DNA of 64,000 bases from Blastocatellia bacterium (GCA_026985075.1 JALSQX010000067.1:62001-126000); one strand, 5' to 3'. Positions 1 to 64,000 are shown, numbered from the stretch's first letter. The notes: generated by a model from the letters alone, not told the origin. Translations and numbers: made by a program.

Positions 1-182
1 GAGTGGGTTGTGAGTTGAGAGGTATGCTCCTCCACGCATTGTGAGAATGGCCAACACACCTTGACAATAGAAGGGATGACGGATAGAGTTGGACCTTTGT
101 AGTGGTGACTGAACCAGGCACAACTTGGGCAAAGAGGCGTCGACCAAGCACGCCGGAAAATCAACGATGAGGTGTTAACTAG
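1..182. other. Leader upstream of rpsA, no gene seen
   Basis: No coding region is supported here. A GAGGTG ribosome-binding sequence lies about 8 bases before the ATG at 183. The promoter of rpsA may be in this stretch or beyond the window edge; I see no convincing -35/-10 pair. Confidence 0.5.
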
Positions 183-2123
183 ATGTCTGTAGACAATGTG
201 AAATATAATCCGGGACCAGAACTTCACCAATGTGGTTCCGTCCCGGCCCAGAATGATGATTTCACCGGAAATAATCCGGGGATCCATTCAGAATCTTCAA
301 CTCGTTTGGAATCCTCCCCGGGGGCCGAGGCGCCCAGCGATGTCGAACGGCGAGAGAAAGACGAGCACATCCGAGGAGAGCCGTCGACGACGGCCCCGGA
401 AACCGTGGCTCCTATCGAGCCGGAAGCGACCTCGGGCCCATCGCCAGCTCCGCCGGCGACCGAGACCTTCGATGAGTCGCTGCTCGACGCCATGGAGGAG
501 AAGGCGGCTACTATTCGTGTCGGGGAAATGATCCGAGGAAAGCTCATCGCTCTCACTGAAGAATGGGCCCTCGTCGATATCGGTTACAAAACGGAAGGGA
601 CTTTCCCCCGGGACGAACTCCAAGCCAGTCCGGAAGAGGTCACTATCGGTTCGGAGATTTATGTGACCATCAAAGAGATCGAAGGGCCGAACGGATACGT
701 TGGTCTGTCTTATAAAGATGCTCTTCAAAAGCAAGCCTGGCAACGGGTGCAAGCCGCATATGCCGAAGGCACGCCGGTGAAGGGGCGCATCAGCGAGCGG
801 GTGAAAGGTGGCTTCAAGGTGAACCTCGGTGGCATCGAAGCCTTCTTGCCCGCCAGTCAATTGAACCTGTTCCAGGTGAGAAATCTGGACGCCTGGGTCG
901 GCAAAGAGATCGAAGCCAAAGTACTGAAGCTCAATCGGCGACAGTTCAACATTGTCATCTCCCGCCGCGCGCTGCTCGAAGAGGAACAAGCCAGACGGCG
1001 GGCCGAGGCGCTGGCTCAGTTGGACGAAGCCTATATCGTGCAAGGGCGCATCAAGAGCCTGACCGATTATGGAGCATTTGTCGATCTCGGAGGGATCGAT
1101 GGCCTGCTCCATATCACCGATATGTCCTGGAAGCACATTCAACACCCCAAGGAGATGTTCAAGGTCGGGGACATCATCCAGGTCAAGATTCTCAAACTGG
1201 ACCGCGACAAAGGGCGCATCAACCTCGGCTACAAGCAACTCTTCCCCGATCCCTGGGATACGATCCCCGAACGCTATCCAGTAGGCTCTCGGGTGAAAGG
1301 GAAAGTCACCCGGGTGGTCAACTATGGTGCGTTCGTCGAACTGGAAGAGGGCATACAGGGTCTCATTCACGTGTCAGAAATGAGCTGGGATAAGCGGCTC
1401 AAGCACCCCTCCAAGTACGTGAAAGCCGGCGACGAGGTTCTTGTCGAGGTCGTCGCCGTTGATCCGGCCGAACGCCGTCTGAGCTTGAGTCTGCGGCGGC
1501 TGGAACCAGATCCCTGGACGCTATTTGCCGAAACGCACTCACCGGGCACCAAGGTCAAGGGCATTGTTCGCGGCCTGACCGATTTCGGAGCGTTTGTGGA
1601 GATCGAAAAAGGGATCGAAGGCTTGGTCCACGTCTCCGATCTCTCCCGACGACGGATTAAACATCCTTCGGAGATCGTCAAGAAAGGCCAAGAAGTCGAA
1701 GCCATCATACAGAATATCGATCTGGCCAATCGGAAACTCAGTCTATCGATGAAGGAACTGGAGCCCGATCCCTGGGAGACCTTCTTCAATACCCATCAGT
1801 TGGGCGATGTGGTGAAGGGCAAGATCGCCCGATTCGCCAGTTTCGGCGCGTTCGTCGATTTGGGAGATGGTGTCGAAGGATTGTGCCACATCTCCGAACT
1901 CTCTGATGAACGCGTGGAGAAACCGGAAGACGTCGTCGAGATCGGTCAAGAGCTGGAGTTTCGCATTCTCAGATTGGATCGCGCTCAGCGGCGCATCGGG
2001 CTGTCGACGCGCGCCGCCGGCGAGAGCATAGACACCTCCGGGTTCACCGTCAATACCGACACCGGCGGATTGGCCAGTCTCGGCGAAATCGCCAAGCTGG
2101 AAATGGAGAAACGCGAAGAGTGA
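183..2123 (+). CDS. rpsA: 30S ribosomal protein S1
   Basis: RNA-binding ribosomal protein that helps recruit mRNA to the 30S subunit. Six S1/OB-fold repeats are visible at about residues 113-180, 195-262, 283-352, 366-438, 453-523 and 540-610. The last four carry the typical V-K-G-x-V...GAFV-(D/E)-(L/I) and GL-x-H-(I/V)-S cores; the first two are divergent, as is usual for the ribosome-binding repeats. At 646 residues it is longer than the common 550-580, because of an acidic, Pro/Glu/Ser-rich, probably disordered N-terminal extension of about 105 residues. The ATG at 183 follows a GAGGTG ribosome-binding sequence. It stands alone, with a long non-coding stretch after it. Confidence 0.95.
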   Translation: MSVDNVKYNPGPELHQCGSVPAQNDDFTGNNPGIHSESSTRLESSPGAEAPSDVERREKDEHIRGEPSTTAPETVAPIEPEATSGPSPAPPATETFDESLLDAMEEKAATIRVGEMIRGKLIALTEEWALVDIGYKTEGTFPRDELQASPEEVTIGSEIYVTIKEIEGPNGYVGLSYKDALQKQAWQRVQAAYAEGTPVKGRISERVKGGFKVNLGGIEAFLPASQLNLFQVRNLDAWVGKEIEAKVLKLNRRQFNIVISRRALLEEEQARRRAEALAQLDEAYIVQGRIKSLTDYGAFVDLGGIDGLLHITDMSWKHIQHPKEMFKVGDIIQVKILKLDRDKGRINLGYKQLFPDPWDTIPERYPVGSRVKGKVTRVVNYGAFVELEEGIQGLIHVSEMSWDKRLKHPSKYVKAGDEVLVEVVAVDPAERRLSLSLRRLEPDPWTLFAETHSPGTKVKGIVRGLTDFGAFVEIEKGIEGLVHVSDLSRRRIKHPSEIVKKGQEVEAIIQNIDLANRKLSLSMKELEPDPWETFFNTHQLGDVVKGKIARFASFGAFVDLGDGVEGLCHISELSDERVEKPEDVVEIGQELEFRILRLDRAQRRIGLSTRAAGESIDTSGFTVNTDTGGLASLGEIAKLEMEKREE

Positions 2124-2383
2124 TCGTCCGTCCGGGCCGGAATGTGGCTCGGGCATTCCCACAGCGGACATTCCCCTGCCGATCGACGCCTCCCGCCTCC
2201 TTGAGCGCCATGGCTGAGGAGATGACGCTCCAGACCCAGGAGTTCCCTCCCCGGTCGAGTCTTCTCGCCCCCCCAACGTGATCCGGAGTAATGTCGGTTA
2301 CGCGCTCTGACTCTCCCTCAGTCTCTTCAGCACGATACGGAGTCGCCGTGAGCGCCGCTGCCGAGCATCTTCCATCGCCAATG

Positions 2384-2483
2384 GCCGATGGCGCAAGATG
2401 CCCTCTCGCGCAGCATCCTGTGATGGTCCTGACCGCCGCTCTGGTCGGTGGCGCGAGATGCCCTCTTGCGCGGCATCCCGCAA
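2384..2483. repeat. Two-copy tandem repeat, 60-bp period, hairpin-forming
   Basis: Two imperfect copies of a segment of about 40 bases start 60 bases apart (about 2384 and 2444). Each contains GATGCC or GATGC followed by a GC-rich loop and the reverse complement; in the second copy GATGCC (2457-2462) pairs with GGCATC (2472-2477) and can be extended by GCG/CGC past one mismatch. The copies differ at a few positions with some compensation, which suggests an RNA or DNA stem rather than a coding repeat. Confidence 0.6.
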
Positions 2484-2493
2484 TGACGTCTCT

Positions 2494-2529
2494 CTTTTTA
2501 CGTCACGCTCTTCTCAACGATGTAAAAAG
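2494..2529. terminator. AT-rich hairpin, possible bidirectional terminator
   Basis: CTTTTTACGTC (2494-2504) pairs with GATGTAAAAAG (2519-2529): an 11-bp stem with one G-U pair and a 14-base loop. The T run and A run would give a U tract on either strand. It lies about 370 bases after rpsA and 430 before the sigma factor gene, so which transcript it ends is unclear. Confidence 0.35.
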
Positions 2530-2572
2530 TTGTCATCGGAAGGATCGTCACAGAAAAGAGCTCGATGATGTG

Positions 2573-2597
2573 GGAACATTTGGGGGTGGAAACCGTT
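2573..2597 (+). promoter_or_regulatory. Possible ECF-type promoter (GGAAC-N16-CGTT)
   Basis: GGAAC at 2573-2577 and CGTT at 2594-2597 are 16 bases apart, resembling promoters used by ECF sigma factors of the RpoE type. It is about 370 bases upstream of an ECF sigma gene, so autoregulation is conceivable. The motif is short and could be chance. Confidence 0.2.
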
Positions 2598-2962
2598 GAT
2601 GAAAAGGGAGGCTGGTGTTGGAAAACAATCGTGATGAGTGGGAGAATCAACAACCGCGTATATGAGAAGAGCGCCTCAGAAGTCTCATCGCATTCAGCGA
2701 TCGGGTTCTCCATAGAGGCATCCAAAGTCTCCGGGCCTCTCCTCACCCGAAGAGCTACGTTTGGCACGCCAATTGCATCATGGATCGAGGGGAGAAGAAT
2801 GGTAAGGGACATGTCGACCGTGGCCTCTCGGCGCGATCGAGGATGCTCGCCGGGCGGCGCTCCGCACCGCGAGGGCCCCAGAATGAGCGCATCTGGGAGT
2901 GATGGGCGGCGAGCGGTCGTGGCAGAGTGAAGCCTCGGTCGGGACATGTCCTGCACGAATGA

Positions 2963-3571
2963 ATGATGACCATGGACGTGAGCACGACCACATCGGAATA
3001 CGAGCTCGTCCGCGCCTCGGCGGCGGGCGATGAGCGCGCGTTTGAGCGGATTTACCGAGCGCACCATCGGAAGGTGTACTCTCTGTGCCAACGGATGCTC
3101 GGTGATCCCGTGGAGGCCGAAGACGTCACGCAGGACGTTTTCGTCCAGCTTTATCGGAAGATAAACACCTTTCATGGCCATTCGGCGCTCTCCACCTGGC
3201 TCCATCGGCTCACGGTCAATATGGTGCTCATGCATCTTCGGCACAAGCGTCGAAAGCACAAAGAGCAGGCCACAGACGATGAGGCGCTCCAGAGCCTGGC
3301 CGACGGCGAATCCCTCCATGGCCGCGGCGACTCTTCTCTCATCGATCACATCGCCCTGGAGCGAGCCATCGCCCAATTACCCGCGGGCTACCGGATGGTT
3401 TTCGTCCTCCACGACGTCGAAGGGTACGAACATGAGGAGATTGCTGACCTGCTGGGGATCAGTCCAGGGACGTCCAAGTCTCAACTCCACAAGGCTCGCT
3501 TGAAGTTACGCAAGCTCTTGCTCGCCAGGGGCAGACATCGACCAATTGAATCGCGAGCCGAGGTATACTAA
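2963..3571 (+). CDS. ECF-family RNA polymerase sigma factor
   Basis: Sigma-70 family factor of the extracytoplasmic-function type, 202 residues as usual for the group. Region 2 is at about residues 20-90 ([38 protein letters not shown]) and region 4 at about 130-185 with the helix-turn-helix around [23 protein letters not shown]. No region 3 is present. Three in-frame ATGs (2963, 2966, 2972) lie together and none has a clear ribosome-binding sequence, so the start is uncertain. No anti-sigma factor with a zinc-finger or membrane segment follows; the next gene is an SRPBCC-like protein. The regulon cannot be read from the sequence. Confidence 0.92.
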
Positions 3572-3581
3572 CATTGCTCGG

Positions 3582-4049
3582 ATGAGACACGATCGACAGA
3601 GCAATGACGCCGCTCACCGAATTCACCCGGCATCTGAGTCAGGCGCGGTGTCTGAGATCATCTCCGTTGTCCGGCTCTCGACCTATCTTGCTGCGCCCCC
3701 AGAGCGCGTCTGGCTGGCCGTGCGTCGGTTCAAGTCACCGTCCCCGCCCAGAGAGATCACGATCCTTCATCAAGAGAGCGGGCGGAAGCTGATTTATGCC
3801 ATCACGGGTCTGCCTCCCATCATCAAGCGCATGACCGGCGAGATCGAACTCCGTCCCGATGGGGGAGGGACGTGGCTCCACTGGTCGGTCCGTTTCAGTA
3901 CCAACCCCACGCTCTTCTCCCGGTTGTTCCGGCCGCTCCTTCGCGCGGGCATCGCCCGGACCCTCCGCCGAGCGGCCAGAGAGTTCAAAGCGCGAATGGA
4001 GGCCAATGAGGCCGAACGGAGCCAGCCGGGTGTGAACGCCAACCACTAA
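3582..4049 (+). CDS. SRPBCC-fold protein (polyketide cyclase/START-like)
   Basis: About 155 residues. The middle resembles the SRPBCC ligand-binding fold: VVRLSTYLAAPPERVWLAV (first strand and helix), then a strand-rich part ending in a long C-terminal helix (LFRPLLRAGIARTLRRAAREFKARM). Such proteins bind hydrophobic ligands; no ligand or catalytic role can be read here. The frame extends upstream to a TTG at 3546 that would overlap the sigma gene by 26 bases; I prefer the ATG at 3582, and a GTG at 3648 is also possible. Its position just after the sigma factor suggests co-transcription. Confidence 0.6.
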   Translation: MRHDRQSNDAAHRIHPASESGAVSEIISVVRLSTYLAAPPERVWLAVRRFKSPSPPREITILHQESGRKLIYAITGLPPIIKRMTGEIELRPDGGGTWLHWSVRFSTNPTLFSRLFRPLLRAGIARTLRRAAREFKARMEANEAERSQPGVNANH

Positions 4050-4581
4050 GCCCAGTGCTCACCCCTAGCATCTGGAGCGCTTCATCTCTTCCTCTCGCTC
4101 AACCGACCGGCTCGCTTCTTCTCCTTGGCCCGCTCGATCATCCTGGCCCGTACACTGACTCAACCACCAACCGCCCATCCACCTCATTACCGGCCACTCC
4201 CGATCTACCAGCGGCCCAACCCTCCTGTTCTGAGGCGACCATCCTTCAGTGACATGCCGATATCCATATTCGCCAACGCCGCCGCATCGTGACGGTATGT
4301 CCCCGCACGCGAGGAGGTTGTGATATTGGCGGACATCCAGGACGTGGGCGACCAGTGCCGAGGCCGGATGACGATCCGCCATCGGAAGATCCATGGCCGT
4401 CCCGATGCACTACGAATGGCATCCCTCCAGGCCGTGCCGCCATGGAGCGGATTCTCTATCTCTGGCGCAGAGGATGCCTCCTCTCCAGCTCGTACTGAGC
4501 GCGGTTGGAAAGATGGGGGGGGCAATAGGTGAAACCGAAGCGCACGTATGCCATTGGGCCGCTCGCGATATGCTCTTCTCA
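4050..4581. other. Non-coding stretch between convergent genes
   Basis: About 530 bases between a plus-strand gene and the minus-strand addA. Short open frames on both strands lack ribosome-binding sites and recognisable composition. I see no clear terminator hairpin with a T tract. Confidence 0.5.
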
Positions 4582-7500
4582 TCACTGCCGTCCGACTTCT
4601 CCATCAGGAATCGCTCTTGAAGGGCAGAACGAGAAACAGCGGCAGCGCCGGCAACGTTCGGGATCGGGGCGAGCGACGGCGTCTTCGTATTTTCGCAGGC
4701 GCACCACCTGTTGGCATAGTTCCTCGATCTCTCTGCCCGTCGCTGCGTCGTTCAAGCGCGCGACGTCCAGCTCCCATCGTACATCGGGATGAAGAAAATA
4801 CAGCTCGCCTCGCACCTCTTTCAATCCCAACACCCGTCGAGCGACCAGCGCATAGATGCGCATCTGAAGGTCATACTCTTCGGCCAGAGCGGCGACCTGC
4901 TCTGGCCGAACGCGATTGGTCTTGAAATCGATGAGGCGCGCCCGGCCTTCGCCATCGACGATGAGCTTATCGATGCGCCCGCGTAAAAGGACGCTGTCGG
5001 CGCGATAAATGAATTCCACCTCGCTCTCCACGCGACCCGGTCTCTCGCCCCAGAGGATCAGCTCGATCTCGCGCCACAGCGCGCTCGCCAGATAGTGCTC
5101 GATCAGCGGTTTCACCTCATCCACGGCGCGTTGACGCGCCATCGGGACATCTTCGACGTCGGCGACGTTCATCTCTTCGCCGACCAGTCGCTCCAGGAGC
5201 GATTCCCACTTCTCCGAGCCATCGTAAAGTTCGCAGAAGCGATGCACGATCGTTCCACGGGCGGCCGCCGAAAGCTCGCCACTCGCCGTGACTGGTTCGA
5301 CGAGGGAGCTCATCGGCTCATATTCGTCCCTTCCCGGCAGGCCGAGCACGGTCTCGTAGTAATACTGGAGCGGGCATCGGGCCAGGCTGAGCAATCGCGT
5401 GACGGCCAACGGATAGGTCCCCGCCGAGATGTCCAAGGCGAGTGGCTCGGCCAGTCGAATGATGGCCTCCAACGTCCCCTGCTGCTCGCTGGTCAATTCG
5501 GGCAGCGCTTCGGTGGGAACGGGTCGACCGGCAGGCATCTCTGGGAACCGATCGATGAGCGGTCTCGTCGCTTCCCTCTCGGCCACTCCCGGCGCGCCAC
5601 CCGGCATCACCCGCAACGGGATGCCATTCCAGTGGTAAATCTCCGGCAACGACTGCGGATCGTCGATCTGCAGGATAGCGCAGACCCAGTCGAGCCAACT
5701 ATCGGCCTCGCGGAGCGCCGAAGCCGAGACGGACTTCGATGCGCTGGCATTGGCGTTGAGCTTGGGCGCGGCTCCCGAGAGAATCAAATAATCTTGGGCC
5801 CGCGTCGCCGCCACATAGAAGAGGCGCTGATTTTCAAAAAATTCGCGCCAGTCGATATACTCGGCCACGCGTCGGCGAAGCCGCGTCTCATGAAGGCGCC
5901 CTCGGTGGTCGGGGATCTTCATGCCGATCCCCACGCCACGGTCGAAGGCGACATCGGGAATGCGCGATCGGAATCGGCGGGCCAGATCGGGAATGATGAC
6001 GAGAGGAAACTCCAATCCCTTGGCCTTGTGGACGGTCATGATCTGCACGGCATCGGCAGCGCCGCTTTCGATTTGTGCTTCGCTCTCGCGCGTCTCCATC
6101 TCGGTGAATTCGGCGATGAAGTGAATGAAATCACGGAGGAAGAATGGGCCGCGCTCTTCGAAGCCTCGAGCCAACTCGACGAGCTTGCGCAGATTGGCCA
6201 CTCGTTGATGACCATCATAGAATGTCGCTTGAATCGCTTCATCGTCGGTGAGGGTGAGAATATCCTCCAGCAACTCGGCCAGGGGAACGCGATTCCGCCG
6301 CTCGAGCAGCACGCTGAGAATCTCGGCGGCTCGGGCGACCAAGGGTCGTTGATCCTCGCTGATGCCCCACACCTCGTCGTGATGGAGCAAGCTGGTGAGC
6401 AACGGATGATGTTCGAGCACGCCGCCCGACCGCATCTCGGCCGATTGGCGCAGCCAGTACAACGTTTCGTCCGAGAGACCGAACAATGGCGACCGTAACG
6501 CCGCAACGAGCGCGATCTCGTCGGTCCGATTCTCCAGGAACCGCAGCAGCGAGATGACGTCCTGAATCTCTTCCCGCTGATAGAAGCCTCGACCGGCGAC
6601 AACATAGTACGGAATACCTCGCCGCCGAAGCGCCCGTTCATAAACTTTGATATCCGTCATCGCTCGGAAGAGCATAGCGATGTCGCCGTAGCGGACCGGA
6701 CGGCGAGTCTCTCGACCATCTTCAGCGCGCTCGGCCACCAGAGGCTCGCCTCTCTCCACCATCTCGGCGATGCGGGCGGCCAGGCGCGCCGCCTCCACTT
6801 CCCGTCCCTCTTCGGCATTTTTCACCTGCTCGCCGATCTCCAGAATGAGCTCCACTGGCGGATGGGGAGAGGCGGGACGATTCGGCCGGCTGGGGGTGAA
6901 CTCCACGTATCCGAGCGACTGGAGGACCGGGCGATCCCACTCCGATGCCAACGGCGTGAAGCGAGAGAAGAAGGCATTGTGGAAGTCGATGAGCGATGCG
7001 GTGCTCCGGAAATTGGTGTCCAGAGCGATGGCAGCCGCCCCTCGCTCCTCCAGCTCCCGCGCCGTCTCCATGAACACCTCCACGGCGGCTCCACGAAAGT
7101 TGTAGATCGACTGTTTCTCATCGCCCACGATGAACAGATTGGGCGCGTGGCGCGCGGTGGTCGATGGCGCCGCGCGCGCCGGCGACGGCCGATCGGTCAA
7201 CAGGCTGATGATCTCCTTCTGGAGGCGATTGGTGTCCTGGAACTCATCCACCAGGATGAAGCGATATTTTTCCGCATACTGCCGGGCCAGCCAGGGATGG
7301 GTGCGGAACAGGTCGCGCACGCTGAGCTGGAGGTCTTCGTAATCGAGCCCGTTGCGCTCGGCTTTGGCTCCCCGGTATCGCGCTTCGATCTCCCTCAACA
7401 TGTCGATCAAGCCGACGAGCGTCTCCCGGCCAGCCACATCGTAGAAGACGAGTTCGAGATTCTCCAGATGCTCTTGCAGAGCGGCCGCCTCGTCGCTGAC

Positions 7501-8322
7501 TCTCCCCCGTCGATGAACTTTTGCTCCTCGGAGGGCCTGGAAGCAGCGATCGAAGAGCGGCGCGTCCTCCAGTCGCGGCGTCATGGGCAATAAGGGACGG
7601 TAGCGCGTCCAGACTTCGCCGAACGCTTCGATCTGCTTTCGCGCCGACGGGGAGGCCGGCGCCTGAAGCAGTTTGCTGACGGTTCGTTCGACGGCGTCCA
7701 GAGTCGCGCGGTAGTCGTCCTCGGTGCTCACCTGCTCCAGAGTGAGCCGTTCGATGTCGTCGAGGGTCAACCCTACGGCGCGGACTGCCGTGTAAAGGTT
7801 CACCAGCTCGTCGATCAATCGGCGCCGCGAATATCCCATCACCAATCGAGCCACCGTTTCATGGCCTTCGTCCACCAGGCGATTGACGACCTCTTCGACG
7901 GCCTGATAGAGGAGGAGTTGACTGGTGTACTCATCGAGAATGGCTGCTTCGGGATCGATCTCCGCTTCCACCGGCTGGGCCTTCAGTATGCTGGCACAGA
8001 AGCCGTGGATGGTGGAGATGGCCGCGTCTTCCAATCGTTGTTTCAACTCATACCACCGCTGAGCCTCGTGGAGGTCGGTCGCTGATTCGGCCAGGTCCAG
8101 GAGCGTGCGACGGATTTTCTCTTTCATCTCGTTGGCCGCCTTATTGGTGAACGTGATGGCGACGATGTGCTCCAGGTCGGCCTTCCCTTGGCGCAAGATA
8201 TTCAACACGCGCTCGACCAGGACGCGCGTCTTCCCGGCGCCCGGTCCGGCAGTGACCACGCACGAGCGATCCAACGTTTCAACGGCCTGTCGCTGATGGG
8301 GCGTCAAATGATCGTCAGTCAT
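4582..8322 (-). CDS. addA: AddA-type helicase-nuclease subunit A
   Basis: UvrD/Rep-type 3'-5' helicase fused to a RecB-like nuclease, about 1246 residues, acting in double-strand-break end resection. Visible motifs: Walker A GPGAGKT (26-32), VDEFQDTN (motif II), GDEKQSIYNFRGA (III), TNFRS, MTVHKAKGLEFPLV (V), LFYVAATRA (VI), and in the C-terminal nuclease DFKTN and QMRIYA. The nuclease has Cys in LARCPLQYYYE and a C-terminal group C1224, C1227, C1229, C1233, the pattern of a 4Fe-4S staple. The frame could begin at 8376, but ATG at 8322 overlaps the stop of addB by 4 bases, which indicates translational coupling. Confidence 0.93.
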   Translation of the reverse strand: MTDDHLTPHQRQAVETLDRSCVVTAGPGAGKTRVLVERVLNILRQGKADLEHIVAITFTNKAANEMKEKIRRTLLDLAESATDLHEAQRWYELKQRLEDAAISTIHGFCASILKAQPVEAEIDPEAAILDEYTSQLLLYQAVEEVVNRLVDEGHETVARLVMGYSRRRLIDELVNLYTAVRAVGLTLDDIERLTLEQVSTEDDYRATLDAVERTVSKLLQAPASPSARKQIEAFGEVWTRYRPLLPMTPRLEDAPLFDRCFQALRGAKVHRRGRVSDEAAALQEHLENLELVFYDVAGRETLVGLIDMLREIEARYRGAKAERNGLDYEDLQLSVRDLFRTHPWLARQYAEKYRFILVDEFQDTNRLQKEIISLLTDRPSPARAAPSTTARHAPNLFIVGDEKQSIYNFRGAAVEVFMETARELEERGAAAIALDTNFRSTASLIDFHNAFFSRFTPLASEWDRPVLQSLGYVEFTPSRPNRPASPHPPVELILEIGEQVKNAEEGREVEAARLAARIAEMVERGEPLVAERAEDGRETRRPVRYGDIAMLFRAMTDIKVYERALRRRGIPYYVVAGRGFYQREEIQDVISLLRFLENRTDEIALVAALRSPLFGLSDETLYWLRQSAEMRSGGVLEHHPLLTSLLHHDEVWGISEDQRPLVARAAEILSVLLERRNRVPLAELLEDILTLTDDEAIQATFYDGHQRVANLRKLVELARGFEERGPFFLRDFIHFIAEFTEMETRESEAQIESGAADAVQIMTVHKAKGLEFPLVIIPDLARRFRSRIPDVAFDRGVGIGMKIPDHRGRLHETRLRRRVAEYIDWREFFENQRLFYVAATRAQDYLILSGAAPKLNANASASKSVSASALREADSWLDWVCAILQIDDPQSLPEIYHWNGIPLRVMPGGAPGVAEREATRPLIDRFPEMPAGRPVPTEALPELTSEQQGTLEAIIRLAEPLALDISAGTYPLAVTRLLSLARCPLQYYYETVLGLPGRDEYEPMSSLVEPVTASGELSAAARGTIVHRFCELYDGSEKWESLLERLVGEEMNVADVEDVPMARQRAVDEVKPLIEHYLASALWREIELILWGERPGRVESEVEFIYRADSVLLRGRIDKLIVDGEGRARLIDFKTNRVRPEQVAALAEEYDLQMRIYALVARRVLGLKEVRGELYFLHPDVRWELDVARLNDAATGREIEELCQQVVRLRKYEDAVARPDPERCRRCRCFSFCPSRAIPDGEVGRQ

Positions 8323-11300
8323 GGCGATTGGTTCGGACGCGCTTTCGCACGGATGCGATGTTTCTCGTAGCGACACACGGTCTTATACAGGCACCGTGGG
8401 CAGCAGGCGTCCTCCTTCGGTTGGACGCGAAAATCGCCTCGCCGCATCCCCTCGACATACTGCCAGGCATAGTGTTCGGCTCCGGTCACGATCTCCTCCC
8501 ACTCTTCGATGCTCAAGCTGGATGCCGTGCGACCGATGCCCGTGTGAGATCGAAAGTCCTCCCGATAGAGCCCGTTCCGGCGATGGAATGTTTTCAGCGA
8601 GTAATAGCCTCCACCGATGACCTCCTCGTCGGGGCCCAGGAATAGTCCCTCCAGCGCCTTCATGTAGAGGGGGATTTGCAAATCGAGTCCTTCTCGCATC
8701 TGTCTCGTGCTGGCGCCCGATCCGGATTTGTAATCGTACACGATGTATTTCCCATCGGCGGAACGATCCACGCGATCGATGCGGCCGCGGAGTTGGATGA
8801 CATCCCCCTCGCGTCGGAGCACGTAGTATTCCCGGCGGGAGTCCGGATGACAATTCTCCATATCGGTCATCCCGAACCCCAGTTCGAGCCAGTGGGGCTG
8901 GACCTTCTCGGGCAACACGCGCTCTTGATACGTCAACTCGGCATCCAGGAATCGCATGAGCGTATCGCGAATCCCCTCCTTCTCCAGTTCCCATAGGCTG
9001 CGCTGGATGGGCAGCGCGCGCCCCTCATATTCGCCGAACACATCATCGGCGATCCGATGCAATTCTTCTTCATACTCCTGCTGTCGCGGGCGAATGAGAT
9101 TGGTATCGGTATGCCGCTGGAGGAATCGATAGAGAATGGTGTGCAGCAACCATCCGCGATCCAGCGCGACCAGGTCCAGCGACGCTTCTTCGCGCTCCTC
9201 CAACCGCAGGATGCGCTGACAGAAGAACTGGAATGGGCACCGTCCATAGGTATTGAGTTGACTGGGCGAGTAGACGCGGCGGGGACCGAAGCGGGCCCGC
9301 AATTGCTGGCGAATGACCTCGTCGCCAAGCAGGCCATCGAACGGCCCGAATCGCGATCCGCGACGCTCGGCTTCCATGCGCAGGCGCGCGAACACCGGCT
9401 CGGTGAGGATGCCCGCTTCCAGGGCGCGGTTATAGAGGTGAAGGACGAGCGCATCATCGGGCGTCGTCTGATAGAGGCTGGCCAGAACGGCGCGCCCGAG
9501 CGTCGGCCACGAAGTGACGGTGCGCACCTCGTAGGGATTGGGCTGACGCCACTGGATGGGCACGACACTCTCGCCCTCGTGGCGGTAGACGCGCCGCACC
9601 TCCTCGATGAAGCTGGAGACCACATTCTGTTCGCCGGCGGCGTCGGCTCGAGGATAGGTGAGAATGAGTCGCTCGGTGGCTTGACAGGCGGCGTGATAGA
9701 AGAAGTGCTCTTCCTTGGCCTGGAAGAGCTTCGGCGACAGGTCCTCCAGATAGAGACCGGCTTCGGCCAGGCGTTGGCGCTCCTGATAGGGGTAGATCCA
9801 ATCCCGGATGGGAGACTGAGGGAATACGCCCTCGATCAGGCCGACGATGAACACGGCGCGGAACGGCAATCCGCGCGATTGGGTCACCTCCAACAGTTGG
9901 ACGCCGCCGGGATCGCCTCGTTCGATCCGGAAGGGCGTGCGCTGCAACAGATGAGTGATCAGATCGCGAAATTGCTCAATGGTGAGGACCTCGCTCGACG
10001 CCGGCGATTCCACCTCGGGGGAACCAGCGGGCGACGCGGCTCCGGCATCGGGGAGGGCTTCGGCCCACCGGCGGATCTCATCGAGCGTTTGCCGCAATAT
10101 CTCCCATCCCCGGAGATCGCGGGCCAGCAAGCGTAACGCGCGATCATCAGCGCCCGCTCGACTGAGCCGGTGATGAAGCCGGTCCTCCAGACGGAACGCG
10201 CGCAATGCCGAGACGAACCCGGCGATCATCTCGGCGAGCGTCCCTCGCTCGGGAATTCGCTCCAGCGCCTGGCGCATCCCATCGACGGCCTCCAGGGCGC
10301 CGTCCAGTTGAGCGATCCCCCGTCGCAGGCGGGCCAATTCCAATTCCACCTCTTCCAGATCGACCAGCCGCGCGCTCACCGTATCCACTTCATGCTCCTT
10401 GATACGCCGAATCTCTCTCACCCGCTGACGCCACTGGCGCATGGGCAGTTCCAGGCCCACGACGAGGACGGCATTTTCGATGGCGTCGCGTTCCAGATCG
10501 CTGAAGTGATGGAGATAATCGCTCTTGAGCAAAGCTACGTAGGGTTCGATCTTCTCCTTCCCCACCCGAGCATCCAGCACCTTCACCGCCGCCTTCACCG
10601 ATGGGATGGTGATGAGCGGCTGCGTCACATCCAACGTCGAAGGGATGTCGAGCTGGCGGAGTTGCTGGTGCACGGCTTCCAGATATCCCGATGGCTCGCG
10701 AGCGATGATGGCGATCTCCTGCGGTCGGTATCCTTCCTCTCTGATGAGTCGCTTGACCTCTCGGCCGACCTCTTCAATTTCGTGCGACATGCTGGCCGCG
10801 GCCACGATGGTGATCGGCGGCGACGGGGCCTGGGCAGACGCTCCAGCGCGGAACAGTCCGAGCCGCAGCGGCTCCAGGTCCGACCGATGGGGGAGCGTAG
10901 CGTCGAAATGTTCCATCTCCAGCGGCTCGGAGAAACTCTGGAGATAGCGGAGCGTGTCTCCCAGCGGCTCGGCGAACACCGATGGATGACGAGGATCGTA
11001 GGTGAGATTGATGATCACTTCGGGAATACGCTCGACGAGATACCGCAACAGGTGCTTCTGAATGGGCGTGAAGTCGAAGAATCCATCGACGAACAGGACT
11101 TCGGTCGTCTCCAACCATGGCGGCAAATCGGGTCGGGAGCGCAGCACCTCCAAGGCGCGATACGTGGCCTCGTCGGCATCCATGAGCGCTCGCTCATCCA
11201 ACTGCTGCTGATAGGCCTCATAGATGGTGGCGATATCCAGATCTCGAGGGCGCGGCTCGGAGGAGGTCGATATGAACTGGCGAAATTCCGACGGCGGCAT

Positions 11301-11708
11301 CCCGGCGCGCTTCAGTTCGCCAATCAGTTGGCCGACCGATTCGATGGTGCCCGGCAGATGGGCGATGGCCGCGATGTGCCGCAAGGCGCCCGCCCGCTCC
11401 AATCGGATGATGAGGCGCTCCAGCAAGACATACTTCATTCCCTCTTCGATGAAACGACGCTCCACACCGGCGTGTCGAAGAATCCGCTCGATCAGTCCAT
11501 CGAAGAGAAAGACGCGCAATTCCCGACAACCGGACACCCGCCGGCCATCCAGGAGACGCGCCGTAATATGATCGAGCAGTGGTCGGGTGGCGACGAGATA
11601 AATGAACGACTCGGAGCGGCCGCGAGCGATGGCCTCCTGGCACCGTTCGATGAGACGCTCCCGATTTCGTCCCAGGACCGGTTCTGTCCAGATCGTTTTG
11701 CCCCCCAT
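8319..11708 (-). CDS. addB: AddB-type helicase-nuclease subunit B
   Basis: Partner subunit of AddA: inactivated UvrD-like helicase plus C-terminal RecB-like nuclease, about 1129 residues. The N-terminus has no GxGKT loop (SFIYLVATRPLLDHI in its place), so ATP binding is probably lost, as in RexB-like proteins. The helicase middle keeps QSRGLPFRAVFIVGLIEG. The nuclease has YGRCPFQFFCQRILRL, VYDYKSG, LQIPLYMKAL and a terminal CCPRCLYKTVC, consistent with an Fe-S cluster. ATG at 11708 has GGGGAGAG just upstream; an earlier frame opening at 11801 lacks one. First gene of the addB-addA operon. Confidence 0.88.
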   Translation of the reverse strand: MGGKTIWTEPVLGRNRERLIERCQEAIARGRSESFIYLVATRPLLDHITARLLDGRRVSGCRELRVFLFDGLIERILRHAGVERRFIEEGMKYVLLERLIIRLERAGALRHIAAIAHLPGTIESVGQLIGELKRAGMPPSEFRQFISTSSEPRPRDLDIATIYEAYQQQLDERALMDADEATYRALEVLRSRPDLPPWLETTEVLFVDGFFDFTPIQKHLLRYLVERIPEVIINLTYDPRHPSVFAEPLGDTLRYLQSFSEPLEMEHFDATLPHRSDLEPLRLGLFRAGASAQAPSPPITIVAAASMSHEIEEVGREVKRLIREEGYRPQEIAIIAREPSGYLEAVHQQLRQLDIPSTLDVTQPLITIPSVKAAVKVLDARVGKEKIEPYVALLKSDYLHHFSDLERDAIENAVLVVGLELPMRQWRQRVREIRRIKEHEVDTVSARLVDLEEVELELARLRRGIAQLDGALEAVDGMRQALERIPERGTLAEMIAGFVSALRAFRLEDRLHHRLSRAGADDRALRLLARDLRGWEILRQTLDEIRRWAEALPDAGAASPAGSPEVESPASSEVLTIEQFRDLITHLLQRTPFRIERGDPGGVQLLEVTQSRGLPFRAVFIVGLIEGVFPQSPIRDWIYPYQERQRLAEAGLYLEDLSPKLFQAKEEHFFYHAACQATERLILTYPRADAAGEQNVVSSFIEEVRRVYRHEGESVVPIQWRQPNPYEVRTVTSWPTLGRAVLASLYQTTPDDALVLHLYNRALEAGILTEPVFARLRMEAERRGSRFGPFDGLLGDEVIRQQLRARFGPRRVYSPSQLNTYGRCPFQFFCQRILRLEEREEASLDLVALDRGWLLHTILYRFLQRHTDTNLIRPRQQEYEEELHRIADDVFGEYEGRALPIQRSLWELEKEGIRDTLMRFLDAELTYQERVLPEKVQPHWLELGFGMTDMENCHPDSRREYYVLRREGDVIQLRGRIDRVDRSADGKYIVYDYKSGSGASTRQMREGLDLQIPLYMKALEGLFLGPDEEVIGGGYYSLKTFHRRNGLYREDFRSHTGIGRTASSLSIEEWEEIVTGAEHYAWQYVEGMRRGDFRVQPKEDACCPRCLYKTVCRYEKHRIRAKARPNQSP

Positions 11709-12491
11709 GGTCTCTCCCCGCGTGGTGAACATCAAATTGTGACACGAAATCGACCATTCGCCAACGGTTCGTTCGACGATTAATGGCTGGTCCCCCGCCA
11801 CGAGCTAACAGTCTGGCTGCCAAAGAATTACCGCATCCCACCCACACTCGTGGCTTGACATTTCTACGCTCTTTCTTTAAATTAGCATTCTCCGATGCAG
11901 TGAGGCACGAATTCGTCATGGGTTAGGAGAGTTGTGGATGGTGAACCGTCCACGGAGGTAACAAGGGGGAGGTGAGTGTGCGTGCACGGGCACATTGTGG
12001 GGTTACCCCCGGAAGGTCGTTGACGTGACCTCGCCTTCTCCTCGGTGAGCTTCGACGAAGCGTCTCGATAGATTTTGAATATCGAATGGGCCGTGGGGGC
12101 ATCGTTTTTACGAACGTGGGAATGAGCGAGATTGGCTTGGCATCGAACTATTCTGATGCCCCCGCCAGAGGGTTTTGTTGAACCGATGCCTTGCGGCGAA
12201 GGCACGTTGAACTCGGATCGGGGATCCGGGCGCCGAGGATGAGTCGCTGTGAACGATGGGCGAATGAGCGTGAATGAACGCGAGTGGAGGGGAAGATGGG
12301 GTGATCGATGGAGTCCCCGATTGCCGACTCCGCGCCGGGTTCGGGCAACGAGGATCATGGCGCTTGCTCTGGATGACTCCGTCGGGGCGGCAGCCTGCCC
12401 GACGGTCTGGCGGCATGACGAGCGGGAATGTCCTCGGACGGCGATGGGGCATGATGAGCATGACCGTGACGACTGAGAGGACCACACGCTG
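11709..12491. other. Divergent intergenic region between addB and the reductase gene
   Basis: About 780 bases, presumably holding the addB promoter (minus strand) and the promoter and leader of the gene at 12492. I find three hairpins: GTGGATGG/CCGTCCAC (11934-11953), TGCCTT/AAGGCA (12187-12204) and CCGTCGGG/CCCGACGG (12379-12405). Frames open on either strand look random. No promoter could be assigned with confidence. Confidence 0.45.
12379..12405. other. GC-rich inverted repeat in the 12492 leader
   Basis: CCGTCGGG (12379-12386) and CCCGACGG (12398-12405) form a perfect 8-bp stem with an 11-base loop, about 87 bases before the next start codon. No T tract follows, so it is more likely a leader structure or chance than an intrinsic terminator. 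Confidence 0.3.
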
Positions 12492-14822
12492 ATGAACGAG
12501 CGCATCGATCAATACGAGCGAGAGCGTCCTCCCAATACGGCCATCTTCTGGCGCGTTGAGGGCAGCCTGTTGAACCTGAAGGCGGTGCGCCCGGTGGCCT
12601 TCTTCACCTGGAATGCGCAGAGCTTTGTTGAGCGCTGGGCGCGTCGGGGAGGATTGGCGCTACTCGCCGTGGTGCGTCCTCTCCTCTATGCGACGCATCG
12701 GGTGTTCGCCACCCGCGTCCTTCACATGTTGCTGCGGGGCGTCAGTCGGGATCGCCTCGACCTTCTCGGCGAAGAGTATTTCCAGTATGTCATTCGGCCC
12801 CGATTGAAGCCCCGTGGTGTAGAGCGGCTCAAGGAGGTCATGGCCAGTGGGCGACCGGTCGTCCTGGTGAGCCAGGGATTGGATCATGTCATGCGGCCGC
12901 TGGCCGAGTATCTGGGCGTTCGCTGGCTCATCGCCAACCGATTGGAATTTCGCGATGGTCTGGCGACCGGTCGGCTGCTGGACCCCGTCATTCGTCCCCG
13001 CGGCGGTCTCGCGCGTCTGACCGGCCAGCGCGCCGATGGTCGCGTCTCATTCGACAAACTGTGCCGGGATTTGGGGTTATCCGATCATCCCGAAAAGGTG
13101 CTCGAGGCCATCATTCCCAGCCGGAGGATCACTCCGGTGAGACCGCACCGGATTGTGCTTTTCGATCGCCATAAGCGGGTGACGCGACTCTCGGTTCGAG
13201 AATCACTGGCCGGGAAGCACATCCTGTTGATCGGCGCCACCGGATTCATCGGCAAGGTATGGCTGGTCAAAGCGTTGAGTGACGTGCCGGAGATCGGCAA
13301 ACTCTATCTGCTCATTCGCCGACAACGATCGGTCAGCGCGCTACAGCGCTTCGAGCGCATGGTGCGCGAATCGCCGGTTTTCGATGCGCTCCACGAGCGC
13401 TATGGCGATGGGCTGGCCCGCTTTCTCAGCGAACGGGTGGAGGTCATCGAAGGGGATGTCTGTCAACCCGATCTCGGTCTCGATCCGGCGACCAGAGCGC
13501 GATTGCAGCGTCGGCTCGATCTGGTAGTGAACAGTTCGGGCCTCACCGACTTCAATCCCGATCTTCGGAGCGCTGTGAGTATCAACGTCGATGCCAGCCT
13601 CCATATTCTGGAGTTCGTGCGCCAGTGCGATCATGCCGGGCTGTTGCATCTGTCAACCTGTTACGTGATCGGCGCCCGGGATGGACGGGTGACGGAACAA
13701 CTGCTGCCCAACTATACGCCGGCCCACGTCCCCGACTTCGATGCCGAACAGGAGTGGCGCGCGCTCCACGGGCTCATCGAGCGAGCCGAGGCCCTGGCCG
13801 AGACGCCGCAGATCACCGCCGAGTTGAGGCAACGCCTCCTCGGCCGGGCGACGGCGGCCAAAAAGTTGACCGGCGCGGTGCAGGAAGAACATCTCCGTAA
13901 GCATCGGGCGCGCTGGGTTCGCAACTATCTCACCGAAGCGGGCATCCGGCGAGCCAAGGAGTTGGGTTGGCCGAACATTTATACGTTCACCAAGAGTCTG
14001 GCCGAATCCCTCATTCAGCAGCGGAAGGGCGATCTTCCCGTGGCCATCGTCCGTCCCTCAATCGTGGAGACGTCGCTCCGGGAGCCGTTCCGGGGCTGGA
14101 ACGAAGGTATCAACACCTCGGCGCCCATCTCTCATCTGTTGGGGAGCTTCTTCCGTCAACTCCCCTCCAACGAACAGAAACATCTGGATCTCATCCCGGT
14201 GGACCTGGTGTGTCGCGGGATGATGCTCATCGCCGCCGCGCTCGTTCGGCGCTGCCACCAACCGCTCTATCAACTGGCCACCTCGGCGGTCAATCCCTGC
14301 ACGATGCGCCGATCGATCGAATTGACCAGCCTGGCGCATCGCAAGCATTATCGCGCTCAGGAGGGGCTCGAACACTGGATTCGATTACGCTTCGAGACGA
14401 TCCCCGTCTCCAAAACGCGGTATGAGGCGCTCTCGGCGCCCAGTCAAAGAGCGGTGGTACAACTGTTGAATCGACTCGCCGCCCCGTTGCCGCTCAGACC
14501 CAAACCCCTGGTCCGGGCCGAGCGGACGTTGGAGCGCGTGGAGAAGATCATCGAACTCTATGAACCGTTCATCCTCCATAACGAGCACGTCTTCGAGGCG
14601 GTGAACGTGGAGATTCTCTCCGAGGCGCTGCCCGAGGAGGAAAAAGCCCAGTTCGGATACGACCCGCGAGCCATCGATTGGTGGGAGTACTGGATCAATA
14701 TCCACATCCCGGCCCTCCGAAAATGGTCCTATCCACTCATCGAGGGACGCCCGGTCGAATATCGCCCGCAACGCGCCTTCGAGTGGCCCGTTCCCCCACA
14801 ACCGCGCGCCGTGAAGGCGTGA
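12492..14822 (+). CDS. Fatty acyl-CoA/ACP reductase fused to a degenerate HAD-like domain
   Basis: 776 residues with two parts. Residues 1-235 resemble a HAD-IB phosphatase, but the catalytic DxDGT motif is replaced by WRVEGS (about 21-26), so phosphatase activity is probably lost; VVLVSQG matches the second HAD motif. From about 241 there is a male-sterility-type NAD(P)-binding domain (GATGFIG; catalytic YTFTK near 496; RPSIVE), as in fatty acyl reductases that convert acyl-CoA or acyl-ACP to aldehyde or alcohol. The C-terminal 170 residues look like the FAR C-terminal domain. Start ATG at 12492 with GAGAGG about 11 bases before. The substrate is inferred; the next genes are also acyl/SDR types. 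Confidence 0.8.
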
Positions 14823-14929
14823 AGTTCACTCCTCATCGCCCGGCCAGCCACAAAGATCGAGCGCGGCCCGAAGGCCGAGAATCCTCTTGCTCGACGCCGG
14901 ATCGAACAATTACAATCGCTGAGCGGTCT

Positions 14930-16066
14930 ATGGCTATTTTCATCACCGGCGCAACCGGATATATCGGCGCTCACGTCACGGCGAATCTGCTCCAACGATA
15001 TGGCGATTCGCTGAACCTGCTGGTGCGGGCTCGCGATCGCGATGAAGCCGAGCGCCGACTGTGGCGAGCGCTCCAACTCCACCTGGAGTTCCCGCGCTTT
15101 CATTATTATCTGCGCACGCGCGTTGCCATCTTCTTGGGAGACCTCACCGAACGTCAGTTCGGCCTCTCTGATGACGAATACCGCCGCCTGATTCACTCGA
15201 CGGACTCCATCCTTCACATCGCCGCCTCACTGAATCGCAAGTCGGCCAAGAGCTGCTTCAACGTCAATCTTCGCGGCACCCTGGAAGTCATCAAACTGGG
15301 CATGCACATCCGGGACGACCACGGCCTGCGCCGCATCAGCCAGGTGAGCACGGTCGCCGTGGCCGGACAGCGACAGGACGAAGTGGTAGGCGAAGATGAG
15401 GCCATCGACTGGAGTCGCTCCGATTACGATCCCTATGCGCGCACCAAGAAATTCGGAGAGCACATGATTCGAGAACTGCTCCCCGACGTTCCGCGCACCA
15501 TTTTCCGCCCCAGCATCGTCCTGGGCGATAGCCGGTATGGCGCGACGACGCAGTTCGATATGGTGCGTGCATTCGTCTTCCTGGCGCGACTGCCCGTCTT
15601 GCCGTTCCGGCCGGAAGATCGGCTGGATATCGTTCCAGTGGACTTCGTCGCCGATGCCATCGCCACGCTCCATCAAAAAGAACGCCCCCGGTACGACACC
15701 TATCATCTCTCGGCGGGCACAGCATCGCCGACCTATCGGGAGCTGACCGATATCATGGCTCGGGCGCAGGGCCGACGCCCCCCGCTGTTCCTGCCTCGCC
15801 TGGAACGTCCTTTCTCGGCGATCGTCAACGTCCTCGCCAATCGGCGAGGCACGAGCATCGGCTATGGGGCCTCATTGCTGAAGGTCTTTCTGCCCTACCT
15901 GGTGTGGAATACGGTGTTTGACAATACGCGCGTCGTCGCCGAGATGGGCCGGGCACCGGCTCGCTTCTCCGAGTATTGCGTTCCGTTGTTCCACTTTGCG
16001 GTGAAGCACCGCTTCGCCTATCCTTATCAAGAATGGCCTCAAGCCGTCAAGGAGGTGGCCAGATGA
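14930..16066 (+). CDS. SDR-family thioester-reductase-like protein
   Basis: 378-residue extended SDR. GATGYIG (6-12) binds NAD(P); the YxxxK pair is in DPYARTKK near 168-172; [12 protein letters not shown] and [10 protein letters not shown] are typical of thioester reductase (Lys2/CAR C-terminal) and related SDRs. It likely reduces or modifies an acyl thioester or sterol/lipid substrate; the exact one is unknown. The frame is open from 14678, but that would overlap the previous gene; ATG at 14930 gives the expected Rossmann start. It overlaps the next gene by 4 bases (ATGA at 16063), so the two are translationally coupled. Confidence 0.8.
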
Positions 16067-17541
16067 TGGATGTGGTTTTGGAAGCATGGGTCAGCGGATT
16101 GATCGAGCTCACCAAACTGAAGTGGATGCTCGGGCTCGGTCAATCGTGGAAGCCGGGCGAAAAGCTTCGGCTTTTGTTTGCCGGATACAACGGGACGCGA
16201 AACACCGGATCGGATGTGCGCGTCGAGGAGATGCTTCGCCAGATCCGTCACATCCTCGGTCCGGATCAGGTACAGTGCACTGTGATGACACAGAATTTCG
16301 CCTTCACCCGGGGATACTTCGGCGACGCCATACAAGTCAAATTACCCGACGTGTACCCTCCCTTCCTCTACCAGGAGGTCCCCAAGCACCACGGCGTCGT
16401 CGCCTGCGAGGGATCCATGTTCAAGAGCAAATTCGCCAACGCCCTGACGATCATGATGATCGGCTCGCTGGGCATCGCCTCGGCAGAGAACAAGCTCTCG
16501 GTCGGCTATGGCGCGGAGGCCGGATATATGGATCCTTTGCTGGCCAAGATGTGTGGCCATTATTGCCGCCAATCGTTCATCATCACGCGAAACGAAGAAT
16601 CGCGCGATGTGCTCCGCAGGCTGGGCATCCCGACGGAACTGGGGACGGATACGGCCTGGACCTTCGAGCCGCTGGGACCGGAATACGGTCGGCGCGTGCT
16701 GCAGCAGGCCGGATGGGACGAACGAACGCCGGTGCTCCTCATTTGTCCCATCAATCCCTTCTGGTGGCCGGTCAAAGCTTCGCTGGCCAAGTTCATCGCC
16801 CGAACGCTCACCGGCGCTTATAAAGACAGTCAGTATCGCACCATCTACTTCCATCGAGCCGGTCCGGACGTGGACGCCGCCTACATCCATTACCTGACGG
16901 CCATCGGCAACGCTGTGAATGCCTTTCGGCGAGAGCAGCGCGTCTATCCCGTTCTGGTGGCCATGGAACGGTTGGATCAAGATGCTTGCTTCCGCATCGC
17001 CGAGCACCTGGGTGGTGCCCCCGTGTTCACCTCGGAACAGTACAACATGTACGAGCTGGTGAGCATTCTGCGTTGCGGTCATCTGATGATCTCCTCGCGC
17101 TATCATGGTATCGTCACCTGCATGCCCGCGCTGGTTCCGTCGGCGGGTATCACGATGGATGAGCGCATCCGCAATTTGATGCACGAGCGAGGGCACGACC
17201 ACTTGTTGCTCGAAGTGGACGATGCCGATCTGGAAGCTAAGCTCCTCGTCGTGCTGCGAACGTTGAGCAAGGAGCAGGATGCTATTCGCGATGGCATCGG
17301 ACGTACGGTGGTCAAAAACCTCAAGTTAATGGCCCAGATGGGCGTCTACTTCGAAGATCACGTCCAGCAGCGATATCCGGAATTCCCCGTGCGCACGGGC
17401 GTCTTGAGCTGGGAGGATTACTTGCCGCCGCTCAGCCCCGGCCTGCAGAAACTGGTCGAGCAGTACGAGACGGTAACCTCTGACGTTGACGCCAAGCCGG
17501 GCTCCCGACCCCTCCGGAGTAAATCACAAGCTGCCGAGTGA
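16063..17541 (+). CDS. Polysaccharide pyruvyl transferase family protein
   Basis: About 492 residues. The N-terminal [21 protein letters not shown] and C-terminal [24 protein letters not shown] are the two conserved signatures of the family that transfers pyruvyl groups from PEP to surface polysaccharides (CsaB-like). Members act in the cytoplasm on cell-envelope glycan precursors. The ATG at 16063 overlaps the preceding SDR stop by 4 bases (a second ATG follows at 16066). The coupling to a lipid-type SDR suggests the acceptor may be a glycolipid; that is inference. Confidence 0.82.
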
Positions 17542-17573
17542 CGGGACAACGCACAGACTCTCATCGCGCGACG

Positions 17574-17939
17574 ATGGATATTCGGACCAAGCGCGTTTAT
17601 GATCCGGCGACTCCCGATGACGGCTTTCGCGTCCTCGTCGATCGCATCTGGCCGCGCGGGATGCCCAAAGAGCGCGCGCAGGTCCACCTCTGGCTGAAAG
17701 AGATCGCGCCGAGCACGGCGCTGCGAAAGTGGTTTGGCCACGATCGCTCCAAATGGAAGGCGTTCAAGAAACGCTATTTTTCGGAACTCGACGCTAAACC
17801 GGAACTCGTCCAGCGATTGCTCGCCACGGCGGCGAGAGGGCGCGTGACGCTTCTCTTCTCCGCTCGAGATGTCGAATGCAATCAGGCCGTCGCCCTGAGA
17901 GCGTACCTGCTCTCGCGCCTCGACCAGCGAACGGGCTGA
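17574..17939 (+). CDS. DUF488 family protein (YeaO-like)
   Basis: 121 residues from ATG 17574. TKRVYDP...DGFRVLVDRIWPRG followed by LWLKEIAPSTALRKWFGH and VTLLFSARDVECNQAVALRAYL are the conserved blocks of DUF488, a small cytoplasmic family without an established reaction. A GTG at 17538 overlapping the previous stop (GTGA) could be used instead and would add 12 residues; family members usually start close to the TKRVYDP block. Confidence 0.85.
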   Translation: MDIRTKRVYDPATPDDGFRVLVDRIWPRGMPKERAQVHLWLKEIAPSTALRKWFGHDRSKWKAFKKRYFSELDAKPELVQRLLATAARGRVTLLFSARDVECNQAVALRAYLLSRLDQRTG

Positions 17940-17995
17940 CGACCATCAACTCTTCGATGAGTACAGCGCGGCGACCCGATAAGCGCTCCAGAGCC

Positions 17996-18595
17996 ATGGA
18001 CACATATCAAAACTTTCAACAACTCAGTCAGAACGAAAAGGAGGGGGTCGACTTCCGCATCCGCCAGCGCGTGGTCGATGATGCCCAAACGGTCATCGTC
18101 GCGCCTCATGGAGGAGACATCGAACCGGGAACGTCCGAAATCGCTGAGGCGATCGCCGGCGATGACTTCTCGTTCTATGCCTTCGAAGGGATCAAACCGG
18201 ACGGGAATGGGAACCTTCACATCACCAGCACGCGATTCGACGAACCTCGATGCCTCGAACTCGTCCAGACCTCCGAGCGCGTCGTCACCATCCATGGCGA
18301 GGAAAGCGACGACCCCGTCGTGTACATTGGAGGCCGAGACGTCCGGTTACGCCGACGTATAGGTGCTGCTCTCAGGAAAGCAGGCTTCGTGGTACGAGTG
18401 CCTCGGCGTTCTCCCCTGCGTGGCGAGGATCCCAGAAACATTTGTAATCGCGGCATATCCCGCAAAGGGGTTCAACTGGAACTCAGCGCCGGGCTGCGAC
18501 GGACGTTGTTCGAGTCTCTCACCGGATGTGGTTGTCGGAAGAGGACAGCGCGCTTTGACGGATTTGTCTCGGCGATCCGATCGACTTTGACATGA
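17996..18595 (+). CDS. Poly-gamma-glutamate hydrolase family protein
   Basis: 199 residues. The N-terminal block DAQTVIVAPHGGDIEPGTSEIAEAIAG and FYAFEGIKPDGNGNLHITSTRFDEP match the zinc-dependent poly-gamma-glutamate hydrolases (phage PghP type; HGG..E as metal ligands). The C-terminal ICNRGISRKGVQLELSAGLRR also fits. Some family members are prophage-borne, but no phage genes surround it. No signal peptide is seen. ATG at 17996 chosen because conserved sequence begins soon after; ATG 17957 is an alternative. The enzyme could act on glutamyl polymers; function not proven. Confidence 0.8.
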   Translation: MDTYQNFQQLSQNEKEGVDFRIRQRVVDDAQTVIVAPHGGDIEPGTSEIAEAIAGDDFSFYAFEGIKPDGNGNLHITSTRFDEPRCLELVQTSERVVTIHGEESDDPVVYIGGRDVRLRRRIGAALRKAGFVVRVPRRSPLRGEDPRNICNRGISRKGVQLELSAGLRRTLFESLTGCGCRKRTARFDGFVSAIRSTLT

Positions 18596-18746
18596 GCCCC
18601 TTCAGTCTTATCCTTCCAGCCGATCCCACGGCAATATGACAATGGCGACGGAGACGACCATGCTCGGTTCGCCCTCGCGGCGAGCCCGCGCGAGAAATCG
18701 CCAGAGAGATTGACAACGGAAATCTCAGTGGCTATAGAAACGAGCT

Positions 18747-20399
18747 ATGAATTTTCTTGAGCTCATCTTTCATCGTCTGAAGCAGTCGCCAGACCGGGTT
18801 GTTCTCCAGGAAGTCCGCGAGGGCCGTCTGGTCGAGGCTCGAGGCCGTGAACTGCTCGCCTCTATCCAGACGGCTCGAGCGTTCTTGACCAAGGCGGGCC
18901 TTCGGAAAGGAGATCGCTGTGTGCTGCTCGGACCGAACAGCATTCGCTGGGTGGCGTTGGATCTGGCCCTGATGGCCGAGGGTATCATCGTCGTGCCCCT
19001 CTATACGCGACAAGCGCCGAGAGAGCTGGTGGCCATCATCAAAGACTGCTCCCCTTCCCTCGTCCTCTGTGGCAATGAGACGCTGAGAGATGACATTGCT
19101 CAACAACGGTCAGCGGGTCCGCCGATGTATCTCTTCGACGACGTGTTCGCTTCTTCGACCGGGGATCAATCTTCGGCGGAGGCTCCGCGTGCTCTTTCGG
19201 ATGACGATCCGGTGACCATCATTTACACTTCGGGGACGTCGGGAACGGCCAAGGGCGTCATCCTCACTGTCGGCAATGTGAGCTTCATGATCCCTCGAAC
19301 GCTTGGGCGGCTCGATGAGCTGATGGGACCATCGAGGACGCCGGATCGCGTCTTTCATTATTTGCCGTTTTGTTTCGCCGGCTCCTGGATTCTATTGCTC
19401 ACCTGCCTCTCGCGAAACAGCGTGTTGACGCTGTCGACTGATCTCAGCGCACTGATCGAAGAGATGAAACTCGCCAAGCCCCACTACTTCCTCAACGTGC
19501 CCGTACTGCTGGAGCGCCTGCGCGCGGGTATCGAGGAACAGTTACGACAGAGAGGCGGTCTCATCGCCGCCTTGTTCGAGCGCGCCCGAGAGGCCTGGTA
19601 TCGCCGGCAGGAGGGCCGCGCATCGCCAATCGGTTCTCTCTGGTTGAGATTGGCCCACTGGCTGCTCTTCCCTGCCATTCGTAAGAACATCAGCCCTCAC
19701 CTCAAAGCGCTCATCTGTGGATCGGCTCCGCTGGCCAAAGAAACGCAGCTTTTCTTCATGATGCTGGGCATCCCCGTCCTGCAAGTTTATGGACTGACCG
19801 AAACCACAGCCATCTGTACCATGGATCATCCACATCACTTTCAACCCGGTTGGGTAGGCCCGGCCATTCCCGGCATCGACATGAAACTGGGAGAGAACGA
19901 CGAGATTCTCGTTCGCGGTCCTCATATTTTTCAGGGCTATTGGAATCGCCCTCGGGAGACGGCCGAAGTTCTTCGAGACGGATGGTTCCACACCGGCGAT
20001 CAAGGAGAGGTCAACGAAGCTGGTTACTGGCGCATCATCGGACGGATCAAGAACCTGATCATCTTGAGTTCCGGGCATAACGTCGCCCCCGAGCCGATCG
20101 AAAACGCTCTCTTGCGCCTATTGCCCGACGCTGCTCAGGTTGTTCTGTTCGGCCATGGTCGAGGTTTCCTGACCGCTCTGGTGACCGGCGATGTGACTCC
20201 GGATCAGGTTCAGCGCGCGCTGGATAGGATGAACGCCGATCTCCCCCACTATAAGCGCGTGCGCGCTTTCTTCATTCACCAAGAGCCATTCACCCCTGAA
20301 AATGGTCTCCTCACGGCCAACGGCAAGTTGAAGCGGGAGGCCATCGCTGCCCGTTTTCACGAAGAAATGGAAGCGCTCTATCAAGCGAGCTCAGCGTGA
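18747..20399 (+). CDS. AMP-dependent acyl-CoA/acyl-ACP ligase
   Basis: 550 residues of the adenylate-forming family. [16 protein letters not shown] (P-loop), [19 protein letters not shown] and [21 protein letters not shown] are clear, and a C-terminal NGKLKRE holds the conserved lysine. This architecture activates fatty acids as acyl adenylates and thioesters. It is the third lipid-type enzyme in this 12.5-20.4 kb group, so it may supply acyl groups to the reductases upstream. A clear ribosome-binding sequence is not seen before the ATG at 18747. Confidence 0.88.
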
Positions 20400-20630
20400 G
20401 TATGAGAAGGAATCTCATCGATCTTCCCGCACCGGTGGAGCCCGCGCGAGCTTCGTCACATGAGAACAATCACCGAGCAAAAAGAACATGATGATCTTTC
20501 ACGTCGGTGGAGTTCACGCCTCTCATCACCATGCTCCAGTTCGTCACCCTCCCGTGTCGTCTCGGGCTATGGTATCATTGATGCCGGTATTGAACATGTG
20601 GTGGAAAACGATCTCAAGGGATGAGTGATT

Positions 20631-21074
20631 ATGGCCGTCCACGTTCAACGACGGGTCTTCACCGTTGATGAATACCATCGCATGGTCGAAGCCGGGATTC
20701 TCTCCGAAGATGACCGCGGCGAACTCATCGAAGGCGAGATCATCAAAATGAGTCCGATTGGAAGCCAACATGCCGCTTGTGGAAAAAAGCACAATGCTCT
20801 CCTCCACCATCAGGTGCAGCAAAGAGCCATCCTCGGTGTCCAAGATCCCGTCCGACTCGACGAGCATTCAGAGCCAGAACCAGACATTGCTCTGCTCAAA
20901 CGGCGCGATGATGACTACGCCCGCTCGCACCCCACTCCTGAAGATGTTTTCCTCATCATCGAAGTGGCCGAGACCTTTGCGGAATACGATCGACGCATTA
21001 AGCTCCCGCTCATCGTTTGCGGTGGGCCCGACTCTCGGACAACTTCTCGATCGTGGAAACGACATGGAGGATAA
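20631..21074 (+). pseudogene. Uma2-family endonuclease, truncated
   Basis: The first about 130 residues match Uma2 (PD-(D/E)XK-like) proteins common in cyanobacteria and Acidobacteria: FTVDEYHRMVEAGIL, LIEGEIIKMSPIGSQHA, DPVRL..HSEPEPDIAL, VFLIIEVAETFAEYDRRIKLPL. Right after IKLPL the sequence changes to a short unrelated tail and stops, where intact members continue for some 50 residues (YARAGIPEYWIVD type). It is therefore cut short by a deletion or frameshift. The stop is 3 bases from the start of the next gene. Confidence 0.75.
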
Positions 21075-21077
21075 CCG

Positions 21078-22091
21078 ATGAACATTCCCAAGGCGATGCG
21101 GGCCATGGTCTTGGAAACGCCCGGCGAGCAACTGCGGTTGATGGACGTCCCCGTCCCTCAACCCAATGAAGAGCAAGTTCTCCTCCGCGTGCGCGCCTGT
21201 GGCGTCTGCCGCACCGATTTACATATCGTGGATGGAGAACTCCCCGATCCCAAAATACCGCTCATCCTGGGACATCAAATCGTCGGTACAGTAGTCCAAG
21301 TGGGCGATCGCGCTCGACGATTCACGTTGGGCGATCGCGTGGGCGTTCCCTGGCTCGGCTACACCGATGGCACCTGCCGGTATTGTCAAAGGGACCAGGA
21401 AAATCTCTGCGACCATCCTCTATTCACCGGTTACACCATGGATGGCGGTTACGCCGAGTACGCCGTCGCTTACGAAAAGTATTGCTTTCCACTGCCCGCT
21501 TCTTACGGTGACATTGACGTCGCTCCCCTGCTCTGCGCCGGATTGATCGGCTATCGCACCTATCGGCTGGCCGGCCCCCATGTCGAGCGACTGGGAATCT
21601 ATGGATTCGGTGCGGCGGCGCACATCATTGCTCAGGTGGCCGTACATCAGGGCAAGCGCGTCTACGCCTTCACGCGACCGGGCGACACCCAGGGGCAGGA
21701 ATTCGCTCGTCGCCTGGGAGCTGTCTGGGCGGGCGGTTCGGACGAGCGCCCGCCGGAAGAACTCGATGCTGCGCTCATCTTCGCTCCCGTCGGTCCGCTG
21801 ATCGTCGAGGCGCTGCGAGCGACGGCCAAAGGCGGGGTGGTGGTGAGCGGCGGAATTCATATGAGCGACATCCCGTCTTTCCCCTATCGGCTGCTGTGGG
21901 AAGAGCGCGTCATTCGATCGGTGGCCAATTTGACCCGCCGCGATGGCGAAGAGTTCCTTCGGATTGCCCCTCAGGTTCCGGTGAAAACGTCAGTACAAAC
22001 CTTCGCTCTCCATCAGGCCAATGAAGCCTTGAATCGCTTGCGGGCGGGCCAAATTGAAGGGGCCGCCGTGTTGGTGATCGCCGATCAGTGA
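21078..22091 (+). CDS. Zinc-dependent alcohol dehydrogenase family protein
   Basis: 337-residue medium-chain dehydrogenase. Catalytic zinc block GVCRTDLH...LGHQIVG, structural-zinc lobe DGTCRYCQRDQENLC, Rossmann region GIYGFGAAAHIIAQ. The structural lobe shows three Cys rather than four; the usual first Cys position is Asp, so the structural zinc may be bound differently. GGAGG lies 7 bases before the ATG at 21078. Likely oxidises or reduces small alcohols/aldehydes with NAD(P)H. Confidence 0.9.
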   Translation: MNIPKAMRAMVLETPGEQLRLMDVPVPQPNEEQVLLRVRACGVCRTDLHIVDGELPDPKIPLILGHQIVGTVVQVGDRARRFTLGDRVGVPWLGYTDGTCRYCQRDQENLCDHPLFTGYTMDGGYAEYAVAYEKYCFPLPASYGDIDVAPLLCAGLIGYRTYRLAGPHVERLGIYGFGAAAHIIAQVAVHQGKRVYAFTRPGDTQGQEFARRLGAVWAGGSDERPPEELDAALIFAPVGPLIVEALRATAKGGVVVSGGIHMSDIPSFPYRLLWEERVIRSVANLTRRDGEEFLRIAPQVPVKTSVQTFALHQANEALNRLRAGQIEGAAVLVIADQ

Positions 22092-22164
22092 TGCTTCATA
22101 TGTTCAGCCTCGCTCTAAGACGTTCGGGTATGGCGTTCATTATCACTCACTGAACGATATCGCC

Positions 22165-22593
22165 ATGCTTCGGATCACACCATCAATTACCATTGACGAG
22201 GACGAAATCCAATGGCAATTCGTGCGCGCTTCGGGACCGGGTGGGCAACACGTCAACAAAGCCGCTACGGCGGTGCAGCTTCGTTTCGATGTGCAGCATT
22301 CCCCATCCCTGCCCGATGATGTTCGTCAACGCCTGATCGCTCTGGCGGGAAATCGAATGACCTCCGATGGCGTGCTCATCATCGAAGCGCAACAATTTCG
22401 CTCGCAGAAGCAGAATCGCGAGGCGGCGCTTCAGCGCCTGGTGGAACTGATTCGTCGGGCGTCTGAACAACCCAAGGTCCGTCGCCCCACCCGACCGACC
22501 CGCGAAGCACGACGCCGTCGATTAGAAGCCAAGCGACGGCGCAGCGAGACGAAGCGGTTGCGGCGACCGGTCCGGCTCACCGAGGACGAGTGA
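22165..22593 (+). CDS. arfB: Peptidyl-tRNA hydrolase ArfB (ribosome rescue)
   Basis: 142 residues. RASGPGGQHVNKAATAVQLRFD contains the GGQ motif that hydrolyses peptidyl-tRNA, and the very basic C-terminal tail (about residues 105-140, Arg/Lys-rich) is the part that enters the empty mRNA channel of stalled ribosomes. Length and layout match ArfB/YaeJ rather than full release factors, which are more than twice as long. Confidence 0.9.
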   Translation: MLRITPSITIDEDEIQWQFVRASGPGGQHVNKAATAVQLRFDVQHSPSLPDDVRQRLIALAGNRMTSDGVLIIEAQQFRSQKQNREAALQRLVELIRRASEQPKVRRPTRPTREARRRRLEAKRRRSETKRLRRPVRLTEDE

Positions 22594-22712
22594 AAGGTCT
22601 GGAGACGTCCCCTGTCGCCCGCAAGGATGAACGCTCGGCCGGCGATGGCCGACCACCATCTGCGATGAAAATCGACGAACACCATTCATTTCAGACATCG
22701 GGAGGATGACCT

Positions 22713-25700
22713 ATGCATCTGGATTCAAGAACGCATCTTTTTGTGATGATTATAGCTCTGCTGGTGAGCGCATTGCTTGGCGTTCACCTCCTCCACGCTC
22801 ATCAGGCCAAAAACCAGGTATATGACCCAGCCCTGTACAAGGCCATGAGATATCGCCTCATTGGGCCTTATCGCGGCGGACGGGTTACCGCCGTGACTGG
22901 CATTCCCGACGAACCTCATACGTTTTATATGGGAGCGACCGGCGGTGGCGTGTGGAAGACGACCGATGCTGGCGAGACGTGGAAGAACGTCTCGGACGGC
23001 TTCTTTGGCGTTGGCTCCATCGGGGCCATCGCCGTCGCGCCCTCGGATCCCAACGTCGTTTACGTTGGCACCGGATCGGCGTGTCCACGAGGAAATGTCT
23101 CCATTGGAGATGGTCTGTACAAATCGACGGACGCCGGAAAGACGTGGCGACACATTGGCCTCACCCGAGCCGGTCAAATCGCCCGCGTGAGAGTTCATCC
23201 CCGAGATCCCGATCTCGTCTACGTCGCCGTTCTGGGTAACGTCTTCGGCCCGAATCCCGAACGCGGCGTGTTTCGATCTCCGGACGGCGGGCATACCTGG
23301 GAGAAGATCCTGTTCATCAGCGAAAAAACCGGCGCCGTTGATCTGTCCATGGATCCCAGCAATCCGCGCGTTTTGTACGCCGGCATGTGGCGAGTCGAGC
23401 GAAAGCCGTGGACGCTCATCGACGGTGGCGAGGAGGGCGGTGTGTATAAGACGACCGATGGAGGCGATACGTGGACGAAACTCCAGGGTGGGCTTCCTCA
23501 AGGACTCACGGGAAGGATCGGCATTGCCGTCTCGCCGGCCAATCCCAATCGTATATGGGTGCTCATGGAGGCCCGAGACGGTGGCGGCGTGTTTCGCTCC
23601 GATGATGCCGGCCAAACGTGGACGCGCATTAACAAAGAACGAAAACTCCTGCAGCGCCATTGGTATTATTGCCATATTTACGCCGATCCACAGGATGAAA
23701 ATACAGTCTATGCCTTGAACACCAGGCTCTATAAGTCCATCGATGGAGGGAAAACCTTCCAGCGTATTCGCGTACCTCATGGGGATACTCATGACCTCTG
23801 GATCAATCCTTACCATCCTCGCATTCTCATCAACGGGAATGATGGAGGCGCGTGTGTCTCGCTGAACGGTGGAAAAACCTGGTCGACGCAGCTCAACCAG
23901 CCCACGGCCGAATTCTATCGAGTGACCGTCGATCATCAGTTCCCCTACCGCGTTTATGGGGCGCAACAGGATAATAGCACCATCTCCATTCCCAGTCGGA
24001 GTCCTGGCGGGATCACGCCCAAGCAGTACTGGTACGCCGTTGGCGGCGGCGAGAGCGGTCACATCGCCGTTGATCCCAGAGATCCCAACATCATCTATGC
24101 TGGAAATTATATCGGTCAGATCACTCGCCTCGATCGCCGGTCAGGACACATGCGGAACATCACCACCTATCCGCAGATGCACGATGGTGTGGCTCCGCGC
24201 GACATGCGCTATCGCTTCCAATGGAATGCGCCTATTCGTCTCTCGCCGCATAATCCCGACGTGCTCTATCATACATCCCAATACGTCCATCGTTCGACCG
24301 ACCACGGACAAACCTGGGAGATCATCAGCCCGGATCTGACGACCAATAATGAGGCCTACCAGGATCTTCCCGGCGGTCCCATTCAGCATGACCACACGGG
24401 CGTTGAGGTTTACACGACCATCTTTGCTTTCGAAGAATCCCCGCACGAACCCGGCGTCCTCTGGGCGGGGAGTGATGATGGATTGGTGCACATCTCGCGA
24501 AATAATGGCAAAACGTGGGAGAACATCACTCCACCCGATATGCCTCGGGAAGGAACGGTGAACATGATCGAGCTCTCCGCCCACGATCCCGGGCGAGCAT
24601 TCATCGCCGTCTATCGATACCGCCGGAATGACTTCCACCCCTACATCTTCCGCACCAACGATTACGGTCGCACCTGGGAGCTCCTGACCGATGGTCAAAA
24701 TGGCATTCCAGAAAATCATTTCGTCCGGGTGGTTCGAGAGGATCCCGATCGGAAGGGTCTCCTCTATGCCGGGACGGAATTCGGCATGTACGTATCTTTC
24801 GATGACGGAAAACACTGGCAGTCGCTGCAACTCAATTTGCCGCGCACGCCGATCACCGATCTCATCGTCCACGAGAAGGATCTCATCGTCGCCACGCAAG
24901 GCCGTTCGTTCTGGATCCTCGATGATCTCACGCCTCTCCATCAACTCACCGACGAGGTGGCCCGATCGAAAGCCTTCCTGTTCAAACCGCGAACGGCCTA
25001 TCGGACGCGCCTCCGGGGTTTCCGCGGACCACGCGCGCCCAGCAATCCACCCGAGGGCGTGACGATCAACTATTATTTCGCCGAGAAACCCGATGGCGAG
25101 GCGAAACTGGAGATCCTCGATGCCCAGGGCCGGGTCATCCGCACGTTTTCCAGCCGCCAACAGGAGGAAGAGACGGCATCGGAGGAAACACCTTTCGGAC
25201 CGCGGGAGAAAAAGCGGATTCCGGCCGAAGCGGGAATGAATCGGTTCTCGTGGAATCTCACCTATCCAGCTCCCAAACTGGTCAAAGGCGCGGTGATGTC
25301 ATTGAGTTATACCGGAGGACCAACCGCACCTCCGGGAACGTATCAGGTGCGCCTCACCTGGGGAGACTGGTCACAAACACGATCGTTCACCGTGGTCAAA
25401 GATCCCCGGTGGTCAGTGAGCGATGAGGATCTGCGCGCGCAGTTCAAATTGACCATGGCCGTGCTCGAAAAGCTCAACGAGACGCATCAGGCCATTCGGA
25501 CCATCCGGGCCATCAAGGAGCAGGTCCGAGCCATCGCCGAGAGAGCGGTGAACGCCGGATATGACGAGGCGATCGAGCGCCGTGCCAATGCGCTGATCGA
25601 GAAGCTCGTCGCCATTGAGGAACAACTCATCCAGACGAAGAACGAGAGTCGTCAAGACCCGATCAATTTCCCGCCGCGATTGGATAATCAGATCGCCTAT

Positions 25701-25892
25701 CTCTACACGGTGGTGAATTTCCAGGATGCTCGCCCCACAAGAGGCTGTTATGAACGATTCCAGGATCTGAAGAAGGAGCTGGCCGGTCATTTGGCCGAAC
25801 TCGATACCGTATTGAGCAAGGACCTTAAAGCCTTCAATGAATTACTCGACCGCGAGCACGTCGAACGGGTGATCGTGCCCGCTCAAAAATAA
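22713..25892 (+). CDS. Exported VPS10/BNR-repeat glycosyl-hydrolase-like protein
   Basis: 1059 residues with an N-terminal signal segment (VMIIALLVSALLGVHLL). It then has many BNR/Asp-box-like repeats of the form S-x-D-x-G-x-T-W (for example TTDAGETWKNV, STDAGKTWRHI, SPDGGHTWEKI, TTDGGDTWTKL, SDDAGQTWTRI, SIDGGKTFQRI, STDHGQTWEII, SRNNGKTWENI), forming beta-propellers of the sortilin/VPS10 type. The last 250 residues include a beta-rich segment and a helical end. Such proteins are numerous in Acidobacteria and often annotated as glycosyl hydrolases; no catalytic residue can be assigned. GGGAGG is 7 bases before the ATG. Confidence 0.88.
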   Translation: MHLDSRTHLFVMIIALLVSALLGVHLLHAHQAKNQVYDPALYKAMRYRLIGPYRGGRVTAVTGIPDEPHTFYMGATGGGVWKTTDAGETWKNVSDGFFGVGSIGAIAVAPSDPNVVYVGTGSACPRGNVSIGDGLYKSTDAGKTWRHIGLTRAGQIARVRVHPRDPDLVYVAVLGNVFGPNPERGVFRSPDGGHTWEKILFISEKTGAVDLSMDPSNPRVLYAGMWRVERKPWTLIDGGEEGGVYKTTDGGDTWTKLQGGLPQGLTGRIGIAVSPANPNRIWVLMEARDGGGVFRSDDAGQTWTRINKERKLLQRHWYYCHIYADPQDENTVYALNTRLYKSIDGGKTFQRIRVPHGDTHDLWINPYHPRILINGNDGGACVSLNGGKTWSTQLNQPTAEFYRVTVDHQFPYRVYGAQQDNSTISIPSRSPGGITPKQYWYAVGGGESGHIAVDPRDPNIIYAGNYIGQITRLDRRSGHMRNITTYPQMHDGVAPRDMRYRFQWNAPIRLSPHNPDVLYHTSQYVHRSTDHGQTWEIISPDLTTNNEAYQDLPGGPIQHDHTGVEVYTTIFAFEESPHEPGVLWAGSDDGLVHISRNNGKTWENITPPDMPREGTVNMIELSAHDPGRAFIAVYRYRRNDFHPYIFRTNDYGRTWELLTDGQNGIPENHFVRVVREDPDRKGLLYAGTEFGMYVSFDDGKHWQSLQLNLPRTPITDLIVHEKDLIVATQGRSFWILDDLTPLHQLTDEVARSKAFLFKPRTAYRTRLRGFRGPRAPSNPPEGVTINYYFAEKPDGEAKLEILDAQGRVIRTFSSRQQEEETASEETPFGPREKKRIPAEAGMNRFSWNLTYPAPKLVKGAVMSLSYTGGPTAPPGTYQVRLTWGDWSQTRSFTVVKDPRWSVSDEDLRAQFKLTMAVLEKLNETHQAIRTIRAIKEQVRAIAERAVNAGYDEAIERRANALIEKLVAIEEQLIQTKNESRQDPINFPPRLDNQIAYLYTVVNFQDARPTRGCYERFQDLKKELAGHLAELDTVLSKDLKAFNELLDREHVERVIVPAQK

Positions 25893-25918
25893 ACGACCGT
25901 CCATCCATCGGTGGTTGA

Positions 25919-25941
25919 AGGGGAATGCGAGGCATTCCCCT
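25919..25941 (+). terminator. Hairpin after the VPS10-repeat gene
   Basis: AGGGGAATGC (25919-25928) and GCATTCCCCT (25932-25941) form a perfect 10-bp stem with a GAG loop, 27 bases after the stop codon. There is no T tract, so it may stabilise the mRNA end or end transcription imperfectly. Confidence 0.5.
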
Positions 25942-26050
25942 CGATGGACATCCGAGGGAGAGTCTATTCCCTGGCGCACCGTGATAGCCGGATATGGCTG
26001 CCAGTGACCATCGGAAAACCACCGTGAGCCACCCTGTGAAGGAGAAGGCT

Positions 26051-27382
26051 ATGTTCGATCAATCCCGACGAAACTTTTTGAACCATTTGGCCAGCTTGAT
26101 GGTGCTCGTGTCGAGGCCTATCGGTGTCTCAACGGTTCTCACTGAAACATTCCGAGAGGGCCATCGCCAACATCCCCAGCCTCAGTCCATGGGTTTCTCG
26201 AGAGAGCGCTCGATCTCGGCGCGCCGCTATCGCATTCGAACTATTACGGCTGGAGTCAATCTGAAGACGGTCGCCGATCTGGGTCCGATCGCATCGGCTA
26301 TACGCTTTCTCCACAAGGCGCACCAGCGATTCGAAGAGGCGGGCATCAACGTCCAAACCCTGCGCATTGCGACTCAGCCTCTCCCCGAGTATATGGCCGG
26401 TCATTCGTGGCGAGAGGTTCTTCCGGCGTTGAAAGCGATTGATCGCCGGATATCGACCGCCAATGTCCTGATGAGTATTGGCCCGGTCCTCACCGAGGAT
26501 CGCACGGATGCCGACATCGCTCCCTGGGCCGCTGAACTCATCAACGAGACGAGCCGGATCAACCTGAGCATCGCCATTGCTTCGCCGGGTCGCGGCATTC
26601 ACCGACGCGCCATACGAACGGCGGCCCAGGTGATGGGTACTATCGGCAAGAGGACACCAGGTGGCGAGGGAAACTTCCGATTCACTGCTGCGGCCAATTG
26701 TCCGGCCGGCATCCCCTTCTTCCCGGCCGCTTATCATCGGGGAGAAGAGGCATTCGCCATCGGGCTGGAATCGCCTCTCCTGGTGCAGGAAGCCTTTATG
26801 GGCGCCGCTGATGTGGACGAAGCTCGATCCCGCCTCAAGACGATGCTGGAATCGGAACTCGGTCGGATAGAAGAGCTGGCGCTCGGCGTGGCCAGAGAGA
26901 CGCGCCGCCGATATTTGGGGATTGATGTCTCGCCGGCGCCGAGCAAAGAAGCCAGCATCGGTCGGGCGATTGAAATGCTCACGCACGCTCCTTTCGGTCA
27001 GGCATCGACGGTGATGGCCTGCGCCGTGATCACCGATGTACTTCAAGCTCTCAATGTGAGGACGTGCGGTTACTCCGGTCTGATGCTGCCTGTGCTGGAA
27101 GATCCTGTATTGGCCCGGCGCGCTGCCGAGGGGCGCTATGGCGTGCATGAACTGCTCCTCTATTCGAGCGTCTGTGGGACCGGCCTGGACGTCGTCCCGT
27201 TGCCCGGGGATACGTCCATTGATCGCCTGACCGCACTCATGGAAGATGTGGCGGCGCTGTCCACCAAATTGCGCAAGCCCCTTTCGGCTCGCCTCCTGCT
27301 CGTCCCCGGGAAGAAGGCCGGCGATCACGTCGAATTCGATAATCCCTTTCTCACCGACTCGGTGATCATGAAGCTCAATTGA
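26051..27382 (+). CDS. DUF711 family protein with Tat-like leader
   Basis: 443 residues. The body (RIRTITAGVNLKTVADLGPIASAIRFL, NFRFTAAANCPAGIPFFPAAYH, CGYSGLMLPVLEDPVLARRA, SVCGTGLDVVPLPGDTS) matches DUF711, related to the UPF0210 family and predicted to share the glycyl-radical/PFL-like fold; activity unknown. The N-terminus SRRNFLNHLASLMVLV has an SRRxFL twin-arginine pattern followed by a hydrophobic run, suggesting Tat export. ATG at 26051 has GGAG upstream; an earlier in-frame ATG (25994) lacks one and would bury the leader. Confidence 0.83.
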   Translation: MFDQSRRNFLNHLASLMVLVSRPIGVSTVLTETFREGHRQHPQPQSMGFSRERSISARRYRIRTITAGVNLKTVADLGPIASAIRFLHKAHQRFEEAGINVQTLRIATQPLPEYMAGHSWREVLPALKAIDRRISTANVLMSIGPVLTEDRTDADIAPWAAELINETSRINLSIAIASPGRGIHRRAIRTAAQVMGTIGKRTPGGEGNFRFTAAANCPAGIPFFPAAYHRGEEAFAIGLESPLLVQEAFMGAADVDEARSRLKTMLESELGRIEELALGVARETRRRYLGIDVSPAPSKEASIGRAIEMLTHAPFGQASTVMACAVITDVLQALNVRTCGYSGLMLPVLEDPVLARRAAEGRYGVHELLLYSSVCGTGLDVVPLPGDTSIDRLTALMEDVAALSTKLRKPLSARLLLVPGKKAGDHVEFDNPFLTDSVIMKLN

Positions 27383-27408
27383 GATCCTGGATCGGGAGAG
27401 GAAAGACG

Positions 27409-27423
27409 GATGCCGCCGGCATC
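27409..27423. other. Short perfect inverted repeat GATGCC-GCC-GGCATC
   Basis: Six-bp arms and a 3-base loop, 27 bases after the DUF711 stop. The same arms occur in the tandem repeat at 2457-2477, so it may belong to a small family of genomic palindromes. Confidence 0.35.
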
Positions 27424-27631
27424 TCTGGAGACGATCGAGGGATCCTCGCCGCTCCTGACGATGATGGACTCCCTCTCGGGGGATGGCGCATGAGTTATGC
27501 GTCTCGCTGCGAAAAGAAAAAGGTCATTTTCGTGGCCCACCGCTCGATTCGCGCGCTGAGGCTCTGGATGCTGGCCGACAGCGCCACGGAGGGCTACTCG
27601 TCTTCATCTCGTGAAGAGGAGGATCGATCAT

Positions 27632-29005
27632 ATGAACGCATGGAGAATCCGTTTTTCGTTCACGTCCCTACTCATCATCGTGATCGTGGGATGTATCTCG
27701 ACGATGAACCCATTGGCTGTCACTCGATCTCAGTCGGTCACAGCGCTCGTAGGAGGGACGCTCATCGATGGCTATGGCGGTCCGCCCATCCGCGATAGCG
27801 TGATTCTCATCGAAGGCGAGCGCATCAAGGCCGTAGGGCAGGTGGGAACCCTATCGGTTCCAGAGGGAGCCAACGTCATCTCGACCGAAGGCATGACGGT
27901 ATTACCAGGATTATGGGACATGCACGTCCATCTCATGATCAATGGGCATAGCGACTATGAGCACTGGGACAAAACATATCCTCCCCTTTTCGAATCCGTG
28001 ATCATGCCGGCGTCGGCCAAGCAGTTGCTCCTGGCCGGCGTCACCAGTGCTCGCGATTTAGGTGCGCCATTGGAGGCCATTCTCGCCGTCCGCGATCGCA
28101 TCAATCGAGGAGAGATTCCTGGCCCCACCCTTTACGTCTCCGGTCCGTTCATTCAACATGAGCCGTATCCGGGCACTGAGCATTTCCGCTGGGGAGTCCA
28201 CGGTCCAGACGATGCTCGCGCTAAAGTCCGACGGCTGGCTGAAGCCGGCGTCGATTGCATCAAGCTCATCGATCAAGACCAGATGACGATGGAAGAGGTG
28301 CGAGCCGTCGTCGATGAAGCGCATAAACATCATCTGACGGTCGTCGCCCACGCGCATCGCCCCGAAGAGATCCGGCGGGGATTGCGAGCGGGCGTCGATT
28401 GTTTCGAGCACACCGGCCTGGCGACGGCGCCAGAATATCCTCCAGACATCATCACTATGATTCGCGAACGAACGGCGAAGATGAATCTCGGACCGCTCTT
28501 CTGGACGCCCACTGTCCATCCGCTGCTCAACTACGAGTACATTCGCGACAATCCGGAGATGCTGGATGATCCGTCCTGGCATGTGGGTCTGCCCGATGAG
28601 ATCATCGCTGACATCAAAGCGTCCATTCGACATCCGGAACGACTGGCCTACTTTCAGATCACGCCCAACCGGCGACCGACGTTGAAACGAAAAATTCATC
28701 AGCTCATGGAATCGGGTGTCGTTCTCCTGATCGGAACCGACAGTGGCATTCCCATGAACTTTCACAGTCAGTCCACCTGGAGGGAACTCGACGCCTGGGT
28801 CAATGAACTGGGCATTGATCCCATGACGGCCATTCGTGCAGCGACGTATTGGCCCTCCGTCTTGATGAACGTCGATGATGAGGTCGGAACGATCAGCGAA
28901 GGGAAATATGCTGACATCATCGCTGTCCGTGGAGATGTGCTTCGGTACATCAATCTGCTTCAGGATGTGGACATCGTCATCAAGCATGGTCGGAGATATA
29001 GGTGA
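27632..29005 (+). CDS. Amidohydrolase family lipoprotein
   Basis: 457 residues of the imidazolonepropionase-like amidohydrolase group. Metal motif LWDMHVHL, Lys in CIKLIDQD, later HAHRPEEI, FEHTG and IGTDSGIP complete the two-metal site. N-terminal SLLIIVIVGC is a lipoprotein signal with Cys at the lipobox, so the enzyme probably sits on the outside of a membrane. GAGGAGG lies 9 bases before ATG 27632. Substrate unknown (cyclic amide or dipeptide-like). Confidence 0.88.
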   Translation: MNAWRIRFSFTSLLIIVIVGCISTMNPLAVTRSQSVTALVGGTLIDGYGGPPIRDSVILIEGERIKAVGQVGTLSVPEGANVISTEGMTVLPGLWDMHVHLMINGHSDYEHWDKTYPPLFESVIMPASAKQLLLAGVTSARDLGAPLEAILAVRDRINRGEIPGPTLYVSGPFIQHEPYPGTEHFRWGVHGPDDARAKVRRLAEAGVDCIKLIDQDQMTMEEVRAVVDEAHKHHLTVVAHAHRPEEIRRGLRAGVDCFEHTGLATAPEYPPDIITMIRERTAKMNLGPLFWTPTVHPLLNYEYIRDNPEMLDDPSWHVGLPDEIIADIKASIRHPERLAYFQITPNRRPTLKRKIHQLMESGVVLLIGTDSGIPMNFHSQSTWRELDAWVNELGIDPMTAIRAATYWPSVLMNVDDEVGTISEGKYADIIAVRGDVLRYINLLQDVDIVIKHGRRYR

Positions 29006-29146
29006 GCGACTCTTCATGATCCTTTGCATCATGAGCAGAGCGTATCTTTTCACAGGCGGGCGACGGGTTATCCGTCGCCTTGCCGTCAGAATCCCGTCAG
29101 AGCGCGTGCTTTGTCGATCGAACAGACTCATATCAGGAGGACAGGG

Positions 29147-29920
29147 ATGGATACTGGATTGGCAAACAAGACCGTCGTCATCACCGGAGCGGGAGGTGAA
29201 ATAGGTCGCGAACTCTGCGCCGGATTCGCTCGCGTGGGCGCTCGATTGATTGGCGTGGATAAGATCGATCTTGAGGAAACTGGCCAATATCTGCAGGCGC
29301 TGGCGACGAGTTCTGGCAACTTCGACTGGACGACGGTGACCATCGATCTGGCTTCACCGGCATCGATTCGGGCCGGATGTGAGCGCATTCGGGATGCGTT
29401 CCCGACCATTGACGTTCTGGTGAACAATGCTGCTTTCTATGGTGGTCTGGCGTTCACTCCCATGGAGGCGATTGATATTGAAGAGTGGGATCACGTGTTT
29501 CAGGTTAACGTACGAGGATCCTATCTCATGATCCGCGAACTGCTGCCCGCTCTGAAACGAGCGAAAGGCAAGGTGATTAACTTCGCCTCCGGCTCTGCGC
29601 TCCGGGGTTCGCCGTTCATGTTGCATTATGTGACGTCCAAGGGGGCGATTATTGGTATGACGCGAGCGCTGGCCACGGAGTTGGGCGGATATGGGATTCG
29701 GGTGAACGCTGTGGTGCCCGGTTTGATCGATACGGCGTCTTCGCGCCGTCTCGGCGAAATGTATCCCAAGGTTCTGAAAGCGACAGTTGAGGCGCAGGCT
29801 ATTAAAGAACCTCTGGTGGCCACCGACGTGGTGGGAACCGTCCTTTACCTGGCTTCGGCCTGGAGCGACGCGGTAACGGGACAATTGTTTCTCGTGGATC
29901 GAGGGTTGATCATGCATTAG
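29147..29920 (+). CDS. SDR-family NAD(P)-dependent oxidoreductase
   Basis: 257-residue classical SDR: TGAGGEIGR cofactor loop, NNAA, catalytic Ser in FASGSALRG, YVTSK (YxxxK) and the PG motif AVVPGLIDTA. The end VTGQLFLVDRG resembles FabG-like members. AGGAGG precedes ATG 29147 by 6 bases. Substrate not determinable; neighbours (amidohydrolase, LLM flavoprotein) suggest small-molecule catabolism. Confidence 0.9.
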   Translation: MDTGLANKTVVITGAGGEIGRELCAGFARVGARLIGVDKIDLEETGQYLQALATSSGNFDWTTVTIDLASPASIRAGCERIRDAFPTIDVLVNNAAFYGGLAFTPMEAIDIEEWDHVFQVNVRGSYLMIRELLPALKRAKGKVINFASGSALRGSPFMLHYVTSKGAIIGMTRALATELGGYGIRVNAVVPGLIDTASSRRLGEMYPKVLKATVEAQAIKEPLVATDVVGTVLYLASAWSDAVTGQLFLVDRGLIMH

Positions 29921-30127
29921 CCAGCCCATGCACGAGCTGGCCATGGAATGCGGCCTGCGCCCAGGCGTCCCTCGGTGCCGCGATTATCGCTTCGATCGAC
30001 AGGATGTGCGTCTCTTGAGAAGCACTCGCTGGTCATCGTCATGGAAGTTGACAGAGACCCCGTTCGGTCTCTGTCCGAAGATGCCGTCGGCACTTCGACC
30101 CGGACATCTTTTTTCGGAGGCATTGCG

Positions 30128-30991
30128 ATGAAATTCGGTATCATGTTCTCCAACGCTGGAGCACTGGCGTATCCAAAGAATATGATCGATCTCGTTCAAA
30201 CGGCCGAGCGACTGGGCTTCGAATCCATCTGGACAGTCGAGCACGTAGTCGTGCCTGTCGGATACAAGGCTCGGTATCCTTATAGTGAATCGGGTCGTAT
30301 GCCCGCGCCGGATGATGTTCCCATCGCCGATCCATTCGTTTTCCTCGCCTATGCGGCCGCCCTCACCAAGACGCTCAAATTGGGCACGGGCATCCTGATT
30401 CTCCCCCAACGCCATCCGGCTTATGTGGCCAAAGAGGCAGCCACGCTCGACGTTCTCTCGGGAGGACGCGCCATCCTCGGCGTAGGCATCGGCTGGATGC
30501 GAGACGAATTCGATGCTCTGGGCATTCCATTTGAGGAGCGAGTGGCGCGGACCGAAGAATCCATTCGGGCCATTCGTACGCTGTGGAAATCGAAACCCGA
30601 ACCGTTTGCCGGTCGATTCTTCCGTTGGCGTCCGGTGGAATCCAATCCCAAACCGGTGCAACAACCTGGCGTGCCGATCGTGATTGGAGGGCACGTCGAG
30701 GCTGCGGCGCGCCGGGCGGCGCGACTGGGAGATGGGTTCTTCCCCGCTCGCGGTGATATGGAGCGATTGCCCAAGTTGCTCGCCGCGCTGCGCGATGAGT
30801 GTCAGCGCATTGGCCGTCGTCCGGAGGAAATCGAAATCACCACCGGCGTGCCGCGTCTCACCCTGGATGCCGTGAAGCGCTACGAGGATATGGGAGTTGC
30901 CCGATTGGCGATCTTACCGCCGGGATTTGACCGGGAGACGATCCGGAGGGGACTGGAAACATTCGCCCATACGATCATGGCCAAATGCTGA
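30128..30991 (+). CDS. LLM-class F420/FMN-dependent oxidoreductase
   Basis: 287-residue luciferase-like (LLM) protein. MKFGIMFSN, LGFESIWTVEHVV, LGTGILILPQRHPAYVAKEAATLDVLSGGRAILGVGIGW and PGVPIVIGGHVEAAARRAARLGDGFF are the signatures of the F420-dependent subgroup. Such enzymes transfer hydride from reduced deazaflavin or flavin. GGAGG stands 8 bases before ATG 30128. Confidence 0.88.
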   Translation: MKFGIMFSNAGALAYPKNMIDLVQTAERLGFESIWTVEHVVVPVGYKARYPYSESGRMPAPDDVPIADPFVFLAYAAALTKTLKLGTGILILPQRHPAYVAKEAATLDVLSGGRAILGVGIGWMRDEFDALGIPFEERVARTEESIRAIRTLWKSKPEPFAGRFFRWRPVESNPKPVQQPGVPIVIGGHVEAAARRAARLGDGFFPARGDMERLPKLLAALRDECQRIGRRPEEIEITTGVPRLTLDAVKRYEDMGVARLAILPPGFDRETIRRGLETFAHTIMAKC

Positions 30992-31311
30992 AGGACGTCT
31001 GAGACCTCGTTCCCTATGCATTCCCAGGCGCTGAAGCGAACGATTTCGTTCCACCACGGAGCCGCAGAAAAAGAGAGACGCGATATGGATATATTGCTTC
31101 CTGGTGATGAGATCATTGAAAAATGGAAAGGCGCATGCCGGCTCCAGCCGATACGTTGCCCTTCGAGGCGCAGGATCGCGAGGCCGTCGTTCAAGCGCGC
31201 GTTCCGGGTCGGCTTATGCTGCCCCTCTGACTTGGCCTGAATGACGATGAAATGGCATACTGACAGTCGGAGAATGAAGCGCGTGTAATTCAGAAACAGG
31301 GAGCGAGAGCG
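30992..31311. other. Intergenic, nothing assigned
   Basis: 320 bases with no supported gene; a short open frame ending near 31240 has no recognisable features. No hairpin or promoter stands out. Confidence 0.4.
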
Positions 31312-31815
31312 ATGCTTGGATCAACCTCTATCCCTCATTTTGAGATTCGACCGGCAACGGAAGACGACGTTCCTCTGATTCTCTCATTCATCAAAGAACT
31401 CGCCGAATATGAGCGTCTGGCCGACGAGGTCGTAGCCACGGAAGAGCTTTTACGAGAGTCATTGTTCGGTCCACATCGAGTCGCGGAGGTAGTGATTGGC
31501 TATTACGAGGATGAACCGGTCGGATTTGCCGTGTTCTTTCACAACTTCTCGACGTTCCTCGGGCGTCCCGGTCTCTATCTGGAAGACCTCTATGTGAAAC
31601 CGACCCATCGCGGGAGAGGGTTCGGTCGAGCGATGCTCCGGCATATCGCTCAGATTGCCAGAGAGCGTCGTTGCGGGCGATTGGAGTGGGCCGTGCTCGA
31701 CTGGAACGAACCGGCGATCAATTTCTACAAGAAGCTGGGAGCCGTTCCACTGGATGAATGGACCGTCTACCGTTTGACCGGAGAGGCTCTGGACAAACTG
31801 GCGGGCGAACGGTAA
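31312..31815 (+). CDS. GNAT family N-acetyltransferase
   Basis: 167 residues. FEIRPATEDDVPLILSFIKELAEYERLADEV, LEDLYVKPTHRGRGFGRAML (acetyl-CoA binding Q/R-x-x-G-x-G/A variant: HRGRGFG) and WAVLDWNEPAINFYKKLGA are typical of the diamine/spermidine acetyltransferase-like branch. Transfers acetyl from acetyl-CoA to an amine; substrate unproven. GGAG upstream. Confidence 0.9.
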   Translation: MLGSTSIPHFEIRPATEDDVPLILSFIKELAEYERLADEVVATEELLRESLFGPHRVAEVVIGYYEDEPVGFAVFFHNFSTFLGRPGLYLEDLYVKPTHRGRGFGRAMLRHIAQIARERRCGRLEWAVLDWNEPAINFYKKLGAVPLDEWTVYRLTGEALDKLAGER

Positions 31816-31904
31816 CGGATCAAAAATCCGTCGATCGGGAGCGCACGGGATCACGAACGGAGGATTGAGCTGCCATGTTCTGGACGGAAAACGGAGGAAT
31901 GAAA

Positions 31905-32804
31905 ATGACGTTCTCCCTTGTGGTGCTCTGCACCTCGTTGGTCCTCGGGTGTCGCTCATCGGCTCCGACCGTCGATGAGTATGTCGCCGAGGTGCAGCGG
32001 TGGCATCAACAGCGCATCAGGGAACTCACCAGCCCTGATGGCTGGCTGGCGCTTGCCGGTCTCTTCTGGTTGGAAGAAGGTGAGCAGCGATTCGGCGCTC
32101 ATCCCTCGAACGATATCGTCTTCCCTTCGGGAAAGGCGCCGGACTTCATCGGCTCCTTCATCGTCCATGAGGGAACCGTCGCCGTGAAAATCAATCCCGG
32201 GATCAATGTCCTGCACAATGGAGCACCCATCTGGGCTATGGAACTCCAAACCGATGCTCACGGCGATCCAACGATTCTGACGCTCGGCTCATTGAGCTGG
32301 TACATCATCGAGCGCGATGGCCATCTGGGCGTCCGGTTACGCGATAGTCAGAATCCGCGTTTGAAGGAATTCAAAGGCACCGAGATGTTTCCCATCGATC
32401 GCGCCTGGCGCATTGAAGCGACGTTCGAACCCTTCGAGCAACCGAAGTCGATCGCCGTCCCGACGATTCTCGGGACGGTCACCACCATGACCTCGCCGGG
32501 GAAGCTGACGTTCCGAATCGGTGAGCACACCGTTCGGCTGATCGCTCTGGCCCAATCGGCGAATGATCCTCTGTTCATCATCTTCGCGGATGAGACTAAT
32601 GGTCGAGAGACCTATGGGGCGGGACGATTCCTCTACGTCGATCCGCCGGGAGCCGATGGAAAGACGTTCATCGATTTCAACAAGGCCTACAATCCACCAT
32701 GCGCGTTCACGCCGTATGCGACTTGTCCGCTTCCACCGGAAGGGAACCGACTGCCCGTTCGCGTGACCGCTGGCGAGAAAAAATATGCCGACGCGCACCA
32801 CTGA
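31905..32804 (+). CDS. DUF1684 lipoprotein
   Basis: 299 residues. The signal TFSLVVLCTSLVLGC ends in a lipobox Cys, predicting lipid anchoring. LTSPDGWLALAGLFWLEEGEQRFGA, FIIFADETNGRETYGAGRFLYVD and FNKAYNPPCAFTPYATCPLPPEGNRLPV are the DUF1684 blocks; function unknown. ATG 31905 is 7 bases after GGAGG, whereas the upstream ATGs at 31875 and 31899 are poorly spaced. Confidence 0.87.
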   Translation: MTFSLVVLCTSLVLGCRSSAPTVDEYVAEVQRWHQQRIRELTSPDGWLALAGLFWLEEGEQRFGAHPSNDIVFPSGKAPDFIGSFIVHEGTVAVKINPGINVLHNGAPIWAMELQTDAHGDPTILTLGSLSWYIIERDGHLGVRLRDSQNPRLKEFKGTEMFPIDRAWRIEATFEPFEQPKSIAVPTILGTVTTMTSPGKLTFRIGEHTVRLIALAQSANDPLFIIFADETNGRETYGAGRFLYVDPPGADGKTFIDFNKAYNPPCAFTPYATCPLPPEGNRLPVRVTAGEKKYADAHH

Positions 32805-32977
32805 CGAGGTCCATTCCGAAGAGCGAACTGCAGCTCACTGATCGGCGGAGGCGCTGATGGAGGGTATGAATGGCTCTTCGATAAAGCGGTCCATTCGCGT
32901 GGCAGAGAGGGGCTCTCTCCGCCTCGGCCCGATCGGGCGGTGAGGACGTCGCTGAGGCGTTCACGGAAGGAGGGATC

Positions 32978-33130
32978 ATGAATCGGAGAGAGGTCGCCAA
33001 ATCAGGCATCAGTTTCGGCACGGCGTTGGCCATCGTCATCTCGTGGACGACGCACAAGTCCATTCTGTGGGCCATCATCCATGGTCTGCTTTCCTGGCTT
33101 TACGTGATCTACTATGCGTTGATCCGATGA
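32978..33130 (+). CDS. Small membrane protein, 50 residues
   Basis: A short gene starting at ATG 32978 with GGAGG 5 bases upstream. It encodes a basic start (MNRREVAKSG) and one or two hydrophobic stretches (ISFGTALAIVISW and ILWAIIHGLLSWLYVIYYAL), ending in LIR. It looks like a one- or two-span inner-membrane protein. The family has no function that I know of. It sits alone between DUF1684 and the restriction-modification cassette, with that cassette's promoter directly after its stop. Confidence 0.7.
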   Translation: MNRREVAKSGISFGTALAIVISWTTHKSILWAIIHGLLSWLYVIYYALIR

Positions 33131-33140
33131 ATCATCCATC

Positions 33141-33169
33141 TTGATCCTGCGCCATTAGCAACTTATATT
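33141..33169 (+). promoter_or_regulatory. Promoter of the restriction-modification operon
   Basis: TTGATC (33141-33146) and TATATT (33164-33169) are separated by exactly 17 bases, a good sigma-70 match. Expected transcription start is near 33176, about 33 bases before the methyltransferase ATG. Confidence 0.6.
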
Positions 33170-33188
33170 CTTACTCGTCATGAGTAAG
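33170..33188. promoter_or_regulatory. Inverted repeat overlapping the R-M transcription start, possible operator
   Basis: CTTACTC (33170-33176) and GAGTAAG (33182-33188) are perfect 7-base arms around GTCAT. The site begins right after the -10 box, where a bound protein would block transcription. Many type II R-M systems regulate their own expression this way, through the methyltransferase or a controller protein; no controller gene is seen here. Confidence 0.5.
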
Positions 33189-33208
33189 ATACACGGGGGC
33201 ATGGGCCT

Positions 33209-34636
33209 ATGATGCGGAATCGCCAACTTCATCTCTTCGAACGTCAGGACGAGGCTGAGTCACGAGATGCGAGTCTGGAGAGTCTCCTCTCCCAGGATCT
33301 GGATTTCCACAGTGAAACTGGGGCCTATGCCTCGCATGACTTTCATCCTTTCCCTGCTAAGTTCCCTCCTCAATTGCCACATAAATTTATTACCGCGTTA
33401 ACATCGCCTGGTGAGATCGTCCTTGATCCCATGATGGGATCCGGAACAACTGTCCTGGAAGCTTTTCTCTGCGGGCGACAAGGGATTGGTATTGATATTG
33501 ATCCTCTCGCACTGAAGATCTCGAGCGTCAAGGCGACTCCGCTCAATGTGAAACATGTGCTCGAAATGGGACATGAGATATTGAAGCGAGCGAGGATTGC
33601 GGTCACCCAGGAGCGATCCGATCTGAAAACCAAACTGGAGAAGCGATGGGATCACCGGACCCGACAATTCGTCGATTACTGGTTCACGCGCGACACGCAA
33701 CTGGAATTAATGGCTCTCATCAACGAGATTGAGAAGATTCCAGATGTCGTGATGAAACGCTTCTTCGAAGTCGTTTTTTCCGGGATTATCATCACCAAAT
33801 CGGGTGGTGTCTCACTCGCCCTCGACCTGGCTCATACAAGACCTCACCGTGCCAAAGTCGTTCTAAAGGCCACACCGATGAAGCGCACAAATAATGCCGC
33901 CGATGCATCCTCCCGGCGACACCGGCACGAGACGAAGATGCTGCGCTCGGCTCTTTTGGAATTCGAAAGGCGATTCAAACAGAATCTCGGTGGACTGGTT
34001 AAACTTGCACAATCCAGTCTGCTTCCTCGCTTCCTTTACGGGAACGCGCAGGACCTTCCTCTGCTCGACGCCTCGGTCGATCTCATCGTTACCTCTCCGC
34101 CCTACGCTTCGAATGCCATTGATTATATGCGCGCTCACAAGTTCTCTCTCGTTTGGATGGGATATTCCATTGATGAGCTCGGTCGGAAGCGAAAAGAATA
34201 TATTGGTGGCGAAGCGACAACGGACTTCCAATTCGAAGAGCTTCCTCACGCCACGGCGAAAGTGGTTGCTGATATCGCCGATCGCGATCGAAAGAAAGGG
34301 CGCGCGCTCCATCGATACTACTCCGAAATGACCCGGATCTTACGGGAAATGTATCGCGTGCTGAGACCGGGGAAAATAGCCATCGTGATCATAGGAAGCT
34401 CGGTGATGAGGGGGAGAGACACTGAAACGCCCATGTGTCTGGCGGAGATTGGTCGAGCTCTCGGTTTCCACGTCCCCAAAATCGGCATCCGTCAACTGGA
34501 TCGTGATCGGCGGATGATGCCTGTTGGTTCTCGACCGAACCTCAACTCACCAATTCAGCAGCGAATGCATGAAGAATATGTGATTGGGTTCCGCAAACCC
34601 GACATCCTATCAACGCATCCACGAAGACGGCGATGA
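33209..34636 (+). CDS. Type II DNA methyltransferase (N4-cytosine/N6-adenine class)
   Basis: 475 residues. The AdoMet site is DPMMGSGTTVLEAFLCGRQGIGIDIDPLAL (motif I and II) and the catalytic motif IV is VTSPPYASNAIDY, so the target is an exocyclic amino group. VLRPGKIAIVIIGSS forms a later conserved strand. Motif I precedes motif IV. FHPFPAKFPPQLPHKFI upstream is a conserved motif X-like start. It protects DNA against the restriction enzyme encoded next, with which it overlaps by 4 bases (ATGA at 34633). Base composition is AT-richer than neighbours, consistent with transfer. Confidence 0.88.
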   Translation: MMRNRQLHLFERQDEAESRDASLESLLSQDLDFHSETGAYASHDFHPFPAKFPPQLPHKFITALTSPGEIVLDPMMGSGTTVLEAFLCGRQGIGIDIDPLALKISSVKATPLNVKHVLEMGHEILKRARIAVTQERSDLKTKLEKRWDHRTRQFVDYWFTRDTQLELMALINEIEKIPDVVMKRFFEVVFSGIIITKSGGVSLALDLAHTRPHRAKVVLKATPMKRTNNAADASSRRHRHETKMLRSALLEFERRFKQNLGGLVKLAQSSLLPRFLYGNAQDLPLLDASVDLIVTSPPYASNAIDYMRAHKFSLVWMGYSIDELGRKRKEYIGGEATTDFQFEELPHATAKVVADIADRDRKKGRALHRYYSEMTRILREMYRVLRPGKIAIVIIGSSVMRGRDTETPMCLAEIGRALGFHVPKIGIRQLDRDRRMMPVGSRPNLNSPIQQRMHEEYVIGFRKPDILSTHPRRRR

Positions 34637-35517
34637 AAAGAGCAATGAGCATCAAAGACCTTCGAACAGAGTATCATCGGCGAATTTGCAAAGAGATCAT
34701 CAGAATCAGGGGGGATAGAGAGAGTGAATCCTCATACCCTAATTTTGCCGATGGGAGCAGTAAATCTAGTAGAGACATCGCGTGGCGTATGCTTCGTTAT
34801 CTGGAGTACAAGGACAACGAGCATCGTAAGCCGATCAAGGAGCAAAGGGTCGGCGATCTTTTTGAGGAAATCACCAAAGACTTCCTAGAAAGTGCTTTTG
34901 AGCGGCTTCAACATCTTCGCCCAGGGAGCTGGATCTACTCCACGGTGAGGACATCAATCTCGAGTTTCAACCAATACGAGCATCTGGCTCACTTAGAAGT
35001 GACGGTCAAACAAGATAAGGAGCTCGCTTCGGTGCTTGGTAGGGACTATATTATCAAACCCGACATCGTGATTGGGAGACAGCCGGTCTCAGATAAAGAA
35101 GTGAACCGCCGAGAAAGATTGATCGCTAAGACAGATGATATCGCTCGGTTGACGCCCCTTCGAAAACGGAACTATAAGGAGCCTCGCCCGATCTTACACG
35201 CCAGTATTTCCTGTAAGTGGACGATTCGCAGCGACCGATCACAGAACACACGTACTGAAGCCCTTAATCTCATCCGAAATCGAAAAGGTCCCTTACCGCA
35301 TATTGTAGCTGTGACTGCTGAGCCTCTTCCCACACGCATCGCGAGCCTCGCACTGGGCACTGGTGATCTGGATTGTGTTTATCACTTTGCACTTCTGGAA
35401 TTAGAGAAGGCGTTGAACGACCTTGATAACGCCGATCAATGCGACATGCTCAACATGTTAATCGAAGGGCGGCGCCTGCGCGATATCAGTGACCTCCCTT
35501 TTGACTTGGCGATTTGA
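34633..35517 (+). CDS. Type II restriction endonuclease, NgoMIV family
   Basis: 294 residues. The block LHASISCKWTIRSDRSQNTRTEALNLIRNRKGPLPHIVAVTAEPLPTRIASLALGTGDLDCVYHFAL is the hallmark of NgoMIV-type enzymes; the upstream Asp in IIKPDIVIG and SCK supply the PD...(S/T)xK metal-binding core. NgoMIV itself cuts GCCGGC; whether this enzyme shares that site is not provable here. Translationally coupled to the methyltransferase. AT-rich codons (for example around 34740-34780) differ from the GC-rich neighbours. Confidence 0.85.
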   Translation: MKRAMSIKDLRTEYHRRICKEIIRIRGDRESESSYPNFADGSSKSSRDIAWRMLRYLEYKDNEHRKPIKEQRVGDLFEEITKDFLESAFERLQHLRPGSWIYSTVRTSISSFNQYEHLAHLEVTVKQDKELASVLGRDYIIKPDIVIGRQPVSDKEVNRRERLIAKTDDIARLTPLRKRNYKEPRPILHASISCKWTIRSDRSQNTRTEALNLIRNRKGPLPHIVAVTAEPLPTRIASLALGTGDLDCVYHFALLELEKALNDLDNADQCDMLNMLIEGRRLRDISDLPFDLAI

Positions 35518-35698
35518 GGGTCAATCTTGAAGAAGGCCGATAGGACGCTTCTCGCAGCCTGCACCCCCGGGGCGGCCTGTTTCCTACTGTGAATCCTCCT
35601 ATCTGAAGCTCCATCAGCGTCCCCGTCTAGCCAACACTGTAATGAGATGATAGACTCTAGCTCTTGATACATGAACCTATCCATCCTGAGGATCAACG

Positions 35699-36457
35699 AT
35701 GATTCATCGCGAATACCGTGATTCAGTGACCATTTTGCGCATGGAACGAGGCAAGGTCAATGCCATCGATACGGAGTTGTTCATCGAGCTCATCGATGCA
35801 TTCGACGAAGTCGAACAATCGCCCGCCAAAGCCGTCGTGTTCACGGGAGCGGGACGAGCGTTCTCGGCCGGCGTCGATTTATTCCGCGTCCTGGAGGGCG
35901 GCCGGACCTATCTGGAAACCTTTTTGAGATCACTGACTGATGCCGCCGGACGAATATTCATGTTCCCCAAACCAGTAGTGGCGGCGATTAACGGCCACGC
36001 CATCGCCGGAGCCTGCATCTTGGCATGCGCCTGCGATTATCGGATCATGGCGGAAGGATCGGGCAAAATCGGCGTGCCGGAACTCCGGGTCGGCGTCCCC
36101 TACCCCGCCCTGGCGCTGGAGATCCTTCGATTCGCCGTCGCCCGGTCTCGCCTTCAGGAATTAATGTACACGGGTAACACGTATTCGCCAGAAGGAGCCC
36201 TTGAACGTGGACTCATCGATGAAATCGTCCGTCCGGATCGATTGCTCGATCGCGCCTGCGAACTGGCCGAGCAATTTGGCGCTATTCCTCACCGAGCCTT
36301 CCAACTGGCCAAGCAACAACTCCGCCGACCGACCTGGGAGCGATTCAATCAGTACGCCCAGGACATCGATCCGGAGGTCCTTGATCTGTGGTCATCCCCC
36401 GATACGCAGGCGGCCATCCGGCAGTATCTCGAACGAACCATCGGGAAGAGCGGATGA
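35699..36457 (+). CDS. Enoyl-CoA hydratase/isomerase family protein
   Basis: 252-residue crotonase. VFTGAGRAFSAGVDLFRVL and PVVAAINGHAIAGACILACACDYRIMAE hold the CoA-thioester oxyanion hole; FRFGVPEL is replaced by GKIGVPELRVGVPYP. The catalytic Glu positions are not the classical hydratase pair (ACILACACDYR rather than GCELAMMCD), so the exact reaction is uncertain. It follows the restriction-modification cassette after 180 bases. Confidence 0.88.
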   Translation: MIHREYRDSVTILRMERGKVNAIDTELFIELIDAFDEVEQSPAKAVVFTGAGRAFSAGVDLFRVLEGGRTYLETFLRSLTDAAGRIFMFPKPVVAAINGHAIAGACILACACDYRIMAEGSGKIGVPELRVGVPYPALALEILRFAVARSRLQELMYTGNTYSPEGALERGLIDEIVRPDRLLDRACELAEQFGAIPHRAFQLAKQQLRRPTWERFNQYAQDIDPEVLDLWSSPDTQAAIRQYLERTIGKSG

Positions 36458-36518
36458 CCGATGTCTTCTGAATCCGAGATGGAGACGGTCAGCTTGAGCA
36501 AGAGGAGGATGAGACGCC

Positions 36519-37022
36519 ATGGCATTGAACGCAGGGGATCGAGCCCCTCATTTCACGCTCCCGGACCAACGCGGCAAACGGCATAAGCTCTCGTCGTACA
36601 GGGGGAAGTGGGTCCTGCTCTATTTCTATCCCAAAGACGACACGCCGGGCTGCACCAAGGAAGCCTGCGCGCTGCGCGATCATATGGCCGCGTTCGAGAA
36701 GCTCAACGTCGCCATCCTGGGAGTGAGCGTCGATCCCATCAAGAGTCACGCCCGATTCGCCGAGAAATACAAGCTCCCCTTCCCCCTCCTATCGGATGAA
36801 AACAAACAGGTCGTCAACCTCTATGGCGTGTGGGGGAAGAAGACGTTCATGGGGCGAGAATATGAGGGCACGCATCGCATGTCGTTCCTCATCGATCCTC
36901 AAGGGAAGATCGCCAAAGTCTATTCCAAAGTCAAACCGGCGGAACACGCCGAGGAGGTTCTCAACGATGTCCGTGAGCTCCTCTCATCCCAACGATCATC
37001 CTCTGTCACACGGCGTTCGTGA
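36519..37022 (+). CDS. bcp: Thioredoxin-dependent peroxiredoxin (Bcp/PrxQ)
   Basis: 167 residues. FYPKDDTPGCTKEACALRD has the peroxidatic Cys (C in PGCT) and a resolving Cys five residues later, the PrxQ arrangement. Reduces hydroperoxides with thioredoxin in the cytoplasm. AGGAGG lies 10 bases before the ATG. It is followed closely by msrB, making an oxidative-repair pair. Confidence 0.94.
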   Translation: MALNAGDRAPHFTLPDQRGKRHKLSSYRGKWVLLYFYPKDDTPGCTKEACALRDHMAAFEKLNVAILGVSVDPIKSHARFAEKYKLPFPLLSDENKQVVNLYGVWGKKTFMGREYEGTHRMSFLIDPQGKIAKVYSKVKPAEHAEEVLNDVRELLSSQRSSSVTRRS

Positions 37023-37106
37023 AACGGTCTCCTGTACCGATGACGCTCAGGGTGCAGGACTTCCGGTGATGCTCATGGGCTCGGGCCTTGCGCCATTGAG
37101 GGTCCT

Positions 37107-37655
37107 ATGACCACCGACCGACGATGGCACACATACGTGATGTTGATCCTTCTGCTCGCCGCAGGCCAATCCTTCGGCTGCACCGATGCGGAGGAATCGA
37201 ATCAACGGGTCCATGCGCTCTCCGAGAGTGCCCATCAATCTCATCGGGAGGATGTAATCATGCCCGACAAAATCATCAAAAGCGATGAAGAGTGGCGTCG
37301 GTTGCTCACTCCCGAGCAGTATGCGGTCACGCGGAAAAAAGGAACGGAACCGCCGTTCACCGGCGCTTATTACAACTTCAAGGGGAAAGGCATCTACAAG
37401 TGCGTGTGTTGCGGCAACGAGTTATTCAGTTCAGAGGCGAAATTCGATTCTGGCACCGGTTGGCCGAGCTTCTGGGAGCCCATTTCCAAGGAGGCCATCC
37501 GTGAAGCAGTGGACGTCAGTTGGGGGATGGTCCGCACGGAAGTTCTCTGTAACCGTTGCGATGCCCACCTCGGTCATGTTTTCGATGATGGGCCGCCTCC
37601 CACCGGTCTCCGCTACTGCATCAATTCGGTGGCCCTTCAGTTTGAAGAACGATAG
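37107..37655 (+). CDS. msrB: Peptide-methionine (R)-S-oxide reductase MsrB
   Basis: 182 residues from ATG 37107. Catalytic RYCINS near the C-terminus, zinc-binding CVCC and CNRC pairs, and SGTGWPSFW are all intact. The first 25 residues ([14 protein letters not shown]) look like an export or lipoprotein signal. A second ATG at 37260 ([14 protein letters not shown]) has GGAGG 8 bases upstream and would give a cytoplasmic 131-residue enzyme of normal size. Both starts have ribosome-binding sequences, so two forms may be made. Reduces methionine-R-sulfoxide in damaged proteins. Confidence 0.93.
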
Positions 37656-37970
37656 TCATTCGCGGGCGGCGCCGTAACATATCCTGACCAACGTTTCCCG
37701 AACCTATACCGGGTCGCCATCGAGACGCGCGGCCGTTTGACGGGCGTTCGATCATCTCTCGTGGGCTCAGTCGATGACGAAGATGCCGGCCACGCGCGTG
37801 CTCAACGGGGCGTCGGAGCCCGCCAGGCTCACTCCAGCCTTGATCATGGAGATGAATGGCCGTATATTCACACTTCTCGGGGGAGCAGTCGAAGTCAGAT
37901 CCTCACCAAGGCAGGAGTAACGATCAATGCCCATAGCGATGAACAACTCCCGCTCAATGGAGGAGGCCTT

Positions 37971-38981
37971 ATGAAGTCTATCCGCGTCGTTCAATTCGGT
38001 CTCGGTCCTATCGGTCAGGCCTGCGTGAAGGTGCTGGCGGAAAAATCCGGCATCGAGCTTCTCGGGGGAATTGACATTGATCCGCAAAAAATTGGCAAGG
38101 ACGTCGGCGAGATCTGTGGATTGAATGAGCCACTGGGGATTTCCGTGCGAGGCGACGCCGAAGCGGCACTGGCCGAATGGAAGCCCAACGTCGTCGTTCA
38201 CACCACGACGTCTTATCTCAGCGACGTCGAAGACCAACTCGCGACCATCATTCGGGCGGGCGCTCACATTGTTTCCTCAACGGAAGAACTCTTCTATCCC
38301 TATCGGCGCGACCCGGAATTCTGCCGCCGTATTGATCACCTGGCCAAACAACATGGCGTGGCCGTCGTGGCGACGGGGGTGAATCCAGGATTCGCCATGG
38401 ACATTCTTCCACTCTGCCTCACCGGCGTCTGCACCACTGTCACCAGGATCAATGTGCGGCGCGTCGTCGATGCGAGCCGTCGCCGGTTGTCGCTCCAGAA
38501 GAAGATTGGCGCCGGTCTCACCCCCGAGGCATTCGAACAGAAACTGGCTGGCGGCCACTTCGGGCATGTGGGCCTTCGTGAATCGGCTTTCGCCGTCATG
38601 GAGACCCTGGGCTGGCCGGTGGATGATATCGATGAAGAGATCAAACCGGTCATCGCCGAGGAGCGCGTGACGACGCCCTTCCTCACCGTAGATCCCGGAC
38701 AAGTGGCCGGACTGCACCAGGTCATGCGCGTCAAGAGCGAAGGGCGCGAGCGCCTGATCCTCGAACTCTGGATGTACGTGGGCGCGAAAGACCCGCATGA
38801 CAGCGTGGAGATCATCGGTGAGCCATTGTTGTCGGTGCGGCTGGCCGGAGGCATCTTCGGAGACACGGCGACGGTCGGCGCCCTCACCAATACCATCCCG
38901 AAGCTTATGCATGCCCAACCGGGTCTGCGAACGATGATGGAATTGCCGGTGCCTCACGCGTTTCTGGGGATGAAGGCGTAG
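37971..38981 (+). CDS. Dihydrodipicolinate reductase-like dehydrogenase (2,4-diaminopentanoate dehydrogenase type)
   Basis: 336 residues. RVVQFGLGPIGQACVKVLAEK is the NAD(P) loop; VVHTTTSYLSDVEDQLATIIRAGAHIVSSTEELFYP and GVNPGFAMDILPLCLTGVC match the DapB-related family that includes 2,4-diaminopentanoate dehydrogenase of ornithine fermentation. ATG 37971 is 6 bases after AGGAGG; the frame is open further upstream without a start signal. An ornithine cyclodeaminase-like gene lies 500 bases downstream, so amino-acid metabolism is likely, but the substrate is not established. Confidence 0.8.
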   Translation: MKSIRVVQFGLGPIGQACVKVLAEKSGIELLGGIDIDPQKIGKDVGEICGLNEPLGISVRGDAEAALAEWKPNVVVHTTTSYLSDVEDQLATIIRAGAHIVSSTEELFYPYRRDPEFCRRIDHLAKQHGVAVVATGVNPGFAMDILPLCLTGVCTTVTRINVRRVVDASRRRLSLQKKIGAGLTPEAFEQKLAGGHFGHVGLRESAFAVMETLGWPVDDIDEEIKPVIAEERVTTPFLTVDPGQVAGLHQVMRVKSEGRERLILELWMYVGAKDPHDSVEIIGEPLLSVRLAGGIFGDTATVGALTNTIPKLMHAQPGLRTMMELPVPHAFLGMKA

Positions 38982-39180
38982 GCCGAGAGCCTCGATGGAT
39001 CTTGAGGGTCTCCCGCTCCGGATGATGGCTCGGGGCGGTACTCATCAGTCCCGTTCGATCCGGTTGTCAAAACCACCATTCTATGAAAAACTTCATCCTT
39101 TCCCGATCCGGTGACGGGAGTGGGGTGCCGAGCTACTGGGCATCGCTATCGTCGAGATTCTGGTAAGGAGGGTTGAAGCG

Positions 39181-39504
39181 ATGGCGTACACTTTTGAAGA
39201 ACTCAAGGAGAAAACCGTGGCCGAACTTCGGGAAATCGCCAAAGGCATCGACCATGAAGCCGTCCGAGGATATACGCAAATGGACAAAGATCGCCTTCTG
39301 GCGGCCATTTGTACGGCTCTCCACATCGATATGCATGAGCATCATCGCGTCGTGGGGATCGATAAGACGGCCATCAAGATGCAGATTCGTCGGCTCAAGA
39401 AACAGCGCGATGAGGCTCTGGCCGCTCACGATCATGCTCGATTGAAACTCATCCGACGACAAATCCATCGGCTCAAGAGGAAACTCCGCAAGTCCATGAT
39501 CTGA
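39181..39504 (+). CDS. Small Rho_N-like helical protein
   Basis: 107 residues. The first 45 (FEELKEKTVAELREIAKGIDHEAVRGYTQMDKDRLLAAIC) resemble the Rho N-terminal/SAP-like helix-extended-helix that binds nucleic acid; the rest is a basic coiled coil (MQIRRLKKQRDEALAAHDHARLKLIRRQIHRLKRKLRKSM). Possibly a nucleic-acid- or ribosome-associated factor; no experiment is known to me. AAGGAGG upstream of ATG 39181. Five bases separate it from the next gene. Confidence 0.7.
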   Translation: MAYTFEELKEKTVAELREIAKGIDHEAVRGYTQMDKDRLLAAICTALHIDMHEHHRVVGIDKTAIKMQIRRLKKQRDEALAAHDHARLKLIRRQIHRLKRKLRKSMI

Positions 39505-39508
39505 AATC

Positions 39509-40513
39509 ATGAACGTGCTCATCATCAATCAATCCGAGGTCCGGGCCCTGCTCTCCATGAAAGCATGCATTGACCTCATGGCTGAGGCCTTCACCGCGCT
39601 GGCCCGCGGAGAGGTGCTCAATCCGCTGCGTCGAGGATTACTTTTGCCCGATAAGCGGGGGATTCTGGGATTGATGCCCGGATATATGGATTCCATCGGG
39701 ATGATGGGCGCCAAGGTCATCAGCGTTTTCCCCGAGCAACGGGAAGCCGAATACGATTCGCATCAAGGGGTCGTCCTCCTTTTCGAGGCCGAGCGGGGTC
39801 GGCTTCTCTCCATCATCGATGCCAGCGAGGTGACGGCCATTCGAACGGCGGCGGTCAGTGCCGTGGCCACACGATGGCTGGCCCGCGAGGATGCTGGCGA
39901 CCTGGCCATTCTGGGATCGGGCGTTCAAGCGCACCGGCATCTGGAAGCCATGTTTCTCGTTCGCCCCATCAAGCGCGTGCGCGTCTGGAGCCGGACGCCC
40001 GAACACGCTCAGACTTTCGCCGCCCGCGCCGCCCGACGATATGATCGCCCGATCCAAGCCGTGCCGACCGCCGAGGACGCCGTACGAGGAGCCGATCTCA
40101 TCTGTACCACGACATCAGCGCGCGAGCCCGTCCTCATGGGCGATTGGCTGACTCCGGGCGCGCACATCAATGCCGTGGGATCGAGCGTTCCCTATGCTCG
40201 CGAACTGGACACCAAGGCGATCGTTCAATCCCGATTGTTTGTGGACTGCCGCGAATCGGCGCTTCATGAAGCTGGCGATTTTCTCATTCCCCGGCAAGAG
40301 GGCGCGATCGACGAGACCCATATCCAGGGCGAACTCGGGGAGATACTCCTTGGTCACATCCAAGGGCGTCGATCGCCCGAAGAGACGACCATCTTCAAAT
40401 CACTGGGCCTGGCCATCGAAGACGTGGCTGCCGGCTCTTACCTCTATCGTCAAGCCATCGAGCGGGGCGCGGGGACATGGATCGAGCTGGGCGGCCAGCG
40501 CCATCTCGATTGA
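39509..40513 (+). CDS. Ornithine cyclodeaminase/mu-crystallin family protein
   Basis: 334 residues. MGAKVISVFPEQ, SVVLLF-like GVVLLFEAERGRLLSIIDASEVTAIRTAAVSAVATRWLAREDAGDLAILGSGVQAHRHLEAM and DLICTTTSAREPVL are classic. The family includes ornithine cyclodeaminase, alanine dehydrogenase and ketimine reductases, so substrate stays open. Starts 5 bases after the Rho_N-like gene, implying one operon. Confidence 0.9.
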   Translation: MNVLIINQSEVRALLSMKACIDLMAEAFTALARGEVLNPLRRGLLLPDKRGILGLMPGYMDSIGMMGAKVISVFPEQREAEYDSHQGVVLLFEAERGRLLSIIDASEVTAIRTAAVSAVATRWLAREDAGDLAILGSGVQAHRHLEAMFLVRPIKRVRVWSRTPEHAQTFAARAARRYDRPIQAVPTAEDAVRGADLICTTTSAREPVLMGDWLTPGAHINAVGSSVPYARELDTKAIVQSRLFVDCRESALHEAGDFLIPRQEGAIDETHIQGELGEILLGHIQGRRSPEETTIFKSLGLAIEDVAAGSYLYRQAIERGAGTWIELGGQRHLD

Positions 40514-40706
40514 GGGAGGAGAGGCTCCGCCCGAATGGCGCCGTTCGGGCGATCGCAGAGCCCCTCCCATCCATCGTCCCAACTGGCGCACCTCTCTCTC
40601 ATCATGGCGGATTGATCGAGCCCGGAGACATCCTTTGGGTTGTGCACTCTGGTTCGATCTGTGATATGGTATTCGTTCATCGCAACATCATATTCGGAGG
40701 GAGATC

Positions 40707-42071
40707 ATGCTCAAAGCGATTAACCCGACGACCGGTGAAACGATCAAGGAATACGATGAGCTGACGCCCGAGCAAGCCCGCGACATCATCGATCGAGCCG
40801 ACGAAGCTTTTCGCCATTGGCGGACGACCAGCTTCGCCGAGCGGGCAGAGGCGATGAACAATGCGGCCCGGCTCCTCCGCGAGCGCGTCGAAGAGTATGC
40901 CCGCCTCATGGCGCAAGAGATGGGGAAACCCATCCGAGAGGCCCGAGCGGAGGTCAATAAGTGCGCCTGGGTGTGTGAATACTACGCCCAACACGCCGAG
41001 CCCTTCCTGCGCCCGGAAATGGTCGAGACGGATGCCAGCAAGAGCTATGTCACCTTCAATCCGTTGGGCGTCATCCTCGCCATCATGCCCTGGAATTTTC
41101 CCTTCTGGCAGGTGTTTCGCTTTGCCGCGCCGGCGCTCATGGCGGGCAACGTCGGTGTGCTCAAGCACGCCTCCAATGTGCCCGGGTGCGCCCTGGCCAT
41201 CGAAGACATTTTTCGCCGCGCCGGTTTCCCACCATACGTTTTCAGCACGCTGCTGGTGGGAAGTCGACAGGTCGATGCCCTCATCGAACATCCTCGCGTC
41301 ACAGGCGTGACGCTCACCGGGAGCACGCCGGCGGGCCGGGCGGTCGCTCGAAAAGCGGGAGAAATGATCAAGAAAACCGTCCTCGAGTTGGGCGGCAGTG
41401 ATCCTTATATCGTGTTGGAAGACGCCGATCTGGATGCCACCGTGACCACCTGCGTCAATAGCCGACTGATCAATTCCGGTCAAAGTTGCATTGCCGCCAA
41501 GCGATTCATCGTCGTGGAATCGGTTCGCGACCAGTTCGAGAAACTGTTCATCGATCAGATGCGCGCCAAGAAGATGGGCGATCCCCTGGAAGAAGATACC
41601 GACGTGGGCCCGCAGGCGCGGCATGATTTGCGCGACGATCTCCATCGGCAAGTTCAACAGAGCATCGAGCTTGGCGCTCGCTGTCTCCTCGGCGGCCAGA
41701 TCCCCGACGATCCGGGCGCCTTCTATCCGCCGACCGTTCTCACCGACGTCAAGAAAGGCATGCCCGCCTACGATGAAGAGTTGTTCGGTCCGGTAGCGGC
41801 GATCATCCCGGTGAAAGATGAGCGAGAGGCCATCGCCGTGGCCAACGATTCCACATTCGGTCTGGGCGCGGCCGTCTTCACCCGAGACATCGCCAGGGGC
41901 GAACGCATCGCCGCCACCGAACTGGAGGCCGGGAATTGTTTCGTGAACGCGTTCGTCAAATCCGATCCGCGACTTCCCTTTGGCGGCATCAAGGAGAGCG
42001 GTTACGGCCGCGAACTCTCCCACTATGGCATCAAGGAATTCGTCAATATCAAGACGGTCTATGTGAAGTGA
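40707..42071 (+). CDS. NAD(P)-dependent aldehyde dehydrogenase (succinate-semialdehyde type)
   Basis: 454 residues. Catalytic Cys in NSGQSCIAAKR, general-base Glu in VLELGGSDPYIV, Asn in MPWNFPFWQV, cofactor GSTPAG. The short N-terminus and FVKSDPRLPFGGIKESGYGREL fit the GabD/SSADH branch. GGAGGG precedes ATG 40707. Converts an aldehyde to the acid; likely broad in amino-acid or lipid aldehyde metabolism. Confidence 0.92.
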   Translation: MLKAINPTTGETIKEYDELTPEQARDIIDRADEAFRHWRTTSFAERAEAMNNAARLLRERVEEYARLMAQEMGKPIREARAEVNKCAWVCEYYAQHAEPFLRPEMVETDASKSYVTFNPLGVILAIMPWNFPFWQVFRFAAPALMAGNVGVLKHASNVPGCALAIEDIFRRAGFPPYVFSTLLVGSRQVDALIEHPRVTGVTLTGSTPAGRAVARKAGEMIKKTVLELGGSDPYIVLEDADLDATVTTCVNSRLINSGQSCIAAKRFIVVESVRDQFEKLFIDQMRAKKMGDPLEEDTDVGPQARHDLRDDLHRQVQQSIELGARCLLGGQIPDDPGAFYPPTVLTDVKKGMPAYDEELFGPVAAIIPVKDEREAIAVANDSTFGLGAAVFTRDIARGERIAATELEAGNCFVNAFVKSDPRLPFGGIKESGYGRELSHYGIKEFVNIKTVYVK

Positions 42072-42160
42072 TAGATGCCGTGATCATCGGTGTGGCCGAT
42101 CGGCGAAAGCGCGTGCGGGAGCCTTGGGCGCTCCAGGAAGTGGTTTCTGAGGGGCATCAC

Positions 42161-42775
42161 ATGGGATTTTATGCGCGAGTGATCTTTCCCTGGGCGTGCG
42201 ATCTCATCATGTCCGCGCCTCACCTGGCTGAGGCTCGCCGGGAATTCCTGGCTGAGGTGACCGGTGAGGTCCTGGAGATCGGATTCGGCACCGGACTGAA
42301 TCTTCCTCACTATCCCGAACACGTCCGCAAGATCACGGCCATCGATGTCAACCCAGGCATGCATGCGCGAGCGGAGAAACGCATCCGCGCCTCGACGATC
42401 GCCGTCGAGCATCGCGTCATCAACGGCGAGCGCCTGCCGATGCCCAACGATTCGTTCGACAGCGTGGTCAGCACCTGGACGCTCTGTAGCATCAAGAACG
42501 TCTCTCGGGCGTTGAGAGAAATCCGTCGCGTGCTCAAGCCCGGCGGGCGCTTCTTCTTCATGGAGCATGGGCTGAGCGATGATCCCGCCGTGCAGCGCTG
42601 GCAGCACCTTCTCAACCCGCTGGAAAAGCTCATCGCCGATGGGTGTCATCTGAACCGGAACATCCCGGAGCTCATCGAGCGCCAGGGCCTGCGCATCGTC
42701 AAACTGGATCGATTCTATATGGACAAGACGCCCAAAACGCACGGATACACCTATCGTGGCGTGGCCACGAAATGA
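42161..42775 (+). CDS. Class I SAM-dependent methyltransferase
   Basis: 204 residues. EVLEIGFGTGLNLPHYP (motif I), AIDVNPGM (acidic strand 2), SFDSVVSTWTLCSI and VLKPGGRFFFMEHGLS place it with the UbiE/Menaquinone-like small-molecule methyltransferases; Met-His-Cys-rich members of this subgroup modify small molecules or arsenite, but the residues for that are absent. ATG 42161 after GAGGGG. The stop overlaps the next ATG (ATGA at 42772). Confidence 0.88.
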   Translation: MGFYARVIFPWACDLIMSAPHLAEARREFLAEVTGEVLEIGFGTGLNLPHYPEHVRKITAIDVNPGMHARAEKRIRASTIAVEHRVINGERLPMPNDSFDSVVSTWTLCSIKNVSRALREIRRVLKPGGRFFFMEHGLSDDPAVQRWQHLLNPLEKLIADGCHLNRNIPELIERQGLRIVKLDRFYMDKTPKTHGYTYRGVATK

Positions 42776-44025
42776 TCGACGAGATGGATACCCGCGAACC
42801 TTCTGTCTCTCGACGAGGGAACCGTATCATCATGCCCGGCATGGCGTCGGTCCACTCGCACGCTTTCCAACGCGTCTTGCGCGGGCGCACCCAGCGTCGC
42901 GCAACCGAAGCCGGCTCTTTCTGGTCGTGGCGTCGATGGATGTATGCGCTCGCCGAGCGACTCGACCCGGATGACCTCTTCCATATCTCCAGATTCGCTT
43001 TTGTGGAACTGGCCATGTCCGGAGTGACTGCCGTTGGCGAATTCCACTACCTGCACCATGACCGGGACGGGGCGCCCTACGATGACCGCGTATTATTGGC
43101 CGAGACCGTCATTCGCGCGGCTCGGGAGGCGGGATTGCGGATCGCGCTCATCCGAACCTGTTACTTCCGCGCTGGCTGGAGAAGGACTCTTGAATCGGCA
43201 CAACGACGGTTCTGCGATGCTTCGGTCGAGGATGCCCTGCGCGATGTGGAAACGCTTCAACGACGATTCGCCGGCGACCCGATGGTGCGCATCGGGCTCG
43301 CCGCGCACAGCGTTCGAGCGGTGCCCCGTTCACATATCATGGAATTAGCGGCCTACGCGCGAGAACGCGCACTTCCCTTCCACATGCACATCTCCGAGCA
43401 GCGGCACGAGGTCGATGAGTGCATCGAAGAATATGGTCTGAGTCCCGTCGCCCTGTTGGATCGAATGGGCGTGCTGGACGAGCGGTTTGTCGCCATACAT
43501 GCGACGCATCTCGACAATGATGAGATTCGCGCCCTCGGAGAGGCGCGCGCGTTCGTCTGCCTCTGTCGAACGACCGAGCGCGATCTGGGAGATGGATGTC
43601 CTCCGACGCGACCCCTCGTTCAGGCCGGAGCGCGGCTCTGCGTGGGCGCCGATAGCCACGCCAGCAGCGATGCTTTCGAAGAGATTCGCGCCGTCGAACT
43701 CGACGAACGCTCCCGCCTGGAAATGCGACATGCCGTCGCCGAGGCCCCGGAACTCCTCCGGGCGGCGACACAATACGGATACCAGGCCATCGGCATGGGC
43801 CAAGCCTGGCGCGATGACGCGGTCTCGCTGAACGCCGATGATCCCTCGTTCGCTTCTCTCAACGATGAGTTGCTCGTCGACGGCCTCATCTTCAACGCCA
43901 CGCCGAGAGCTATTGACCAGGTCACTATCGCCGGACGAACCGTCGTCGCCGAAGGCACCCACATCCACTATGAAGAAGCACGTCGGGGCTACGAGACGAC
44001 ATTGCGGAGACTGGGATTCCTCTGA
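42772..44025 (+). CDS. Amidohydrolase, formimidoylglutamate deiminase (HutF)-like
   Basis: 417 residues. Metal ligands in SVHSHAFQRVLRG, later FHMHISEQRHEVDECIEEYG, ATHL and VGADSHAS; the first block with AFQR is typical of HutF, which deiminates N-formimidoyl-glutamate in histidine breakdown. The N-terminal sandwich domain is short, about 25 residues before HSH against some 50 in usual members; an upstream opening at 42643 would overlap the methyltransferase. No other hut gene is nearby, so another deiminase substrate is possible. Confidence 0.8.
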   Translation: MIDEMDTREPSVSRRGNRIIMPGMASVHSHAFQRVLRGRTQRRATEAGSFWSWRRWMYALAERLDPDDLFHISRFAFVELAMSGVTAVGEFHYLHHDRDGAPYDDRVLLAETVIRAAREAGLRIALIRTCYFRAGWRRTLESAQRRFCDASVEDALRDVETLQRRFAGDPMVRIGLAAHSVRAVPRSHIMELAAYARERALPFHMHISEQRHEVDECIEEYGLSPVALLDRMGVLDERFVAIHATHLDNDEIRALGEARAFVCLCRTTERDLGDGCPPTRPLVQAGARLCVGADSHASSDAFEEIRAVELDERSRLEMRHAVAEAPELLRAATQYGYQAIGMGQAWRDDAVSLNADDPSFASLNDELLVDGLIFNATPRAIDQVTIAGRTVVAEGTHIHYEEARRGYETTLRRLGFL

Positions 44026-44093
44026 TCGACCGCGCCTATCGGGGACGAGGCTCTGTGAGCCACCCGGTACTCGCTTCAATGGCGGGACTCGAT

Positions 44094-44099
44094 TATAAT
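44094..44099 (+). promoter_or_regulatory. Candidate -10 box for msrA
   Basis: A perfect TATAAT 31 bases before the msrA start codon. No good TTGACA-like -35 is seen at 16-18 bases upstream, so confidence is limited. Confidence 0.35.
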
Positions 44100-44130
44100 G
44101 AAGCTCCTGTCATTCAGGGAGGGAGAGCAT

Positions 44131-44595
44131 ATGGAGAAAGCCACGTTCGCTGCCGGATGTTTCTGGGGTGTGGAAGCGGCGTTCCGACGCGTGGAGGGGG
44201 TCATCTCGACCACCGTGGGGTACACGGGCGGCTGGCTGGAGAGTCCGACGTATGAAGACGTGTGCACGGGCACCACTGGCCATGCCGAGGCCGTGTTGGT
44301 GGAATTCGATCCATCGCGCGTGTCTTACGAAGATCTCCTGGAGGTGTTCTGGAGCATACACGATCCCACCACGCCGAATCGCCAAGGACCGGATATCGGC
44401 CCGCAATATCGATCGGCGATTTTCTACCACACGCCGGAACAAGAGGCCGCCGCTCGGGCCGCCAAGGCGAACCTCGAGCGCAGCGGGCGATTCACCCGAC
44501 CCATAGTGACCGAGATCGTTCCCGCTTCCACGTTTTATCCGGCCGAAGAGTATCACCAGCGCTATTATGAAAAGCGCGGATGGAGTGCGAGATGA
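44131..44595 (+). CDS. msrA: Peptide-methionine (S)-S-oxide reductase MsrA
   Basis: 154 residues. [12 protein letters not shown] carries the catalytic Cys, VGYTGG, TGHAEAV and the C-terminal [10 protein letters not shown] are all present. Complements MsrB by reducing the S epimer of methionine sulfoxide. GGGAG upstream of ATG 44131; an in-frame ATG at 44098 overlaps the -10 box and is unlikely. Unlike some bacteria, msrA and msrB are here 7 kb apart. Confidence 0.95.
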
Positions 44596-44652
44596 TGCAC
44601 AGAGGCGGGATCGATCCTTACACTACCAAGCCATCATTCACTGGAGGATATG

Positions 44653-45711
44653 ATGACCGAATCGACCGGAAGGCGCCTCGATAGCTCCCATCGATCCACT
44701 CCTCCTTCGCCCAAACTATTCTTCGAGGTCGCGCGGGGATATCAACGAACGGCCGTCCTCAAAGCCGCTTTAGATCTGGATCTTTTCACGGCCATCGGCG
44801 AAGGTCATCAGATGGTCGACGAATTGGCTCGCCGCTGCGAAGCCTCCGAGCGCGGGATGCGCATTCTTTGCGACTATCTGACGATCATCGGCCTCCTCAC
44901 TAAAGAAGGAGAGCGGTATCATCTCACTCCCGAGTCGTCGGCGTTTCTCGATCGACGATCGCCCACCTGTTTGGCCAGCGTGCTCGACTTCCTTTATGCG
45001 CCGCCGATGACCGATGGATTCCAAACGGTGACCGAAGCGGTGCGCCGGGGAGGAACGGCGCTCCCTGATGGAGGTCCTCTGGCGCCCGAGCATCCCGCTT
45101 GGGTGAATTTCGCGCGCGCCATGCAGCCGATGGCGGCGCTCATGGCCCGATCCATTCCCCCATTGATCGATCCTCACCGGGCGCCGCGATTGAGGGTCCT
45201 CGATGTCGCCGCCGGGCATGGAGAGTATGGCATCGCTCTGGCTCGCCATAATCCCGCGGCTGAGATCGTCGCCCTCGATTGGCCCAACGTTCTCCAGGTG
45301 GCCGTGGAGAATGCCGAAAAGGCGGGCATCGGCCACCGTTACCGCACAATTGCCGGAAGCGCCTTTGATGCCGATTGGGGGAGTGGCTATGACGTGGTGC
45401 TGCTCAACAACTTTCTCCATCATTTCGACCCCCCGACGTGCGAGAGATTGCTGAGAAAGGTTCACGCCGCTCTGGTCACCGGTGGCCGGGCCGTCGCCCT
45501 GGAATTCGTTCCCAATGAAGATCGCGTCACCCCTCCAGAGACCGCCACTTTCAGTATGATTATGCTGGTCACGACGCCGCGAGGGGATGCGTATACGTTC
45601 GTTCAATATCAGGACATGTTTCGAAATGCCGGGTTTTCCCGAACCGAGCTCGTTCCTCTGCCGCCACCATCGGCTCAACAGTTGGTCATCTCGTATAAAG
45701 AAGCCAAGTGA
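44653..45711 (+). CDS. O-methyltransferase with winged-helix dimerisation domain
   Basis: 352 residues. The N-terminal 100 residues (AVLKAALDLDLFTAIGEGHQMVDELARRCEASERGMRILCDYLTIIGLL) form the dimerisation/winged-helix domain, and RLRVLDVAAGHGEYGIALAR, VALDWPNV, NNFLHHFD and GGRAVALEFV form the AdoMet domain of the hydroxyneurosporene/acetylserotonin O-methyltransferase type. Probably methylates a secondary metabolite or quinone-like compound. GGAGG is 5 bases before ATG 44653; the ATG at 44650 is too close. Confidence 0.86.
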   Translation: MTESTGRRLDSSHRSTPPSPKLFFEVARGYQRTAVLKAALDLDLFTAIGEGHQMVDELARRCEASERGMRILCDYLTIIGLLTKEGERYHLTPESSAFLDRRSPTCLASVLDFLYAPPMTDGFQTVTEAVRRGGTALPDGGPLAPEHPAWVNFARAMQPMAALMARSIPPLIDPHRAPRLRVLDVAAGHGEYGIALARHNPAAEIVALDWPNVLQVAVENAEKAGIGHRYRTIAGSAFDADWGSGYDVVLLNNFLHHFDPPTCERLLRKVHAALVTGGRAVALEFVPNEDRVTPPETATFSMIMLVTTPRGDAYTFVQYQDMFRNAGFSRTELVPLPPPSAQQLVISYKEAK

Positions 45712-45926
45712 GAGACTATTGTATGTCGGATGCTGAGGATGAGATCGGGATCACTCGATCCGCCCTCGCTCGACGTGGCTCTTCCCTCTTGCCCTCGCCT
45801 CTCGCGATCTGTAAACTTCCGCTTGTGCCATATGCTGTATGGCGCCCTCGCTGGCCGATGAGCGGGGGTACACAGCGAGGTCTCGCTTTCTGAAATCAAC
45901 TGAATATGTATGCGGAGGTGCTTGCA

Positions 45927-46520
45927 ATGATGCCTGTCGATCTTGCATGCGACTCGGCTGGATTCAGTCAGCTCGGTGCTGTCTTGTTCCCACTCGTGTT
46001 GACGACGTTCTCGCTTCCTCGGATAAAAAAACGCTTTTCGGGCAAGGCGACGAAAGGGTCATCGCGATCTAATGGTCACTCGCCTCAGACAAAGCCGATG
46101 AGGGAAAGCGAACGACTCGCTCGAAGTCCAGAACGCGAGGCGTTGCGCGCTCAACACGGGGTCCGACTGGTCACCGATGAAGAAGAAGGCACCGGGATCG
46201 ATAAACTCCCCAACGGCGTTTATGGCTTCACCTACGCTCCCATGCAGTGGGACGCGCCCCTGTTCCGGACGCGCACCCATCAAGGATTCGAGATTCACAA
46301 ATTACCCGATGGGACCGAACTCCTCATCGGCTATCTCTCTTCGGAGGAAGCCGGTCAAATGGCCACAGCCACAGAGCCGATCACCATCCATTTGTTCGCC
46401 GATCCGGCAGAACGAGCCTCCAAGCTGGTATGCATTCCGTTAGAGCGCGTCGTCCGACACAAGCAACATTCGGAACGGACGGGCAGCGGGCTGGAGCTGG
46501 AACTCGCTCCGGTGACCTGA
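45927..46520 (+). CDS. Hypothetical protein
   Basis: 197 residues, not recognised. GGAGG lies 8 bases before the ATG at 45927. The first 50 residues are weakly hydrophobic then basic; the second half (about 80-197) looks like a compact domain with GVYGFTYAPMQWDAPLFRTRTHQGFEIHKLPDGTELLIGYL and TIHLFADPAERASKLVCIPL, mostly beta in character. A shorter start at 46098 with no ribosome-binding sequence would keep only that domain. Function unknown. Confidence 0.6.
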   Translation: MMPVDLACDSAGFSQLGAVLFPLVLTTFSLPRIKKRFSGKATKGSSRSNGHSPQTKPMRESERLARSPEREALRAQHGVRLVTDEEEGTGIDKLPNGVYGFTYAPMQWDAPLFRTRTHQGFEIHKLPDGTELLIGYLSSEEAGQMATATEPITIHLFADPAERASKLVCIPLERVVRHKQHSERTGSGLELELAPVT

Positions 46521-46860
46521 TACCCTGTTCGGTCGATGATCCCAGCAGAAGCGCATCTCCTCGATGAACGATCGAACGGGCGGCTCTCGAAGCGGCACAT
46601 CGAGTCCCGGACGGACGAGCGGTCCAGAAGTTCCACCGACGTCCGAGGATGGGTGAGAGGGTCAGTCGCCCAGCGGCTCTGCTGGATTGTCCTGGCCGTC
46701 TCGCCCTCATCCACCATGTTCCCTCGCCTCCAAGAGGTGGTATAATCGCTGGCGCTTCCAGGGCGGGAGAGAGCATCGTTCAGGGATCATGAGTATGACC
46801 GAGGGATGCCAGATGTCACAGGGCGCCCTTCACCAATCACAAAGGAGGAAAACCCGAGCA
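46521..46860. other. Intergenic leader of sodC
   Basis: 340 bases with no supported gene. A TATAAT at 46741-46746 is the best -10 candidate, about 115 bases before the sodC start; the -35 (around TTCCCT) is weak. Confidence 0.4.
46741..46746 (+). promoter_or_regulatory. Candidate -10 box for sodC
   Basis: Perfect TATAAT upstream of the sodC lipoprotein gene; no strong -35 partner. Confidence 0.3.
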
Positions 46861-47427
46861 ATGAGACGAACCGCTTTTTCCATTCCGCTTCTTCTCGTCG
46901 TGGCGATGATGGGTTGTCGCTCGTCGTCCACGAATCAGGCCAGCCCATCTCAACCCGCCACTCCACCGGCTCCGGAGATCACCAAGGCGATTGCCGTTCT
47001 GCATCCGACCAAAGGGCACGACGTCCATGGCATCGTCACCTTCACTCGAACTCCTGGCGGCATCCGCGTGGTCGCCGATGTTCAGAATCTGGAACCCGGC
47101 GCGCACGGATTCCACATTCATGAATACGGGGATTGCTCGGCTGACGATGGAACCTCGGCCGGAGGCCATTTCAATCCCACCGGCATGCCCCACGGCGGTC
47201 GGCATGCCGAGAAGCGCCACGTTGGCGATCTGGGGAATATCACGGCCGACGCTTCGGGTCGGGCCAGAGCCGAATTCGTCGATGCGCATCTCTCATTCGA
47301 GGGAACGACATCCATCATCGGTCGGGCCGTCATCATTCATGCTCGAGCCGATGACCTGAAGTCTCAACCCTCAGGAGCTGCCGGACCACGGGTGGCTTGC
47401 GGCGTCATCGGCATTGCGAAACCATGA
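46861..47427 (+). CDS. sodC: Cu-Zn superoxide dismutase, lipoprotein
   Basis: 188 residues. PGAHGFHIHEYGDCS, SAGGHFNP, HAEKRHVGDLGNI and the terminal GPRVACGVIGIA carry the copper and zinc His/Asp ligands and the disulfide Cys pair. The N-terminus (IPLLLVVAMMGC) is a lipoprotein signal, so the enzyme detoxifies superoxide outside the cytoplasm. AGGAGG is upstream of ATG 46861 by 13 bases. Upstream in-frame ATGs lack signal-peptide logic. Confidence 0.93.
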   Translation: MRRTAFSIPLLLVVAMMGCRSSSTNQASPSQPATPPAPEITKAIAVLHPTKGHDVHGIVTFTRTPGGIRVVADVQNLEPGAHGFHIHEYGDCSADDGTSAGGHFNPTGMPHGGRHAEKRHVGDLGNITADASGRARAEFVDAHLSFEGTTSIIGRAVIIHARADDLKSQPSGAAGPRVACGVIGIAKP

Positions 47428-47581
47428 ACGCCTCATCCGGAAAGCACCCATCGTCAGCCGATGCCCACCACCAAGGATGATCAGGAGATGACGCTGGCGA
47501 CGAGCTTGAGACGCGATCCTTTCCGAGAGGCCGACCGTCACTGACTGACGCTGACCGGCCCGGCGCGCGCAGGAGCTCCAT

Positions 47582-48553
47582 ATGAAATATTTCGTCACTG
47601 GAGCCACGGGATTCATCGGACGCCGATTGGTCCGCTTCCTCGTGGACGCTGGTCACCAGGTGATCGCCCTCGTGCGCGATCCACGGCGGGCTCATCATCT
47701 GGAGACGATGGACGTCGTCTTGGCCCAGGGAGACATCACTGAGAAAGAGACCATGCGCGCTCCCATGGCCGACGTCGATGGCGTTTTTCATCTGGCCGCC
47801 TGGTATAAGATCGGCGCCCGAGACCGACGGGCGGCCAAGACCATCAATGTCCGAGGGACGCGCAACGTGCTCGAGTTGATGAGAGAGCTCAACATCGGGA
47901 AGGGCGTCTATACGAGCACCGTCGCCGTCTTCTCTGACACCAAAGGTCGGGTGGTCGACGAGACGTATCGTTATGAGGGACCCCATTTGAGCGAATACGA
48001 CCGGACCAAATGGCTCGCTCATTATCGGGTCGCCGAGCCCATGATGCGCCAAGGCTTGCCGCTGGTCATCGTCCAGCCCAGCGTCGTCTATGGACCGGGA
48101 GATCCCAGCGCTATCGGACAAGCGTTTCGACAATATCTCCGCCGCCGGCTTCCCATGCTCCCGCGGCGGACGGCATTCTGCTGGGCGTACGTGGATGATG
48201 TGGCCCGCGGACATCTGCTGGCCATGGAAAGAGGCCGCCCCGGGGAGAACTATATTCTGGCCGGTCCGCCGCACACGTTCATCGAAGCATTCGACATCGC
48301 CGAACGGATTACGGGAATTCCTGCGCCACGACTTCGCGTCAGTCCAGCGCTCCTGAAGGCGGCATCCAGAGTCATGAGCGTGATTGGCGCCATCATTCCC
48401 GTTCCAGAAACATATCATGCCGAGAGCTTGCGCGTGGCCGCTGGCGTCACCTATTTGGCGAAGAGTGACAAGGCCGAGCGCGAATTGGGGTTCACCGTCC
48501 GCCCCCTGGAGGACGGGCTCCGGGAAACGCTGAGGTCCATGATGAATGAATGA
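47582..48553 (+). CDS. NAD-dependent epimerase/dehydratase family protein (HpnA-like)
   Basis: 323-residue extended SDR. TGATGFIGRRL cofactor loop, YDRTK catalytic pair, VQPSVVYGPGD and WAYVDDVARGHLLAMERGRPGENYILAG. The architecture matches dihydroflavonol-reductase/HpnA-like members, some linked to hopanoid or glycan synthesis. GGAG 6 bases before ATG. No hopanoid genes are adjacent, so the name is a subfamily hint only. Confidence 0.85.
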   Translation: MKYFVTGATGFIGRRLVRFLVDAGHQVIALVRDPRRAHHLETMDVVLAQGDITEKETMRAPMADVDGVFHLAAWYKIGARDRRAAKTINVRGTRNVLELMRELNIGKGVYTSTVAVFSDTKGRVVDETYRYEGPHLSEYDRTKWLAHYRVAEPMMRQGLPLVIVQPSVVYGPGDPSAIGQAFRQYLRRRLPMLPRRTAFCWAYVDDVARGHLLAMERGRPGENYILAGPPHTFIEAFDIAERITGIPAPRLRVSPALLKAASRVMSVIGAIIPVPETYHAESLRVAAGVTYLAKSDKAERELGFTVRPLEDGLRETLRSMMNE

Positions 48554-48909
48554 AAGAGAGGGCGGCGCAAGTTGTCAACGTGCGCTACTCCCCCCTGGGC
48601 GACTCCTTCGGCGATCCTCTCCTCATCCTGACGCCTTGCTCTCCATGTATCGGCAGGATGCCGGCCGGGCAACCACGCCCTCAGGGTGACGAGGGTGAAG
48701 CTCGCCGGTCGGCTGATGACCGAGTGAAAACCGGAGAAAAGAAGACGTTCACAGGTTGACGGGAATAGCCCTTGTGTTCATCCGCCAATCAAGACTATGA
48801 TGACGTCCTCTCCCAGTTGAATGGAGCTGAACCGGTGAGCTAAGATGAGAAATCATCGGAATGGCGGCTCGAGGTCAGTGGGCGGCTGTGCGGGGAGATG
48901 GATGCGACC
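48554..48909. other. Intergenic, nothing assigned
   Basis: About 356 bases without a supported gene; a short frame from 48550 looks like chance. No convincing promoter pair or terminator found. Confidence 0.4.
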
Positions 48910-49716
48910 ATGGATATGACGACGTATCGGGGCGAAACGCTTTCCTGGTCACTGCGAGATCAGGTGTTCGAGCTGGAGCTTCATCGGCCTCCATGCAATG
49001 AAATCGGCTCGACCACGTTGAGCGAACTGGAACAATTCGTCGAGGCGTTGGGGGCGACCGACGAGGCGCGCGTGCTCATCATCTATAGTGCCGAGGAGGC
49101 GGGATTCAGTGCGGGAGCAGACCTTCGCGAGCTCTATATGCGATCTCGACAGATGAGCGAACAGGAGCGCGTTGCTGGCGTGCGCCAGTTCCTGGAGCGC
49201 ATTCACCGGGTGATGAACGCCATCGACAGTGCTCCGCTGACGACGATCGCCGCCGTCCACGGCGTCACCTTTGGTGGCGGTTTCGAACTGGCACTCACCT
49301 GTGATCTCATCATCGCCGATAAGTTGACGCGCTTCTGCTTCCCCGAACTCCGCCTCGGGCTGATTCCGGGATTCGGTGGCATTCCCCGACTCAAGCGCGA
49401 CGTGGGCAATGCCGTGGTGCGCGATCTCCTGCTGACCGGTCGGAGCATCAATGCCACTCGAGCCCTGGCCGCGGGACTCATCAGTCAAGTGGCCGCCGAG
49501 GGTCAGGTGCTTCGTCTGGCTCGAGCAACGGCGGCGCAGATCAAGAAATTCGATCCCACCACCAGGGCCGAGGCCAAGCGGTTCATCAAACCCATCCCCC
49601 GAGAGGAGCTGGAACGGGAGATCGACATTTTCTGCCACCTGTTCACCCGCCCGGCGGTAGAAGCCGGGTTGCGCAAGTTTGTGGAACGGACCGATCCTTT
49701 GCCGTATTTACCCTGA
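48910..49716 (+). CDS. Enoyl-CoA hydratase/isomerase family protein
   Basis: 268 residues. AGFSAGADLRELYM and TTIAAVHGVTFGGGFELALTCDLIIAD form the crotonase core; here GGGFELALTCD keeps the usual Glu-containing pattern. FPELRLGLIPGFGGIPRL is also typical. GGGGAG lies 12 bases before ATG 48910; ATG 48898 is directly against it and less likely. Probably acts on enoyl-CoAs in fatty acid turnover. Confidence 0.88.
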   Translation: MDMTTYRGETLSWSLRDQVFELELHRPPCNEIGSTTLSELEQFVEALGATDEARVLIIYSAEEAGFSAGADLRELYMRSRQMSEQERVAGVRQFLERIHRVMNAIDSAPLTTIAAVHGVTFGGGFELALTCDLIIADKLTRFCFPELRLGLIPGFGGIPRLKRDVGNAVVRDLLLTGRSINATRALAAGLISQVAAEGQVLRLARATAAQIKKFDPTTRAEAKRFIKPIPREELEREIDIFCHLFTRPAVEAGLRKFVERTDPLPYLP

Positions 49717-49731
49717 ATCGAGGTTACGAAG

Positions 49732-49947
49732 ATGATGATCGATTTTGAACAGATCCGACATCTCATTCCCGCCTGGGTGATCAACGAATATGGCCAATTG
49801 ACGGGAAACTATGTTCGTTACGATGAAATCGTCTGTGTGGCCGAAAACGGGCGCATCCAGATCTGGTTGAACCAGCGCGCCTATGAGGAGAAGGACCCGG
49901 ACGGGCTCATCTGCGATTATGACGAAAAGACTCTGAGGGGGTCGTGA
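49732..49947 (+). CDS. Hypothetical small protein
   Basis: 71 residues (IDFEQIRHLIPAWVINEYGQLTGNYVRYDEIVCVAENGRIQIW), acidic and soluble, not recognised. GAGG is 8 bases before the first ATG; the gene fits snugly between the crotonase (15 bases) and the DinB-like gene (25 bases), so it is probably real and co-transcribed. Confidence 0.6.
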   Translation: MMIDFEQIRHLIPAWVINEYGQLTGNYVRYDEIVCVAENGRIQIWLNQRAYEEKDPDGLICDYDEKTLRGS

Positions 49948-49972
49948 TCATTCGATCAAGGGAGGCGCATTC

Positions 49973-50560
49973 ATGTTCGCCAACGCTTATCTCGAAGACG
50001 TCATCGGGCAACTTCGCCAACTCAAGAGATTGGCCGATCGCGCTCTCGCTCAGGTGGATGACGAAGACCTGTTCGTCCGACTGGACGGGACGTCCAACAG
50101 TATGGCCATCCTCATGAAGCACCTGGCCGGCAATATGCGCTCGCGGTGGACGGACTTTCTCACCACGGATGGCGAGAAACCCGATCGGCAGCGAGAGCGG
50201 GAGTTCCTCATCGAAGATGAGGATACGCGCCAACGCCTCGAGGCGCGCTGGGAAGCAGGGTGGAACCGTCTGTTCCGCACCTTGGAATCTCTCACCGCCG
50301 ACGATCTCAACGCCCAAGTCACCATTCGCGGCGAGCCGCTCTCCGCCCTGCAGGCCATCAACCGGGAACTCGTCCACTATGCCCTTCACGTCGGGCAGAT
50401 CATCCTACTCGCCAAGCACTATGCTGGCGGGCAGTGGCACTCCCTCAGCACTCCCCGCGGGATGAACGCGTCACTCGCCGAACAGAGGCCGTCGACCGAT
50501 GAGCCGGGAACATCCGGCAGCGAGATCGATGACTCGTCACCACCGGCCTCTTCACGATGA
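49973..50560 (+). CDS. DUF1572/DinB-superfamily protein
   Basis: 195 residues. Helical bundle with NSMAILMKHLAGNMRSRW, WNRLFRTLESLTADDLN and ALQAINRELVHYALHVGQIILLAKHYAG, where the His residues of the DinB-like metal site (KHLAGN, HYALHVGQ) are visible. Such proteins are often thiol-S-transferase-like or metal-binding; function unproven. The C-terminal 30 residues are low complexity. GGGAGG before ATG. Confidence 0.82.
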   Translation: MFANAYLEDVIGQLRQLKRLADRALAQVDDEDLFVRLDGTSNSMAILMKHLAGNMRSRWTDFLTTDGEKPDRQREREFLIEDEDTRQRLEARWEAGWNRLFRTLESLTADDLNAQVTIRGEPLSALQAINRELVHYALHVGQIILLAKHYAGGQWHSLSTPRGMNASLAEQRPSTDEPGTSGSEIDDSSPPASSR

Positions 50561-50705
50561 GGGGGTGGTCGCGGCTTCGGGAACGAGACGAGCTCGAGGG
50601 ATTCGTCGGCTCGGAAAGCTCACCGGGGGTTTGAGTCTCACCGAGGATGTGGCTAAAATAACCGGGTTCAATCTGAGAGCAATACCCAGCCAGTGAGGAT
50701 GAACC

Positions 50706-51722
50706 ATGACCAAGAACGACGAGGCGTTGTTCGAAGCCTTCCTCAACCGACACGATGACCGAGCGTGGTGGGAGGTCATCCGCTCCCTGCTTCCTTCCAT
50801 TCACGAGGTCGACCGAACGGCGACTGAGATCTGGTTCCACTTCTTCCCGCTGGCCTTGGCGCGGGCCTTTCAGGAGACGGATGATCCGGCGGCGTTGGCC
50901 AGAGATCTCGTGTTGCGCGGAACCTATGATCTCAAAGAGCAGATCGACCGCTCTCATCGATTCATGTACGGTCATCGCTATTGGCCGCAGGTTAAGCATG
51001 CCGTGGAAGAACACATCTCGTCGGCCAACGCGTCGAAGAGTATCGACCTGGCCACCCACATTCGCGACGTCGCTCGTCGAGTGGCGCAAAAGCTCGATGT
51101 CGATGAGTCGTTGCTCATCGGCATCACCGCCGTCGCCTTCATGACGCTGCAGCAGGTGGGAGTGGCCGCCTTTCGAGCGGCCCCGGGCCGGGTGACGGTG
51201 GGACGCGCGTTCGCCCGGAAGTCACCAGAACGCGTGGTCAAAGAGCGAGCTCGCGATGACCGGCAAGGCCTGCTCGGTTTTCTTCGAGGCCCCTGGCGAC
51301 GATTCACGGTCACGTTTGACGAAAATGATGACCAGGCCACATTCCCTCTCATCGAGACGCAACATTTGACCACGGCGGCGGCGTATGATCAGCGCGACTA
51401 TACCAGCCGCGATCCGCGCTGCATCCGGGGCGAAGGACCGATTCCGGTGCAATGCCGCTCGGCCTCATGCGGCTACTGCTGGGTCGGCATTCTGGCCGGC
51501 GCCGAGAAACTCTCACCGGTGACCGAATTCGAAAAAAATCGCATCCGGTTCTTCGGCTATATTGAGACGGACGAGCCCCATCCGCTCATCCGGCTCGCCT
51601 GCCAGGCGCAAGGGTTCGGCAATGTGACCATCGTCATTCCGCCGTGGAATGGAATCCTGGGAAGCTTCCTTCGCCGGAAGAGGGCCGCGCGGGTCGAAGC
51701 GCACGAATCATCCGGCGGCTGA
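50706..51722 (+). CDS. Unknown domain fused to plant-type 2Fe-2S ferredoxin
   Basis: 338 residues. Residues about 1-195 are a helical domain I do not recognise (WEVIRSLLPSIHEVDRTATEIWFHFFPLALARAF). Residues about 198-315 are a plant-type ferredoxin: C250-x4-C255-x2-C258-x40-C299 (QCRSASCGYCW ... RLACQAQGFGNVTI), which bind a 2Fe-2S cluster; an additional C239 precedes. GAGG lies 7 bases before ATG. The gene stands 129 bases before the ACP gene on the same strand, so it may supply electrons to lipid chemistry encoded downstream; that is inference. Confidence 0.75.
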   Translation: MTKNDEALFEAFLNRHDDRAWWEVIRSLLPSIHEVDRTATEIWFHFFPLALARAFQETDDPAALARDLVLRGTYDLKEQIDRSHRFMYGHRYWPQVKHAVEEHISSANASKSIDLATHIRDVARRVAQKLDVDESLLIGITAVAFMTLQQVGVAAFRAAPGRVTVGRAFARKSPERVVKERARDDRQGLLGFLRGPWRRFTVTFDENDDQATFPLIETQHLTTAAAYDQRDYTSRDPRCIRGEGPIPVQCRSASCGYCWVGILAGAEKLSPVTEFEKNRIRFFGYIETDEPHPLIRLACQAQGFGNVTIVIPPWNGILGSFLRRKRAARVEAHESSGG

Positions 51723-51851
51723 AAAGTGGTGACGGATCGAACGGCGACGGTCACCGCCGAGGCCCGCGTGGTGACTCCCCATCTCGGAGAACGAGGGAAA
51801 CGAGGCGGGTCGCCGGTCAACGCCGTGGTGGTCGCTCAGAGGAGATGACAG

Positions 51852-52094
51852 ATGCGATCGCAACAGCAGATCATCGATGACATCCTCAATCTGGCGGCAG
51901 CTCACTTCAATGTCCCGAGAGATGAACTCTCCCCCGATGATGACTTCTTCGAGAAGCTGGGCATTGATAGCCTTCAGGCGCTGGAGCTATTGACCCGACT
52001 GGAACATCACTTCCATATCGAATTGCCCGATTATGAACTCCAAGGAGTGAGCAGTTTTCGCGCGCTGGCCGAGCGAATCTGGGCGAGACTCTGA
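51852..52094 (+). CDS. Acyl carrier protein
   Basis: 80 residues. [26 protein letters not shown] has the phosphopantetheine-accepting Ser at position 40 (GIDSLQ). Small acidic helical protein that carries acyl groups as thioesters. GGAG 7 bases before ATG. The stop overlaps the ligase start by one base (TGATG), a coupled pair; likely a dedicated ACP rather than the general fatty-acid-synthesis one, since no fab genes flank it. Confidence 0.93.
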
Positions 52095-53803
52095 TGCTGG
52101 ACCTGAGTCAATACCAGTCACTGGGCGAGGCGCTCCGCGATGCGCTCGAGCGGTGGTCCGACCACATCTGCCTCATCGAAGCGAATCGCGACCGGGAGAA
52201 CTGTCGGCTCACCTACCGGGAATTCAAGGCGGCCGCGCTCCGCCTGGCGCGCGGACTGCAGGATCTCGGCGTTGGCCCGGACACCCGCGTGGCCATCATC
52301 ATGACCAATCAGTCCAAATGGCTCATCTCGGCCTACGCCGTGTTCTACCGGGGAGGCGTCCTCGTGCCGCTCGATTATAAGTTGAGCAGTCAGGAACACC
52401 TGGAGTTGCTCACCCATAGTCGAAGTACGGTGCTCATCATCGAATATCCCTTCTGGCGCGCGCTCACCCGGGTCGATGGATTCACTGACTTGACCGTCCG
52501 AACTGTTCTCGTCACCGAGGCTCCTGCTGATGTGGACCTTCGCGGCGCCCAGCGCTGGGAGACCTGCCAGGGCGAGGAGCAACCGCAGTTCGTTTCTCGA
52601 CGCCGCCAGGATACGGCCTGCATCGTCTACTCGTCCGGCACGGGGGGACGACCGAAAGGATGCGTGCTCACCCACGAGAATTACCTCGAACAATGTATAG
52701 CCCTGACGGCGATTTATCCCTTCTGGCCGGGGGTACGCTATCTGAGCATCTTGCCCACTAACCACGCCATCGATTTCATGGTCGGTTTCATCGGTCCATT
52801 CGTCTGCGGCGCCGCCGTCGTCCATCTCCGGACGTTGCGTCCCGAATATATCAGGGACGCCTTCCCGCGATATAAGATCACGCATATGAGCCTGGTCCCG
52901 CTTGTCTTGAAGAATCTCGAGCGCGGACTGCGGGAGCGGTTCGCTCAACTCCCGGCCTACCGGAGAGCCATCCTCCATGGGCTCATGCGACTGAATCGCT
53001 TCCTCACCCGCAAGGAACCGAATCTCGCTCTGAGCCGTCGACTGTTCCCCCAGATTCATCGGGCGTTCGGCGGCGAACTCCGTATGTTGATCGTCGGCGG
53101 CGCATTCACCGAGCCGGCCACGCTCCAGTTTTTCTATGACCTCGGCATTCCGGTGGCCAACGGATATGGCTTGACCGAAGCGTGTACGGCGGTCACCGTC
53201 AATGACTTGAAGCCCTTCCGGGCCGATACGGTGGGCAAGCCCCTGCCGGGAATCGAGGTGAACATCGTCGATCCCGATGCCGATGGGATCGGCGAGATCG
53301 CCGTTCGGGGCAAGACGGTCATGTCTCACTATCTGGACGATCCCGAGCTCACCCGAGAGACGATCGTGGATGGATGGCTCATGACCGGCGATCTGGGCCG
53401 CATCGACGAGATGGGCCACCTGCACCTTGTCGGGCGGAAGAAAAATATGATCGTCACCGAGGGCGGGAAGAATATCTATCCCGAGGACATCGAACGGACC
53501 TTCGAAGGGCTTCCCGTCAAGGAGTACTGCATCTTCGCCGCCAACTACATCTGGCCTCAACGATCCCTGGAGGGGGACCGATTGGTCATCGTCGTGCATC
53601 TGGAACCGGGGCAGGCGTTCACCGAAGAACTGCGAGACGAACTCGTCGCGCGCAATCGCCGCCTCCCCGATTTCAAGCGGGTCGGCGGTTATCTGGTCTG
53701 GGAGGAAGATTTTCCCCGCACGGCCTCCCTCAAGATCAAGCGGACGGTGCTGGCCGAGCACATTCGTCAGCAGTGCGACCGCACGGCTATGGTGACGTTA
53801 TGA
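52094..53803 (+). CDS. AMP-dependent acyl-ACP/acyl-CoA ligase
   Basis: 569 residues. [21 protein letters not shown] (P-loop), [45 protein letters not shown] and a C-terminal TASLKIKR lysine region define an adenylate-forming fatty acid ligase. The ACP gene directly upstream, and overlap with it, suggest it loads fatty acids onto that ACP. Downstream it overlaps the lipid kinase gene by 4 bases. Confidence 0.9.
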
Positions 53804-54702
53804 CGACCTCGTTTCTGGCTGTGGTCAATCCGGCTGCCGGGAATGGGCGATGTCGCAAGTTGGTGGGATCAGTGCTCGACCGCTTGCGCGCCTCCGGCAT
53901 TCGAGTAGATGTCGTCTATACGGAACGCCCCGGGCACGCCATCGAATTGGTCAGGGAGGCCGCGGCATCGGGATTTCACCAGTTCGTGGCCGTAGGCGGC
54001 GATGGCACGGCCTTCGAGATCGTCAACGGGCTCTTCCCACAGGCCGAGCGGGGTCCCCGGCCCACGTTGGCCTTCCTCCCCCTGGGCACGGGCAACTCCT
54101 TCTTGCGGGACTTCACCAGCCGGGGCGTCGAGCACGCGCTGGAGGCGATGGTCGCTGGACGCCGCCGGCCTTGTGACGTCCTCCGTCTCACCCACCGACA
54201 GGGCGTCCTTCACTATATCAACCTCCTCAGCATGGGATTTCCGGCCGATGTGGCCACCATCGTGAACCGGCGGTTCAAGTCTCTTGGAGAACTGGGTTAT
54301 CTGCTGGGCGTATTCACCTGTCTGGTCCGCCTGCGCCAGCGCGCTTTTCCGCTCCGGGTGGACGGGGAACCGGACGCCGACCGTCGTCCCTGTCTGTTCC
54401 TCACATTCAGCAACAGCAAGTTCACCGGAGGGAAGATGATGATCGCTCCCCAGGCCGATGTCGCCGATGGGTTGATCGAGGTTGTACGCTGGGGGCCGGT
54501 GGGGCGCTTGGAACTGGTCAAGAATCTGCCCGGCCTCTACGACGGCACTCACATCCTCAATCCGAAATCTTCGCGTCGCCAGGCGCGGCGCATCGACTTC
54601 GAGCTGGAGGGACCGGTGAACGTCATGGTCGACGGCGAGGTTCTGACTCTTCATTGCCAGAGACTGGAGGTCCTGCCGGCCGCACTCACTGTCATGGTGT
54701 GA
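53800..54702 (+). CDS. Diacylglycerol/lipid kinase family protein (DagK/YegS type)
   Basis: 300 residues. [16 protein letters not shown] nucleotide-binding start, [16 protein letters not shown] (GGDGT), [14 protein letters not shown], and VMVDGEV near the end are the conserved blocks of soluble diacylglycerol and related lipid kinases. Phosphorylates a lipid alcohol such as diacylglycerol or an alkyl analogue. ATG 53800 overlaps the ligase stop (ATGA). PlsC follows after 3 bases. Confidence 0.9.
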
Positions 54703-54705
54703 ACC

Positions 54706-55494
54706 ATGCATCGCGGACGCCGACCGTCCTTCTTCACACGATCTCCTCTCACGCTCCGGAAACTCTATCTCATCATTCGCAGTCTCATTCTCTGGATGCT
54801 CAGCATCGTGCATTTTTTCCCCATCTGCACGTTGCTGGTCATCATCGGCGTCCTGTTGGGCCACCGACGGACTGACCGGCTTCAGCGCCTCTTCTTCAGG
54901 AATATCCTCCGCCTCGCTGGCGTGAAATTCGAGGTGCGCTACGCGCCGGGATTCGATCCCACGCGCACCAGCTTCTTCGTGTGCAATCACGTCAATATCT
55001 TCGACGCCTTCGTCATCTATTCGGCCATTCCCCAGTTCGTGCGCGGCCTGGAGCTGGAATCTCACTTCAAGATCCCGGGCTATGGATGGATGATGAAATA
55101 CTTCGGCAATATCCCGGTGAGCAGCAACCCGAGCCCCGCTGAACTGAGGGACATGATGCGGCGGGTCAAGCGAGCGCTCGCCGACGATGTGAGTCTGATC
55201 GTGTTCGCCGAAGGAACGCGCACCCGCGATGGGCGCGTCGGCCCTTTCAAAAGAGGGGTCTTTGCCATGGCCATCCAATTGGGATATCCCATCGTTCCCA
55301 TGAGCATCGTGGGATCTTACCAGTTCAACCGCAAGGGCAGCTGGATGCTCTACCCATCGACGATCACCGTCTATATCCACGACACCATCGACACCAAAGG
55401 GATGACCAAAGAAGACGTCGACGCCCTGCGCGATCGGGTGCATCGGATCGTCGCCGAGCCCGTCGATGAATCTCTCCGGGCATTCACTCATTGA
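54706..55494 (+). CDS. plsC: 1-acyl-sn-glycerol-3-phosphate acyltransferase (PlsC family)
   Basis: 262 residues. An N-terminal membrane helix (LSIVHFFPICTLLVIIGVLLG), the acceptor motif CNHVNIFDAF (H-x4-D), the phosphate-binding FAEGTRTRDG and PIVPMSIVGSY. Transfers an acyl group to the sn-2 position of lysophosphatidate, giving phosphatidic acid. Last gene of the ACP-ligase-kinase-acyltransferase operon; likely uses the ACP-loaded acyl donor. Confidence 0.92.
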   Translation: MHRGRRPSFFTRSPLTLRKLYLIIRSLILWMLSIVHFFPICTLLVIIGVLLGHRRTDRLQRLFFRNILRLAGVKFEVRYAPGFDPTRTSFFVCNHVNIFDAFVIYSAIPQFVRGLELESHFKIPGYGWMMKYFGNIPVSSNPSPAELRDMMRRVKRALADDVSLIVFAEGTRTRDGRVGPFKRGVFAMAIQLGYPIVPMSIVGSYQFNRKGSWMLYPSTITVYIHDTIDTKGMTKEDVDALRDRVHRIVAEPVDESLRAFTH

Positions 55495-55892
55495 TCGCTC
55501 CCCTCGGCCGGATTCCGCCACGACGGAGATCGTCGCCACCACCATCGAGTGAGTCAAAGTGATACTCACCCCCGCGATCCCGAGAATCCTTTGTTATCAT
55601 AATGATACACCGTGTTGCTTCTTCCTCAGATATAGGTATCAGAACGACACATCAGTGTGATTTCACACGTCGGGGCGCTCGCGGGGTTTCAGCGATAAGT
55701 CCCCTACTTTCAATTCGATACGGCTGAAAAGGGAGCATACTCTGAATGGCACGGTGTTTGCAAGCCTAAAAGTTGAGTTACAAAAACAATAACGCTATGA
55801 CAATCATGCTGGCTATGAACAGGCAATGAAGGTTTATCTTGGCCAAAGTCAAGGGGGGGTCTTGGTTTTGGCCCCAGAAAAGGAGGCATGCT
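55495..55892. other. Intergenic region with promoter elements before the radical SAM gene
   Basis: About 398 bases, AT-richer than its surroundings. It holds the odd palindrome TATCAT-A-ATGATA (55595-55607), an inverted repeat TTTCAGC (55687-55693) / GCTGAAA (55723-55729), and a promoter-like pair at 55773-55801. No gene is supported. Confidence 0.5.
55773..55801 (+). promoter_or_regulatory. Probable promoter of the tetraether-synthase-like gene
   Basis: TTGAGT (55773-55778) and TATGAC (55796-55801) are 17 bases apart, a fair sigma-70 match, about 92 bases before the start at 55893. The upstream palindrome at 55595-55607 could be an operator. Confidence 0.4.
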
Positions 55893-57956
<2,064 letters not shown>

Positions 57957-57969
57957 GCCGAGAGTGCGA

Positions 57970-58004
57970 GCTGGCTCTCTGGGGATACCTCCCCAGAGGC
58001 CAGC
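57970..58004 (+). terminator. Strong GC-rich hairpin after the tetraether-synthase-like gene
   Basis: GCTGGC (57970-57975) and CTCTGGGG (57977-57984) pair with CCCCAGAG (57991-57998) and GCCAGC (57999-58004), a 14-bp stem with one bulged T and loop ATACCT. Outer bases add a few more pairs with a bulge. No T tract follows, so it may be a partial terminator or an mRNA processing/stability element between the two radical SAM genes. Confidence 0.5.
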
Positions 58005-58243
58005 CTCGATGAGGGAGTCGCTCATGGGCTCGCGCCCACCACGAAGGGTGAACATCGATAGCTCAGTGCCGCGCCAAGGAGGGTGTGTGACGACGATGAT
58101 ACACCACCTCATCGGAGACCGACTTTCGCAGACGTGGGGAAACGCTCCGCGCACACCTCGGTTGATCTTGCGCGTCATTGGATTTGGCATGCTTGTCAGC
58201 GCATGAGTTGCTGTGGGCATCAATGAATGAGGAGGAACCAACT

Positions 58244-59527
58244 ATGAGTGAGCAGATGCACATCCCGTCCAACAAACAGCAGGGACACGCGCCACCGCCT
58301 TTTCGCATCGATGTCCCCCTGCACAGTCTGCTGATGAAGCCAACTCAGCCCAAGAGAATTCCGCTCAGAGAGCCGCAGTCGTTACCCGAGCCGGTTTATC
58401 CTCAGCAGACTGAGCGGAAGCCGTCGGGTCTATCTTACCACGCCCATAACGGTCTTCGGGCCCTTCGCCGATGGCTCATCCCCTATATCAAGTCGCGCAT
58501 TTACGCTCATGAGTTCCGACCCATACTCTCCTATCTGTTCACCGAGTGGAAATGCAATCTCGATTGTCACTACTGCTGGTCGTTCAACAACCAGGTGAAG
58601 GGCATGACCGAGGATGTGGCCAAACGCTCCATCGATTGGCTTCACTCGGTGGGTTGCCGGGTGATCGCCATCATGGGAGGCGAACCCCTCCTTCGGCCCC
58701 ATTTCATTCACAAAGTGGTCTACTATGGCACGAAGCGCGATTTCTTCGTCTACTTGCCGACCAACGGTCGTCTCATGCGTCCCGAGGTGATCGACCGGGT
58801 GGGCGATGCCGGCGTGGCGGCGATCAATCTGGCCATCGACTGCGTCGATGAGAAGCCAGGGCTCCCCAAGGCGTTGAATCCCATCCGCAGCTATTTCGAT
58901 TATCTGGTCAAGGCGCAGCGTCGCTATGGCTACATGGTGGTGTTCAACATCAACATCACCCGGATCAACATCGAGGATGTGAAAATACTGACCGAGATCG
59001 CCCATGACCACGGGATTTCCACCGACTACCACATCAACGAACCTCCCATGATCGAGCAGTCGCACTTCAAGCATCTGGAAGACAACGTCACCTACCTGCG
59101 ACCCGAAGACTGGCCGCGGGTCGACGAACTGCTCGACTATCTCATCGAGAAGAATAAACAAGGCTATATCATGGTCAATTCCAAACAGCATCTGGCCGAC
59201 ATGAAGGATTTCATGCGCGGCAAGGTGAGACCATGGCAGTGCCGGGCTGGCCATAACTCGTTGGTCATTCGGACCGATGGGAGTCTCGCCCCCTGCTTCC
59301 CCATGTACTCGGCTCAATATGACTGGGGGACGATCGAGAATCCCAAATTCGACTTCCGGCAACTCGATGAGATGAAGAAGGAGTGCAATACGCATTGTCT
59401 ATCAACCTGTCAGTACGTGCTGGGACACTATTACAATAATCAGCGCGTCTTGCGCTGGATCATCAAACAGGCGCTGCATGGGCTCAGCGGGCTCAAGAAC
59501 CTCGATGTCGCTGTGGCGCAAGCCTAG
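58244..59527 (+). CDS. Radical SAM/SPASM-like protein
   Basis: 427 residues. WKCNLDCHYCWS (C104, C108, C111) is the cluster motif and MGGEPLL (144-150) the AdoMet strand. The C-terminal part has further Cys groups (PWQCRAGH, LAPCFPMY, KECNTHCLSTCQYV) of SPASM/auxiliary-cluster type. No B12-binding domain, so it is not a GrsAB-like cyclase. The first 95 residues are proline-rich and unassigned. GAGGAGG lies 8 bases before ATG 58244; ATG 58223 is upstream. It is placed between the tetraether-synthase-like gene and the regulator, so it may modify the same lipids; its reaction is unknown. Confidence 0.85.
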   Translation: MSEQMHIPSNKQQGHAPPPFRIDVPLHSLLMKPTQPKRIPLREPQSLPEPVYPQQTERKPSGLSYHAHNGLRALRRWLIPYIKSRIYAHEFRPILSYLFTEWKCNLDCHYCWSFNNQVKGMTEDVAKRSIDWLHSVGCRVIAIMGGEPLLRPHFIHKVVYYGTKRDFFVYLPTNGRLMRPEVIDRVGDAGVAAINLAIDCVDEKPGLPKALNPIRSYFDYLVKAQRRYGYMVVFNINITRINIEDVKILTEIAHDHGISTDYHINEPPMIEQSHFKHLEDNVTYLRPEDWPRVDELLDYLIEKNKQGYIMVNSKQHLADMKDFMRGKVRPWQCRAGHNSLVIRTDGSLAPCFPMYSAQYDWGTIENPKFDFRQLDEMKKECNTHCLSTCQYVLGHYYNNQRVLRWIIKQALHGLSGLKNLDVAVAQA

Positions 59528-59633
59528 CGTCGGGCAGACCGCGAACCAGGACCGAGAATGATCGGGCGATCAATGGGCGACGCCGAACCCGGGAGCGTCA
59601 TCGCTCCGCTCAAATGGAGCGCGCATGATATGC

Positions 59634-59662
59634 TTGACACCAGGTGAGGGCTATGGTATCTA
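59634..59662 (+). promoter_or_regulatory. Promoter-like pair at the tetR start
   Basis: TTGACA (59634-59639) is a perfect -35; TATCTA (59657-59662) follows after 17 bases. It overlaps the first ATG at 59653. If it is real, translation would begin at the GTG at 59698, which has GGAG 6 bases upstream. Confidence 0.45.
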
Positions 59663-60312
59663 TTGCCGTCATCGAAAATCCCTGGACGGAGCCGAGAGTG
59701 GTCGGACAGAGTGAAGTGAGAGCTGCGCGACGCAAGCACATCCTCTATTGCGCCAAGCAGGTCTTCTCGAAAAAAGGATTCCACAACGCCAGCGTCAGCG
59801 ATATCGTCGATCGCGCGGGCATCGCCCGAGGGACATTTTATCTCTATTTCACCAGCAAGCGGGATATCTTCGACAGCTTGATGGAAGATCTCCTCCAAGA
59901 ATTGCGCCAGCGCATCAAGCCGATCGACATCGGCCCCGACAGCCCGAATCCACTGGAGCAGCTCAAGGCCAATGTCCGTCGCGTGCTGGAACTGGTCATC
60001 CAGGATCCGGAACTGATCCAGATTATGTTCCACCACGCCGCTGGCTTGGATCAGCGCTCGGCAGAAACGGTGCGGACGTTTTATGACCGCGTGCTGGACA
60101 TGATCGAACGGTCGCTGGAACATGGAATCCGCCTCGGCCTGGTCCGTCCCTGCCAAACGCGCATCGTCGCCTCCTGTATCCTGGGGACAATCAAGGAGGT
60201 GGCCGACTGGATGACGGGAAGGCGACGAACAGTCCCACCACTGGACGTTCTGGTGGAGGAGATCCTGCGGTTCGGCCTGCGCGGCGTCTCGACACAACCA
60301 CAGGATATTTGA
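59653..60312 (+). CDS. TetR/AcrR family transcriptional regulator
   Basis: 219 residues from ATG 59653. The DNA-binding domain is RKHILYCAKQVFSKKGFHNASVSDIVDRAGIARGTFYLYFTSKRDIFDSLM, with the helix-turn-helix typical of TetR proteins; the remaining 140 residues form a variable ligand domain. It probably represses lipid genes and responds to a hydrophobic ligand (acyl-CoA or free fatty acid are common for relatives). Two palindromes of TetR-operator size lie directly after its stop (60341-60360, 60510-60539), pointing to the downstream genes as targets. A GTG at 59698 is an alternative start. Confidence 0.92.
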   Translation: MVSIAVIENPWTEPRVVGQSEVRAARRKHILYCAKQVFSKKGFHNASVSDIVDRAGIARGTFYLYFTSKRDIFDSLMEDLLQELRQRIKPIDIGPDSPNPLEQLKANVRRVLELVIQDPELIQIMFHHAAGLDQRSAETVRTFYDRVLDMIERSLEHGIRLGLVRPCQTRIVASCILGTIKEVADWMTGRRRTVPPLDVLVEEILRFGLRGVSTQPQDI

Positions 60313-60320
60313 TCGGCGTT

Positions 60321-60364
60321 AAAAATTTTTATCGATTGGATAGACTGACATGTCAGTCTATTAT
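60321..60364 (+). promoter_or_regulatory. Operator-promoter module 1 (TetR-type palindrome between -35 and -10)
   Basis: AAAAATTTTT (60321-60330) is followed after 10 bases by the perfect 20-bp palindrome TAGACTGACATGTCAGTCTA (60341-60360). It sits within a promoter: TTGGAT (60336-60341), 17 bases, TATTAT (60359-60364). A repressor bound to the palindrome would cover the space between both boxes. The gene encoded just upstream is a TetR repressor. Confidence 0.75.
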
Positions 60365-60388
60365 GGCCCCAACCCGGAGAGAGTGAAT

Positions 60389-60496
60389 ATGAGCATGCTC
60401 TTGACCGCGCGTGCTCTCGATGACCGAGAACGCGCGTTCCCCGGCGCCCCGCCGAGCGACGGCTTGTGCAACGGGTGGGAACACGCCGGGAGCTAA
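60389..60496 (+). CDS. Possible small peptide, 35 residues, between the two operator modules
   Basis: ATG at 60389 with GGAGAG 7 bases upstream, running to TAA at 60494-60496 (MSMLLTARALDDRERAFPGA start). It would be the first open frame on a transcript from module 1. No known family; it may be a leader peptide, or chance. The TAA is formed by the A tract of module 2. Confidence 0.3.
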   Translation: MSMLLTARALDDRERAFPGAPPSDGLCNGWEHAGS

Positions 60497-60539
60497 AAAT
60501 TTTTTCTCCACAACTAGACTGACGTGTCAGTCTAGTTGT
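60495..60539 (+). promoter_or_regulatory. Operator module 2 (extended TetR-type palindrome)
   Basis: AAAAATTTTTT (60495-60505) is again followed, at the same spacing, by TAGACTGAC-GT-GTCAGTCTA (60515-60534). Here the arms extend to 14 bases on each side (ACAACTAGACTGAC at 60510-60523, its complement at 60526-60539). The positions matching -35 and -10 of module 1 are poor, so this copy may be a second operator without its own promoter. It ends 33 bases before the next gene. Confidence 0.75.
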
Positions 60540-60572
60540 CAGCGATGAACGACCTGAGAAAGGGGGATGCGT

Positions 60573-62084
60573 ATGGAGACCGTCACACACTATACAGCGT
60601 ACAGGCCACGACCTTTCCGCAGGGAGGAACGAGAAAAAGTCACCATCCTGTTCGGCGGATTGACGTGGAAACACGAACGACTCGTCCAAGGCGCCTTGCA
60701 TAATCTCAATTACAAGGCCGAGCCTCTGCCCAATGTGTCTCGAGCTGATCTGGACGTGGGCAAAGAGCTCATCGACGTGGGCGCCTGTTGTCCCACGATC
60801 TTCACGACCGGTAATCTGATCAGCTTCCTCAAATCCAAGGTCCAGGATCATGGGAGAGACTACGTGGTGGACCGATATGCCTTCCTGACCGCCGGGGCGT
60901 GCGGTCCCTGCCGGTTCGGTCAATACCACGAGTCCTACACGATGGCCCTGGATGGATTGGGCTTGCGAGATTTCCGACTTTTCCTCCTGGACCAGAATCA
61001 GTTGGATCAGGGAGCGGCCAATGGAGGCGGACTGGAGATCAACCTTCCTTTCACCGCCGGGATCATCTGGGCCATCCTGTGCGGAGATCTCCTGACTGAT
61101 CTGGAATACATGACGCGCCCCTATGAAGTCCACCCGGGCGAGACCGAGCGCGTGTTGCGCGACAGCGTGGAGTACCTCTACGAGGTGTTTCGGAACCGCC
61201 CGATCAGGGGCAAGAAATGGCGCGTGTTGGCCTGGCACCTCCTCTCGGATTATTTCACCGGGGCGCTCCGGAGAGTGAAAAAAATGTGGGAGACTATCGA
61301 AGTCGATCGCCTTCAGCCCAAGCCGAAGGTGAAGATCACCGGCGAATTCTGGCTCCAAACCCACGAGGGCGATGGAAACTACAACATCAAACGCTGGCTC
61401 GAGCAGGAAGGAGCCGAGATCATCCCACCGCCCATCGCCGTGTGGCTCGATTACCTGCTGCGCTCCAACATCCAGAAACTGGAAGATAAGCGCGAGGTAG
61501 ACAAGCGGGCTGGTCGGAAAGTCGCACTGGTTCGCACGCTTCAGCGCGTCTACCGAGGAACCTATAACCGGCTGAGGCGGGCGCTCGGGAATCTCCCATA
61601 CGAGCTTCCCAATCAGGACGAGCTTCGTCGGCTGGCCGCGCCTTACTTTCACAACCGGCTGGCCGGTGGCGAGGGCGACATGCTCGTCGGCAAGGCGCTC
61701 TATGCCTACCATCACAAGAAAGCGCACATGATTTGCGAACTCTCGCCCTACTCGTGTATGCCCAACACCATGTCGATCGGGGCCATGGCCAATGTGCTCG
61801 GTCAGTACCCCGACTTGCTCTATGCCCCCATCGAGATCAAAGGGGACGCCGAGGTCCACGCCCTGTCACGTTGCCAGATGATCCTGACCGAGGCGAAGAA
61901 ACGCGTTCAGCAGGAGTTCGATGAGGCGCTCGCCAAAACGGGATTGACCATTGAGGCGATCCGACGCTACGAAGAGCGCCATCCGGAACTCCGAAGAGCG
62001 ACCTATCGCGTCCCCCATCGGGGCTATCCCGGAACGGCGACGAACTATGTCATTCACATCGCCGAGCGGATGGGGAAGATGTGA
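60573..62084 (+). CDS. 2-hydroxyacyl-CoA dehydratase-like protein (HgdB/PlsA-Ger related)
   Basis: 503 residues. KELIDVGACCPTIFTTGN (C72, C73), LTAGACGPCRFGQYHESY (C110, C113) and, near 388-402, CELSPYSCMPNTMS are the Cys groups of the benzoyl-CoA reductase/2-hydroxyglutaryl-CoA dehydratase family, where they hold 4Fe-4S clusters. The same domain occurs in clostridial PlsA and in Ger, which turn glycerol acyl esters into vinyl or alkyl ethers under reducing conditions. The activase gene follows after 51 bases. AGGGGG is 6 bases before ATG 60573. Ester reduction is inferred from family and neighbours; a CoA-type substrate remains possible. Confidence 0.8.
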   Translation: METVTHYTAYRPRPFRREEREKVTILFGGLTWKHERLVQGALHNLNYKAEPLPNVSRADLDVGKELIDVGACCPTIFTTGNLISFLKSKVQDHGRDYVVDRYAFLTAGACGPCRFGQYHESYTMALDGLGLRDFRLFLLDQNQLDQGAANGGGLEINLPFTAGIIWAILCGDLLTDLEYMTRPYEVHPGETERVLRDSVEYLYEVFRNRPIRGKKWRVLAWHLLSDYFTGALRRVKKMWETIEVDRLQPKPKVKITGEFWLQTHEGDGNYNIKRWLEQEGAEIIPPPIAVWLDYLLRSNIQKLEDKREVDKRAGRKVALVRTLQRVYRGTYNRLRRALGNLPYELPNQDELRRLAAPYFHNRLAGGEGDMLVGKALYAYHHKKAHMICELSPYSCMPNTMSIGAMANVLGQYPDLLYAPIEIKGDAEVHALSRCQMILTEAKKRVQQEFDEALAKTGLTIEAIRRYEERHPELRRATYRVPHRGYPGTATNYVIHIAERMGKM

Positions 62085-62135
62085 TGGTCCCGGCGGGATG
62101 ATGGAGCGAAGCGCGGTATTTCAAGGAGGAACGTC

Positions 62136-64000
62136 ATGAAGGAGACTCATCGATTGATCTGCGGCATCGACGTGGGGAGTACGACCTGTAAATATGTTCT
62201 GTCTTCGTCCACCGGCGACATTCTCGCTCAAGCTTATGAGCGCCACAACACCAAGCAAGCCGAAAAGGTCTTGGAGTTCCTCACTCAGCTCGAACGAGAG
62301 CACGGCTTCACCCCCCGGCGGGATCGCCTCTTCTTCACCGGCTCAGGATCGGGACTGATCGCTCCACTGGTGGGAGGACGGGTCGTGCAGGAGGTTGTCG
62401 CCGTGGCCGCGGCGGTGGAGCGACTCCATCCCGCCGTGTTCTTCGTCAGCGAGATCGGGGGCGAGGACATGAAGACGATCTTTTTCAAAGGCAATGGCCA
62501 GGCCAAGAACAAACAGGTGTTGATGCAAAGCGCCTGCTCCGGCGGCACGGGCACGTTCATCGAGAAGACGGCCCGCAAACTCCAAATCCCCCTGGAACAA
62601 CTCTCCCAGATGCGGTATGAGGGCTATACGCTGCACAAGATCAGCAGTAAATGTGGTATCTTCGCCGAAGCTGACGCCAACACGCTGGTCAAAGCCGGCG
62701 TGCCCGTCCAGGAGATCATCGCTTCCCTGTTCGAAGCCGTCGTCTATCAAAACCTGGCCACCTTGACCAAAGGGAACACGCCGATGCCGGAGGTCCTGCT
62801 CTTGGGCGGACCCAACATGTTTTTCGTCGGATTACAGGAGGCGTGGCGCCACCATCTGACGAAGCTGTGGGCGGAGCGAAACATCTCCCTGCCCGCGGGA
62901 AAAGCGCCCGAGGATCTCATTCATGTGCCCGACGATGCGCTTTACTACGCGGCTCGCGGCTGCGTGGAGGTCGGCCTCGGCGAACCAGAAGACGTGGCCG
63001 TGTATCAGGGCACGGCGAGATTGAGATGGTGGCTGGAGGAAGGGCAGTACGAACAAAAGAAGAAGGAGGGACGGAAAGGCCTGTGGGTCACTTTGGACGA
63101 ACTCCAGCAGTTCAAGGCCAGATACAACGGTCACCTGCGGCGTGTCCTGCCCCAAGCCAGGACCTCATCCTCCCTCGGCCGAGTGATCGTCGGCTGCGAC
63201 TTCGGCTCAACGACGGCCAAAGCCGTCTGCCTCTCTCCGGAGGAGGAACTGCTGTTCTCTTGCTATGCGCTCAGCAAAGGGAATCCCATCGAGGATGCCA
63301 AAGCTCTGTTTCGGCAACTCAAGGAGGCCATCGGCGACGGTGAGATCCTGGCCCTGGCCATCACCGGCTATGGGAAAGATCTGCTCAAAGACATCGTAGG
63401 CGCCGACTGTGCCGTCGTCGAAACCGTCGCCCACGCCACGGCGGGACTTCACTTCTTCCCCGACGCCGACTGTATCTGTGATGTCGGTGGCGTCGATGTC
63501 AAGATCATGATCCTGAAGAATGGAACCGTCTCGGATTTCCGGTTGAACTCGCAATGCTCTTCCGGTAACGGCGCTTTCCTTCAGGGCGTGGCCGAGCGAT
63601 TCAATATCCCGCTCACCGAGATCGCCGACAAGGCCTTCCAAGCTCGAGCCATGCCTCAGTTGACCATGGGCTGCGGCGTGTTCCTGCAGAGCGACATCGT
63701 CAATCAGCAACGGAAGGGATGGCAAGCCGAAGAAATCCTGGCCGGTCTGTGTGCCATTCTCCCCCTGAATGTGTGGATCTACGCCGGTGGCCTGAGCAAT
63801 CTGGCTCAAGTCGGCAAGAAGTTCATCCTCCAAGGGGGAACGCACAAGAATCTGGCGGTCGTCAAATCACAAGTCGATTTCATCAAATCGAAGGTTCCCG
63901 ATGCCGAGATCGTGGTGCATCCCTACTCGGGCGAAGCGGGTGCCATTGGTGCTGCTCTCGTCGCCATAGACTGGTGGAAACGAGGCGGACGAACGCGATT
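62136..64000 (+). CDS. Tandem-domain acyl-CoA dehydratase activase (BadF/BcrA type), partial
   Basis: At least 621 residues, open to the window end. Two ASKHA ATPase domains are seen: first LICGIDVGSTTCKYVLS (7-23), SACSGGTGTFIEKTARKL and SSKCGIFAEADANTLVKAG; second from about 350, VIVGCDFGSTTAKAVCLS, CDVGGVDVKIM, SQCSSGNGAFLQGVAERF and MGCGVFLQSDIVNQQ. Such activases use ATP to drive single-electron transfer from an Fe-S cluster held between two domains into the dehydratase partner. PlsA/Ger proteins begin with the same tandem activase. AAGGAGG upstream of ATG 62136. In this genome activase and dehydratase-like parts are separate genes; the end of the gene is not visible. Confidence 0.85.
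   Translation, partial: MKETHRLICGIDVGSTTCKYVLSSSTGDILAQAYERHNTKQAEKVLEFLTQLEREHGFTPRRDRLFFTGSGSGLIAPLVGGRVVQEVVAVAAAVERLHPAVFFVSEIGGEDMKTIFFKGNGQAKNKQVLMQSACSGGTGTFIEKTARKLQIPLEQLSQMRYEGYTLHKISSKCGIFAEADANTLVKAGVPVQEIIASLFEAVVYQNLATLTKGNTPMPEVLLLGGPNMFFVGLQEAWRHHLTKLWAERNISLPAGKAPEDLIHVPDDALYYAARGCVEVGLGEPEDVAVYQGTARLRWWLEEGQYEQKKKEGRKGLWVTLDELQQFKARYNGHLRRVLPQARTSSSLGRVIVGCDFGSTTAKAVCLSPEEELLFSCYALSKGNPIEDAKALFRQLKEAIGDGEILALAITGYGKDLLKDIVGADCAVVETVAHATAGLHFFPDADCICDVGGVDVKIMILKNGTVSDFRLNSQCSSGNGAFLQGVAERFNIPLTEIADKAFQARAMPQLTMGCGVFLQSDIVNQQRKGWQAEEILAGLCAILPLNVWIYAGGLSNLAQVGKKFILQGGTHKNLAVVKSQVDFIKSKVPDAEIVVHPYSGEAGAIGAALVAIDWWKRGGRTR

What the first reader, a model, noticed from the sequence alone, without database searches (positions are those of the whole stretch)
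50706..64000. A contiguous gene set for ether-linked, membrane-spanning bacterial lipids
Read from the sequence: ferredoxin-domain protein, ACP, acyl ligase, lipid kinase, PlsC, a Tes/Mss-type radical SAM enzyme, a second radical SAM protein, TetR regulator, HgdB-like protein and tandem activase, all on one strand. From family knowledge: Tes joins lipid chains by C-C bonds, and PlsA/Ger (HgdB plus activase domains) reduce ester-linked chains to ethers. Acidobacteria are known for iso-diabolic acid and ether lipids. The co-location of the chain-coupling, ester-reducing and acyl-supply steps under one regulator would be a complete locus for tetraether-like lipids. Joint function is inference.
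Basis: partly seen in the sequence, partly recalled or inferred. Interest (0 to 1): 0.9.

Follow-up and report, generated by a model that had tools for sequence, protein, structure and literature searches.

The report
Lipid-coupling and ether-lipid gene cluster
An uncultured bacterium of the phylum Acidobacteriota carries, side by side, genes that should weld lipid tails into membrane-spanning chains and turn ester-linked lipids into tougher ether-linked ones, a pairing proposed before but not shown as one locus, plus an unnoticed radical-SAM partner enzyme that travels with the ether genes in many relatives.

Summary
The coupling enzyme is a Tes-family radical SAM protein. It keeps the catalytic core of GDGT-MAS/Tes (radical SAM, rubredoxin and C-terminal cluster ligands, Met439, Tyr459) but lacks the N-terminal Fe4S4 ligands and scores below the Tes equivalog cut-off. 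The HgdB/activase/DUF2229 genes map colinearly onto PlsA-PlsR, the plasmalogen/alkyl-ether ester reductase (Ger family), not onto ordinary 2-hydroxyacyl-CoA dehydratases.

The 'one contiguous locus' is specific to this lineage. In the nearest relative the same genes sit at three sites: acyl-supply operon, Tes, PlsAR cassette. But pairwise links recur elsewhere: Tes beside PlsAR in one other acidobacterium and two planctomycetes, and the second radical SAM gene beside, inside or behind PlsAR in ten relatives. Cassette and Tes co-occur (20/22 genomes against 143/247).

A Tes + PlsAR route was proposed for Solibacter usitatus in 2022, so the idea is known. New here: the physical linkage, the split PlsAR clade, the Tes variant without an N-cluster, and the PlsAR-linked radical SAM protein.

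The parts
50706..51722 (+). g1: ~220 aa unassigned domain + C-terminal plant-type [2Fe-2S] ferredoxin-like domain (C-X4-C-X2-C...C); probable electron carrier
   Evidence: Fer2 E=0.0025; conserved in 40/247 phylum genomes, nearly all of the class; first gene of the g1-g5 operon in G132 (L191) and next to Tes in two f33 genomes (L187, L188)
51852..52094 (+). g2: acyl carrier protein
   Evidence: PF00550 E=3e-16
52094..53803 (+). g3: AMP-dependent fatty-acyl ligase, probably loading the ACP
   Evidence: PF00501 E=9e-75
53800..54702 (+). g4: YegS/DAGK-type lipid kinase
   Evidence: TIGR00147 140 bits, over its cut-off of 118.65; start codon checked
54706..55494 (+). g5: PlsC-type acyltransferase
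   Evidence: PF01553 E=1.5e-20
55893..57956 (+). g6: Tes-family radical SAM lipid-coupling enzyme (N-cluster-less variant)
   Evidence: PDB 7TOL E=7e-67 over 500 aa; NF045702 322 bits, cut-off 450; ligand table; only copy in the genome at E<=1e-20
58244..59527 (+). g7 (rSAM2): radical SAM protein with four further conserved Cys, SPASM/twitch-like; PlsAR-associated
   Evidence: PF04055 E=3.5e-18; Cys conservation; beside the PlsAR cassette in 10 other loci
59644..60312 (+). g8: TetR-family regulator directly upstream of the PlsAR cassette
   Evidence: PF00440/PF17932; same place in L040, L050, L085, L101, L152, L156
60567..62084 (+). g9: PlsR-type (HgdB/BCR-HAD fold) reductase subunit
   Evidence: Only hits in the annotated plasmid collection are PlsA C-termini and a PlsR; Foldseek DCCP/HadC/MbdON
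62136..64000 (+). g10: double activase (PlsA N-terminal two-thirds), continues to 64319 outside the window
   Evidence: TIGR00241/PF01869; Cys pairs 134/173 and 474/513, CHWC near the C-terminus; 32% to Listeria PlsA 5-614. g11 (DUF2229, PlsA residues 670-999) follows at 64258-65433 = L009:258-1433

Best explanation
The locus brings together three pieces of a pathway to membrane-spanning, partly ether-linked bacterial lipids. (A) g1-g5: an acyl-ACP ligase, ACP, lipid kinase and PlsC supply and re-attach (probably iso-branched) acyl chains to glycerol-phosphate lipids; g1 is a ferredoxin-like electron carrier. (B) g6, a Tes-family radical SAM enzyme, abstracts H from chain ends and joins two tails by an sp3 C-C bond (an iso-diabolic acid-type chain). 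(C) g9-g11, a three-gene version of PlsA/PlsR (Ger): the double activase g10 uses ATP and Fe-S clusters to drive electrons into the g9/g11 reductase, which reduces glycerol ester bonds to (vinyl or alkyl) ethers. TetR g8 most likely controls (C), and g7 is a radical SAM partner of (C) of unknown step. Shown here: family membership, catalytic residues, conserved modules, recurrent linkage. Inferred: substrates, order of steps, alkyl versus vinyl ether, joint product, control by TetR.
For: Tes core ligands, Met439 and Tyr459 conserved (residues from PMC9433317). g10, g11 and g9 align to consecutive segments 5-614, 670-999 and 994-1404 of Listeria PlsA, with far higher scores than to other HgdB/activase sets. 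g9 hits only PlsA/PlsR proteins in 72,556 records. Cassette conserved as a unit in nearly all loci. Tes beside the cassette in L099, L138, L148. rSAM2 beside it in ten relatives, before, inside or behind it. Tes-g1-DAGK linked in L187/L188; g1-g5 conserved in L191. Fused AMP-ligase/ACP/PlsC beside Tes (L060) and beside the cassette (L045). Co-occurrence cassette/Tes 20/22 against 143/247, Fisher p=5e-4; 19/20 named acidobacterial cassette genomes have Tes. Sole copies of Tes and PlsR in the genome. TetR upstream of pls is also reported in facultative anaerobes (PMC9702350). Tes + PlsAR was proposed for the brGDGT producer S. usitatus (PMC10087280).
Against: The full arrangement is found in this genome only; modules are unlinked in the nearest relatives. 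The PlsR clade is separated from characterised PlsA by a very long branch (100/100, 3.56), and the Tes clade from N-cluster Tes likewise, so substrate shifts are possible. Most class-mates have Tes without the cassette. Outside Acidobacteriota only 3 of 29 cassette genomes have Tes. No lipid data exist for this organism. Fisher values ignore shared ancestry.
Confidence: 0.64

Rival explanations
1. Two or three independent lipid modules that happen to be neighbours. Tes makes ester-bound iso-diabolic acid; PlsAR separately makes ether lipids or plasmalogens from ordinary phospholipids, for example at low oxygen under TetR. No joint tetraether product.
For: Modules lie apart in G132 and in most relatives. 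Most class-mates have Tes without the cassette. Cassette without Tes outside Acidobacteriota. 254-398 bp gaps between modules.
Against: Independent Tes-cassette adjacency in L099, L138, L148; cassette genomes of Acidobacteriota nearly always hold Tes.
Confidence: 0.25
2. The HgdB/activase set is an ordinary 2-hydroxyacyl-CoA dehydratase or a benzoyl-CoA-reductase-like enzyme of amino acid or aromatic degradation.
For: Same fold and activase family.
Against: No CoA-dehydratase family hit for g9. g9 matches only PlsA/PlsR by sequence. Two activase domains plus CxxC plus DUF2229 in the PlsA order. Lipid-gene neighbours.
Confidence: 0.05
3. g6 is not a coupling enzyme but another Tes-superfamily lipid modifier (for example methylation or cross-linking), because it lacks the N-terminal auxiliary cluster.
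For: N-cluster ligands absent in the whole acidobacterial clade; score under the Tes cut-off; long separating branch.
Against: C-terminal cluster with labile Met439, which carries the lipid-sulfur intermediate in GDGT-MAS, and Tyr459 are invariant. Tes homologues of about this similarity occur in iso-diabolic-acid/brGDGT producers such as E. aggregans (PMC8941075).
Confidence: 0.12

Closest known systems
Tes / GDGT-MAS (MJ0619, PDB 7TOL; NCBIfam NF045702)
   Same: Rubredoxin-type CxxC/CxxH, radical SAM CxxxCxxC, C-terminal cluster ligands, Met439, Tyr459, Gln268/Ser271/Arg275; 500-aa alignment
   Different: No N-terminal Fe4S4 ligands (C73/C77/C80/His); 322 bits against a cut-off of 450; separate deep clade
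PlsA-PlsR / Ger (plasmalogen synthase, glycerol ester reductase)
   Same: All PlsA segments present with two full activase domains, as in proteins validated as Ger (PMC13274423); split PlsA/PlsR as in C. perfringens (PMC12838417); TetR beside it as in facultative anaerobes (PMC9702350)
   Different: Three genes with PlsR first; deep separate clade shared with other Acidobacteriota, Ignavibacteria, Planctomycetes and others; radical SAM partner gene
Proposed Tes + PlsAR route for brGDGTs in Solibacter usitatus (PMC10087280)
   Same: Same two enzyme types in an acidobacterium, without ElbD
   Different: There inferred from homologues in the genome; here the genes are physically linked with acyl-supply, TetR and rSAM2 genes, in another class
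Mss (bacterial membrane-spanning lipid synthase)
   Same: Same proposed reaction; Mss models reported to keep the Tes catalytic architecture (PMC13274423)
   Different: No Mss sequence could be compared here

Membership tests
Tes / GDGT-MAS | Radical SAM CxxxCxxC, rubredoxin-type CxxC...CxxH | tested here: met
   (ligand columns); the first CxxC read from the sequence (CPKC)
Tes / GDGT-MAS | C-terminal auxiliary cluster (3 Cys + labile Met439) and catalytic Tyr459 | tested here: met
   conserved in all 25 rows
Tes / GDGT-MAS | N-terminal Fe4S4 cluster (C73, C77, C80, His) | tested here: not met
   absent in the window protein and all 20 other window-type homologues; present in L079, L138, L148
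Tes / GDGT-MAS | NCBIfam equivalog cut-off (450 bits) | tested here: not met
   322 bits; L079 523, L138 499, L148 497. Filed as Tes-family, not as Tes equivalog
PlsA/PlsR (Ger) | Two activase domains with Fe-S ligands, CxxC, DUF2229, PlsR reductase domain | tested here: met
PlsA/PlsR (Ger) | Closer to PlsA than to other HgdB/activase sets | tested here: met
   g9 108 bits to Listeria PlsA, 33 to Monoglobus HgdB; g10 302 against 152-181; g11 109 against 38-63
PlsA/PlsR (Ger) | Within the clade of known PlsA-type proteins | tested here: not met
   Sister clade with a long stem
PlsA/PlsR (Ger) | Ester to ether activity; alkyl (Ger) or vinyl (PlsA) | not testable with these tools
   PMC13274423: not decidable from sequence
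2-hydroxyacyl-CoA dehydratase (HgdABC/HadBC) | HgdA/HgdB-type subunits by sequence | tested here: not met
   No Pfam/NCBIfam hit for g9; only fold-level similarity
Mss | Groups with Thermotogota/Bacillota Mss | not tested
   No reference sequence reachable; the plasmid search gave no Bacillota homologue
elb ether-lipid cluster (ElbD) | ElbD homologue | not tested
   No ElbD reference sequence was available; whether this genome carries ElbD was not examined

The most novel reading that the evidence does not exclude
Acidobacteriota without the elb route make their glycerol ethers with a deep-branching split PlsAR, and the linked radical SAM protein g7 is a dedicated third enzyme of that conversion (for example sn-2 ether formation, vinyl-ether saturation or tail tailoring). 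Coupled to an N-cluster-less Tes this would be the acidobacterial brGDGT pathway, here caught as one locus.
Probability: 0.35. Interest if true: 0.78.

Novelty: new variant of a known kind. Interest (0 to 1): 0.6.

Why it matters
brGDGTs are widely used palaeothermometers, yet how Acidobacteria make them is still called unclear (PMC11868695). A locus that links a Tes-family coupling enzyme with a PlsAR-type ester reductase gives a compact gene set to express and test. It also names one so far unnoticed candidate (g7) and marker sequences (N-cluster-less Tes, split PlsR clade) for predicting producers in metagenomes.

Tried and rejected
Ordinary HgdABC/benzoyl-CoA reductase: rejected on sequence. 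Conservation of the whole gene order: tested and not found. An elb-type context for g7 in class-mates: g7 loci L160-L179 show no widely shared neighbour (neighbours there were only clustered, not annotated). Mss references from the plasmid collection: none. Operon limits by promoter/terminator scan: chance level. AlphaFold model of g7: too weak (pLDDT 62, seven sequences), so no fold search was made. PDB profile search of g9: no meaningful hit.

Full report
WHAT IS THERE. The window is contig C67, bases 62001-126000, of a 5.2-Mb genome. Its nearest named relative among the fetched loci is an uncultured Blastocatellia MAG (L085; PlsAR cassette 76-82% identical; Tes 81%). From 50706 on, eleven genes lie on the + strand: g1 ferredoxin-like, g2 ACP, g3 acyl ligase, g4 YegS/DAGK kinase, g5 PlsC, g6 Tes-like radical SAM, g7 second radical SAM, g8 TetR, g9 HgdB-like, g10 double activase, g11 DUF2229. 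g10 ends at 64319 and g11 at 65433, beyond the window. g2-g5 and g9-g11 are tightly packed (overlaps to 51 bp); gaps of 398, 287, 116 and 254 bp lie around g6, g7 and g8.

THE COUPLING ENZYME. g6 finds GDGT-MAS/Tes of Methanocaldococcus jannaschii (7TOL) at E=7e-67 over 500 residues, next best E=8e-7. Mapped on the published ligands (PMC9433317), it keeps the rubredoxin-type and radical SAM ligands, the C-terminal cluster with labile Met439, Tyr459 and Gln268/Ser271/Arg275, but has lost C73/C77/C80/His of the N-terminal cluster. All 20 other window-type homologues tested agree, whereas L079 and the planctomycete L138/L148 keep these ligands. The same split appears in NCBIfam scores (322 against 497-523, cut-off 450) and in the tree (100/100). 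So it is Tes-family by core and a distinct variant by cofactor content. Tes-like genes occur in 143 of 247 phylum genomes, in line with Zeng 2022 (PMC8941075).

THE ETHER CASSETTE. g10, g11 and g9 align to consecutive parts of Listeria PlsA (5-614, 670-999, 994-1404), and g9 also to Fusobacterium PlsR. In the annotated plasmid collection g9 matches nothing else. Both activase domains carry the Cys pair 39 residues apart, as in the 2-hydroxyglutaryl-CoA dehydratase activator (own knowledge). A model of g9 (pLDDT 88) matches DCCP, HadC and MbdON with probability up to 1.0. Two activase domains correlate with alkyl-ether-forming Ger (PMC13274423), but alkyl versus vinyl ether cannot be decided by sequence. 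The tree puts the split form in its own clade (100/100) with a long stem; the window's sub-clade holds acidobacterial, Aquificaceae, proteobacterial and Rokubacteria MAGs (98/99), which suggests horizontal transfer.

CONSERVATION. The g9-g10-g11 unit is kept in practically all loci with enough sequence, usually as two genes, PlsR and fused activase-DUF2229. Tes is within 10 kb of it in L099 (acidobacterial, subdivision 13), L138 and L148 (planctomycetes): 3 of 22 named genomes holding both, where by my rough estimate (20 kb of about 4.5 Mb) about 0.5% each would be expected by chance. rSAM2 is beside it in L049, L053, L114, L121, L122, L130, L146, L149, L207 and L208, upstream, inside or downstream, and co-occurs with it genome-wide (9 of 22, p=1.6e-5). 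TetR is upstream in L040, L050, L085, L101, L152 and L156. g1-g5 form a conserved operon (55-78%) in the same-family genome G132 at another site, and Tes-g1-DAGK are neighbours in two f33 genomes. Beside Tes in G132, and beside PlsAR in L045, lies a fused AMP-ligase/ACP/PlsC protein. Against this, Tes, acyl operon and cassette are on three contigs in G132, and most Tes genes stand alone. Pairwise links therefore recur while the full cluster does not. Fisher values do not correct for shared ancestry.

HOW IT MOST LIKELY WORKS. Acyl chains are activated, loaded on ACP and placed on glycerol-phosphate lipids (g2-g5); g6 couples chain ends; PlsAR (g9-g11) reduces ester to ether with ATP-gated low-potential electrons; g1 may feed electrons; g8 probably represses or activates g9-g11. 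The order of steps is open (PMC13274423, PMC10087280). g7 has a radical SAM cluster and four further conserved Cys and no B12 domain in the Pfam scan, so it is unlikely to be a B12-dependent methylase; its step is unknown.

WHAT IS KNOWN AND WHAT IS NEW. Tes plus PlsAR was proposed for S. usitatus (PMC10087280), Mss and Ger for Bacillota and Thermotogota (PMC13274423), and TetR next to pls for facultative anaerobes (PMC9702350). I found no report of the linkage, the split clade, the N-cluster loss or g7; only open-licence papers were searched, and the key 2022 Mss/Ger paper is not held.

Noticed in passing
L009:1425-2669 (-) and L009:4181-5926 (-), just downstream of the cluster: Two more radical SAM genes with SPASM-type C-termini, the second with two unassigned genes (L009:2699-4169), convergent to the cluster: four radical SAM genes within about 15 kb.
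   Followed up: partly
L086:10001-14749: An Aquificaceae MAG carries the window-type PlsAR cassette at 64-70% identity inside an otherwise mostly acidobacterial clade; transfer or a binning error.
   Followed up: partly
L060:4589-8523: Next to Tes in the same-family genome: a fused AMP-ligase/ACP/PlsC protein and another radical SAM gene (24% to g7); a similar radical SAM gene lies next to Tes in L063 and L193.
   Followed up: partly
L079:9282-10928 (-): Some Acidobacteriota carry a true NCBIfam-level Tes (523 bits) with all cluster ligands, so the phylum holds at least two Tes kinds.
   Followed up: partly
L119, L132, L134, L103, L104, L116: In Ignavibacteria the PlsAR cassette follows a conserved block that includes an FAD amine-oxidase-like protein and paired ~290-aa proteins of unknown role.
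   Followed up: no
window 46687-47427: ORF reading like a Cu/Zn superoxide dismutase lipoprotein; identified by eye only.
   Followed up: no
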